Source: Mesaphorura yosii
Lineage: Eukaryota; Arthropoda; Collembola; Poduromorpha; Tullbergiidae
Length of the DNA stretch: 64,000 nt
Assembly: GCA_009869945.1 (NCBI GenBank)
Contig: WIXG01000021.1
Span: 248,001-312,000 of the forward strand
Reading direction: 5' to 3'
Numbering within the stretch: the first letter of the stretch is position 1; each line of letters starts with the position of its first letter. Below the pieces are notes generated by a model. That model was not told where the DNA came from and did no database searches. It saw nothing but the letters and a program-made list of their open reading frames with translations. Shown piece after piece: positions 1 to 64,000 of the stretch. The position numbers and the translations under genes are program-made.

Positions 1-57
1 ATTGGTGACGGTGATTAGGATAATGATATAATGCACCTCTTCTTGTTTGCTTTCCAG

Positions 58-1688
58 CTCATGTCACCGCGTCCTTCACCTTGATCGCCGTCGTGTTTCC
101 GGACAACGTCTCAACCGTCTTTGTGAGTCCAGCTCCAGCAAATTCCATGCGTGCATGCATTCGTGTTCTCAATTCTTCTCGAGAACGGGATTACAATTAC
201 GATTTTATAACCTTTGTTTTGTTTCTTTTCTTGGCGCGCACGCACACGCAGGCCATGATGGAAACGTGCACTGGGCTCGGGCTCATCGTCGGTCCAGTCG
301 TGGGCGGGGCCCTGCATCAGGTAGTGATTACAACAATGACTTGCCTTGACTTTGACAATTAAACACTAAGCAGTCAACCTTCGACTAATTGTCTATGTAT
401 TTCCTTGTCCAGTTGGGCGGTTTCACGGTTCCATTCGTGGCTATCGGTGGACTGCTGTTCCTGTGCTTTGTCTTTGGATACGTTACGTTAATGCGACTTG
501 ACATGAGCGCCAACAACAAGGAAGACGACCCTACAGAAAAGCAGTACGGTTACCGGGATATCCTGACCATTCCAGTCGTGGCCCTGTCTGGACTTTCTAT
601 CCTCACGGCAGCAATTAGCATCGGATACAATGCCCCTGTGCTGGAGAGACACATTGCAAGAGTAAGCGAAATTTACCAATTTGTCAATTCTTTCAAATTC
701 ATTTTCACGGGCTTTTACAGTTTAACCTGACCAAAGTGGAGACTGGGCTCGTATTCATCATCAACGGAGGTACGTACGCCATAACGGCTCCATTCTGGGG
801 TCGACTTTGCGACAAACTCGAACGCCCACGATTCTTGACTCTCCTCGGAGCCGTTTTCATCCTCATCGGCTTCTTGTTCATTGGACCAATCTTCTTCATA
901 CCTTTCGACACGTAAGCAACCCAATGCAGCATTGCAATTAAAAATTAATTCTTGCCTCGTAACCTTCACCTCTCATCTTTCTCCCACGGCAGAATCTTGT
1001 GGGTTACCTGCTTCGGACTCTTCATTCAAGGTCTCGGCCTGGGAGCCAACTTTGTGTCAGGATTCGCACTGGCGCTCAAAGACTCCATGTAAGCTTGGCG
1101 CTTAGCGCAGCGTATTTAAATTACATAACCAATTACGTGAGCAACGCGCATGCAGCGATCTCATAATGAATTATAATGGCTTAATTGTGCGCGATTCCCA
1201 CAACGTGCGATTTAATTATTGGTTTGGCGTTGAATTGTTGAATTGCATTGAATTTGTATTGGCTTTGTTATTTAATAGCGCTAATGGGTTGCCGGACGGA
1301 ATTGGAACGTACGGATTGGTGTCTGGACTCTGGATGAGCGCCTTTTCACTGGGAAACTTCATCGGACCATGTGAGCGGATAAAAATGCGAATGCATTAAA
1401 GCGTGAAGGTGTCCGTAGGATCTCAACTAAAACCTGATTTTTCTGCTTCCAGCTCTTTCTGGAGTGCTTCAAGACAATGTCGGCTATCGCGTCGGTTCCA
1501 TTTCGGTGATGGGAGTTCAGGTGGTCGTTGTGCTCATCGCGCTCGTGTTCCTGGTTCGAGGAAACCGCGATCGGGATCCGGCGCAGAAGAAAGACGCATC
1601 CGCCACCGAGCTCGAAGTGGACGCTGAAAGCGGGATCGCTGTGCGCCAAGCGAAATTCTTCACCACCGCGTTTGACGAGAAATTCTAA
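58..1688 (+). CDS. SLC18B1: SLC18B1-like MFS transporter, paralog 1 (5' end outside window)
   Basis: C-terminal 331 residues of a vesicular-polyamine-transporter-like major facilitator. Exons 58-122, 252-320, 413-661, 721-911, 993-1088, 1279-1370 and 1453-1688 have GT-AG introns, and all phases join in one frame. The order of family landmarks matches the complete paralogs downstream: 'FPDNVSTVF', then 'METCTGLGLIVGPVVGG', then 'GPIFFIP' and 'GTYGLVSGLW'. The N-terminal five or so membrane helices lie upstream of the window. The last intron (1371-1452) is at a position not seen in the other paralogs. The cytosolic tail is charged but lacks the dileucine seen in most siblings. Family assignment is from remembered human SLC18B1 motifs. 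The exact substrate is inferred. Confidence 0.88.
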
Positions 1689-2185
1689 TTTCGAACCAAT
1701 TTTACTAATACTCGAAGTCGAAGTGCTTTATTTCCTGTTGCGTTTGCGTTTCACGATGTTGGAAAATATCAAGCTTTAAATTCTCTTTTCTTACCATTTC
1801 TTATCTGTCTGTCTATATACGCCTGTAGACTTTAAGATTGTAAATAGTAAATAAAATACAAATATCGTGCCTAGTCGCTTAAAAACTATACCATTGCAAT
1901 AAATTACTCACACTGAATTATAAATTTCATTTGAGAGCTCAAAGATCAAAGTTCTGTTTAAGTCTTAAGGTTCATGCAAATTCACATTTCACAACTTTGG
2001 CAAGAAGCTTGTCTCTAAATTAGAATTGGTCATGAAATTCTATTAACCTTGACGCAGCGCAGAGCATAGACTATTTCAAAATAGGAAGCGAAATATTTGA
2101 GATATCCGAGAAGCACGAATCGCGTGTTGAGTCTGCGAAGTCAATGAACACAAAGTTGACTTTAATGAAATGAACTTTCCTTTTC
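1689..2185. other. Convergent 3' intergenic stretch
   Basis: Lies between the 3' ends of paralog 1 (+) and the RING-DM9 gene (-). Apart from the AATAAA at 1850 and an ATTAAA on the minus strand at 2161-2166, which may serve the RING-DM9 transcript, I see nothing in it. Confidence 0.5.
1850..1855 (+). terminator. AATAAA poly(A) signal of SLC18B1-like paralog 1
   Basis: Canonical AATAAA about 160 bp after the stop codon, in AT-rich 3' UTR-like sequence. Confidence 0.6.
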
Positions 2186-3304
2186 CTAATAATTTGAATT
2201 GCTCTCCAGCAGAATTCCATTCGCATTCTTGACGAGCACCTCGAACGGTTGATGTGAGTGGTTAATCTCCTTCTGAGTCACAAAAACTGTGCACTTCTTC
2301 GAACTGCCTTCCACAAATCCAATGTGAAGTTTTTCCAGCTGCTTTCGACCAATGTACAAAACTTCTCCAATGTCACTCTTTCCGCCTATCACAGCATGAG
2401 GTGGCATGGCCTGCCCGGGCGGCAAGTTGATCCATTCCAGTGAGTCAGGATGTGCGGTTAATATCTGCAAGATAACAATTAATATTAGACAAGTCGCAAA
2501 AATAGTTTGCATTGATTTACTCACATCAACCATCGACTTACCTCAAATGCCTTAGTGAAGAATATTTTTTCACCCCACACGAATGTGGCCTTTCCATCCG
2601 TCGGTCTGAAGAAGCCTGGAACAAGCGCCTTGTTGGGAAGTAATTTTCTAGCAACATAAACCTTCCCGTTTTCGTATCCACCGGAGAAAGAATCTTCTGG
2701 AACCGTATCTGCAGATTTTGCTTCGGCCCAGTAATAGCACCTTAGCACGTTTGACTTTACGCTCTGCTTGCCCTTCTCATTAAGCGGACCGTACCTACGA
2801 GAAACACACGGAAAGTTATAGACTCCAATTTTAGCCACCAAAAAAAATGCTTGATTGATCAACTAACCTGTATATGCAGGTCCCGAGATGATACTTGAGA
2901 GCATCACCAGTCACTTTTTGATCACAGCCAAAGTTTTTGTAGTGGCAATGGAATTTACACAGTCTTATGATATTCTCGTAAACAAAGTTCCTAGAATCTG
3001 TGAATTCACTTTTGCAAAGATGACAATGAGCAAGCTTTGGTCGGCATTCCCCACAAATACTGTGACCATTCACGCAGTTGTAAATCGGTGGCAACGGCAC
3101 TTCATTGCATACTGGACACTCCAAGACCATATTCAAAGCTCCAGCGGTTGGGAGCTCGGCGACTTCTCCTCCCATCAAGCTGCAAGAGTATTGCATACAA
3201 TTCGGATAAAATAATTATACATGTCAAAATAGCAAGGGTGAACGCGTTCAGTCGTTCAGTTACTAAACTTACAATTCAGGCTTTTCAAGCTGTTCCATGG
3301 CCAT
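2186..3304 (-). CDS. RING / SIAH-type zinc finger protein fused to two DM9 repeats
   Basis: Predicted 291-residue protein from exons 3304-3273, 3179-2868, 2794-2542 and 2464-2186; total length is divisible by three. The start chosen is ATG at 3304 (MAMEQLEKPEF...), with an in-frame stop just upstream and a good donor at 3272. Residues ~28-65 form a SIAH-type RING (CPVC...CVNGHSICGEC...CHLC). Next comes a SIAH-like second zinc finger (CKFHCHYKNFGC...H...C, ~85-115). The C-terminal half is not the usual SIAH substrate-binding domain. It contains two DM9 (DUF3421) repeats with 'GGYENGKVYVARK...VPG' and 'AVIGGKSDIGEVLYIGRK...FEVL'. RING-SIAH modules act as E3 ubiquitin ligases; DM9 domains bind mannose-type glycans in studied invertebrate proteins. 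A ubiquitin ligase with glycan or pathogen recognition is inference. No signal peptide is seen, so it is probably cytosolic. Confidence 0.85.
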
Positions 3305-4232
3305 CAGGATCTAAAATCCCAGATCTAAATCGGTTGAGCTTTTGCGAGGAGGGCAAGGAAATTTAGTGTAGTGAATGACAAGGTTCTACGGCCGCAGAGC
3401 AGATGCTTCACTTCACGATTCCTGTTCGACAGAAAAGCAGTAGTTACTCTACAGGAATATTAGACTGGAAAAAGCTTAAGAATATAAATATTCGCTCACC
3501 ATATCGTAAATTAGTAATTCGGTGATAGAATAGACGTCCCTCTCAGCTGATCCAATGTTAGCAAACAGATTGGCGATTGCGATTGGCTAATGATTGTGGC
3601 ACTATACAATAACGCGATTCATTGCGCTGCTATCTTTGATTCAAGGCTACTGAGACTGGAATTGCTGCTAATAACAGGTTAACCACAACCTTTCCATGTT
3701 GGCATTATCAGTTAGCTGCTGTAACATCTGGCTATGTACCCGCACCGAATCTAAAGACCAACCAAGACTACTACGTAGCGCAAAACTTGCAACCGAATTT
3801 TGTTTTTTCAACTTCACCGCAACTGAACTGCAGACATAAACACGGATGAGTCATATGAGTTTTGAATTAGCTAGCAAAAAGGAATCAGCATTAATATGCA
3901 ACCTGTGCTTGAAGACTCGCGATCTTGCCATTCCATTTCTTTGTTTCGGATTTCATGCTTCAAAGGTCTGCTGTGCTGCACTTATAAACTTTGCACCGAT
4001 GTTACGTGATTATAATCGCGTAAAAAACATAAACTTAATTAAACATTTTTCATTTTTAATGCATACATAAAAAGTCCATAATTCGTTCGTGCTAAATAAC
4101 TGTCAGTAAGCGGTATTAAAAACGCATCAATAACGACATCCAAGAGATAACTATTTTTGTCATTACGCTTTTGGGCTATTTTTTCTTTCGCTTAACGGCT
4201 TTCATGGGGGATTACGAAAGGCTACTGGCCAG
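3305..4232. other. Intergenic, no gene seen
   Basis: Lies between the 5' end of the RING-DM9 gene and the 3' end of NO66, both minus strand. It must hold the promoter and 5' UTR of the former and the 3' UTR of the latter. Only short unsupported open frames are present. Confidence 0.5.
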
Positions 4233-6788
4233 TCACAGGCGTTGTACTTCTTCCAAGGCTTCCACTTCGTCATTGTCGTCGTCTTCTGGTTCGGACTCTA
4301 GGGAGTCGTCATCGGCGTCCATGTCCATATCTTCGTCATCGTCATCTTCATTATCTTCTTCATCAATGTCATCTTGGTCGTCATCCTCATCGCTTTCACT
4401 GTCCCCCATAAGCAACTCGTTCATTTCACCGCCGTCAGTTGGCTCCAAGGGCTCTTTAGTCAGCAGAAGCCCTTTCTCCCATAAATCGGACGCAGTTTGA
4501 AGCTGCGAGCATGACAGTTAAAAATTTAGCGTCACGACTCACGAATTGAAGAGGAAATTTCATGATCATTGATTGTTTTACCTTGAGAATCTCGTCTTCG
4601 ATTGGAAGGTCCTGAATCTTTGTGTACTCAGGATATCGGCTGATTAAATACTTTATGCCCTCGACAGCTTCCTCAGGAATTTCCAGCACTTGAGGCTCTT
4701 CGCCGTGATACTCCAACGAATTTTCAAGTGTGAAGTAAATCTTTATAATGTTGTCTTCGAACAAAAGGCGCATGCAATTCTTCCTGATTAGCTTGATCTC
4801 CACGTCCGGGCTGATTTCGCAAGAATTGTACACACGGCCGTTTGTCATGAACTCCCCGCCTCCGTACACGCTCTGTTCTTGTTCTTTGGAGTTGACGAAA
4901 GGAGGCAGCGCGTCGGACATGAACTTCTTTCCGACTTGGTCCGCAGCGTAATCGCAAGGTACCTTCAGCAAGTCCTGCATCAAGCTCCCCAGCATCTTTT
5001 GGAACTCGTTCCGTTTTTTTGCGATTGATTTGTCTTTGCTAGTTGAATGCGCCAATCCCATGTAGGATAAGAAATCAGTCGATAATCCCTTGCGAAACTT
5101 GACGGAGTTCAGCTGGGCTTGTTCCAAAGCCATTGGCAAATACTACAAAAACGAAACTAATTAAATTTCTGTGGTCAGTTAGACTGCCTATGAGCAACTT
5201 GTACCTGTTTCAAGAAATCGCCGTACGTATTTGTTTGGTAGCACGAAATCGTGATATGGAGTGAGTGTGCGCCTTCGACCGCTTTCGCCTGATGAATTGT
5301 GCCCCGTGGGAAGTAAAGCATGTCTCCCTCCTCCAAAACCACGTCTAGGATAGGCTTCCCCAAATTATCAGTTTCTTCGTTAAAGTTTCCACTGGAGAAC
5401 CTGGGCAGTTCTTCCGCCGCTGTTCGTGGGGCATACAATTTCCAGTGCTTCTTTCCTTCAACTTGTAAAATGAAGGCCTCAATGTCATCGTAATGCGGGG
5501 CAAATCCTTGAGTGCCAGGCGGGGTCAAGTATACGTTCGCTCCAACAAATGTTCCAAAAAGTTCCTGAAGTAGAAATAAACACTAGTAATTAGTAATTTA
5601 ATCAGGACCACTTTAGGCCCGGCCTTACCTGCAAGGACGCATTGAGCCTCCATAAATTCTTAATGTACGTCTGTGGGTTCAGAATTCTGACGCTGCAGCC
5701 ATTGTTGTAGAAATCCCAAACGACGGGCGGCAGAGCTCGGCCTTCTGGGTTATGAGTTTCTCGTACTCCATCAGTATACGATGTCAAATCGACATTTTTT
5801 CCAAAGAACAGCTTGTTGTCTCTCAGCATATCGTCCAAAAGCTCTGATGAAAGCAACCATTTAAAGTATTTGGAGCCATTCTTCAACAGCAGGGGCTTCC
5901 TTTCCCAGTAGTTGGAGAAAAATTGGCCAGAAGACGTTGGTGAGATTAGCCACTCAAATAGTGCCTGACCATGCTTTACGCTGTCTTCAATCACTTGCGA
6001 ATTAATCAATGACTTGATGTTAATATTTGGTTTGCTTCCATCTTCAGCTGAAATTCCAGGCTTCGTCTTGAAGGAGCTTGACATATTTTGACCTGATGCT
6101 GCTTTACCGGTGATATTCTTCTTCATCGATGACGGTGCACCTGCAGCAGGGGCGGACTTTCGACTCGTCATTTTCTCGACTGTCTTCTTTCCAGTTTCAG
6201 AGCTAATTTTTTTTACAGGATGAAGTTCGATTCGCTTCTTCTTTGTGGCCACTTCAGTTTCTGCTGGGTTGGACTGAGTCGCCTTCTTGAGTGTCTGGTT
6301 TGGTTTTACTTTTGCTCCTTCGATCATCTTGACGGCAGAGACCTCAGATTCGGAAGCACCATTCTGATCGCTCATCGCCGCTCTCTTCTTCGCCTTTCTT
6401 GCCTTACGTTTCTCCTTCTTTGAGCTATTGGCATTTTCAGTTGAAGCTGGAGTCGGAGGCGTAATATGCGAACCTGGCGTCGAAAATACACTCTTCTTAG
6501 TATTGCCCGAGGCGGTGCCATTGTTGGTTCCATTGCCCTGCTGCCCACCCCCCTTCTTGTTTTTGGGAGTATCCTCTTCCTTCTTGACCTTGTATTTATT
6601 CCGTTTATTTGGGTTTGGCTTATGATCTTCGTAAGACTTCACTCCCGGTACCTAAAATTTCGTGACCCAAATTAGCCATCCAATCACTGACTTAATCTTA
6701 ATTCTTAATGTAGGTTTAAACTTACCAGCTTTCTGTACACTGCAAATGCAGACAGCTTGTTAACGTCGACTTCGACAGAATCCTTCAT
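4233..6788 (-). CDS. NO66: Ribosomal oxygenase NO66 / RIOX1 (JmjC 2-oxoglutarate dioxygenase)
   Basis: Predicted 758 residues from five exons (6788-6726, 6651-5629, 5564-5205, 5142-4582, 4502-4233); phases and total length check. Residues ~22-225 are Lys/Ser/Thr-rich and disordered, with nuclear-localisation-like basic runs. The JmjC barrel spans ~250-480. Visible iron ligands are His386 and Asp388 in '[12 protein letters not shown]', with His453 in 'PRGTIHQA' the probable third; Lys401 in 'GKKHWKLY' is typical of the family. The winged-helix region follows. NO66 enzymes hydroxylate a histidine in ribosomal protein uL2 and have been reported as histone lysine demethylases; they act in the nucleolus. 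The last ~60 residues are an extreme Asp/Glu run encoded by GAC/GAT/GAA codons. All expected catalytic residues are present. Confidence 0.95.
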
Positions 6789-8087
6789 TTTCTCTAATCT
6801 GTCAAATCAGTGTCAGACTCCTCAGTAAAGGACTTAGATAAGTAAATATGCGCCTCCAACGTTAAATCAGATGTACGGGCGAACGAGCCGCTTGAAGTAC
6901 AATTACAGGAGAAAATACAATTAAATTAGATGCACCAATGCGCGCACGTGGATCCACACAGTTCACAGTCAACAACTGTGTGCTCGTGCTGGTCGGTGGC
7001 ATTCAAACAGCCGCCACTTTTTTCTTCAATGCAGAATGAACAAAGGACAGTTTGTCAAATAGTTTTCCTCCGGCATGGTATTCGGAAAGAATCCGAAGCA
7101 TACTTGAAAAAGAATCTCCCAACTATTTTAGACAGCTGCCAGGCTCGATCGGCTGGATCCGCATTAGTTAACACCCGATTATGCTTTATACCAGCGAATA
7201 CAAAATCGAAAGCGATGATTCCTTATTCTAGTGCATATGCTCAAAATATTGACAGAAGATATTGTGTGGTGGCCATCCGTCATGAACTATCGGCATTAAC
7301 GCAAAAAATTAAATGCGTCATAACTTATAAATCTTCATCACGGATTTTCGAAGGATGTTCCAGTTCCAGATTTCAGATCATTTTGAGAGATTATTGAGCA
7401 TTAAGGATTAATAGACGATTGAATGCACCACGTATAAGATTAGATGGACAAAGCCATATTTTCTTAATCTCCGCAACTGCGATGCAAGATTTACATTCTT
7501 GAATCCTGTACAGTCACGTATGTACATTAATATACAAAGGCTAAGGCTACTTTAAACTTTAAAGGCTGCTTTATCTCCTAAACTAGTTTGCGGTCGGCTC
7601 GATTCGAGGTTGGTCATCTTGACAAGCCTCTTAACAGCAAGAGCAACCCTCAACTTCTTTATCTCAGTCTGTCATTGTCTTTGAACGCAACAAAACACCA
7701 ACCAGACCAAAATACTAATTAGTGAGCTCTCATTATCGTGACTTATCGTCGTTATCGGATCGGTTTCAGTTTCAAGTTCACTACAACGAAGCGTTTACGG
7801 CCATCGACTAAAACTAACCGCTTGTAGGAGCCTTGATCTTAACATTGAAAGTAATCGCGCCTTTAGAGATTTCGTGAGTGGTTGCGTTGCGGTTAAGAAA
7901 TGAGCAGTGTAGTTTTTAAAGTGACTGACGTTGGGCACGCTGTGTAGTGAACAAATTGACGGACTTACACTTAACGCATTCGCCCTTTGTTTCGTTGACG
8001 TCTTGAGTCTTGACTCCGTGGAGATTTGATTGCGGACCGCTACGGCCGACGTTTGTCCGCAGAGCAGTACTCCCAACTCTAAGCAGA
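6789..8087. other. Divergent intergenic region
   Basis: Separates NO66 (-) from SLC18B1-like paralog 2 (+), so it should contain both promoters. A 155-codon open frame at 6930-7397 has no recognisable domain and protein-unlike composition; I treat it as chance. Confidence 0.5.
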
Positions 8088-10537
8088 ATGGCCGAAGCTG
8101 TGCCCGCGGCTGCAGCTGCGGCTCAATCGGGATACACGAGGCAGCAATTCACGGTGCTCGTCGTCCTCGGAACCGTCAACTTTCTCTCGGCGCTCGTTTA
8201 CTCGATCCAGGCGCCGTTTTATCCAGCAGAAGTAAGTTTTTCGTTTTTAGTACGGTAGAAGAGAAAACTGATAAGGAAACATCTCAATTCTATCAGCGAA
8301 ATCAGCGTCATTATTAAGTTTCGTTGTGTCCGTGTCCTTCTTTCAAAGCCATTGAATGTTTTATGATTTCAGGCTGAAAAGAAAGGAGCAACAGCCAGGT
8401 AGTTCAAGCACTACTGTGTTGCTTGTAGAATCTGCAACCGTGAGTTAAAGTCGTACTTTTTTCTCCTTCTAGCATTTACGGACTTGTTTTCGGGTGTTAC
8501 GAGCTGACCACGTTTCTGATATGTCCAATTTTCGGAGCATACGTAAGTTTCCTCCAAAATTAATCCCGGCGTGCAAGTTTCATGCGTTGTTAAACGTTTT
8601 CTTATAGCTTCATCTCGTCGGGCCGAAATTCGCGTTCAATCTAGGCGTGTTTGTTGCAGGCAAGTTCCCAGAATTCACTCGTACGCATTTGGAGAGGGTT
8701 TTTCAGATTTATTTTCTAAGTTGTTTGATTTTCTTTTTAATGCCAGGATCCAGCGTCATCATGTTTGGGTACTGTTGTTTGGGTCATGATCTGAAAATAC
8801 TTCTAAGATGAGAAAGCAGGAAGAATCTTCTTACTTTCAGATTCCTGGACCGATTTAATGACAGCAGCACTTTTATCATTCTCTCCTTCGTCCTTCGGAT
8901 CTCTGAAGCTATTGGCTCGTCCGCAGTCTTCATTTCCATCTACACATTTGTGACGGTATGCCTAATTTTCTTTTGTTAAATTCAGAAACTTATCTCATTT
9001 TCTTTCATATTTTACCTCCGCGTGTTCGCGTGTTTTGCAGATTGAGTTTCCTGGATCAGTCGCTACGACTTTTGTAAGTGGACTTTTGACCTGGCGTCTG
9101 GCCTGAGAAAATGACAGGAACTAATTTCCTTCGTGCAGGGTTTGATTGAAACGATTTTCGGATTCGGACTCTGCGTCGGGCCCGCAGTCGGAGCCGCTCT
9201 TTACTCGGTTGGAGGATCGAACGCCTTCACGTTCCCATTCGTCGTGCTCGGAGGTCTGCTCTTCATCTCGGCGCTGATCACGATGTGCATGCTGCCCAAC
9301 CTGAAATCCAAAGTCGAGGACGAGAAGGCGGACGACGCGTCTCAGCGAGGTCTCTGGAAACTTTTGCAGCTGCCCGAAGTCCTACTCTTCGCCACGAGCA
9401 TGGTGGCTGGCACGATGGGCAACTCTTTTCTCTCCGCGACCTTGGAACCACATCTGCGCCAAGTTAGTCGCTTAGCTTAGTTTAGCGATAATTAAGGTGG
9501 CTGCCTGAGATTAACTGACACTAATTCCTTCTGTTGTCTGCTTCCATATTTCCATCCACAGTTTCAATTAAGCTCAACGATGTATGTGGGATTTGTCTTC
9601 TTGTTGTACGGTGGAACTCAGGCGATCGCAACTCCGCTTTGGGGAATGGTCCTGGACAAAGTGACACACTGCAAATTTGTGACGCTGGCAGGATCGACGC
9701 TGATTCTGACAGGATACTTGCTCATCGGACCTGCGCCATTTTTCGATATGAAACCGTACGTTTGGAACTACTTTTGCGTGAACCTTGTTTCAGCGTTTAA
9801 TTGCAATTTGGCAATTGCAGGAAACTGTGGGTGACATGCTTGGGATTGGCAATGTTTGGAAACGGACTTGGAGCGATCTTCGTTTCTTGTTTTGTTTTGT
9901 CACTGGATGCAGCAAGGTACAAGAGCTATCATCAGTCCACGAGCCAGCATTTGTTAAACAGTTAAATCTTAATTCTGTATCTATTTTTGCACGCACGCGT
10001 GCGGAGCGCAGGAAAGGAGGATTTCCCGATAATCTTCGCACTTATGGACTCGTATCTGGATTATGGAGGTTTGTTTCACGACCACGAATTCAATGCACGC
10101 ATGGGCCAGAAGTAATCCTAGGATTAAGTAAATAATGCCATATTTTTACAGATCAACGCTGGCGCTCGGAGCGTTTGCGGGTCCATCAGTGGCCGGAGTG
10201 CTGTATGACAATTATGGATTCAGAAATGAGACCATGTTTGTTGTGGCGGTGCAGGGAATCATGGTAAGGAGCAGAAAATGGCTCCCATTTCATGGCAATT
10301 TATTTTATCGATCGTGCTGCCTCTTCCCAGATTGTGCTTATTCTCGGATTCATCACAAACGATCACTTTTCAATGCGGCGATCCTACTATTCCATGATGC
10401 GCCCGCCCAACCCACGCGAGCTGGAGGAGAAAAGCGAGACCACACCGCTGACCCAGTCGTCACACACACAGCCCCCGCCTTACGAAACATACGAGAGACA
10501 GGAGCCGTACAACCCACAGATCGTGACAGCGAACTAA
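8088..10537 (+). CDS. SLC18B1: SLC18B1-like MFS transporter, paralog 2
   Basis: Predicted 483 residues from 13 exons: 8088-8231, 8373-8398, 8473-8542, 8608-8659, 8747-8768, 8841-8955, 9041-9073, 9139-9462, 9562-9755, 9821-9916, 10012-10068, 10152-10263, 10331-10537. The sum is divisible by three. The ATG at 8088 opens an Ala-rich N-terminus before TM1. Family motifs include 'YSIQAPFYPAEAEKKGAT', 'GLCVGPAVGAALYSVGG' and 'TYGLVSGLWR'. It is the most intron-rich paralog, and two exons are only 22 and 26 nt. The 8660-8746 intron has a GC donor. The C-terminal tail (~50 residues) contains a PPxY motif ('PPPYETY') and 'ETTPLT' where siblings have dileucine. Polyamine/H+ exchange in acidic vesicles is the known role of vertebrate SLC18B1; substrate here is inferred. 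Confidence 0.92.
8660..8746 (+). other. GC-AG intron private to paralog 2
   Basis: Donor 'GCAG|gcaagt' and acceptor 'tgccag|GATCC' are the only pair I could find that keeps the frame. The flanking exons (52 and 22 nt) sum to 74 nt, exactly the length of the single undivided exon in paralogs 3, 4 and 7. This looks like an intron gained within an ancestral exon. Confidence 0.8.
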
Positions 10538-11593
10538 ACCGCGATGATGACTGCGACTGTGACTGTACTGCGTCGGAATTTGAATAGGCTTCGGGCTTGG
10601 GTTCTCGGCTTCAGCGGAGTCGAAGCAATTAAATTATGGACGTGGCTACTTCTACATTCTACTGTAAACGACATTCCAAATTTTAGTACTGTACTTTTCC
10701 TGGTTTCTTATAGTTGGGGAACCAACTCAAGTCAAACTACATTCCAAATACCATATTTTGTAAAGAATATTCTGTTCGTATTGTAACTCGAACGTTTCAC
10801 TGTGCGCGTTGTCTGTCATAATTAAAAGTGTTATACTTAATTGCACGTGTTTGGATTTCGGGGGCTGAATAGAAATATTAAATACGTACCGCATCCGTAT
10901 CCTGACCATTAACTATACGACAACGAACTTTTAATTCCTGAGTAGGTTTCTTTCCTGTGTTCTCAATATATGAATGCCGGCGAACGTCAACTTTCTTTCG
11001 CCTAAACTTCTCCTCGATGCGATGTAAGAAATTGACAATTAAAATAAAAAATTACAGTTTTAATTTACTCGTCCATCATATTTGAGTTATCAGCCAGCTG
11101 GCTGCTCTCATCATTGATACTTCTGGCCCAAGATCGTAAAATTGGCGTGTGGTAAATAAGTCGTTAAATTGGACGCCGTGATTCCAGGCTTATTTGCGTC
11201 TTGCGTGCATCTCATCCGTGAAGTAATCTGTAATTTGTATTCTGTAATCCCTTTTTGAATGAAGCAAAGTTCAGAGGTCGACGGAATGCGACAGCTGTTG
11301 CTCCTGCTGTTTCGTAGCACTTCAGGTCAAAGACAGCAGTAGCAAAGAGCAGACAATACAATACAACACGAGCACGTAAAAATGATCTGCAGAAGAATTT
11401 GGTACTTTCCGTTCACACTTCGTCGTATATATTCTCAGAAGTCGAAAAGTTCGCGGTCTACGTCTGGAAAGATCACGAAATCTTACGTGATGGTTACTTG
11501 TGTTTGTCAGTGCAAATCAGTTGTTATCAGTGAGCGTAAGCAGCCGGTGCTTTTGTTTGTGCTTGTCTGGACACAGGAACAGACAGCGGAATC
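10538..11593. other. Intergenic, between paralogs 2 and 3
   Basis: AT-rich, with ATTAAA near 10821 and AATAAA near 11043 as candidate 3' ends for paralog 2. The ~200 bp before 11594 should be the 5' UTR/promoter of paralog 3. No other gene is seen. Confidence 0.45.
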
Positions 11594-13694
11594 ATGGCCG
11601 ACACTCCAGAACTGCTTACCCGCTTCCAGTACTGGAAAATGATTCTTGTGCTTGGTGGAATCAACTTTATCGACGCAATGGTGTACTCCATCCCAGCGCC
11701 ATTCTACCCGAAGGAGGCAGAATCGAAGGGGCTCACAAAAACCGAGTATGGGCTCGTGTTTGGGAGCTTTGAACTCACTTCCTTCATCGTCTGCCCTCTC
11801 ATTGCGAACGTTGTAAGGTTAATTGTCATATCAGTAATTGATATCCTTAGGTCTAATTCGTGTAGTAAAGGTACCCTGCCCACTGCACGTTTGTGACATA
11901 TTTCAGATCCATAAATATAATCCGAGGTCAATTTACTACTTTGGAGTCCTCGTCGTTGGCACTTCAGTGTCACTTTTCGGGTAACTTCCTTAATTAGCGA
12001 AGGCTAATCTGCTAATCTGCTGAATTCCTCCTCCTGACGTGTCAATTTATTTCAGATTCTTAGACAGAATCAACTCACACATTCCATTCCTCATCTTATC
12101 TTTCGTGTTACGAATTTTTGAATCAGTCGGATCAGGATTGCTCTTTGTTTCATCCTACACAATCGTAAGCCATTTACTCTTTGCAAAAATACGCAACATA
12201 AACAAATACGTTAACAGTTCGCTGAAGTTCCAGTACGTGATGATTTCAGGTAACGAATCGATCTCCAGGATCAGTTGCGACGACTTTTGTAAGTTAACTT
12301 CTAATCCCGTCTGTCTTCTTCGTCTTCATAAATTAGTAAATCCTATGTGCTTCGTTTTCAGGCCACAATGGAAGTCCTCTTCGGAATGGGATTCAGCATG
12401 GGCCCAATCGTTGGAGAAGCTCTTTATGTGATTGGTGGGTTTCAGATGCCTTTCTTTGCTCTGGGCGGAACTCTGTTTGCGGTCGGGACTCTGGCATACT
12501 TCTTTGAAGACGCGTCAGGTGATGACAATCCGAATCTTTCCACAACGCAAAGGAAAAAGGGGATCATGGAATTGCTGGAAGTGCCTGTGATTGCTCTTCA
12601 GGTGAGTACCCTGAATCTTTGTGGCGAAATCATTACAAATACCGTTGGGGTTTTGTATTTTTTCAGGCGGTGAGCATAATTGTTGGCGCAATGTCGATTT
12701 CTTTCCTGTACGCGGTGCTCGAGCCTCATTTAAGACAGGTTAGCGTCCAGCGCGCCAGAATTAGAAACTGGTCACACCTCTGTGGTTACTTTTCAGTTTG
12801 GTCTACCGCCCATGACCACCGGGATCGTGTTCTTTATCAATGGGGCAACATATGCTGTCGCGTCTCCGATTCTCGGAGGCATCTGCGATAAAATCGCATC
12901 AGCACAGCAGTCGTACGTCGCTGCAGCTGGATTTGTGTTGGTTTTCGTGGCGTTCGTGCTCATTGGCCCTGCGCCGTGTCTTCCAATTACGCCGTAAGAT
13001 TGTTCGATATTATTTTACCACATGCAGCCCCTGAGTTCAGGTTTGTCAAGCAGGCATATTGGATTGGTCGCGGCCGGGCTCGTTCTTATCGGACTCGGGC
13101 TGCCATCAATTTATGTGTCGTCATTCATGAAGGCTCTGGCCGTTGGAAAGTAAGTCACGACCGCCCCACGTCGAAAAAAAAATCAGGTGCTAAAAGATTA
13201 CTTTATTTCAGAGACGAAGGATTTCTGGACCCTAACGCCCTCGTTTCAGGTATGTGGATGAGCTGCATGAGTATGGGATCTTTTATCGGGCCCAGCGCCG
13301 CTGGTGAGTTTCTAAATTCCTCTTCATTTCAGCATGATTACTATAAAGTCCCCTGGTGACTCGTGAATCTTTCTGCAGGAATTTTGTCCGACCAATTTGG
13401 ATTTCCTCGCGCGACGTACTTCATAATGGGGATTAACCTCTGCCTAGTAAGTCCTCGTTGTCTCGTGGCTTTGGGTGTCTTTAACGAACTCTTTCTTCTG
13501 TATACGTAACACGTCATTTAACTTTGCAGATTGTTGCAACTGTGGCGTACTGCGTACGCCTGAGACGAAGGACGCGCTTTACGCGTGCGTGCACTCCAAT
13601 TCAAGTGCACGGTGAGACGACGCCTCTGCTTGCATCCATCGGTTCTATCAATTCGACATCGAATACGTCGACGTCCACGGAGCAAGTAGCATAA
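11594..13694 (+). CDS. SLC18B1: SLC18B1-like MFS transporter, paralog 3
   Basis: Predicted 456 residues from exons 11594-11812, 11907-11980, 12056-12164, 12250-12288, 12362-12601, 12667-12738, 12797-12993, 13054-13149, 13212-13303, 13379-13446 and 13530-13694; the sum is divisible by three. The first exon is long and lacks the intron after 'FYP(K/A)E' that the others (except paralogs 4 and 6) keep. Private introns lie at 12602-12666 and 13304-13378. The acceptor at 13053 (ag|GCATATT) was chosen because it alone keeps the frame into 'GLVLIGLGLPSIYVSS'. 12-TM core with 'SIPAPFYPKEAESKG' after TM1 and 'GMWMSCMSMGSFIGPSAAG' near TM11. The tail is Ser/Thr-rich with an acidic dileucine 'ETTPLL', a typical endolysosomal sorting signal. 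Confidence 0.9.
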
Positions 13695-15445
13695 AGCAAA
13701 GCATAAAGATCAGTGTTATTAGAGACCTCCCTTTCCTTTGTTTATGTTTATGCTTTGCTTGACTTTGACTATTTTGTATTTGTCAATAGAAATATTTTAA
13801 CTACTTGTTTTGCAAGATAACGAGATAGAGATGCATAAATATTATTTTATAAATCCACAATACATACCAGCATAGCAGCAAGCAGTTCAGCTGTCACTTA
13901 TGAAGATCAACATAAATTATTGCAACAGCTAAGCAGCAGTTCGGGTTTGGGAAGATTAGCAGACAGAACAGAGACCTGAAACCACATGCGGCTGGACGCT
14001 GGATTGACTGGAATGTTACCGCTACGGTCACGACACGACGACGCGACGGGAAGATAACAGATTTCAAAACCTGCCGATTGCGATTACAGAATTAAATCCC
14101 GGCAGGCACGGCACGGCATTGACATGGAGCGATTATTTTAATTAGCGACCGATTCTTCGGTTGTAAAGGAATGTGGTCAACTTCTGTCTGTAAAGTGTGT
14201 CCAATCAGACAGAGTACGACTACTTATGAAGTGGTTCGTTGAAGGTCGAGATCAGGGTTGAGATTAGCCTTGCCTTGCCGGGCTAATTATCGAGGTAATT
14301 AGTGACAGTGGCAAGGCAATTCACGCACGCACGACGCACAATTAACCTCACTGTCTTCAGATTAAATGTAGTGGCTTTTCGCGGAGTTTGGAGTATAGAA
14401 TTTGGGAAGATATTGGAAGCTTAACTAAAATTATCTGGAAATTGTTGATTAAGCAGTGATTGTGCAAAGTGAAAAGCAAAATGTAAACACTTGCATTTCG
14501 TGCACGCCGCGCCGTTACATTCGCTTCTTTATTTGTGTGTTATCAAATCATAGTTCCACTTTCTGGGTCCGGAGCTGTGCTGATTCAGCTGGGTCGTTGA
14601 CAAACGCACATTTGACTGTAAACCCTGTTAAAATTAACCCTTCAGCCAAGCCACGCCGTGAAACAGGAAACGTGTCAAATGTCAAGTCAGAAAAGTAAAG
14701 AGTAGTATGAGTAGTTTTGACATCCGCCCACAGCAGTTGAGTATTTCTGTCAATTTCACCAGTTTCCAGTTTCTGCGAGTTTGCAGCGGCAGTCTGAATC
14801 TCGTGCTCGAATTCCACAAGCTGAAAAGGAAACGGCAAGCTGTCGACTGTCGACGAACCGAGCCGCTTTGCCGTGCTGATGCAGCAGCAGCGAATCGTGT
14901 TTGAAGTTTGAGTGTTTGATTCTAAAATTAGAATGCAGAGGCAGAAAGGGTGATAGTAATTAGTGCAGTGAACACTCTCAACTGAGGACGGTCCGGTGGC
15001 AATACCAAAACATTGAACTGCAAGCAGGAGGCAGAATTACATTTACCGACTGACCTGGTGATTTGAGATCCCATTTCTTATCATGCTCAGGTTCTGAAAT
15101 CTGGGCAGTGATAAGCGATAAGAGATGAAAAGTGTATAGGCATGCGTGCGTGAGGAAATTCTTGTACACAGTTTGTAGTTTGTCCACTTTAATTATCAAA
15201 CATTTACCTTTCTGGCTACAGCAAGTGCATTGCAGTCGTGATTGAAGTCATGTACCATTTCGGGACTGGAATCCAGAGTTAATTGAGTAAGTTGAGTCAG
15301 TTTTATGGCCAGACAGACGAGACAGACAGATCACAATTCCCTGCCTGAATTGTGAGTTTGCAAGTTAAACTGTGGATCAGCCGATAGCCGAATCGAAGGG
15401 AATAGTCAACAGAAGCTGGTCAAGTATTTGCAGTCAAGATTCGAG
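13695..15445. other. Intergenic, between paralogs 3 and 4
   Basis: About 1.75 kb of AT-rich sequence with scattered short open frames and no recognisable gene, transposon or RNA. Confidence 0.45.
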
Positions 15446-17758
15446 ATGGTCGTCGGATTCGACGGGACTCAAGTCATAGCCGTGGCCACGGCCGCTGGCG
15501 GAAATCCGAGTCAGAGCACTGACGCCGAATCAGGACGTGGGCACACTGAGTCATCGTCAGGCGTAAACCAGCCGTCTTCCAGTTTCACGCTATCGCAATG
15601 GACGCTCATATTCGTGCTTGGAACAATCAACGTTTGTGCAGCCATGATTTACTCCATCCAGGCTCCGTTCTACCCAGCAGAAGCGGAGTCGAAGAACTGC
15701 ACCGCGACGGAATACGGGCTTGTTTTCGGGTCGTACGAGCTGACGACGTTCATCGCGTGCCCGATCGTTGGCAGCTGCGTAAGTACAAAAAGCGGCGTTT
15801 GGCTTGAAGCCCGATTCGGTTTCTGTAATGCGTAATGATGTGTACATTAATTTGCAGATGTACAAACTTGGTTCGAAGCTGTCTTACCATTTGGGACTGA
15901 TTTTCAGTGGATCCAGCGTCATCCTCTTTGGGTAGTGCGTTGTAAATGCATTAATGACGGCGAAGTTCTGATAAAATTGCTTATCTTTCAGATTCCTTCC
16001 TTTTCTCGACGATCACCTCAGTTTCCTCGCCGCCTCATTCTCGTTACGGATCACAGAGGCGATTGGAGCGTCCATCGTGTTCATTGCCACTGCGACCATT
16101 GTGACCATGCAGTTTCCCGATTCGGTGGCCACAATTTTTGTACGTAATTGCGATTCCTTCCAAAGACTCTGCCAGTGGCCAGCCCCGCGGCCGCAATGTG
16201 CTCCAATGTGCTAATACCAATGCCAATAATTTACAGGCCACACTTGAGCTCACTTTCGGAATCGGCTTCGCCATTGGCCCGACGGTCGGCTCCGCATTGT
16301 ACGAGCTGGACGGATTTTCACTGCCTTTCATCGCTCTGGGCGGCACGCTCCTTTTCCTGAACATTGTCACGTGCTTCATACTGCCAAAAGCCATCTCGTC
16401 TCCTTCAACGACGGCCACACATTCGGCCGTGGCTGTGCCGGTGTCCGACAACAATTCTTCAATCAACAACAATAATTCTGTGTCTCTCAGCCCTTCGAGT
16501 GTGAGTGCAGGCACAGTTGACAATTCGCCGGGCCCCACACGTGGCTACGCTTTTCTGGATCTCATGAGTTTCGCCAGCATAAATCTCTACTCGTTCAGCA
16601 ATTTTGTGGCGGCCGTAGGCGTGGGATTCCTGACAGCGACGCTGGAACCGCAACTTCGAAAGGTACTTCTACAACATCTAATTTACTTTGAATCATGAGC
16701 CGCTGGCATTATCACCTTTAAGATTTATCGTTCATTTAGTACAAACTTCACAAAGTAATGACCGGCTTCATATTTTTCTTGTACGGAGGTAAGTCGAAAA
16801 TGAAAACGATGCGTCGTTTACAAATTTGTAAAAGAACACTCGACATATTGAGTTTAAGGTTCATTAAAGTGCGATCATTGTTATCGTTTTTTGCTCATGG
16901 AAGGAGTATACGCCCTGATGGCTCCTTTTGTCGGAAAACTCTGTGATAGAATCCCACAGCCCATTTACGTGACGCTGGTGGGTGCAGCCCTCAGTTTCAC
17001 GGGTTTCATGTTCCTGGGCCCGGCTCCGTTCCTCGGAATTAAATCGTAAGTACCGCAATCGCACTTAAGCACACTTTCAAGCTTCGGGCTCGAGTTCTGG
17101 CTCAGTTCCTTTCTAAATGCTAAAATTACGCACTGCTACTTCATTTTAGGCTCCTTTGGGTCACAATCATCAGTTTAGTTCTGATTGGATTCGGTCTCGC
17201 CGGGGTTTATGTGTCCACGTTTCTTCTGACGCTGCAAGAAGCCAAGTAAATAATATGGAGCGGTAGAACTGATGAGGCTCTGCGCCTTCCAATGTAATTT
17301 AGATCTGAAATTGAGTTGTGGCTTCTGATTTGCAGGCGGCAGGGGTTTCCCGACACAGCGACGACCTCCTCACTTGTCTCCGCCTTGTGGATGTCCTGCA
17401 TTTCTCTCGGCTGCTTTGTTGGACCGTCGGCGGCCGGTTTGTTAGTTGACCATTTCGGCTTTAGACACGCCACCTACTTTGTACTCACGCTTAACAGCTT
17501 CGTTGTAAGTTTTCGACTTGATTCTAATAATTAACTCTGCCTAGTCTGACTAAATTAATTGCACTAATGCGCACTAATTTGCAGATTCTCTTCATTTTAT
17601 CTTACATCTTCGCGAAAAGAAGCTATTTGCAGATTCTCATCATTTTCGATTACATCTTCGCGGAAAGAAGCTGCGGAGTCCGTCGAACTCAGAACGTGCC
17701 CGCAGACGCAGATTTTGTGGACGACGAATTAAGTTCGCTGCTGGCGAATCGAAAATGA
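15446..17758 (+). CDS. SLC18B1: SLC18B1-like MFS transporter, paralog 4
   Basis: Predicted 536 residues from nine exons: 15446-15778, 15858-15931, 15992-16139, 16237-16662, 16740-16788, 16904-17045, 17150-17245, 17336-17504, 17585-17758. The sum is divisible by three. The start is ATG at 15446 (MVVGFDG...), and the ~45-residue N-terminus is Ser/Gly-rich. The core begins 'YSIQAPFYPAEAESKNC'. The cytosolic loop between TM6 and TM7 is expanded by ~50 Ser/Asn/Thr residues not seen in siblings. A private intron splits 'FLYGG|VYAL' (16789-16903). The final exon carries an in-frame 48-bp tandem duplication that includes its splice acceptor, giving two copies of the end of the last helix. The tail ends with the acidic dileucine 'DDELSSLL'. 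Confidence 0.9.
17578..17673 (+). repeat. 48-bp direct tandem duplication containing a splice acceptor
   Basis: Two adjacent copies (17578-17625 and 17626-17673), each starting TTTGCAGATTCTC and ending at AAGAAGCT(A/G), with only a few differences. Each copy contains its own TTTGCAG acceptor, and 48 is a multiple of three. Splicing to either acceptor (exon starting 17585 or 17633) therefore keeps the frame and gives proteins differing by 16 residues. Confidence 0.9.
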
Positions 17759-18857
17759 AGATAAGTTCCGTATCTCGCGTCTCCTGTATTTGAACGCTTT
17801 ATGAGTTTTACTTTATTTTACTGTATTTTTATTACCTCCTCATTTGTACTTACAAATTATTTACAAAATTTGCAAATAAACATCGTTATTTTTTATTTTT
17901 TAATGGTACATTACGACTAAGACATATAAATGAGCTCATTAACAGCGTGAAGATAATTTTTGGAGACGGGAATCGCCCACTCGCAACACGTGAAGCGTGA
18001 AAAAATTTGTGGCTGGTGTCAAAGAGCAAGAAAATTAGAGACCGACGCAACTTTGACCAAGTTGAAGAAGCGAGTCGGCCGGTGTCGCATCGCGTGTCGT
18101 GCGCAATTCGAGTGTGTGCGTGTGATTCCGTTAAAGTTGGAGCTGAAAGAAAGGCTTGAGTCAGTGTTGATTTGACTAAATATAAACGCTCTTTCTGGAT
18201 TCGGCTGGTGACAGACAAGCGACAAAGGGCACTGGCACAACTTCCGATAAGAAACCATGCCGTAGTTGCCTTGTGCCAACTAAAGTTCGAGTTCTCAGTC
18301 CGTCTCAACGTCTCTTGCGTTACGTAACCCGATTAGTTTCTTTCCAAAAGACGCTACAAACAGAATTAATCTTCAATTTTGTGCATCTGTCATAAAAATT
18401 ACGGGACTGAACGGCCGTCACTGCTGTCGTTTCCTGCCTCTACCCAAGTTTACAGCGTTTTCGAGGGTACCAAGTTGCAGAGTTGAAGACAGACCATTAA
18501 AAGCAGATACTGTATTCGATACTCGATTAACCACAGAAGTGATTATTTTCACGCAAACCCACTGCACACCACATTTTGTACTTGCACTTCGGCGACTGAA
18601 AATACTGCAGCGTATTGAAATTGGAAATTAGCAAGAAGATTCAGACCAAACACCAGGCTGAATAACACGAAGAGGCTAAGGCGAACGCGAATTGATTGAC
18701 TTACTCTTAGATTAGAACCAATGCATCGTGATTAGAATGTAATTTAATCTTTAGGTGCCAGTGAAGCATTTCTGTGATAATATTAGTTCGACTCTCTTAG
18801 CTAAGCTACGCCGCGCGTTAATTACTTACTCTACGTTTAAGTTGAAGATTAGTCAAG
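17759..18857. other. Intergenic, between paralogs 4 and 5
   Basis: Contains the 3' UTR of paralog 4 (AATAAA at 17875) and the upstream region of paralog 5. A 140-codon minus-strand open frame at 17886-18308 shows no family features. Confidence 0.45.
17875..17880 (+). terminator. AATAAA poly(A) signal of paralog 4
   Basis: Canonical hexamer about 115 bp after the stop at 17758, in AT-rich context. Confidence 0.65.
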
Positions 18858-20827
18858 ATGCAACCGAATTCCAATTCCTACAATTCAGCTTCTACTTCCA
18901 AGTCTCAATGGGTTATCTTCAGCTTACTGGCTGCTCTGACCCTTCTTTCAGGCCTCGTCTACTCCTTGCAGGCACCTTTCTACCCAATTGAGGTAAAGAC
19001 AACTACAACCTGTCAAGCAAACAATTACAAAATCATTAACTTCATTGCTATGCATTTAAGGCTGAGAAGAAAGGAGTTTCTGTCATCGAGGTTGGATTCA
19101 TTTACGGGGTGTACGAGCTGGCGAGTTTCTTATTTGCGCCGGTCGCTGGAACACTGGTACGAATTCTTGTGTAATTTCTTATCATCAGTTTCCAATTCTT
19201 AAGACTGGGCATGCCCACAGATGACCAGGATCGGCCCTGTCGCCGGACTGTATTGGGGAATCCTCCTGACTGGGCTGGGCATCATCGCAGTTGGGCTGCT
19301 TGAGTTTGTGACCAACACGACCTGGTTCATCGTATTTTCTGTGATACTTCGCATTACGCAGGCGGTTGGCGCTACAGCGCGTGCCATCGCCATCGTGTCC
19401 ATGATCACGTTTACGTTTCAGAATGCTATCGCGACTACATTTGTAAGTTTCGACGTGCGAGCTTATTTTTTGCACGCATGCAATCAGTTCAAGTTGAGCT
19501 TCCTTTCAGGCATCAATTGAAAGCTTTTTCGGAGTTGGAGTCTGTTCTGGCGTTCTCATCGCCGGATATTTGATGGAGGTTGGTGACTTTGCACGAATTA
19601 CTTGAAAATGTTGAAGGTCGCCCCTCTTGTAATGGCTGTCCTCGTCTGCGTTAAACAGTTAACAGGTTTCCTGGGCACATTCATCATTTCGGGATCAGCG
19701 CTCCTTCTTACATTACCAATTTCGTGGGCCACGCTGCGATATTGCAATGTGTCCGCCAAAGAATTTGGCTCACATGACGCAGCTGTTGCGCCTCCTGGTC
19801 GTGTAACACACAACAGTGATGACAGCTCGAACAATAACAAGAAAAGCATGGGAGTCTTCACACTTTTGAGGGTTCCAACCATCGCACTTTCAGTCTTCGC
19901 CGTGGTTGCGACTGCCATCAGTTTAGGATTTACGATGGGAGTGCTCGAACCTCATTTAGACCAGGTAAGCTGCCTGCGCCAACAAGGCGCCAAAATCAGT
20001 GTGCTTTTCTAGGACAAATTTATGCTTTCTGAATTCTGATTCTCTGGTGCCTTGCAGTTTAAATTAAATCCAGTCATGATTGGACTGATGTTTTTATTCC
20101 GCGATCTCGCGTACGCCGTCGCGTCGCCCGTTCTGGGCTGCCTATTCGACAAGATCAAGTCTCCGTACTACGTTCGACTGATTGGCCCCACGCTTATATT
20201 CGTTGCCTTCTCGTTCATGGGACCAGCGCCTTTCGTCCCGATTAAGCCGTAAGCTTAACTTATTTAATTTGTGTCAAGGCCAACAGCCCAGGATTTGTCA
20301 TGCCCATTTAATTTCCAGAAACCTGTGGCTCACCGCCGTGGGCTTGAGCATCCTCGGAATCGGCATGAGTTCCACCTTCGTATCTTCGTTCCTATTCGCC
20401 CTGCAGGATGCCAAGAAGATTTCAGTTGGAGACGACATTCGAATGCACGAGCTGATTTCTGGGATTTGGCGGAGTGCAATTGCGCTTGGACTCTTTGCGG
20501 GCCCGAGCATAGCGGGCGTTTTGTTCGTGGCGATTGGATTTCCAAATGAATCGCTTCTCATTCTTGGACTGCAGCTCCTCCACGTAAAAAACTGTACTGA
20601 TTTTCTTTAAAGAGCGAGTTCTAAGATCAATTTGCCTTCGGTCGCAGATTCTCTTGATTATCGGCTGCATTTGCTTCAAGTCTGAGTCGAAAATTCAGGT
20701 GGAATCCGGGCCGATTAATGCGGCCACTCTCGACGCGGGCGCGGATACGGAAAGGACGCCGTTGTTGTCTCATTTGTCCCCGGCAGTCGCTGGGCAAGAG
20801 CAGGAGCGTCTCGTCGTGCTGCAGTAA
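18858..20827 (+). CDS. SLC18B1: SLC18B1-like MFS transporter, paralog 5
   Basis: Predicted 486 residues from eight exons: 18858-18992, 19061-19156, 19221-19442, 19510-19582, 19666-19964, 20058-20248, 20319-20583, 20648-20827. The sum is divisible by three. The start ATG at 18858 is followed by a short Asn/Ser-rich N-terminus and TM1 ending 'YSLQAPFYPIEAEKKGVS'. The donor at 19583 (GTTG|gtgact) was chosen because it alone joins in frame to 'GFLGTFIISG'; the intron is in phase 1, whereas paralog 1 has a phase-0 intron at almost the same place. The exons for TM10-TM11 are fused (20319-20583) relative to siblings. The tail includes the acidic dileucine 'DTERTPLL'. Predicted vesicular or lysosomal membrane transporter. 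Confidence 0.9.
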
Positions 20828-23339
20828 TTCACGTCTCAAGTCTCAAATGCTCTCGAGCTCGAACTTAATTCACAACTCGCACGTCAAGCTTCAACCAGCG
20901 AGACAGCTCAATTGCCCAATGTTCAAGGTTGTGCTCACTTCTCGCTTGTTTACTGATATGCTGTTACTGTTAATCGTTCTATTTAATAAACGATGACATT
21001 TTGGATGGAAAAGGTGACTGAACCGTGTAATTTATTAAAGCGAGGATGATTTGTGCTCTTGTAGTCTAATTATGTCATTGCTAAATTGCTAAATCGTTGC
21101 CACGTTGTGCTCTTGACCGTCATGATTCACCGATCATCAGAATTGGAACAATTTAACATGAGCCTTGCTGCCTTGCGTCATCTCGAAAACTAGAAATACA
21201 AAATTAGCACTAAATTGATGACTGAAACGCTGAAAGCTTTATATCTCAATCAAGCTTGAAATTATGCCATGCCCTGCCCGTCTTAAGTCTTAACCAAGCC
21301 ACAGACACTTGATTATGCGTTCAGACCACTAGTTAAACATTTCTTGATGTTCTTCAATTGTCAATTGCTTGTTTTGCTGGTTCAGCCGTATCGAGTTCCG
21401 AGTTGCTTGGAAGTTGTGGTTTTCAGCAGTTAATATCATTTAGTTCTTAATTTGGGATACGGCAAGGCTTTGGTGCGTTGGAAGTGAGAAGACACATGAA
21501 ATACGAGTTACGAGAATCAAACTTGGAGTTCAGGAGCAAAGTGCAGATTTTTGTGAATTCGTGTTCTTGTTGGGTCCCCGTAGCAATTTTTACAAGATTG
21601 CCAACTTCCGAATCGAAATGTAGTCAGATTTGCGGGGCTCACGGTGGTTCTAAGGTTCGTGTTTCGACATAAACTTTATTCAGTTTTCGTACTTCTAGGC
21701 GTTCGTATTCTTCAAATTAATTTCCACATTTCAAAATTCATCACTGTAAACGCTTAATTAAATACAATAAATAGAGCTATTAGACTCGTAATTACACCTC
21801 GAATGAATGGGTCCCATTCTTGGCGTCGTCAGCCTGTCGCCTGCCGCCGCCGGCTCCAGTAGCCAGTAAGCCGTTTCTTGTAGGTAGTAGTTTGGGGTTA
21901 CGAGCGAATTATTGATGTCAGGGCAAGTTGGAGTGACCTGTGAAATGGGACAGACACGACACTACACGACAGACTTGGTTGAAATTATTGTCTTGGCCAA
22001 GTTGACATTTGACACACGCAAGCAATTCACTACAACAAATTCGAGCGAGACGCGGACACGGTGCCAAAAACTACCCAAATTATGACCCCTCGACTTCGAC
22101 AACTCTGAACAAAAAAAATTATGTCAACATGTTGTTGGCTCGTTGACTCGTTGATGGTTGGACTTTTCTGGAAACCACATCAAATCTTGTCCTTTGCCCT
22201 TTTCTCTTTCTTGTGTAAATAGAAAATTATAAATTAAGTCGTAGTCGCGGAATCTGTAAGTGTGTAAACTATAAATCTGGATTATTGTTAAGTCAAACTC
22301 AATACTCAAGGCGATGGACCGGCCAACGGCTATATCTTATCTTATCTGTGTTCATGCTTGTAGTTTACGAACTTTACGAGTTACGACTTACGACTTTACG
22401 AGCCTTCCAGCTGCTTCTTCGAGTAGTTTCCTATTTTCTAATTTCATTCTTCGAAAAGATCAGAACAGTGACCAGTGACCGACCATTGATCAATCAATCA
22501 TTCATTTGATACATGACTCTAGCTCTACGACCCACGCTGAGGCTCGAAGCTAGAGAAAGGAGACAAATAATACGCTTCGTTACTCATAAAAGGAAGACCG
22601 GTTTCGTACTCCAAAGACTCCAGTCCAGTACAACTTACGACTTACGCTAAGATTTATTGCAGCCGGTGCCGTTCCGCACTTGCCAATTGCCATAAAACGC
22701 GAGCTCCAGAGTCCAGAGTTGTGTGAACTTGGGCGAGCTGTCAAGGTCCTTCTGGCTATTAGACACTGGAACCGCAGCATTTAAATTGATTACATACACG
22801 ATAATGAGTTGATGGGTACTCTTTTATGGTAAATCGTCTCTAGTCTCTTTAGTCACTGTCTTCTTGGCTTATGCTTATGGCTACTTGGTTTGGGTTAAAG
22901 CTTATCATCATCACGGACTGTACTGTACTTTTTTTTGCAGTTGGGCTGTCCCAGATGAAGCCAAGTATTACGACTACGACAATACCAAGAATGAGTCCCA
23001 TACTTTTTCACCATCTCGAGTTCAGTTCCAGTTCCGTTGGTTCTTCGCACTCGCACACTTCTTATTACTGTACTGTGCACGTACACGGTTCGAGATTGTG
23101 ATGTCAAGAAAGTGACCTGAACCTGAGTCAACTGTGAACACTCATCCTTCAGAATCCAGTTGCAGTGTTGACGTGAGCGTGCATCCTCTCGTGAAGCTGA
23201 GGTAATTTTCCACGCCTGTCTTGTCTGACGCCCCGATCGACCACCGGCTTCATTGTCATTGTTAAGAGGTAAATTGATAGTTGCCTCGTCTCCACCAACG
23301 CCAACCCCAGCGGCAGCACCGCAGAGTACGACGGTGGCG
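20828..23339. other. Long intergenic region between paralogs 5 and 6
   Basis: The longest gap in the array (2.5 kb). It has repeated short words of the type TTACGA(G/C)TT around 22370-22410 and 22630-22650 but no coherent repeat unit. Sequence at 23255-23339 is open in the frame of paralog 6 but has no ATG, so it is probably 5' UTR; an acceptor-like 'accgcag' at ~23320 suggests a non-coding first exon upstream. Confidence 0.4.
20985..20990 (+). terminator. AATAAA poly(A) signal of paralog 5
   Basis: Canonical hexamer about 160 bp after the stop at 20827. Confidence 0.65.
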
Positions 23340-25367
23340 ATGACGGAACCACTCATCACCCACTCCATCGAGACGACAAGGCTGATGGGCTTCACTAGAA
23401 AACAATGGACGATATTCCTCATTCTTGGAGTCGTCAACCTCTTCGCAGGACTCGTGTACAGTATTCAGGCTCCGTTTTACCCAAAAGAGGCTCAGAAGAA
23501 GGGTGCATCTGCGACAGAGTTCGGGTTCGTATTTGGCGTGTATGAGCTTACCAACTTTATCGTCGCTCCGATCTTCGGAGCTTACGTAAGTTGCAAAAAA
23601 TTTGCTTGGACCGATGATTGGTGAAATCGTAATCGCTCTTGTCGTTGCAGATGGACAAATTCGGTCCGATCCGAACCTTCCATTTTGGCATCGTCCTGAC
23701 CGGAGCGGCCACGATTCTGTTTGGGTTCCTGGACCACATAAATGACCACGTTTTGTTTATCACGTTCTCCTTCCTGCTGAGAATTCCTCAGGCCATAGGC
23801 GCCACTGCAATTTTATGTGCTTCAGTCACCGTCGTCACGGTCGAATTCGCCACTGCCGTCGCGACCACGTTCGCTGCAATGGAGACCTTCTTCGGATTCG
23901 GATTCTGTAGCGGGCCAACGATCGGAGCGTTTCTATTCGAACTGGGCGGTTTCGTCCTGCCTTTCGGCATTCTGGGCGGATTGCTCGTCGTTTGTGCTCC
24001 AATTTCGCTGTCGATCCTCTGCAAGCACGACTTGGCCAAAAAGAGCGAGGCGGACGAGAATCAGAACGGCAACAGGAGCAAACGTGGTTTGTGGACGTTG
24101 CTCAAAGTTCCAGCCATTCAGCTGTCGGTTTTCGCGACCGTCTGCACTGCCGTGTCAATTGGCTTCCTGTCAACGGTGCTGGAGCCGCATTTACGGGAGG
24201 TAGACTAAAAATTGAACTGGACACGGTTTTTTTGACAGAGTTCTCTCAGATTTTAATTTTTTGATTCTTTCCTCCAGTCTTTCGACGCAAGTCCGGTTCT
24301 GACCGGTTTGTTCTTCTTGCTGTTTGGCGGAACTTATGCGCTGACAGCTCCACTTTGGGGAATGGTCTGTGACAAGAAGTATGGGGGCACAATTGTCCAG
24401 TTACTGGGCACACTGTTCATCATGGCTGGCTTCGGGTTGATCGGTAATGCTTGTGATAAAGTGCAATCGCTCCTTTTGCTATTCATAACCTTATTTATAA
24501 TTTTTGTATCGAGGAGTTTCAAAAATGCAATTTATGGATTTCAGGTCCCGCACCTTTTCTGCCAATGGAGCCGTAAGTTCTTTTTCAAATGGAATCTGTA
24601 ATAAATCACGAGTATGTAATTATAGGTAACAAGATCCCTCGTTAATGTTCGTCAATTTAGGGTCGTGTGGGTTACTGGCCTTGGACTCCTTCTGTTCGGT
24701 CTCGGAGTTGGGGCGATTTTAGTCTCGGCATTTATTTTAGCATTGCAAGACGCAAGGTAATTACGCACTAGCACAGGTTAAAATTAGAGAAGCATGCATC
24801 GGCTCATGTACAATACTAATCATTTTGAACTTTGACCCCACACTATCAGATTCAACGGATATCCAGATACAGTGTCAACTTACGCGCTGGTTTCAGGTAC
24901 GTCAAGCATTCAGCACACGAGGCAGCAGCGGTCATTTTAACGAAGCTTAGAATTCATGCAATCAGAAATCACAATTTAGTAATTTCTTTGTCGTGCCACA
25001 GGAATTTGGAGGTCGTCCGTGGCTCTGGGCTCATTTGTTGGCCCCAGCGTAGCTGGCGTCCTGTACGATGAAATTGGATTCCGAAACGAATCTCTTGTGA
25101 TATTGGGCCTTCAAATTATTTTGGTAAGCTGCTAACTGAGAGAATTACGATTTGGGGCACGAGTACGCCAACGGCTAAATGAATGCACGAATTTCCAATT
25201 AATTACAGGCCGTCCTGGTCATAGCCACATTCTGTCGGAATCGGTCGGGACATCGCGCCAATCCAGACGAGCTTCGGCCAATTCTGGAGGACGAGCGAAG
25301 CACGACGGTGAGAAGAAGCGCGCCCTCCATAAACTCCAGCCTGGTAGAGTCGTCTCGAGGCAACTGA
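23340..25367 (+). CDS. SLC18B1: SLC18B1-like MFS transporter, paralog 6
   Basis: Predicted 470 residues from eight exons: 23340-23585, 23651-24199, 24278-24443, 24545-24572, 24661-24756, 24850-24896, 25002-25123, 25209-25367. The sum is divisible by three. The start is ATG at 23340 (MTEPLITHSIE). The 549-nt second exon fuses what are three or more exons in siblings and spans TM3-TM7. It includes the loop 2-3 MFS signature 'MDKFGPIRTFHFG' and 'METFFGFGFCSGPTIG'. Private introns split 'LIG|PAPF' (24444-24544) and 'LVSG|IWRS' (24897-25001). The 28-nt fourth exon is tiny. The C-terminal tail is Arg-rich with 'DELRPIL' and 'EDERS', a weaker match to the acidic dileucine motif. Confidence 0.9.
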
Positions 25368-26014
25368 AGCTGTTTTAGAGTTAATTAATGAATTAGTCAT
25401 CCTACTCTACTGCCTTTCCCTTGAAGGCAGCTAATCAGAATGCTGCACCATATACTCGAGTCTCAAATCCTGATTATTTTGTTTCTTTCTTGAATTTCGT
25501 CTTGCACTTCATCGTCGTGTGATAATTCGTCATTAAGTGTATGTGAAACTCTGTAACAGATCAGCAATTGTAATGTTACAGGTCAGATATCGCTTTTTGT
25601 TTCATTACAACAGGAAGCACATCTCAATTATGTTAAGTTGGCTAGTCTAAATCACAAATACTGATTAAAAACCGATGTGAACGTTAATACGCAGCTCTGC
25701 TCTGAGATGAATGATCACATTCGCGTATTCACGAATTGAGGCTATCATGTCTCTGCTCCCAAAAACAAAGCCTCACGCAATCTCGAGTCTATCTCTTGAC
25801 TTTGACGTTCGAAGCTTTAAACGCATCAGTACCGTAAAAGGTGAACAGCCAAGCCAAAGCCACAGCAAAGACGAAATCAAAGCTGTCCATTGAATTGCAC
25901 CTATTCACTCGTCTGTCTGGGTGCTTGAAAATGGGTGAAAGTTGTGTCCATCTCCATTCCTAACGTATTTAACGTCTTTAATTGACTTCGGTTAGAATTT
26001 ACTAATCTTTCGCG
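25368..26014. other. Intergenic, paralog 6 to Cdk8
   Basis: Should hold the 3' UTR of paralog 6 and the promoter/5' UTR of Cdk8. No gene is seen. Confidence 0.45.
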
Positions 26015-28151
<2,137 letters not shown>

Positions 28152-28766
28152 TTAACAAATTAACCCTGTTTTCGTTATACTTCGTTTCTAATGACTCATG
28201 TACCAAGAATTGACTAATTGACTTACTTTTTGCAAATGACGCAAGCGCGAATAGCAAATTGTAAATAACCAGAAATACAAATAAATTCGGTATGGTTTTT
28301 AGTCTGTGTTTGTTAACCCCACGCCAAAAGAGTTCAATGTCAGTTTCTGCGAGGCAAACAACGCAAAGTCGAAAACTTGCCTCTCACGAGTCACGACCGT
28401 CTCCAAGCATCCAAGCCTCGAATCTCAATAGAACCTTCATTGCATATTGCACACGATAAAAAAACGAGACCATTTGTCATTCCGTTCCATTCCATTCTTA
28501 ATTTCCTAATCCGTCATGCCTTGCCTGTCCTAATCCCCTGAAATACAGTGCAGATTAAGTCCTATATTTAGTTTGCGTGCAGCATCATCATAGTCATCAT
28601 CATCATCTTGAATGTAGTTGACTGACAACGACCAGACCAGTTGATCATCTTCGAATGACGGCATTCGGTATTCGCGTTTTATCTTAACTTGGGCTCCAAT
28701 TTTCTTTGCATTTGCTTGTTGCATTTTGCTGGAATCACGTAACTGGAGACTTCGGGTAAATTCAAA
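28152..28766. other. Intergenic, Cdk8 to paralog 7
   Basis: Cdk8 3' UTR followed by the presumed promoter of paralog 7. Holds an ATC-rich run near 28585-28610; nothing else is recognised. Confidence 0.45.
28280..28285 (+). terminator. AATAAA poly(A) signal of Cdk8
   Basis: Canonical hexamer about 130 bp after the Cdk8 stop codon. Confidence 0.65.
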
Positions 28767-31457
28767 ATGTCGGATTCTTTTTCCCACGAGAGCCAGCCAT
28801 ATTTCAATTTGTCCAGCATCAGGACGGAGACCGACGGGCTCCAGCAGGTGCAAAGCCCGGACGGAAGGAGTGAAGCTACAATCTTGAATGGCACAACTGG
28901 GACAATTGCAGGTAACTCCGAGGCCTTCTTCGCAAACGAGCAACTGGTAACTAGTAAAAAAAAACTACTAAGATGTACTTCTTTTGTTGCAATTCTGCCT
29001 GATATGCAGACGACTTTCAACCAGCACCAGCTACAGCTCGTAGTAGCGAAGTTACAATTACCGTGACTGCACACGACTCTGGCCCGGAGCCAGAGCCAGA
29101 GTCAGAGCAGCTTCCTGATTCGTCGGAGCTGGAACGAAGACCGAAGTCAGTTGATTCCCCTTATCGAGACTTGGAATCTGCTTCTCCGACACCGGCACCG
29201 ACGCAGTACTACGGAAGAGGTCGAAGGGCGTCGGGTAAAAGTTTTAAAATAATAAAACCAGTGCCAGCACCCAGAATTGGACTCTAGGACTCTATTGCTT
29301 TGCTTTGCCCAGGCGTACGACTTGGTTCAGAGGAACGCGTCAGGAAAATATCGTTTGGGGTTGGCGGCGTCCCGCGCTCAGGCTCATGGAGTCTTCCGAA
29401 GGACGGAGACCCCAGCGACTCGGAGGATTCTCTTCTGCTCGTGCCTTCAAGGCGCCTCAGCTCGTTTGTTCTGGGTCCGACGCTGATGGGATACAATCGG
29501 CGACAGTGGGCGAATTTGATGGTGTTTGCAGTCGTCGATTTCTGCTCCGCAGCCGTAATTTCACTCCAGGCTCCATTCTTTCCGCATGAGGTACGTTACA
29601 GTCGCAGACGCTTGCTCCTTTTACGTGTAGTATGATTTTTGTGCAGGCAATTTCGAAGGGCGCCTCTTCCATGGCGTATGCAGCTGTCTTCTGTGTTTAT
29701 GAGCTGACAATTTTCGTGATGTTTCCATTCTTTGGCAAATTGGTAAGTGAATTAAGCGTTTTAAGCCATGTCTAATCAAATTGGCTCGATGATTTGGTTT
29801 CAGTTTGGTAATTCATCATCGAAACTACTGTTCAATTCGGGCGTGTTTCTGACATCGATAAGTCTTATTGTTTTCGGGTGAGTTAAAAAATACCTTGATT
29901 AAAGGTTACTTTTTGCTAGGTGCTATGATTTTGCTGTTGTTGTGTACAGGTGCATCTCTAAAATCAAAGACGTCAACGTTTTTATCATCTTCTCGATGAT
30001 ACTGCGTGTCTTCGAGGGAATCGGGAGTGCGGCCTCGACTACGGCCAAGTACTCTATCATTTCCGCGGAATTCCCACAAAATGCAGCAGCAACATTCGTA
30101 AATTGAAGCATTCGAGCCAATCGCTTCGAAATTCTCATAAACTCACTGAAAACCGTAATTTTTGTAGGCTTCTCTGGAAAAATTCCACTTTCTCGGAACA
30201 ATACTCGCTCCGCCGTTAGGCGGCATCATGATTCAAGCGTCAGGCTTCGTCCTGGCCTTCACTCTATTCGGAAGCCTCCTTTTCGCATCTGCGCTGTTCA
30301 CACTCTGCATAATGCCCGCGGAAAACGATACGGCGAGCGAGTCGCACCTGACTGAGTCCTTCGGTGGAAAAATTGCGAGCCTTGGGCCTATTCTGAGAAT
30401 ACCGTCGGTAGCACTGGGTTTTGTCTGCATTCTGGGAGCCAGCTGCGGTGTGGGATACCTGAATGTGCTGTTGGAGCCTCACTTGAGCAAAGTAATCTCT
30501 TCCGACCTTAACAATCCATTCCGAGAGAAAAGTTATTGCATTCTGTGTTTTTAATGTAACTTTTTGCATCTTTGTAGTGGAGTTACAGCCCACCAATTGT
30601 CGCCTCGATATTTATTCTGAGCAGTGGCTTTTATTCTGTGTCCGCGTCGCTCTGGTCGAGTTTTCGTGAGAGAGTCGACAATTCCAAGTACATTCTGCTG
30701 ATAGGGTCCATTCTGATCTTTATCGGATACGCGCTCATTGGACCAGCACCGCTCAGTGCGATTGACACGTAAGCAAGGCGTAATCCGCGCATGAAAAACA
30801 AATCTTTGTGAGTTTTAAGGAAAAACTACGATCAGTCAATCACTAATCTCCTGTCATCTGTCCCCGTCTCTAGATCGACGTGGCTCGTGTGTACTGGACT
30901 TATCGTGCATGGGATCGGGCTCGGAGCCAGCATAGTGTCAGGCTACATGCTGGCACTTCACGATACGATGTAAGCAGGACATTCATTACAACTGAAAAAT
31001 TTGCCTTGGTTAATGTCCTAAATTGTCTTTCTTCTCAACGGCTTCCAGTGAAAATGGTTTCGCCGACAACGTCACCACTTTCGGCCTCGTGTCCGCCATC
31101 TTCACGTCAATATACACATTTGGTCAAATCGTCGGGAGCTCCTCCGCCGGGATATTGTTTGACAAGTTCGGATTTCGGTGGGGCAGTACGTGGATTCTCG
31201 GTTTCCAGTCAATTCTGGTGGTGACCATTCTTGCCTTCATCGCGTACGATAAATGCTGCGAGGGCGCCGCCCGCGTCGTGCATTGCGAAACGTTCACAGT
31301 CGACCTCGAGGACGAATCGGACCCACTGCTCCTCAAACCAACGGGCACGACGGGGGCAGGGCAAGACTCTTCTTGCACGGCTACGGCGACCACAGGAACG
31401 ATTCACGAAGGGCAGGTTTTTAATCCGGACGTTGCGTACAGGAAATACATGATGTGA
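28767..31457 (+). CDS. SLC18B1: SLC18B1-like MFS transporter, paralog 7 with long N-terminal extension
   Basis: Predicted 661 residues, the longest paralog, from ten exons: 28767-28911, 29010-29234, 29313-29590, 29647-29742, 29804-29877, 29950-30097, 30168-30491, 30578-30768, 30874-30969, 31049-31457. The sum is divisible by three. The first ~185 residues are an extra hydrophilic region rich in Glu, Pro and Ser, with a 'PEPEPESEQ' run and 'SPTPAPTQYYGRGRR'. They are encoded by exons without counterparts in most siblings. The core then starts 'GYNRRQWANLMVFAVVDF' and 'SLQAPFFPHEAISKGAS'. TM11, TM12 and the tail are in one exon, without the usual intron. The tail has an acidic dileucine 'DESDPLLL'. 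Exon structure elsewhere (96-, 74-, 148-, 191- and 96-nt exons) gives the ancestral pattern of the array. Confidence 0.9.
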
Positions 31458-32015
31458 TGTGTGAGAATAAAACATGATCTTATTTGCTTATCTTGAACGA
31501 GCGTTCTCTTTCCTCTTTTTTATGCGTTTGTGCGTATCGCATCGTATTGATAAACAGTAAACAATAATTCATTCACAGGTTCATGTGATCAAAGCACGTT
31601 TTAAAGTCGAAAGTCACTAATCTTTTCGAGAAACGTGCAAGTAGCACGAAAGCCAACCAGTAAATTGGAGTCGCCGTTCAGGCCTCTGGTCATAAGTTCT
31701 GTTATCTAATCTATCACCCTGTCGCCGTGCCGTGCGCTTTTATCAGCTCAGTATTGTTTATGTGAATTGGAATGGAGTGGAGCTTGGAGCTGCTTTTAGT
31801 GCCAGTCAACTGGGAGCTGGTTTTTATGCATGGGCATATGACCCTTATCAGTAAACTCGCTACTCGCTCGCAGTTGGTGCTTTAAGTTTCACTTGTTTAC
31901 TCATTCACCTATGCCAATAACCATCAAATACCTTTGAAATGTGCTCCAACACAACTTCCAGCTCCTATTTTTGGTCTGATTGAGTGAATTGAAGCCTTTA
32001 AGTAATTAATTAAAA
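31458..32015. other. Intergenic, between paralogs 7 and 8
   Basis: No gene seen. The region before 32016 is the presumed 5' UTR/promoter of paralog 8. Confidence 0.45.
31466..31471 (+). terminator. AATAAA poly(A) signal of paralog 7
   Basis: Canonical hexamer only 9 bp after the stop at 31457, so either the 3' UTR is very short or another signal downstream is used. Confidence 0.5.
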
Positions 32016-34383
32016 ATGAAGGACGACGAAGAGCCCGGCCCATCATCGGCACTGCTAAGCCCTTCTTCCGCAGCCTCCAAGACTCAGTCGAAACACTCAA
32101 GAATTCCGAAACCTGGAAAGAAGGGGAAAGGCAAAGGCAGTCCCAGCAACGTAGTGACCGTGACTGAAATGAAGGAAGTGAGCCCCAAAGGCTCACCTGC
32201 CACGACGCCATCGTCCTCATCTTCATATGTGATGGAGGACTCGAACTCGAAGAGGGTCGTGTACTCCATATTTCCACCGATTCACGACACAGTCATGTTT
32301 GGGCTGACGAGAAGGCAGCTGCTCACGCTGGCGACGCTGGCGCTCACGGAATTCTTCAGCGGAATGGTGTATTCGATTCAGGCGCCCTTCTTCCCGGGAG
32401 AGGTAAGTTGCGAACAAGCCAAACCAGCTCACGAACTGAATTTCGTTGAAAATCTGTTTACTGCTGAATTTAGGCGGTCGGAAAGCTTCTGGCTTCTTAT
32501 CCGTATGGGCAAATTGGCTGTATTTTCGGGGTCTTTGAACTGGCGGTTTTTGCGTTTATTCCGGTGTTTGGAAAAATGGCAAGTGGTTATCAAATGTTAG
32601 CCTGGCCAAATCTTCGAAACAAAACCTGAAACCTGTCATTCTTTCAACTTTCAACGTTTGCAGATGCAGCACAATGGAACTCCGCCCAAATTGATTTTTC
32701 ACCTCGGCGTTTTCATATCTGCTGTCTCGACAATTTTATTCGCGTAAGTCAAACTGACTAACTTTGGATTTGTCATATTGACCACTTGCTTACGGAGTTT
32801 TTAATTTGTTACAGTTTCGTCGAGTACATCCAGGAACCGCATCTTTATCTTGCATCCACCCTCATCGTGAGGGCGGTACAGGGAATTGGCGAAGCAGGAA
32901 TCTTGATTTCGGCCTGCGCCCTGCTCACGATTGACTTTCCAACTTCGGTTGCCACCACTTTTGTAAGACAAATGACAAACACACACGATCCGCAAGCACA
33001 TCTTTGCCCTGCCCTTCGTTCATTTCAAATTCGTCAAACTGGCATTTAATTATTGGCAGACATCGATGGAAACATTTTACTGTCTCGGCCTGATTGCTGG
33101 GCCCGTGATGGGCGGAGCAATGATGGACATCAACTCTCCGGACGAGTCGGGTCGATTCTTCATCACATTCCTGCTTAATGGCTGTGTGCTGCTTGGAGCA
33201 GCAATTGCGGGTTTGTTTCTGCTGCCATCAAATGACAACCCCGACAGCTTCCACGAACTCGACGGCAAATGCTGCTTCAACAACGGTGGCTACAAAGTGT
33301 TCAACTTGTTCAGGGCGCGTTCCATTCCGCTCGTGGCTCTGACGATCCTCAGCGCTGGAGTCAGCGTCGGGTTTCTGAATCCGGTTCTGGCGCCGCATAT
33401 TCAGGAGGTAAGGCTCGAAGGCACTGGCCGAACTGACACTGCACTGATAAGAAAACTAGAACGATGCGATTATGTATTGTATTGTGTCCAGTTTCTCGTC
33501 GGACAAAGCGCTGTTCTCTTTGGCGCCTTCTTCATAATCGCTGCCGGGCTCGGAGGACTACTTGCACCAGCAATTAACTGTGCCATTAACGGACTTGCAA
33601 GGTCGCAGAGCTATTTCGTGATTTTTGGGTCGATTGCGATCTCAGTCGGATTCATGCTCGTTGGCCCCGCGCCGTTTCTTACTTTGGAAAAGTAATCAAT
33701 TTATGCAGGCTTCTTAAAGTTAAATTGCAAATGCATACAAGTCCGATCTTAACTTTGTGCACGTACTTAGATCTTTGCTTTTAACTGGAATTGGATTGTG
33801 CCTCATGGGATTGGGACTCGCGTCGATGACGGTGGCCAGTTTCAAGCTCCTGCTCAGTGAAGCCATGTAAGTCAAGTGCCAAGTCACTGTACTGACTCGT
33901 TCCGTTTGTGATTTCCCGCTCAATTCTGAGACTAAGACTGGCACGTGTTAATGCTATATCGCCTATCGCGAATTCCAGAAACAATGGCTATGCCGACAAC
34001 ATAAACAGCTACGGACTCGTGCTAACCTTTTGGACAATGACATTTTGTCTGGGTTCCTTCATCGGCAGTTGTGCGTCCGGCTTCTTATATGATGTCAACG
34101 GCCTGAGCATGGCGACGTGGGCCGTGTTTGGGGTCCATATTTTAGTGGTAAGAAGGCCAGCTTAGACGTGATGCGCTAAGCCAACGCAAAGCCCGACGCA
34201 TTGCGAAATTATCTGTGGTCCTTTTGTCCCCAGATTTTCCTCAATTCATCCTCCATCGTCCTGAATTGGCGAGAAAGAAGGGCTAAGTACAGAGATTCGG
34301 TGTTCGAAGACGTTCACGAGGACGAGCCACTCCTTTCGAGCCCTTACAAATCAAATGCACGAAGTCTGCGGTCGTACTCCTAA
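32016..34383 (+). CDS. SLC18B1: SLC18B1-like MFS transporter, paralog 8
   Basis: Predicted 560 residues from nine exons: 32016-32402, 32474-32578, 32664-32743, 32815-32962, 33060-33407, 33492-33691, 33771-33866, 33979-34147, 34234-34383. The sum is divisible by three. A ~95-residue N-terminal extension is Ser/Lys-rich ('PKPGKKGKGKGSP') before 'FGLTRRQLLTLATLALTEFF' and 'YSIQAPFFPGEAVGK'. The intron at 32579-32663 needs a GC donor (ATG|gcaagt). It sits at a position where all siblings have an intron with a GT donor. The core has 'METFYCLGLIAGPVMGGAM' and 'PFLTLEK'. The tail ends with the acidic dileucine 'DVHEDEPLLSSP'. It is the most divergent of the eight in the TM5-TM7 region. Confidence 0.9.
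32579..32663 (+). other. GC-AG intron of paralog 8
   Basis: Donor 'AAAATG|gcaagt' with a strong consensus apart from the C at +2, and acceptor 'gtttgcag|ATGCAGC'. The position matches the intron after 'FGAY', 'IVGSC' or 'FFGKL' in the other paralogs, so only the dinucleotide has changed. Confidence 0.75.
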
Positions 34384-34730
34384 TTTTGTAGGGAGGCATT
34401 TTGGAGAATGAAGTCATTTTTAGTTATAGTCATTGTGAATTTAATAATGCCAGGAACGTTTTTAATTAAAATATCCAAGTATCAAAGTACAAAACGTGTA
34501 CGTGTACGAGTAAAATACTTATCGAGACAAAAACGGAGGCTGTAGACAAGGGACATTGACAATAATGAACGTAAACTTAACAAGGCGTGAGCGTGAGTGT
34601 GCAGTTACAAAACACAGTTTTAGCAGCTCACAGGTTTAAAGCGTATAAGTTGTAGTTGTGAATTAATTTCCAGTGTGCAGTTTGCAATATCAAATGAAGT
34701 GACTTAATATCAATCGATGGGAATCACGGC
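34384..34730. other. Convergent 3' gap between paralog 8 and tankyrase
   Basis: Marks the end of the transporter array and the convergent 3' ends of two transcripts. An AATTAAA near 34463 may be the poly(A) signal of paralog 8. Nothing else is seen. Confidence 0.45.
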
Positions 34731-37700
34731 TCACGGGCTCTTTACTTCCATTTCGAACTCGTCGTTCGCTTCCGGCTTGAGAATCTGGTAGGTGATTAAA
34801 TACTCGGGATATGCCTGCTCGCCTCGATAAATGACGTACTCCGGGTACGTCAGCCCGCCAGCTGACGGCCGGCCAACCACCGAGTGATGCCCCGGCGGAG
34901 AGTGCGCGATTTTGATTGAACTAAACTGCAAGAAAGACTTCCCAAGAGTGACTCGACAAAGGAGTAGCTGCCGATGACAGCTGTAGCAGGAACGATCCTT
35001 GTGTACGGGGCAGCCCATTCCACCGCCTAGGCCGTAAACGTACTGGTTACTCTTTGAAGAATGCTCGGCGAAATAAATCCCGGCCCCAAACATTCCGCCA
35101 ATGTACGCATGGCGCTCGTCGAAGCCCTTCTGCACGATGGCCGGGACAAAAGGTGAGCCGTGAAACAGCATTCGTTCGTTCGGTCCTTCCCGGCCACTTT
35201 CTTCTGCGACTTCCGTACGACGATGGACGTACCGCTCCCAGAGTTTGGGATTCCGGATTTTCTGGACCTTCACGATGTGGTATCTTGAAAATACGCCTCC
35301 CGACGCTCCGTTATCACGATGTGCTCGTATCGTCGCATGCATTTCGTCGTCAATCGCCATGAATTCTCGGTCGTCTCGCGCCAGTTCAATGAGCATCGTT
35401 CCGCCGCCCATGTTTGATCGGATTCGATCGATGCCTTTAAGCAGCAGGTGCCGATGGCCGTACGCGACTACACCAATCCCCTTCAGATCGTCGTGGTTCA
35501 TTTCGGCGAGAATGTCTAGCGTAATCTTTTCACGTTCAAAGACTTCTCTGAGATGGTCCAACCCGATTGAAGATAAGAAATTCGTCACGCACTTGACTTG
35601 CGACATGATTTTCTCGTTCTCGAGTGGATTTTCAGCGGCCGCGGCTTGCGCCGACTGCGTCTCGCCGTCTCCGCCATCGGATGATAAAAGAGATCGAATT
35701 GGAAGTATAAATTGGTTGCCCGAAGGCATTATCACAGTTTCATTTCCAGCTTGAGACTGCTGCTGCTGCTGCTGAGCTTGCGAGTTGCAGGCGGTTTGAT
35801 TGTCGGCAAAACTCAAGCCCGGTGCCGAGGCTGAGGCCTGTGTGTTATCTGAGTCTGATGGTGCGAGTATAATTTTGTTGCTGGTCGCTGTCGGAAATGA
35901 TTGGTGGGTTGTCATTGCGTCGGTGAGGAGACATTTCACGTCTTCGGCAGTGGCCAGATCCAAGGGCGTGTGATTCTCTTGATTTTTGAGCCACGGATCA
36001 GCGCCGTATGTCAGGAGTAACGAACAGAGAAGAGTCCGACCCTTGTTTGCTGCTTCATCTGAAAGAAAAGGCCATTCAGTCATTCAATAAATGAGCAATG
36101 ACCGGTTATACCCAATATATTTGTGTCACTTACGAAGTGGTGTAAATCCTGATAAGCAAAAACAAATTAAGGAGCAATTAGAATGAGTTAACTAATGTTG
36201 CAGGCAAATGGGTTTTGTAGAAGTAAACTTACCCCATTTATCCGTCGTATTGACTTGCGTGTTGTATTTGATTAGTAAAGCTGCGAGGTCCAAGTGTCCG
36301 TAAGAAGACGCATTATCTAAAATAAGTAATTAATTACCCATTACGAATTTGCGTACGCAGGTGGTTATAACGTGAGGTAACGTGAGGCCTTACGAAGAGG
36401 TATCAGTCCGCCTGAAAGCAGAAAATTCAGAAACAGGGAATAATTAGCCGGTGTTCTTGGTTTTGAATTCCTACGCTTAAAATTAAACGTACCTTTGTCG
36501 CGCGAATTGACATCAGCCCCGAGGGACAGAAGATACTCCGCCACTTCGATATTGTTGTACCCAGCCGCTAAATGTAACGGCGTGCTATTACGTCCGATTG
36601 CATCCCGGCAATTGATGTTGGTCTCATTGACTAATTTCTTAACTTTCTCCAGATCGCCTTTCTTGGCAGCTTCCAACAGTGCACTGTTTCCTTGCAGGAG
36701 GTCAGCGATGTCTTCGTCCTTGCAAAGATCGATGGGCAGTGCCCCATCGCGATTCTTTTTGTTGACGTCTGCACCGTGTTTTAGCAGCAGTTTCACAATT
36801 TCGTATTTGCCTGTGAGGTGAACAGAACAAAATATTGAATACTGGCAGAGTTGAAATGGAGAAACAATCGAACTTTCTAGTCCACGCTCATATTACCTTT
36901 GCTAACACTTTCATGCAACGGCGTGAACTTCCATAAATCCGTGACGTTCACACTTGCGCCATGGGCAATCAGCAATTCAGTCACTTGCGTGTGGCCGTAC
37001 GAGCTCGAATTGTGAATGCAACTCAGTCCACTAAATGCAAAGAACGGAACGTGCTAACTTTAATTGACTGCCCGGAAATCAAATCTTCCGGAAAAGGAAA
37101 TCATGAAAATTACTTACCCTCTGTCTTTCGCCGAGACATCAGCACCGTGTTGAAGGAGATAAGCCACCACGTCAACTCGATTGTATCCACCTAAGACAGA
37201 AGACAAGGCCAAGGGCAGGTTTATTTATTTTAATTTAAAAGGTTTCCTTGAAAGTAGCCTGTATTAATAACTTACATGCAAAATGAAGAGGTGTGGAGAG
37301 CCGACCGCCAGCATTCCGGTCTCTGCAGTTGACAATCTCCGGTCGTTGGGTTAAAATCTTTTTGACCATATCCAAATCACCGGCTCGTGAAGCCTCGAGC
37401 AGCTGATACTCAATTTCGACCATCGGGGATTCTGTGCGAGAATTAATCAGTGAGTCAATAATTTGAGATTTCAACAGTTCACAGCTCACTGAGATGTCCT
37501 CAAGAAAAAAGCTATCTAACCTTTCAACACTTTGCTAAGTGTGGAGGATGACGATAAATGAAGTGGCGTGCATCCCTGATGAGAAAGAATTGACGTATCG
37601 GCTCCGTAACTGACCAACAATTGAAACTGAAATTGCAAAATTTGCACACAAATTAATTTAGCTACGCATAAGCATCATTCATTAACTTTAACGATTCGCT

Positions 37701-40259
37701 TAATTGCTCACCATTCGACATCCTTGCGCGTTGTCAAGCCGTGCGCAATGATGAAGGGCTAAAAAAAAGGAGAGAAATTGTAATTTGTAATCGAACCCAA
37801 TTTTTCGATCAAGTGACCGAATATGTCGATTTGCGGACACTCACGTGTTTCGCCGTTCGCATCGATCGAATTGGCGTTGCATCCCGCTTTCAACAAAACC
37901 TCCATCACCTCCAAGCTATCGGGTCGACCCGCCGCCACCGTGAGTGGAGAAATGCCGTCCTTATTCTTATCATTGATGGCGACGCCCTTCTTAATCAGTG
38001 TCTCAACTACTTTTTTCAGTTGTGGTTGTGGACAGCTTGCAAGCGCGACGTGGAGGGCATTTTCTAGGGTAAAAGGATGCTGAAACTGTTGGATGAGTTG
38101 ATCCGAGTGCTTCTTTACACGGGAAACGTCTCCTGAACGGCAGGAATGGAGGAGCAAGTGACCTCGATGTTCAGTGATGAGGCGGTCCTGCAGCTGCTTT
38201 GTGGGGGCGAGGTCGATTGCGGATTTTGAATGGCAATTCAAGGCCAGTGGATCAGCACCGAAGGCGAGTAGTAAGCTGCACACTGATATCAGAAGAAAGA
38301 GCACAGGCACATATTCAGAAACCTTTGGTTTTCTATTTTTTATAAGCCAATTCATGAAAATAGCTTGTGGAACTTACCTTCGACTCGAGCTTTGCTGGAA
38401 GCCTGGACAGAAAGAAATTTAATATTTTAAGAACCAAGTCAGTAGCAATTAAAATTAAGACGAGAACAAGTTCAATGTTACCTCGTCTACGGTGACAAAG
38501 CAAAATAGCACGCCATGAAAAGAGGGCAAAGATTAGAATTGACAACGACAGCAATCAACTGATTAACAATGCGTGTCGAATTTCTTACGAATTGGCGTGA
38601 AGCTCCACAAGTCCGAGGAATTCACTGATGCGCCGCTCGTGAGCAGTAACTCGCAAACGTCAAAATGGCCGTAAGAAGCTGCATTGTGGAGTGGGACCAG
38701 CAAACTGGTGGTCATAAAATAACGTAAGCAACTTTGACATGCTTCTGAATTCCGCATGAACGAAAAAGTTGGCCTACCCTTTGTCTTTAGCCTCCAGATT
38801 TGCACCATGATCCAAGAGTATTTTCACGATTTTCAGCCTGTTGTAACCCGCAGCTGGAAAATAAAAGATAAGCATTCAATTTATAAAGATAAACTGCTTC
38901 GGCAAAACTGACAAGAATGAATGTAAAACTTACCCAAATGGAGTGGGGTTGACTTTCGGCCGTCCAGCGCGTGACAAGATACATTAAAAGGAGTGAGATA
39001 CGCCAACAATCTGTCAAAGTTTATGCTTGGGATAAACCGATTTCCTGCCACAAGTCGCTGACGCGTAGCCTACCTTTCCTCGTTTCCAGACCTCGCAGCC
39101 TCCAGAAGCTGATTCTTCATGTACTCTCCCGTGAACACTTGTGCCGTGGTTGAGGGATCAGCCAAATCGAACGGAGTCTTCCCTTCCGAGTTTCTGATTG
39201 TGGGGTCAGCTCCATGTTGAAGGAGTGCTGCGAACAAAGTACAAGTATTTCAGCCAATTCACGAAAACTTTAACGAAGCTTGGACATCCAACAATTCTTT
39301 TACCTATTGTGCAGTCAACTTTCTTTTTATGACTGGCTTCGTGCCTGAAACACAGGAAGTCACGCGATGATGATCAGAATGCGAAATGCGATGCGCCGAG
39401 CAACTGACTCAATACATTTGTGAGCCATTAAAGTTCAGACTTACAGTGGCGTATATCCCCAATTGTCTCTCGGGTTCACATCACAGGTTTTGATGGTCAG
39501 CAACAGCCGGACAACTTGAATGTGGCCAAAGCTGTCAAAGTTAAATACGCAAATGTGAATGGTGAATACATCAATTCTGGAATCGCAATTGGCAATTGCT
39601 TAATTGCTAGCCCGTTAATTTTGACGTACGTACCTGCATGCGTTGTGAAGGACGTGAAGACCTCCTTCATCCCGAGCATTTATCGAGCTCCCGAGGGAGA
39701 GCAAGTATTCCACGACGTCGGTTCTTCCGTACCCACACGCAAAGTGAAGTGGCGTCGATCGACGGCCGGTGTCCCTCGCGTTCACATTCACCGAATTCCC
39801 CAGCTGCTTGACGCGAATGATGTCGCCAGTTTTGCAGGCGTCGAAGAACTGCTTCAGCTGATCTTTCGGAGACAAGGCGAGAAGCCCAGAATTTGCGAGG
39901 GCGCAAGTTTCACTGAAGGGCCCGGCGGTGGCGTTGCTACTGCTACTGGCGTACGATGCTGCTGCCTGTGCCGCAGTTTCGGGCGAGTGTCCAACGACCG
40001 TTAGTCGACTAAAACTATTTGGACTATTTGTACAACTATTGCTACTTAACCCGCTAGAATTACTAAATACATTCAGGTTGAGATTGGAGCCACTGCTGCT
40101 CATGCCATCGGGTAGGTTATTGTTGTACGAATAACTTTGGGATAAATTTAGAGATGACAAGCTGCTGGTCGAGTAAAAGTAGGAATCTCCCTTGCTAATT
40201 TTGTAATCACTGCCAATGGGATTTGGGCTTCCGTCTCCGCGACCGTCGGCGGAAGCCAT
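34731..40259 (-). CDS. Tnks: Tankyrase (ankyrin-repeat poly-ADP-ribose polymerase)
   Basis: Predicted 1307 residues from 20 coding exons; the sum (3924 nt) is divisible by three. Exons: 40259-39634, 39531-39445, 39344-39304, 39227-39074, 39010-38934, 38853-38778, 38704-38589, 38488-38484, 38402-38378, 38282-37845, 37758-37712, 37626-37521, 37431-37276, 37190-37118, 37030-36897, 36810-36493, 36411-36394, 36316-36233, 36148-36134, 36058-34731. The N-terminus (~150 residues) is Ser/Asn-rich. Ankyrin clusters follow (~155-930), with recurrent '[12 protein letters not shown]' and 'TPLHEA' cores, then a SAM domain (~1025-1090, '[15 protein letters not shown]') and the PARP domain (~1100-1300). The catalytic triad is visible: His in 'LFHGSPF', Tyr in '[16 protein letters not shown]', Glu in '[11 protein letters not shown]'. 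The tankyrase CHCC zinc site is present ('CPVH...CYSC'). It modifies axin, TRF1-type and other substrates and scaffolds Wnt and telomere/spindle functions in known animals. Four coding exons are 25 nt or shorter. Confidence 0.96.
38484..38488 (-). other. 5-nt coding microexon of tankyrase
   Basis: On the minus strand the context is 'accgtag|ACGAG|gtaac'. The preceding exon ends ATT C and the next begins GCT TCC. Only insertion of AC GAG restores the frame and gives '[14 protein letters not shown]', which fits the ankyrin consensus TPLHEA. Both flanking splice signals are canonical. Confidence 0.85.
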
Positions 40260-42271
40260 CCTGATCCGGCTCACAAATCAGTGATCCCTACCTCCCTGGG
40301 ACTAACTACACTGCGATAATCAATAGACATACAGTGGTACATTACACACATTGCTCATCACAAATTGATTTCGAGATAAGTTAGGGTGATAGGACACATA
40401 ATAATATCAATATCCAAGGACATGGACAGTTTCAATTTAATTGAGTAGCGAGTATAACGCAAAATTCAAAAGAGAGCGAGAGCGTTAATTCATTAACGAG
40501 TTAATCCTAATTGATTAATGATTATTCACTGAATAGATTGACGAATTGAGACGCGATCTTCCAAACTCCAGACTCTTCTCTTCAGGGCGCTGCTGATCTT
40601 GTCACCGTTGCTTACTACTTTAAACTACACATTTTTTCAACTATAATTCAGATTGCAAAACCAAGTCAAGCTATTGCACGCTGTGGACTGAACCTGCTGA
40701 ACACAAGAACACACGCCAGACTAATTAGGAGATGTACCTTCAAACACTCAGTTTGATTAATTGGATTGCCCATTTAATCCAAATTAGTCGAGCACGCTTA
40801 CCTTGAATTTTGTCACCAAATCCTCATGTTGAGGATTATCAGCTGTCCCATCATTCAGCAATTAAATCGAGTGACCATGACGCCAGGCAGCGATTCGAGA
40901 CAAGACAGATTCACTGATTACTTCGACAATTAAAACACCTTCGGACCGCCTAAACTAATGTCCAGATGTAATAAAAATCGCCACCGTCACGTCGATGTCG
41001 AATTCACTTGCATTTTTGGCAGTGTGAGTTACATGAGTCGGGTAACCTTCAGCTCAATCAAATCAATTGCCATTGCCATACCGTGTCTGTTATTCTTATT
41101 TTATTCTTATTCTTGTAGTATCACTCAAAAAGGAATAATTACCAGTACAAAAAATAATTGTACATGTGAAATTCGACTATCAACGATCGAATTGGCCTGG
41201 CCGTGATAGAAAAAAGTGTGCAGGCAACTATACAAAGACGAAATCACGAAATCACGATACAAGACACAGACACATAAAAATGACAACACAAGAACTCAAG
41301 AACCAAGAACAGTTGGCTGGCTGTTGGCTGTTGACTGCTGCAGCTGCTGCTTGGTAGTTGATAAAGATACGCGAGCTCATTCAAAGAGAAACCCAGTGAT
41401 TAAGGTACGTGCTTCACAGATCACAATTCACAATAACAGCGATAGAAACGAGCAACGGCTTGTTTTGGTTCTCTGCTTTGCATTTGCATAGAAATCTTGG
41501 TCTTGGTCTCGAATCTCTTGAGTCTTGAGTTTCTTGAGGATTCGTCCAACAATGATCGAAGAATGAAGCGTAAGCGTACGCATAATCTCGTTACACACGG
41601 AATTCTGCATGGTTTCTTAAAAATAACAGTTTCTTTATTTGGGCTGTGAAGCACTTCAAGTCATGCCCGCAGCACTTTTTGCCAATGCAGCATGATCATT
41701 TAGTATTGTTGCTGATTATGATTACTGATTTTGGTTATACGCAGGCAGGCTTTGTCGCGTTGAGCTCGGGCTCGCGCTAATCAATTTAATAGAGTGCTGG
41801 CGAATGATGAATTAATTTAATTGCATTCACACTGTGCGGCCTTAATCGTGAATGCGGATGCCAATTCGCCAATTGTCTATGTATAAAATGACAGACGGGA
41901 CGTTGCCATGCAGCGAAACGAATTCGCATTGGGTTCAAAATTCACAAATTCACACACTTTTAATCGCAAAATTTTCACAATAGACAACATCAAACAAATT
42001 CAACAAATTCTAAGATAAAATGACCAAATTTGGCAAACAAGAACAGAACATGTCAAAAGTCAACACAATAAATACGTCCGTGAAATCATAAAAATTGGTA
42101 CTACAAATGTACAAAAGATCCCGAAATGGACGGAAGAGTTTCGTTCATCGTTAATTGCATGCACAAGGCAGTGATTAACTAAGTAACTGAGATTTTAACG
42201 TCATCGGTGAGATTAGCAATTCGCATTTAGAGAGTCTCGTTTCTAGTCTGTCATGTTTGGTTTTCAAGATC
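40260..42271. other. Intergenic, upstream of tankyrase
   Basis: Two kb holding the tankyrase promoter/5' UTR and the 3' UTR of the next minus-strand gene. AT-rich; only short unsupported frames. I recognise nothing in it. Confidence 0.45.
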
Positions 42272-44962
42272 TCATCTCAAAAATAGAAGGTAACTAATTT
42301 GTGTCATGATAGCTATCATAATCAAGGAGCTAAATGTCATGGTCATGGAAAGTCGGGTCCCGGCATCGAATGAGAATATCAAAACATGGCTGTCTGGATC
42401 GACGTACGGGTTTGTGCCATCATCAAAGAACATCGGGCATTGATCTCCTGCAAGAGCAAACAAGCAAGTCAAATTATTGTATAAAGTTTTAGGCTTTAGG
42501 GCAGCGCTTTCATCAACGAATCGCTTACGTTCTCTCTCGTACTCCTCCATCACGAGCGCCACGGCGGCTCCTTCTGTGTAGTTCCAGCTGTCCACGTCCT
42601 GATTGAGACTGCAGAAGGAACCAAGTGCCAGCGACATGAGCACGCGCGTCAGATCGGACCGCTGATAAACCCAGCATCGGTATTTGCTGAAAGCGTCCAG
42701 CTCGTCGTAAGTGATCAGATACGACTTCAGATTCTCCTTCCAGTAGCCAATGCATTTCATTTTGTAGTCAGGATCGGCTGCAACGGGAAAGGTCAGGTCA
42801 AAGGTTAAGACAAGTTTTTATTTCAAACTGAGATGTAGGACAGAGAACCACTTAATTCTCATTAGCATATCATTCAATGTGCGTTAAAAAACCAAAAGTC
42901 GCTCAATTCAAATCAACCCTCGGCAGCCTCCGCTCTACGCACTCGAAGAATTTCGAATGTTTCAATTCGAAACATCGAAGCAGGATAAATCCGAGTTAAT
43001 TAAGAAACTGCACTCACTGTAAATGTCGACTGGCCTCCCGATGTAGTCCACTGATAGACAGTAATTCTCATCGACGAGGATCTCCTTCTGGTCGTGATCG
43101 CACACGGAGAAGTCCGAGATATTCGTTTTGCAGTACACGCCGGGACGGGGCGAGTCTGTGATTCCACCGAGAATTCGAGTCTCGAACGGAACTTCGCCCT
43201 GTTGCGTGAAATTGAATTTGCCAGCGACTGGACAACGGATTCCTACTGGATTCTTGGCTGGAGGTGCAAACGACCAAAATTGGTAAGTCATTCTCGATGC
43301 TCGATCTACTTTGGTCGAGAGACAGTTTTCTAATGTTCAATTTCTCACCGAGAAACGTGTCGTACTTCCACTCGTCCTTGTTTGGAAACTGCACCCACGA
43401 GCAGACTGTTGTGTAGTCGTCTAAAATCATGGCCAGCCCTTTCCGGTACCGAATTATGTTTTGGTGGCGCGGGACAAAATCGAAACAGATAAAATCCTTT
43501 TGGCTAAAATACCAAAAAGCCATAAAGTCAGTCATCTTCCAACAATTGATTCCAAGAAATTTATCGCAAGCGATGAAAAAGGCTCACCATCCATCGACTG
43601 TCTGTCGTGCCATTAAGTAACGCGAGCCCCGCTGCTCGCGGCAAATGTAAATCGTTTTCCGCCACCGTCCTTCGTCGGGGTACCACGTTTCAATTATGTG
43701 CGTTGAATTAATGACGACATCCGCGTCAATATTCGCAGTGTTGATCCATTCACCTGTGAAATTCTGCGGGAGTTTGCAGCCAGGAATCACGACTTCACTG
43801 GCGACCGGAGTGAGCCGAAGGCGCTCTGGTGCATTTTCTGTTCCTTTCAGCTGATTGCACTCCGCAGTGTCCGACATGGCCAAGTACAGGTCATCGTCAC
43901 GATTTTTGAGGAAGCAGCGGTACTTTTCGTCTTTTCGGGACTCCTTCGTGTTTGCCACAGCAAAGAAGTGATTCTTCCCAATGAACCAGTCTCCAAGGCA
44001 TGAAAACTCGACGGCTATTGAAGAAATTCACGTCTTAACTGGGCTTGCTGGACGAAAGCACAAGGCAAGAAAAATGCTTGAACTTACTTCCTGAGAACGT
44101 GCCAGTCATGCCCTCACAAGCTCGATACGTAATGTTAAACTTTTGATTCGTAATTAAGAACTGATTGCCAGGCGATTGACAAGAGTGGATGTGTGCGTCG
44201 GGATGATCTGGAAAACCATGCAAATATGGAAAGTAGAATTACAGAAAGAATGCCTGACCTGCACTCTGCGCGCTGGAAGACTTTCTTACCGCATTCTCCA
44301 GTAAACCGGAACCGATTCTGATACCCAAACTGCCAGACGCCCTCCAAACTGGAGCGGCAGTTGACTGGAGCAATATTTTCGGAAAAGAGGGTGATAAGAT
44401 TCTGACTTGGGTTCAGACTTGTGCATACTTCGTCGATTGAAGGCACGTAACCACGCGGAAAGTTTATGCAACCGGCTGCAAGCAAAAGAAGCCGAGATTA
44501 TACGTCGTCGCCATACTTAGCAAATTCGCTCTGCACTGCAATCTTTTATAGGAAGCGACACGGCGACAGGCGGCTTACTTTCAATTTTCTCCAGCACATT
44601 CAGTGTCCTCACAAAGATCCGAACACAGTGGTAGCAGTTATCTTGTTGAAAGATGAACGTATAATTTGTATGATATTCCTCTCGCTTCGCAATGCAGAGC
44701 CCACGATGTTTCATGGAGTTGGCATCGATTTCCTCGAGTGTGTTGACACGATTCTCTCTGGAGAACCATGCTCCACGGATTACCTTGGGGATGTCACAAC
44801 AGGAAGCGAGTCCGAGTATGGATATCACTGAAAACAACCAAAAACACGTAAATTACAAGGATTTATGATCGTAATCCCAAATTCCTAGTTCATACCTGCT
44901 AGAAAGGTGATAAGGTGCAGATATTCCGGGCACCGGTCCAACGGCCACTTGAATTTTGCCAT
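42272..44962 (-). CDS. Cysteine-rich secreted/membrane-anchored protein, DUF7042-7045 type
   Basis: Predicted 622 residues from nine exons (44962-44896, 44827-44579, 44475-44290, 44207-44088, 44014-43588, 43503-43349, 43257-43018, 42777-42529, 42447-42272); the sum is divisible by three. The N-terminus has a signal-peptide or signal-anchor segment ('HLITFLA|VISILGLASCC'). The body is built of repeated Cys-rich modules opening with a Gly-Trp pattern: 'VIRGAWFSRENR', 'SLEGVWQFGYQNRFRFTGEC', 'NFTGEWINTANIDADVVI'. Their spacing recalls the arthropod DUF7042/7043/7044/7045 ectodomain family; that family name is from memory and only moderately sure. The last ~22 residues are hydrophobic (SSLIMIAIMTQISYLLFL) and end almost at once, fitting a GPI signal or terminal anchor. 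N-glycosylation sequons are present (NFT, NST, NYT). Function unknown; probably extracellular. Confidence 0.75.
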
Positions 44963-45683
44963 TCCGAAGGAGTTATCACGTTAAAGACATACCAGATATC
45001 ATCTCCAAGTTTGTGCTCTAAGAAGAAAGTCCACACTCGATGTCGTTAAGCTCGTGCCAAAATATTTAACTTGGAGCCCGATTCGCGTTTCGCGTAGTAA
45101 TCGCAGTAATCACACTTAAATTATGAATTATGCCTCCAAATTCTGTTTACAAACTGCAAAATGCTTAACCACACCTTACGTAAAGTAAGCAGCGGCGATG
45201 AGCAAATGAGCAATGCAAAGGCAAACGTAAAGGCAATAATGCAAAGTTAAGAAAACAGTGACTCATTCATGCTTCAGCAATAATAAAGGCAGGCAGGCAT
45301 TCAACGGCGTAGCGTAGCTTGGCACCCACCTGCAATACAACAGACGACGAGGCAAACAGGTAGCAGCCAAAAAAAACTCACAGGTGCTGAGCTCTCATTT
45401 TACTTGCGATTGGTATTTGCTTTGTTGTGATGCAGCACTGCTGAACGATGAGTTTTTCCAGTGCATCGGCAAACTCGGTAAGAAACACGAGTCCATTCTT
45501 GAATATTTCTTTTATTGACGTCTTCGTCTAACATAATTGGCAAAAATAAAGATCTTTAACTCTTAACTTTGACTAATAATTCGTAGGCGTAGCATGTCAT
45601 GGACGGAATGTTGACTCTTGCTCTACAACCCATTCTGTGAATCTGTGCTACTAAGACACATTTGATTATAGAATCAAGAACGC
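44963..45683. other. Intergenic
   Basis: Upstream of the cysteine-rich gene and downstream of Gcat, both minus strand. A minus-strand AATAAA at 45511-45516 could end the Gcat transcript. No gene is seen. Confidence 0.45.
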
Positions 45684-47333
45684 TCAAATAACGCGCAGCT
45701 CCTTCCCGACTTTTGTGAATGCGGCGATCGTTCGCTCAATGTCTTTCGGATCGTGGGCAGCGGAGATCTGAACACGGATCCGTGCTTTGCCCTTCGGCAC
45801 GACGGGGTAGCTGAAGCCAATGACATAGATCCCTTCATCTAAACGGACACGCATTATTTAATGATTAATGAATTGGAGTTAAACCCTACGCAGAAGGAAA
45901 TTCTTGCCTTTACCAAGCATTTTGTCAGCAAATACGGACGCCAGTTTCGCATCTCCGAGAAATACTGGGCAGATGGGATGCGCCTCGCCAAGAATCTGGA
46001 ACCCTGCCTTTGTCATTCCAGCTCTAAATTGCGCCGTGTTCTTGGCGACTTTCTCACAGAGGCTGGAGCTGTTTAGCAGCAAGTCGAAGACCTGAAAAGG
46101 TAAAACTATTGAATTGGGCTACAAATACGATGTCGATGACGCACTTACTTTGCTCGCACAAGCCACGACTGCTGGCGGCAACGAATTTGAGAACAAATAC
46201 GGCCTCGATCTCTGCCTGAGTAAATCGATTAGCTGCTTGGGCCCAGTCGTGTACCCGCCAGCCGCTCCGCCCAACGCTTTTCCCAGCGTTGAATTGATAA
46301 TATCAACTTTCAGATCCTGGCGCGTCTTGTCTTTGTAGAATTCCTCCGTGCCGCGCCCTGTCGTGCCGAAAAACCCCGTCGCATGGCATTCGTCGACGAA
46401 GACCATCGCGCCGTAGGCTTTGGCCAGCTCATGAATCTTGTCCAGCGGCGCAACATTTCCATCCATGCTGAAGACGCCGTCCGTCGCGATCAAAATCCTC
46501 CGTGCTTTGTTGGCTTTGGCTTCCTTCAGCTTTGACTCCAGGTCGTTCATGTCACGATGCAAGTAGCGAGCTTTCTTGGCTTTGCACAGGCGGATGCCGT
46601 CGATGATACTGGCGTGGTTTAGCTCGTCGGAGATCACGCTGTCTTCTGGCGTCAGAATTTGCTCGAAGAGACCCGCATTCGCGTCGAAGCAGGACGGATA
46701 CAGAATTGCGTCTTCGCGAGAGTGAAACTTGGCAATTTTCTGTTCCAGAGCCTGCATTGCGTTTGATTACGGTGATATGACATTCAAAATCTGTACTACT
46801 GGCTGGTAATTCCTTACCTTATGAATATCCTGCGTCCCGCAGATGAACCGCACCGAACTGAGTCCAGCTCCGTACGTTTGGAGAGCATCTCGGCCAGCGG
46901 CGATGACATCCGGATGACTCTGCCAGCAGGGGCGAATTAATTAGTGCCCTTTTCTCAGAGCGCATTCGCAGTGCAGTGTGCAGCGATTAATTAACTCACG
47001 GATAATCCCAAGTAGTTATTCGCACAGAAATTAAGCAGCTGGCCACTCCGTCCTTCGACTTTGATTTCGGTGCCCTGCTTTGTCGTGATGACACGCTCGT
47101 TCTTCCATGTGCCCGCAGATTGGATATCCTTCAGCCAAAAATATAGAATTGATTGGGCATGCCATGTCACGGTCACATAATTGCCTGCCGCCTCTCACCT
47201 TTAATTCCTGGCCAACTTGTTCCCGAAACGTTTCTAATGCTGATACCGCAAATGATCGTGCACCTGCGCCGTCAAGCGAGGTCTGGATTGTACGAAACTT
47301 GAAAATGTTGCGAGAAATCGATACCGTAAACAT
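45684..47333 (-). CDS. Gcat: 2-amino-3-ketobutyrate CoA ligase / glycine C-acetyltransferase, mitochondrial
   Basis: Predicted 433 residues from six exons (47333-47199, 47128-47000, 46919-46818, 46751-46149, 46091-45914, 45838-45684); the sum is divisible by three. The first ~30 residues are rich in Arg/Ser/Phe without acidic residues ('[19 protein letters not shown]'), fitting a mitochondrial import signal. It is an alpha-oxoamine synthase of PLP fold type I: '[11 protein letters not shown]', '[18 protein letters not shown]', '[15 protein letters not shown]', PLP-binding Asp242 in '[13 protein letters not shown]' and the Schiff-base Lys280 in '[15 protein letters not shown]'. The enzyme converts 2-amino-3-oxobutyrate plus CoA to glycine and acetyl-CoA in threonine breakdown. 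The last exon, encoding the conserved '[20 protein letters not shown]', is complete. No missing catalytic residue. Confidence 0.96.
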
Positions 47334-48762
47334 TATTCGAAATTAAGCACGGACTGTCTCAAGGTGATTTATGTTGCTGAATCTGTTTGAAAAGCCTCAC
47401 TGTTCGGAGTGCGATTACGGAATTACGGTTACGAGTCGGTCCAGTTCCAATTGCAGTTGTCCGATGCCCGTCCAAGAAGTCCAAGATTATATATCGTACA
47501 CTTTGTTGCTGTTCTCTTGTCGTGCCGGTCTTGAATTTCGTTTTTCTGCACACTTTTACAAGCAAAATACAAAACTTCTGCTCAGATTATATAAGTGTTT
47601 ACAACGTGCGGTGCTGACGAGAAGAACAGGCCTGCGTCCTGGCTGGAGTTGATCCAGGTAATTAAACGGCGAGTCGTTGCCTCGATTTAATTCAAATTAA
47701 CTAACTGCAGCTGCGTGCAAGCGCAAGAAATCGATGAAATGCTACTCAGACTATTCTGTTAGGTCGATAGTCGGTCGGTCGGTGCGATTATGTAAGATTC
47801 GATCGTCACCGTCATCAGCTGTGAGCTGTAGCTGTTGAGCTCTGCGTGCGAGAAGAATACAACTAAGCGAGTTACGAGTTAAGTTAGCAAGACTTCTGTT
47901 CTACTCATGCTGTACCTCACTCACTCCACACTCTCAGCAGGCCAAGAACAAAGCAACGAGTTGGAGGAGTTCATCAGGACAGGACGAGTCAATCAAGTTT
48001 CAGTTTCCTCTGTCGTTCGCGTTGCGATTCGTTTCGGAGGCCAACCGGAATCCAGTTTGTTATGTAAGCTGCCATGCCTGGTGCTTCGTTAATGATCTTT
48101 CTTTGCAAATGACGAATGGCGAATGCGAATGGAAGTCGATGCCAAGAAATCAGCCGAAATATGTTGCGAGAGGCGTTTTATGTTTTACTGTTGTTTTTAT
48201 TGAATATTGGCAGTAATGGCAGGACAAGCTTTTCATTAGTTTTCAGTTTTAGTAGTACTCATCAAGAAATCCTGTCCCAAACTACTCACATCGTGATTCG
48301 TGGTTCGTGATTATGATTACTGATTACAAAATGATGATTGTTGTATAGAATTTAAAAAGTTAACAAAAGATGATCGTACAAATTACAAATTGTTTCTTAA
48401 GTTGTACTTTACTTTACTAATGCTAATTTATTCGCTAACTCGTAGCTTTACTTTGACCTTGACTTGACTAGATCGTCAGAGATTCGTGGATTCTTCTTCG
48501 TCTTGACTGATAACAACAATTACAAGCCTTCGCCTTTGCCTTTAACAACCTTACATTATTTAAACAGCAGTAGCCCTTGCATTTTTGAACTGAATCAGTT
48601 TTCAGCTTCTAATTGCAATGCAATTAAGTTACTAATTGCAAATTGTATTACAAGTCGTAAGTAAATTGTAGCAAAGCGGCACAATTCCATTCCCCGCAGC
48701 ATAATTACGAGTTACGAGTTACTCTTCGACTAATCTTTGTCGTTATCTACAATTTTACAGAT
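47334..48762. other. Divergent region between Gcat and the 73-codon gene
   Basis: Probably contains the Gcat promoter (right-to-left) and the promoter and non-coding first exon of the small + strand gene. A pyrimidine-rich acceptor at 48760 lies only two bases before that gene's ATG. Confidence 0.4.
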
Positions 48763-49498
48763 ATGACTAGCAGCCAGTTGCCGTCAGCCTCGGAGCTCCG
48801 ACTCGCAGCCGCCGCAATGCAAGCCAAGCCTTGTACCAGTGCAAATATAACAGTGAGTCGGTAATTAAGCACAGCATGGGCCATGTTACAATTCCACTAA
48901 TTAATTCCCCAACAATTAAGTAACTAGTAGTTTGATATGTTTAACGAACAGTATTTGTATCCAACACCCATCAATTGCCGAGTAAGTCTAATCCAAGTTT
49001 TATTTGCTTTGCTACGCACAAATTCGCATTTGCGATTTGCATTTCCACCTAAGCTAAGCTAAGCTAGGAATGATTGTATTTACCAATTCTCTGACAGACT
49101 CGTCAGTCATGTCATGCCATATTTAGACTATAGCTTTATCTTTACACCAGCCGGCGCATTTATAAACAGACGCTTCCTTCCTTTCCTTAAATACCTCATT
49201 AACTTAACTATTTTATCAATCATTTCTAATTACATTCACTTCACACGATTTGACGATTGACGGGCGTATTTTATTATCCGTCAAGCCTAGCCTTACGTTA
49301 AGTTGTTATTTGTATTCGTTATTGCTGGTTAACTTCAAGCACACCGTTTTCACTTTACTTTTCTCGCCTCGCCTCGCCTTCCTCTCAGCATATCAGATTA
49401 AAACACAATCAACGAAATCCGTAAATTCACACACGCGCACGTCGGGAAACGGGAAGAAATCTCAATTCGACCTTGTTCCGATTCAGGAGGGCAGCTAA
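48763..49498 (+). CDS. Small unrecognised spliced protein (73 residues)
   Basis: Three coding exons, all in phase 0: 48763-48852 (30 codons), 48952-48981 (10 codons), 49397-49498 (33 codons plus stop). Splice signals are good: acceptor at 48760 just before the ATG, donor 'ACA|gtgagt', acceptor 'gaacag', donor 'CGA|gtaagt', acceptor 'atatcag'. The protein begins MTSSQLPSASELRLAA and has a hydrophobic/proline core 'YLYPTPINCR'. It ends basic then acidic ('NGKKSQFDLVPIQEGS'). There is no signal peptide, membrane segment or domain that I recognise. Support is the coherent phase-0 splicing; the exact ends are unsure. Further 5' non-coding exons are likely. It is divergent from Gcat and convergent with the SYD-1 gene. 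Confidence 0.55.
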
Positions 49499-49908
49499 AA
49501 TGAATTACTGAGGCAGCGAATTAGCTGATTAGTGAATTCTGAACTAGTTTGCCAGAAAATTGTGAAATCTAGAACAGGAAATTGTACGCAGATTTCAGAG
49601 TAAAGAGAAAGGAAAGACTGTCTGACGAAGAAGAAAAGCAACAATTGCCAATTTGCCAAAGCCCGAGCCAGTTGTTGATTGAGTATTAACCCTAAATTAC
49701 TTCCCAGCACGCTGTAGTACAATTTCGTAATTTGTATTATAATGCAGGCCTGAAAATAGATTTCGTAATAATATAGATTTTCTGTACGTAGTTAGTTAGT
49801 CTTCATATTTGTCTTGTCATTGTCATTTTGCATGCATGCAGGATTGGAGGTAATACTTTCTCCATTGCGTTACAGGAGCCGAGTCGAGCCGGGCCGTGCC
49901 GAATTGAT

Positions 49909-52900
49909 TCATGTCAGGAAGTCCTCCTCGCCATTTTCTTCCTTGATTGTGTAACAGTCTACTTCAAATGCTTCCTTATCTGCAAAAATTCAAATTTTTT
50001 CAATAAAATTCTGCTGATTGTAAAAAATTCAATTTGTTTTGCAACTTACTATCGAATGAAGGTGTTCTCACAGGCGCAGCACGCCCGAGCCTCGGGGGCA
50101 CAGGCGGTGGAACCGTCGGAGGCGACGAAGACGTTGGCGAAGTCTGCGAAGGGCGTCTGTCGAGTCGAGGAGGTACTGGCGGAGGTACGGCCGACGGTGG
50201 CGGTGTGCTTCCCGGCGTCGGACGGGGGCTGGCCTCTTTCGAGGACGGCCCCGGACTCGCTTGCGCGTACGAAGCTCCCGTGTACTCCTCACTTTCAATT
50301 GTGTACTTTGTCGCGGCTGGAATTGCGGACGCTGCCGGACCCGTTGTCGTTGGCGCAATGTTCCACTGCTGAAAGGAAAACGGTGAGCCTCCGTTCGTCG
50401 GAGGGCTGCTAGCGCTGATCAGCTTCGCTTCGCCATTGCCCCGGAGTACGGCGGCGCCGCTTAGGACGTTGGTTTCTTTTTCTCTGACCCCGGCTCCGGA
50501 ACCAGAACCGGGCTTCGGCGGAGGCTGAGGAGGAACTTTGTTCTTTTCGCTGGTGCCCATAGCTGTAACGTAAGATTGGCTGTAAGGATCTGTCTCCCTT
50601 GAGTACGCGTACGAATACGCCGACACCGACTGAGATGAAGACGTGTACTGAGGCTGAACTTCGGCGAAACGGCCTTCGGCCGCTGTCGTGACCGGAGGAG
50701 AAGACGAAAGCTTCCCGTTTCCAATAATGACAGTTGCCGTTGACGAAGAAGAGGACGATGAGTTCGATGAATAAAGTGGTTGCTGCGTGCCGAAAGGCTG
50801 CTGCTCGTGTTGTCGCTGCTGCAGAGTCGGAAATGGGGCGGAGTACAGCCGCTGAGACGCGTACGGCGATTCCTGCGTCGAAAATGGCGACTGTGACGCG
50901 TAGGGCGGCTGATCCTCAGCCGCCGCCGCGTCAGCTGAATACTGCCGTGGCTGGGGAAACGACTGCTGTTGAGGAAGCGGTGGCAGTTTTCGCTTGAGAC
51001 GCTCCTCCACGGAAGAAGCACGCTCGACATGACCGGGGCCTGGGCCTTGGAACTTCCTACCGGGGAACGGAGAAGGAGGAACGAAATCGCGGTCACGGTC
51101 ACGTTCACGCGGTAGTGGCACAGGTTTCGATATCCACATTTCTCGCTCTCGTTCTCGCTCTCTGCCGATTTCACTTTCTTTCTCCCGCGGTGGAGGCGAC
51201 GGCTCCGCGGCCACCTTGCTGCTGCTGACTGGAGCGGCTACTGCTGCTGTGCCCGGCTGTTCGAAGGCGGAGGCTCGATTTCGGACTGACACAGTCGCGA
51301 AAATGTCCTCGCCCGTCGTCCGCGCCGTGGCCATGCTCTTGGGCGAGAACTGAGGCTCTGAAGAGTACGTTGACGTTTCCGAGCTTGAGGTGAGAGAGTA
51401 ATTTGAAGACGTTGTCGCAGGCGTTGTCGTGAACGTGAATGACTTTGATGTCGCTGTTGCTGTCGAGTCGAGCATCGTTGGCGTGAGTGAGTTTGGTGTC
51501 GTGACCGACGTGAGTGAGCTGGAGGTCGTGGAAGGAGTGAGGGTGAGCACACCCGAAGATGAAGACGTCGTGCCGTGTGTGGCGGCTGTGGCAGTGGCGG
51601 TGGTGGGCGCGTACGTGGTTGGTATGTTTTGCGCCTTTGTCGAGTGCACGAAGGTCGGGGACGGTGAGGATTCGCTAAGAGAGCCAGGAGACTGTTTTGT
51701 AGGGCTTACTGGGAGAGGTCGTTGGGTGCCCGACGGCAATTGGGACTTCGAGACGCCCGACGATGTCGTCTTCGGGGATTTGGACAAAAGACCGGAAGCT
51801 GGGCTGCAAGTTTATTCATGCACAAATTTAAATTAGTCATTTTCCCGCGCTGCAGCTGCGCTGTGGCGAATTCTTACTTACCTGGAACGGGGGAATCGCC
51901 CTTTGGCCGAAAGAGTAGGTCCCTTCCTGGCTGCTTCCGCTCCCGCTGCCCGAACTGTCTGGACCAAAACCAATTACTGATGGACCCATATCGCAATTCT
52001 ACTCTCTAACTTCACTAAATTGAAGCCCAATTCCCGCGAAACTTAAAATTATTCCCCCGGAGTCACAAAAACAACACGAAACGACACGGCACAACTACGA
52101 CACAGTCACAAGCTGGAAAAGTTTGCTGGCTGTGTTCGAAATACGTTTACCTGATTTTGATGGCCAGACTTCAAGCAAGTACTGCAGGACTTTGATTGGT
52201 GGCTGGAAGTCGAGGCTCTCCAGGCTCCCGTCGTAGAAGACCATCAGAATGGGGCCGAAGCTCGTGGCCAGCTGAAGAGGGCCCATTTTATTCCGGTCGC
52301 AGAGCGAGCAGACGAGGCTCAGATGCTCGAGAATCAGGAGCAGAGTGCACTAAATCAAGGTGAAAGATTAGTAGAGTGTATTTGAAGGCGAATAATCTTT
52401 TTATATGCAAATTGCAAATTACCCGATTCGGTTTTGGAAGACACTCGATGATGGAGAAGAGAAGCCTCGCGTTGCCTTCCGGATCATCGGGCAGACAAAC
52501 TCCAAGAGCATCGACGAGCATCTGATACAGGCATTTCGTGAGGAGCGGCTCAGGCAGTTCGCGGAGGTAATCTTTCAGCACGCCTGCGAAGAACAAAAGA
52601 GGTCGGTCCAACCAGTTCAAATATTTGAATAAATTAGCATATTCCAACTGAATAATTCTCTGAATCCACCAATCTACGAACACGCACCTGCAATGACGTT
52701 AATGTCTGGCACGTTGTCAGCCGACAGGTCTACCGTTCGAGGACTCCGCTCGAATGCCTCCCGCAGAATCTGCTTTTTGCTCGACGAGCCACAGAGCCTG
52801 TACAGCCCGATGATATCGAGTCCCCTCCGCTCAACCTCCTCAATGCACCGCTGCACGATGAGCGGGACGTTCAGCCCCGAGTCTTCGCGGAGCACGACAT

Positions 52901-55900
52901 TCGCGACGTCAGCACCAAACAGTCCGATGTTCTTCATCTCGCGGCGGAACGCCTCCTGCGGTGGAGTGTGCCTCAGCTTCACGTACAGCGTCCCGCGGGG
53001 CTCGACCTTGATGGCCAGCTGGTGGAAGGCCGAGTTGGGGCTCACGTCGCTGAGGATCTGGAGCAGACTCACCGACCCCTTGTAACAGAGCCGGTGGCGG
53101 AGCTGTGGGTCCCACGAGTAGATGAGGAAGTCAAGCTCCTTGTTGTCTACCAGGTCGAGCTCGAACACTTCGTCCCAGTCAAAGTTCTGGTCGCCCGTGC
53201 ACACGACCGTGCGCGCCTTGTGGTCAAAAATGTTCAAAAGTCAGTGTTTGCTTGTAAGTTATGTTTTAGTACTTGCTAATAATAAAATAGCCGATTTTGG
53301 GGTTCACGAATCTTCATTACTACAGTTTAATTTAATTGGCGTTCAAAACAAACAATATTCGACCAAACAATTTGGTCAAATTGCAACTGCCAAAATAATT
53401 TGGCAGACCAAAACATGCCTTTTCGGTTGGCAGATGTGACAACCAATCAGAGAGCTCCATTTTCTGTTAGATATGGTAGCAGATCTGTCAACCTGCTCAA
53501 GTGCTCAAGAGCCAAGCCGTTTGTTTGAGTACGGCTAATGTTTGTTTGCGTAACAAATTGTTTGTAATAAAATTTTTGTGTCAGTTCGTAATTTTGCACC
53601 ACACAGTCTAAACTTGGATTTATCTCTTTCAAGCCACTTCGGGAATTTTAGTGACCACTAAAAACAAGTCCACGATCACAAAGTTTTCCCACACAGGAGA
53701 TGGTCCATTTCCAGTCGTAATATATTATTTATCAAGTCTCTGGGATGATCAGCTAACTGAACGTGCAACGATAACGAACGAAGCAGACAAGAAGATTTTG
53801 GACAAGATCTTCTCCGGATTGCTCGGTAGTGACACTGACGAAGACGATGCTGAAGAAGTGCAACTGCCTGATGTGAAAAACGAAAGAACAAAGGCTGATG
53901 CTCAAACAGCAACGGAACAAGGAGTATATTTCCTCTGTGTCAAAGTTTGAAGATTTCAACCGGGCATTGCTTTTACTTAAAACACCTGAGAGGAGAAAAA
54001 TTGAAGAACAGATCAATCCTGCGAGTGCGAAAAACCCGAAAATTTCAACAAATCAATCATCTGAATCAGACCAAAGACTTGCAAGAGCCTGGCAATGGGA
54101 TCTGGAGACAGGTGACCCGGTATTCGAGAATCCTGACAAACGTGAGTCATCGGAATAGTTGATAAGCCGATGAAGTAGTATTTCAGCAAACAGTAAATGT
54201 TATTGTTTCGCAGCGTGGGAAAGATTCGTCCCAGAAGCATTTAAGGTGCCGAAGCTGTCCGCCCAATGCTTCAATTCACTGGATATCCAAGCTCTTCAAT
54301 GCTTCATAGATGGAATGCGACGTAATCAAGAGAGATTTGTGGTTTCAATTAAAGGCGACTTTCCTACCGCTGGGGTTACTGAGCCTAAGTTATTAAGAAG
54401 AATCTTGGCTACGGATTTGAAGAAAGTTTTCGTCAAAAGAACTCTCGGCGTGGGCATCAGACATATTCATGTTAAGAAACTAAACCAAGATTTAATTCCC
54501 TACACGGAATTATCGGATGGTGAACCTTCGCTTGGAAGCAACACCAATTTTACTGATGGTGAGGCACTATTACGCTGCTAAATGCAAGAAAGCGAGCCTA
54601 CGCCTGTGCTAATCGTGAATTGTTTAATTTGTTTACTTGCAGTTCTAATTCAATGGTTAACAAGAACGCCTTATACGGCCATTATGGTCTTGAAACCTTT
54701 TGGTGTCGAAATCTGAAGTGCCTACTACGACCCTGTGTTACCGCTTTCGCTAAAGTCGACTTTGGGGCTCAAAATCCGATCAGCGTTGTCAAGCGGTTCA
54801 CATGTGACACAAGTCATCATGTCATTTACATGGTCCACTGCTTGGCTTGGAAAGAATCAAGAATATAATCAAATCATGTTGGATCCACAACCGATTTAAA
54901 TTCCCGTCCGAGACATCACTTGGATGGTGCAAATCGCATAAAACAAATGGTGGATGTCAGAAATTATCCCCGTCGGAGATTGAAGACTGTATTGCGAATG
55001 AAAAGGACCCTGGCGAATTCCGACGTGATTCTCATGTGCACTTTGCATATGAACACAAAGAGGACGAGAGATTCTTAAGGTCACAATCTTGCAAACTGTT
55101 CCAGCCAACGCTAACGCGAAAGCAATAGAAGACGAATCCAAACGAGCTACTGGTTCCTACAATCACAAAGGATTGGGAAGAGGAGGACTGAACGCGTTTG
55201 GAGGATAACACGGCCATTGATCCGGTCTCACTCCACAGGCCCTGAGTCACAAAAGTCACCTCACTCGCGTTCTCCATTCGTGATGGTGAAGAGTTGAAAG
55301 ATTAGGTTCTACACCACCTCAGAAGCTATACGCTGTCAAATGTTCAGTTAAGTTCAGTTTTTCGTTGTGAAGTCTCTCAAAGTCTTATCACAACAATGTT
55401 ATCTACAACCGTTATTGTTGGGCTAATAAAACGTTAAGTATATAACATTGCTTACCTTGTGCACGCGGTCGCACTCCAGCACGCAGTACAGGTCACGCGT
55501 TCGCACCATCGACGAGTCTGTGGCGCGGACGGTGCTTCTGAGGGCACGGCCCGCGAGGAGGTGCACGCGCAGGATGCCCGAGTGGCCGTGCATTTGGAGG
55601 CGATGGCGCTCCAGGCCTCCGGGGACGCTCATGTCGGACGCGGCGGAGGGCGGTCGCTCGATTTTGTAGCGGACAAACTCAGACGGGTTGATTGTTAGCA
55701 GCTTCAGGCGGGAGTCGCCAGCAGCAACCGCGGCAGCGCCGCTTCCCGGGGCAGATGTCGCGTTTGTGAGCGAGGCGGCGGCCGAAGGAGCCACGGAGGA
55801 GGTCAGCGAAGGGCGGGTGAGTATCCCCGGAATTCCACCGTCGAGTAGTCCGCTTATTCCACTGATTCCGCCGATTCCACTCAGGACACCGTCTCTCATT

Positions 55901-58900
55901 CCACCTATTCCACTTAACACGCCATCCCTGTCGCGGTCTCGGTCTCGTAGCAGGCTGCTGTCTGGTCTCGTGAAATCTCGTCCGCTGGTGAAGTCCGTCG
56001 TTGTCCTACCCGCACCGACGCCCAGGCCAAGCCCGCCAAGCATTCCCGTGCCCGTGAGCCCCGAGAGACCCGCGCCTGCCGTAGCACCGCCCGTAAGACG
56101 TGAGACGATGCTGTCCGTGGTCGCATCATGTAAATCGTCTTTCAGCAAACTTTCTCGATTTAGCAGATCACGTCCAATTAACGATCTGCTGAGAATATCC
56201 TTCCTAAGCATTATTGATGAGTCTGCGTCCTTCTCTCGCTCGCGCTCCCGTTCACGTTCGCGGTCGCGGTCTCGCTGCTCGGAGAGTCGTTGGAGCAACG
56301 ATGAAGTCGGAGACGCGGCTCCGGCTGCTCGGAGTGCGGCTGCGACTGCTCCCGTTGATGCTGCGGCACTCTCCGAAATTAAATCTCTTGAGCGTGACGG
56401 CGTGAGCGCTAATCTCCTCAGCGGGTCAGTCGAAGACAGACTTTCTTTCGAGAGCGATGAGGAAACTTTCAGCGACGGGTCACGAATTCCGAGCGAAGCG
56501 AGCGCAGAGGAGGCTGATGGCGAGCGGGCGGCGGCGAGTGCGCGTGCGAGCGTCGAGTCGCCGCCTGTTAAGCCGCCGGAGGGGGAACTGCCGAGCAAGT
56601 GTGAACGATAAGAGTAGTAAGGCTGATCCTGGAAAGTAAAGAGTAATAAAAGAGAAAGTGATTAGTGGCAATGGCGAGTTTCATTCGAGCCAATATGAAA
56701 CCCTTTTGAGAGACAAAACGAGACGGGAGACGTAAAAGGATTTGGTTCTAATCTGTAATCTTTTATCTTTGTCTTAGCTTTTTCACTCTGCCGGACCGGG
56801 CAGGATAATGAAAATTGTGTAATACTACTGCTTTTAAAGGATCAGAGATCAATTATTCGGTCGGTCTTCCTTCTAATCTGAATCTGATCTACTTTCACCA
56901 AAATAATTGACTCTCGGCACTAGCAAGTTAAAACTTACTCAATTGCAGTGCACTGCGCATAATTAAAATGATTTACATCAACACGACCGTAATTTTGCAA
57001 TTTATTGCTGCCTGCCAGGCCCGAAGCATGAAAATTATACGCGCTTTGTGATTATACAGAAGAAGCATTATTCCAGTGCACGATAAGAAGCCAAGCTAAG
57101 CAAACGAACACGAACACAAAGCACAAATTATGCAATTATACAGCCTAGTGCACAAATAAAAAATGTGAAATTAATGCACGATCATTTGTTACTACTGCAA
57201 GTAGTGCTAGCTTGCACGGGTTTCTTTCATTTTTCATGAACATGAACAAACGGGCTACGCTTAATTGCGTAATCGTAATCGTAAATAAAATGGTCACCGT
57301 GCAATTCGGTAAGGTTTCAGGCTAAAAATAGCACTTAAACTGCATGTCTGGATGCAATGCATTGGAACAACTGGTACGCACGAGCCGGGGCAATAAACCT
57401 TAAAATTTTGACGACAGTTTGCAAACTCCTAAATTGCAATTGCACATGACGTAAAAAAACCCACACGGTCATAAATCGATGGGGACCTGGAGTGGTATAG
57501 TGAATGTGGATTTAAATGGAGGCATGTGCTCCGGTTATTTTCATCCAACAGTAATGAATTGTTAATGCAAATTGCTAATTGTCAATCCTGAAACGCCGTA
57601 CGTATCGGTGCCACCATAACACAATTCGCAAATTGTAACAACAGTTGCATTGCAAGAAATGCAGTGCATCAGTACATGGCTTTGGAATGCAAATCAAGCG
57701 ATTAAGAACGATAAACCTATCGGAGAAGGCCAAAATAGGGCACTAATGGACATTTTATGTCGCCATTACCTTTGTCGGCCTCGGCCTATAAGTAAAGGCG
57801 CTCTAAACGAGACTGAATTCATTCGCGTTCGCGTTCATTTCGCCAGGAATTTCGAGATCAGCGTTTACATTGAAGATGAAGGCACTCATGCACGAGTTCT
57901 GACCCACATTTTCTGGACAAAATCCACCCTTTCGGGCTAAACCCGAAAGCCGTGACACTGGAGCCTTGCAGGCCTCGCAGGCCTCGCAGGCTGATCTTCT
58001 ACTTTATCGGAGCCTACATAGTTTTCAAGGCATGCTTCATGGGCTTTAATTTACTTCGAAATTTCGCACTCCTGAAGGCCGAGTCTATCAAGGAAGCTGT
58101 GCTGAATTCAGGATTGGTGTTCTGCTACGTCGTCATCGTCATTGTCGCCCTCAACACAATCACCAATCGCGATCGCTACATTTATTTCTTCAACATCTTC
58201 ATCGCGTGGAGTTCCGTGTGGAAGCGTTTGCAGTTGAACCGCGAAGATCCCGTGTTCAAGCGCATAGACTGCGACGTGTGCACCAAAATATTTGATTTCA
58301 TCGTCAAATATTACTCGTTTATCGTGTTTCTGACCACGCTGGGAATGAACCTCGAAAATCTCTACTCTACACGGAATTTCTGCTCCGTTGCAGCAGCTCT
58401 GCGAGGACTCCGCCGTTTTTCACGCGGCCGTCATCGCGAGTTTGTTTGTGGACTTTAGCTCTTATCGGTACCTGCTTCCTATCTTTTCTTTCATCTGGCG
58501 CACACCAGATCCACTGGGAAACGATTATACGTTCGATTGCCACCAGCTTATTCACGACGCGGTCGAACACGGCGCCCAAGAGCATTACGAAACGATCAGT
58601 ACGAGGCAGCAAAAGGTTCGAATTTACCGCTCTGAGCAGCCGCTCAACCAAGAATTCAACTGCTGCATGTCTCGCGTAATTCTTCCAACGGCTTTCTCGC
58701 TTGTGATTGGCCTCGCCTTCTGCGGCTTGATAATCACGCTGTATCTCTTCACTCATCTTGGGTTCGCAATTTTTTCCATTATGACCCTCTCGAATATTGT
58801 CGTGCTAGTGCTGGTCCGCGTTGGGTAACACTCGTGCGCCGTCACCTACACGAAATCTGTGTTCTACCTTCGACTCTCGAGGCTCCACCAGGCAGCAAGG

Positions 58901-61900
58901 CGGGGCCGAGCGAATGGCGCTCGTGCAGGCCGCTAAAAGTGAGGGTCGGAACCATCATGTACTTTGAGCGCTACACGAGACTTCGGATTTACGGCATGAT
59001 TCTGTAATTGGTCATGAAGATCTCGACTGCCATGTAATTTGTAGGCGTAGGCGAGTAATTCGAGTATTGAAATGCTTAGGCTGACTGCTTAGATACAATA
59101 AATTGGAAGTTTGAAGAAGAAAATGATGAAATGTGCCATGCAATAATTTCATTATCAACTCCGCAGAACTCGCAAACGCGAGCTTATGGTCTATCGCGTG
59201 TTCGTTTTCTCATTTCTTGTTCACGCCACGCAAGGCACTAGGCTCGCTATCGCTACAACGGCACACGATACAAAGACACAATGGAGAAAGTCAATTCATA
59301 TTCCATCGGGAATTTCATGAGCGCCTGAACTAAACGCGAACATGAACGCGTCAAGTCAAGTTCGCTGGCTCTTGAGCTGAGGCGTTTTTGTTCTCATGTT
59401 GAGTTATCTGCTAAGCTCATTGTCGTTGTCGGCGAATGGCGAAATGGTAAATGGAAGACAAAACGGTAACGACACGAAAATTCTGCTGACTGCTTTTGCT
59501 TTCGCACTTTCTCTTTATCATTCTCGTACGTATTTCGATTTTCAATGTATTTTGTGGTGGTGGAGGAAGACATAAATATCAAAACTTTTATTTCATTCTG
59601 CACTGGGTGCGGGTCCTTAAAAGGTTTTCCATCTGAGCGAGGCCAATGTAATTTTCGGGATAACAAAGGAGAAAACGAAGACGGCGAAGATCGAGATTCA
59701 GCATTTCAGCTCAGGAGGAGGTGAAGGAAAGCAAAGGAAGAGAAAGGTAAAATGAAGACGGAGAAGGAAAAGATTAGTAACTAAAAGCAGTGCCAGCGCC
59801 AGTGCATCTTCGCTCTCGCCTTTGCTCTCATCTCATTCTCATGTCTGTCTATGTGTCTATTTGTCTCTTTCTTCAGCACAGCGTAGCGCGGTGGTGGAGG
59901 CACCTCGCCTTCGATTTCTTACCTGTCTGGTTCTATCAAGCAGCGAGAGGTTCTCGGCGCTGTAAGTAAACTTGGCAGCTCTTTGTGTTTGCAGGAGTTC
60001 GAGATCTCGATTTGTTTTGAGTCTTTCGTAAATGGCACTAGTGGAGGGAGCCCGTGTCAACCAAGAACGGTAGTCTCCTGAGCTGAACACACCCGGTGAT
60101 GAAGGAACGATCCGACCAAGTCCGCCGCTCAGCCCTGCAGAAAAAGAACACAAGATATTCGTTAGCGTTAGCCGCACGTATCGTAACATTTAAGCACAAA
60201 ATTCAAAATTTCCCGCTTCAAAAATGATAAAAATGATAATGATTCATTGTCCGTCCGAGCCAACGGACGCCAACGCGAAAACGCGACCTGCCCTGCCAAT
60301 TGCCAATTTCCTTTCATTTGAGTGCTTGGCCACGGCGAGGCGCGGCGTGGGTTTGGACGGACCTCTCAGGTTAATTCTTTATTTAGATGCAAATTATTCC
60401 TTCTAGATTCATATCACGGCTTCAGACGACGACAGCGACGGCCGGCACGAAAGAAAAAGCGAAGTACGACAAGAACCAAGAGAATACAAGAATGCGAATA
60501 CCTCAAGCAAAGCATGGCGAAGTTGGCGAAGCAAAGCACCTGCTTCAAATTCATTGCATTAGCATTCTCTTTCAACCCGCAGCGCAGCGCCGGAATAGGA
60601 AATCGAATCGAACTGAATCAATACTCGTAATAGAATGTCAACACCGTCATTTCACTGCTACTGCTATTAATGTGAATTTTTGGCAGAAACTCGCCTTCAT
60701 GCAGCGGGCAGGTTAATTTCGTCGTGCCTCCGTGTAGCGAAAGAATTCTTTTCCTTTCATGTTTCGATGTTTTCAGCAAAACAAACAGTAAGAACAGAGC
60801 ACAGTAAAGATGGGCCAGGCCCAAGATTACCACGTTGTGTCGCAATATTTACTCAGAGCCACTTGTGCTTTGCTCTTGTGTCTTGTGTGGTCTGGAAAAT
60901 CGCTGTTTGCAGTTTGCAGCTAAAATTAAGTATTATTGATTGAGTGCCGGCTTGTGTACGCGTAATGATACGTCTACCTCAAAGTAGACAGACGGCGGAG
61001 GCACGTAAAAGAAAGGCTGAAGTCGAGGCTCAGTGCAGGATTTTAAGTTAAAAGGAGAACAGAAGCAGAACAAAACACGAGACGAGAAAACATGCGGCAT
61101 GCCTTTCAGCCAGAAGTGAGATAGATTTGACAAGTGTACATGAAATGTAATGGAGAAAGCAGCACGACGACGTGGCGGTTCAGTTCAGAGATCTCACCGA
61201 CCCGAAACGCCAAAACCCGGCCAGGCCAAAAAGCAGCGGTAGCAAAATAAACGAGACACGAGAATGATCGTGCATTATTTTCTTTGTCATGTAAAATATG
61301 TGTCTTGTGTCTTGTTTTGTGTCTCTCCGTTCGTTTGTGTGTTATTGCATAATGTGGCTCTGTACTGTGTTCTTTCAACCCTGTAGATATGTACGTGGGA
61401 AAGTGTACTTGAAAAACAAGCCGAACCTCTGAGAATATTGTTCCTCGTGCCGAGTCAGTCAAGCCAAGCCAGACACAAGCCATGCCGCAAAACACGACCC
61501 AAGTCAAGTCGAGTCGAATCGCATTTTAATTGAAGTGTCATGCAAAATGGAAAGAAATGGCGAATACGAAAGGAAAGCAGAACAAAGAGAAAGCCAGATT
61601 CCAGCATTGGAAAAAATTGTGCCTTCTAGTTGAGTTGATCCTTTTACTTTTACATGCATACGCTAAAACGATTTATAGATTCGTGGCTCGCGGCTCGTAG
61701 ATTCTTTGAAATCTTTTTGGGCGTAATTAAAACACGCATGAGGAAATGAAATGAAAGGAAATCGTGACGCAGCATAAAGGGAAATGTACCTCGGTCTCTT
61801 CGTGGTGTGGGCATTTCCGGAGCCGACGCAGCACCGTCACTTTCATCCTGGCTGTCCATGCCCGAGGCGAGGAGCAGAGCACGTCGTCCGGCCGCCAGGC

Positions 61901-62212
61901 TGGACTGAATGTCCGGGATGAGCGTGCTTCGTTTGTGGTTGTCGAAGCGGACGGACGCCGCGTGCTTCCGCCCGAGCCCTGCGCCTCCGCCTGCGCGGCC
62001 GCCCCGAATAAAGTCGCGAGGCAGTGAATTGCTCCGGCCGCCGTTCGTCGTGCTCAGGCCGAGCGAGCGTCGCGTCGAGGCGGAGAGCGCGCCGAGGCCG
62101 CTCGACGACCGAATCGATGGCGTGTACATCATCGCTTCTGAATCGGAGGCGTAGTCCAGCACTGGCTTGGCTCGGCGTGGCGGCGGTACGGACAGGCGGC
62201 CGCTTGCGGGTC
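49909..62212 (-). CDS. syd-1: SYD-1 / SYDE-type synaptic RhoGAP (5' part outside window)
   Basis: Exons read on the minus strand: 62212-61790, 60134-59923, 56628-55456, 53216-52688, 52583-52423, 52349-52151, 51958-51882, ~51769-50050, 49979-49909 (about 1520 codons). The order is a Ser/Gly/Arg-rich N-terminal region with a 'DRDREREREREREKD' run and 'DGVLSGIGG' repeats, then a C2 domain ('GILRVHLLAGRAL', joined across a 2.2-kb intron at 'VHK|ARTVV'), then RhoGAP. The RhoGAP arginine finger is present in 'GLYRLCGSSSKKQILREAF', along with 'NVPLIVQRCIEEVERRGLD'. The Pro/Ser-rich C-terminal tail (~570 residues) has two class II SH3 ligands 'PPPVPPRL'. SYD-1 proteins organise presynaptic active zones. 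The PDZ domain found in invertebrate SYD-1 is not in this window. The junction near 51769-51803 is uncertain: the more standard-looking acceptor at 51803 shifts the frame. Confidence 0.88.
53612..54716 (+). CDS. Unrecognised spliced gene nested in a syd-1 intron
   Basis: Lies on the opposite strand inside the 53217-55455 intron of syd-1. A consistent chain is an open frame from ~53612 to 53872, a 73-nt intron, 53946-54141, 54214-54558 and 54643-54716; the last two introns have strong signals and matching phases. The 5' end is unclear: the first frame has no ATG, so either an upstream exon is missing or translation begins at ATG 53898 without the first intron. The encoded protein is hydrophilic with an acidic stretch ('GSDTDEDDAEE'), then 'KPWERFVPEAFKVPKLSAQ' and 'TDLKKVFVKRTLGVG'. 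I do not recognise a domain. After the stop the same frame stays open for 61 codons, and a second open piece at about 55050-55230 ends 'HKGLGRGGLNAFGG'. The locus may be longer or decaying. Confidence 0.5.
55425..55430 (+). terminator. AATAAA, possible poly(A) signal of the nested gene
   Basis: Canonical hexamer on the + strand near the edge of the syd-1 intron. It fits a + strand transcript running from ~53.6 kb to here. Confidence 0.35.
57952..59007 (+). pseudogene. Broken chemoreceptor-like multi-TM gene nested in a syd-1 intron
   Basis: An insect-type gustatory/odorant-receptor-like protein broken across frames. Frame one (57952-58380) gives 'LIFYFIGAYIVFKACFMGF', 'GLVFCYVVIVIVALN' and 'YYSFIVFLTTLGMNLENL'. 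Frame two (about 58388-58828) continues with 'SRVILPTAFSLVIGLAFC' and 'FSIMTLSNIVVLVLV'. Short pieces in further frames give 'CAVTYTKSVFYLRLSR' and the terminal 'SCRPLKVRVGTIMYFERYT'. At least three frame changes, no in-frame ATG and no plausible intron donors indicate a pseudogene. The terminal block 'RPLKVRVG' followed by 'T' residues resembles, from memory, springtail chemoreceptors. It lies within the 56629-59922 intron, on the opposite strand to syd-1. The receptor call is by membrane pattern plus the terminal block, so moderate. Confidence 0.6.
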
Positions 62213-64000
62213 CTGTGGAAGGAAATTCAAATTCTTACTTCAAATGGGAGGCAATGGTGGCGGACGGCATAATAAAATTGGATCATTGCTTTGGCTCTCG
62301 CAGGGTGCGCGAGAGGAAGAGCAGTAATAGCAAAGTTAATTAGCATAAATAATGAATTTTTCCTGTCACTTTGGTCCCGTGAGCTTTGTAATGAATGCCA
62401 GACTGCAGATGCAGATATGATTACCCAAAACATATTAATCACAAAAACAAAAAAGACATTAGTATAAGAAACTTTGCTGATACGATGAGTTCTGCGTTCG
62501 GAGCGGAGCTGCAAGTCACTGGAGACAATGACAGAATGTTCCAACGAAAAACGGGCACAATAACCTCAAAATTCTGTGAATCTTGCGCCTGAAACTGTCG
62601 ATGTGAATTCCGATCTTCCATTTCCAACCTCACAATTCATCTAAAGATCAATCGGTGCCAATAAAAAAATAGAATTTCACAGAATTTTGATGACTGGCAT
62701 TGGAAAGTTTGAGGGCATCTAAACATGTTTCAAAGGTATACTTTGGATGGCCTCGACAAAGTTTCAAGTTTACACTTCACAATTGCAAAGTTTAAGTTTG
62801 CATTCATTTGCAGAGCGAACGCGACCGTGACTGGTCAATTATTTACTCGAAATTCGTCTCGGTAGGTTGGAATGAATTTGTAGGATGAACTTTCTTATTG
62901 TTATTACTACGATGGACAATCATGCTGCTTGCTTTTGCTTCTCTCGACTATCTTTGGCTATTTGGCTGTGCTATGCCTTGGGCCTTGAGGAATCTCTTAA
63001 TAGCCCTAACGTGGTTACACAAAGTAATCTGCCATTAAGACAGGACTCTCGACCGTACAGCTTACAACACACGCACGCGTTTAGTTCATCATATCGTACA
63101 CGAACACGTTCCTTGGCTTGTCTCGTTATCTTTGAGCAACGAACAGCAAGGCAAGAAAATGATGCTGCTCCCATTACTGCATTGCATTACTGCATGCTCG
63201 CTGCGGACGCAGACGAGAATTTAAGTACACAATTAAGCTTAATAAAGTAGCCGAGCTGAGCTGAAAAACGCCTGAAAAACGAAAGCGAAAGAAAGAAGAT
63301 GGAATGCCCGCACAAAATTCCTGCCCAAGCCTTAGCCACAAAGTAAAGTAAGAAAAATGCGTAACGTCGACCGGAAAATGCAGCAGACAAAAAAATACGT
63401 CTGGGCTTTGCAGTGTAAAATCCTGAAGCAAAATGGATGCGAGATCATTTCGGGAGCATTTCGAGGCTTGGCTTGGCAGGCGTAAAGCACTGGCGTGTAA
63501 AACGTTAAACATGGCGAAAGGCTATTCGAAATCTGCACGATGAAAGTAGACATCAGAAGAAGGCCAGGCCAGAAAAGGAATCGGGATAAGAGTAAGTAAA
63601 AGCAAAAGGTGAATTCAACCACGGCACGATGCATCGGAGCAGCAAGATAAAGATGAGATCAACACACGGCGTACTGTGCCGTGTCGAGCAAAAGAGAAAG
63701 CAAACGCAACGCAGTAAGACGCAAGGCAAGACAAGACAAAGTATAAAGTAAAGTAAAGTAGCAGAGAGTGACTGGCATACAAATCGATGATGAAAAAACA
63801 CAACTTTTGAAATTATTATTCCAACTTCTCCAAAAGCCGTGCAGTGCACGGCTCAGCAAGACACGAATACGGATGCGGATGCGGATCTTGTTCTCTCGCT
63901 GTACAAGGCAAAGCACGACACGCAAACTTTTTCTCATCTTCTTTCTCATACTGCCTTTCACGAAATGCACGATCCACGATCTTCATCTTGTTTCCAATAA
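62213..64000 (-). other. Probable syd-1 intron running off the window
   Basis: The exon at 62212 begins with a good acceptor in a codon split after its first base, so upstream exons must exist. I find no convincing exon here; the small open frames look like chance. Confidence 0.45.

What the first reader, a model, noticed from the sequence alone, without database searches (positions are those of the whole stretch)
2186..3304. RING/SIAH zinc-finger E3 module fused to two DM9 repeats in place of the SIAH substrate-binding domain
The four-exon model gives one continuous protein in which the N-terminal half is clearly SIAH-like (RING plus second finger) and the C-terminal half carries two DM9 units ('GGYENGKVYVARK', 'AVIGGKSDIGEVLYIGRK'). 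DM9 domains are known as glycan-binding modules tied to invertebrate immunity; SIAH proteins select substrates through a different C-terminal fold. A swap would join ubiquitin ligation to glycan or microbe recognition in the cytosol. I do not know of a described protein with this order.
Basis: partly seen in the sequence, partly recalled or inferred. Interest (0 to 1): 0.75.

Follow-up and report, generated by a model that had tools for sequence, protein, structure and literature searches.

The report
SINA-type ubiquitin ligase with DM9 domains
A gene in this arthropod-like genome joins the enzyme half of a SIAH/SINA ubiquitin ligase to a pair of lectin-type DM9 domains, in the place where SIAH has its substrate-binding half; the same swap recurs in two more genes of the genome, but in this copy the known sugar-binding residues are largely gone.

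Summary
Four minus-strand exons (3304-3273, 3179-2868, 2794-2542, 2464-2186) splice in frame into 291 aa. Pfam finds Sina_RING (47.3 bits, cut-off 29.3) and DM9 (64.8, cut-off 26.2). Residues 26-114 match the RING and first zinc finger of SIAH1; the second finger and the TRAF-like substrate domain are absent, replaced by one tandem DM9 pair.

It is unlikely to be a model accident: two further loci (C360, C9) show the same order, with the same phase-2 intron at the junction and phase-0 intron between DM9 units. SINA-like paralogues without DM9 share the junction intron, so exon shuffling is likely. A fourth gene (C656) joins a different RING to DM9 within one open exon.

The glycan/microbe reading is weak for this copy: of the CGL1 mannose contacts, Lys43 and Lys114 are both Phe and Asp22 is Glu. 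C360 keeps more. Best reading: a SINA-type E3 whose receptor half is a DM9 pair with an altered, unknown ligand. Transcripts and ligase activity could not be tested; the species was not identified. Nine literature searches found no RING-DM9 protein.

The parts
3273..3304 (-). exon 1, start codon at 3304
   Evidence: sequence; in-frame TAG three codons upstream; donor GTAAGT
2868..3179 (-). exon 2: RING finger and first SIAH-type zinc finger
   Evidence: splice sites and frame; Pfam Sina_RING; SIAH1 9g0l
3014..3118 (-). Sina_RING match, residues 32-66, eight zinc ligands present
2876..2947 (-). first SIAH-type finger, C-x6-C-x11-H-x3-C, residues 89-112
2795..2867 (-). phase-2 intron at the RING/DM9 junction
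   Evidence: same position in C360 and C9; donor at the same place in ten DM9-less paralogues
2542..2794 (-). exon 3: linker and DM9 unit 1
2465..2541 (-). phase-0 intron between the DM9 units (E|IL)
   Evidence: same place in C360 and C9, C656 and C1
2186..2464 (-). exon 4: DM9 unit 2 and stop codon

Best explanation
The gene encodes a SINA-type RING ubiquitin ligase, probably cytosolic, whose receptor half has been exchanged for a tandem DM9 module. Shown: the fused reading frame in the genome, the two domains, two more loci with the same order and the same two key introns, and the loss of most CGL1 mannose contacts in this copy. Inferred: the exchange arose by exon shuffling at a phase-2 intron that the expanded SINA-like family carries after its first SIAH finger; the RING recruits a ubiquitin-loaded E2; the DM9 pair binds the target in place of the SIAH SBD; and since the mannose pocket has been rewritten here, the target of this copy is probably a protein or another ligand rather than terminal mannose.
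For: Pfam and PDB matches. Three loci RING-then-DM9 on one strand with gaps of 547 (window), 247 (C360) and 392 bp (C9) between the family matches and with introns of phase 2 and phase 0 at matching places. GT exactly 8 bases after the last finger Cys codon in 13 of the 14 stretches in which the finger pattern was found in its proper place, the exception being the canonical SIAH (22 stretches from 22 of the 24 Sina_RING loci examined, 8 without a usable match). A DM9 profile of five sequences that include this one finds CGL1 at 3.4e-24. No signal peptide or membrane segment is apparent by eye; no program was run for that.
Against: No transcript, protein or activity data. The proline between the last two RING cysteines of the canonical gene (CPTC in C27) is absent here (CHLC), in C360 (CGLC) and in C9 (CALC), so ligase activity may be weak; its role in E2 contact is recalled. 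The other two fusions are only 35% and 31% identical to this one; C9 has two more introns inside its second DM9 unit; trees neither show nor reject a single origin.
Confidence: 0.6

Rival explanations
1. One reading: a cytosolic lectin-E3 that ubiquitinates microbes or glycan-exposing vesicles through mannose binding by DM9.
For: DM9 lectins CGL1/CgDM9CP-1 bind mannose and microbes (passages of PMC4932603 and PMC5712788). The C360 copy keeps K43, E59, K114 and E130; C656 keeps K43, E59 and E130.
Against: Window copy: D22E, K43F, H52T, E59I, K114F, E130N (the E59 column is uncertain by two places). The abstract of PMC5712788 names Asp22 and Lys43 as critical. C9 also lost K43, E59, K114 and E130. 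Asp22 is absent from all 4 RING-linked DM9 domains in the table, though also from 2 of the 6 others.
Confidence: 0.17
2. A SINA-like protein with a weak or dead RING that acts as a regulator or decoy, for example by dimerising with other family members.
For: The C-P-x-C proline is lost in all three fusions; CGL1 is a dimer, SIAH too (recalled).
Against: All eight RING zinc ligands and a basic residue after the last Cys are kept.
Confidence: 0.13
3. Decaying paralogue without function.
For: Pocket residues lost; divergent sequence.
Against: 291 codons open over four exons, canonical splice borders, zinc ligands and both DM9 cores kept.
Confidence: 0.06
4. Two separate genes, or a wrong gene model, that only look fused.
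For: No transcript data.
Against: Same layout in 3 loci; the first DM9 exon lacks a start of its own.
Confidence: 0.04

Closest known systems
SIAH1 / seven in absentia (SINA) E3 ligases
   Same: RING and first SIAH finger (9g0l over residues 26-114; Sina_RING)
   Different: second SIAH finger and TRAF-like substrate-binding domain absent; RING lacks the C-P-x-C proline of the canonical gene in this genome
CGL1 / CgDM9CP-1, oyster DM9 lectins (PDB 5mh0, 5id8; PDB label Natterin-3)
   Same: two tandem DM9 units; a five-sequence DM9 profile that includes this one matches at 3.4e-24
   Different: 21% identical over the aligned DM9 part; most mannose-binding residues replaced; fused to a RING
Glycan-reading SCF ligases FBXO2/FBXO6 (recalled, not searched)
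   Same: an E3 whose receptor is a lectin-like fold
   Different: F-box proteins with another sugar-binding domain, no DM9, no RING in the same chain
Other DM9 fusions: natterins (DM9 + ETX/MTX2) and DM9 + farnesoic acid O-methyltransferase domain (PMC5712788, passages)
   Same: DM9 joined to another domain
   Different: the fusions named in the passages that I saw have no RING

Membership tests
SIAH/SINA E3 ligase | SINA-type RING | tested here: met
   PF21362 47.3 bits, cut-off 29.3
SIAH/SINA E3 ligase | two SIAH zinc fingers (Sina_ZnF) | tested here: not met
   first finger by ligand spacing and by the SIAH1 match; PF21361 is not reported at E up to 1; second finger absent from the sequence
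SIAH/SINA E3 ligase | TRAF-like substrate-binding domain | tested here: not met
   no PF03145 at E up to 1; hhalign of the DM9 profile to the canonical SBD gives probability 0.5%
SIAH/SINA E3 ligase | ubiquitin ligase activity | not testable with these tools
   needs biochemistry
DM9 domain proteins | DM9 profile over cut-off | tested here: met
   PF11901 64.8 bits, cut-off 26.2
DM9 domain proteins | tandem pair of units as in CGL1 | tested here: met
   alignment with CGL1 over both units
DM9 mannose lectins | site A D22, K43, H52, E59 and site B K114, E130 | tested here: not met
   E, F, T, I and F, N; the E59 column is uncertain by two residues, a Glu lies two places before
DM9 mannose lectins | binding to mannose or microbes | not testable with these tools
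   needs protein

The most novel reading that the evidence does not exclude
This lineage has evolved a small repertoire of DM9-armed ubiquitin ligases from two different RING classes (three SINA-type genes and one other RING with zinc finger and coiled-coil-like stretch): a cytosolic counterpart of TRIM-type immune ligases, in which some members still read glycans (C360, C656) and others, such as this one, have been retuned to new ligands.
Probability: 0.25. Interest if true: 0.8.

Novelty: new variant of a known kind. Interest (0 to 1): 0.6.

Why it matters
DM9 is best known as a surface or secreted mannose-binding immune module, while SIAH ligases choose substrates by a quite different fold. 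A recurrent fusion suggests that DM9 can serve as the receptor half of an E3, gives a natural case of receptor exchange at a fixed intron, and makes the role of intracellular DM9 testable with a defined output (ubiquitination).

Tried and rejected
Single-origin test of the three SINA-DM9 genes: a RING-finger tree of 16 rows (16 of the 24 Sina_RING loci; 8 left out as partial, divergent or not fetched) has no starred branch, p-AU 0.43 for one clade; a DM9 tree of 10 rows has one starred branch, the two astacin fusions, and p-AU 0.32 for one clade. Both undecided. By pairwise identity the window DM9 is no closer to C360 (29%) and C9 (26%) than to C656 or C291 (30% each).

Relatives elsewhere: the alignment of the three fusions found no relative in viral contigs (26 pattern matches, none confirmed) or in the prokaryote genome contigs (37, none confirmed); no surprise for an animal gene. 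NCBIfam: no match.

A fatty-acid-binding protein gave no clue; 66 Chitin_bind_4 matches fit an arthropod. I went no further.

C-terminal halves of SINA-like paralogues without DM9: of 7 scanned (stretches read by eye from open frames, some partial), 2 have Sina_TRAF scores below the cut-off and 5 nothing relevant; a profile of 4 of them finds no SIAH structure, and hhalign to the canonical SBD aligns only the second-finger region, at probability 5%. So I call them SINA-like with a divergent tail, not proven SBD.

A RING regular-expression scan of 11 loci with the other DM9 genes found nothing; it is too strict, since it also misses the RING of C656 that Pfam finds.

No structure prediction was run: the one attempt ended in an error because the stretch held a stop codon, and I did not repeat it, as the spliced DM9 half is not one contiguous stretch.

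Full report
The observation. The frame is closed on both sides: an in-frame TAG three codons before the ATG and a stop ending at 2186. Pfam places Sina_RING at 32-66 and DM9 at 158-267, both well over cut-off, in the whole protein and in each half alone. phmmer against the PDB aligns 26-114 with SIAH1 chain 9g0l (3.2e-14). The RING has all eight zinc ligands and the finger has the C-x6-C-x11-H-x3-C spacing. What SIAH has next, a second finger and the TRAF-like substrate domain, is not there.

It is a small family. In the same 93-Mb genome, searched exon by exon, 24 of 39 listed Sina_RING matches pass the cut-off, but only one gene, C27, gives Sina_TRAF matches (two exons). DM9 gives 14 matches in 12 loci. 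Two of these, C360 (L065) and C9 (L056), have a Sina_RING match 247 and 392 bases upstream on the same strand. Spliced by hand they give proteins of 273 and 305 residues, counted from the RING exon, which pass both Pfam cut-offs. All three share the phase-2 intron after the first finger and the phase-0 intron between the DM9 units; C9 has two further phase-1 introns in its second unit. Random placement would give 0.0015 such pairs within 1 kb.

How the swap may have happened. I examined 22 stretches, one for each of 22 of the 24 Sina_RING loci (the other two were not fetched). In 14 the first-finger pattern was found in its proper place; in 13 of these the last Cys codon is followed by two codons and two bases and then GT, and the exception is the canonical SIAH of C27, which has no GT there. 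Eight stretches gave no usable match. Ten of the 13 lie in paralogues for which no DM9 was listed on the same contig. Four tails of paralogues without DM9, aligned, share Cys and His positions of a second finger and are divergent beyond it; Pfam gives Sina_TRAF only below its cut-off in 2 of 7 tails. The simplest reading is exon shuffling: one RING-finger cassette with a phase-2 border and different 3' cassettes. Whether the three DM9 genes come from one fusion is open: trees neither support nor reject it.

A second kind of RING-DM9 gene. At C656 (L004/L007) an open frame of 317 residues holds a RING (zf-C3HC4_2 39.1 bits, cut-off 27), a zinc finger weakly like Sina_ZnF (20.6 bits, cut-off 32), a coiled-coil-like stretch (by eye) and DM9 unit 1, with no intron between them; unit 2 follows after a phase-0 intron at the same place as in the SINA-type genes. 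The best PDB matches of its RING part are a RING2/BMI1 chimera, RAG1 and LNX; no SIAH chain is among the 60 listed. RING plus DM9 therefore occurs here with at least two RING types. The same phase-0 intron is present in the C1 gene, where no RING was found nearby, and absent from C291 and the two astacin fusions, which are open across that point. Two more DM9 genes, C456 and C202, carry an astacin domain before the DM9, each in one open frame; the zinc-site motif HExxH is present in C456 and not seen in C202 (by eye). DM9 is a promiscuous module in this genome.

What the DM9 half may bind. A profile of five DM9 domains of this genome finds the oyster lectin CGL1 at 3.4e-24. PMC4932603 (passages) gives the mannose contacts: site A Asp22, Lys43, Glu59, His52, Phe126 and the amide of Ala127; site B Lys114, Glu130, Phe55, Tyr123 and the amide of Ala56. 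PMC5712788 (passages, abstract among them) names Asp22 and Lys43 as critical. The alignment of 10 DM9 domains with CGL1 gives, for D22/K43/E59: D/K/E in C291, C1 and both astacin fusions; E/K/E in C656, C1033 and C75; Q/K/E in C360; E/M/R in C9; E/F/I in the window. For K114/E130: K/E in C360, C291, C1 and C456; Y/E in C656; Y/A in C9; S/A in C202; N/A in C1033; not covered in C75; F/N in the window. The aromatic partners at 55 and 123 remain aromatic in the window (W, F). K43F is firm because PG stands before it in the alignment; E59 in the window is uncertain by two places. Asp22 is lost in all four RING-linked domains but also, to Glu, in two of the six others, so this is a tendency, not a rule. 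Two other loci (C864 and the second C456 locus) were left out of this table because unit 1 was missing or partial.

Likely working. A SINA-type E3 in which DM9 replaces the substrate domain; the target of this copy is probably not terminal mannose. The RING keeps its zinc ligands and a basic residue after the last Cys, but all three fusions lack the C-P-x-C proline of the canonical gene (sequences), so activity must be tested. Lectin-like E3 receptors exist elsewhere (FBXO2/FBXO6, recalled), so the principle is not foreign.

Literature. Searches of open-licence PMC full text, all seen as listings: DM9 with RING and SIAH (2 papers, one mention each of DM9 and SIAH); DM9 domain with arthropod (8); DM9 with tardigrade (0); DUF3421 with RING finger (0); DM9 with mannose, lectin and crystal structure (7); DM9 with astacin (1); DM9 with ubiquitin ligase (3, one DM9 mention each); DM9 with RING finger (0); two of the terms seven in absentia, gene family expansion and SINA-like (6). 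No title or abstract opening describes a RING-DM9 protein. I read passages of two of these papers and no more. No eukaryotic sequence database was at hand, so a deposited but undescribed relative may well exist.

Verdict. A real, unusual domain swap in what looks like a working gene family; the fusion is well supported at the DNA level, the function is inferred.

Noticed in passing
L007 / G000:C656 about 3563-4795: A RING unlike the SINA type, a zinc finger and a coiled-coil-like stretch joined to DM9 in one open exon: a second kind of RING-DM9 gene.
   Followed up: partly
L002 (C456:29925-30257) and L005 (C202:114407-114763): Astacin metalloprotease domain followed by DM9 in one open frame, with the CGL1 D22/K43/E59 residues kept.
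   Followed up: partly
G000, 24 Sina_RING loci: Expansion of SINA-like RING genes, only one with Sina_TRAF matches; in ten without DM9, of 22 examined, the same phase-2 donor follows the first finger.
   Followed up: partly
window 4233-6651, minus strand (limits by eye): Ribosomal oxygenase 1-like gene (JmjC_2 and RIOX1_C_WH), an ordinary neighbour.
   Followed up: no
window 1-1688, plus strand (limits by eye): End of a multi-exon transporter-like gene; one exon has an MFS_1 match below the cut-off.
   Followed up: no
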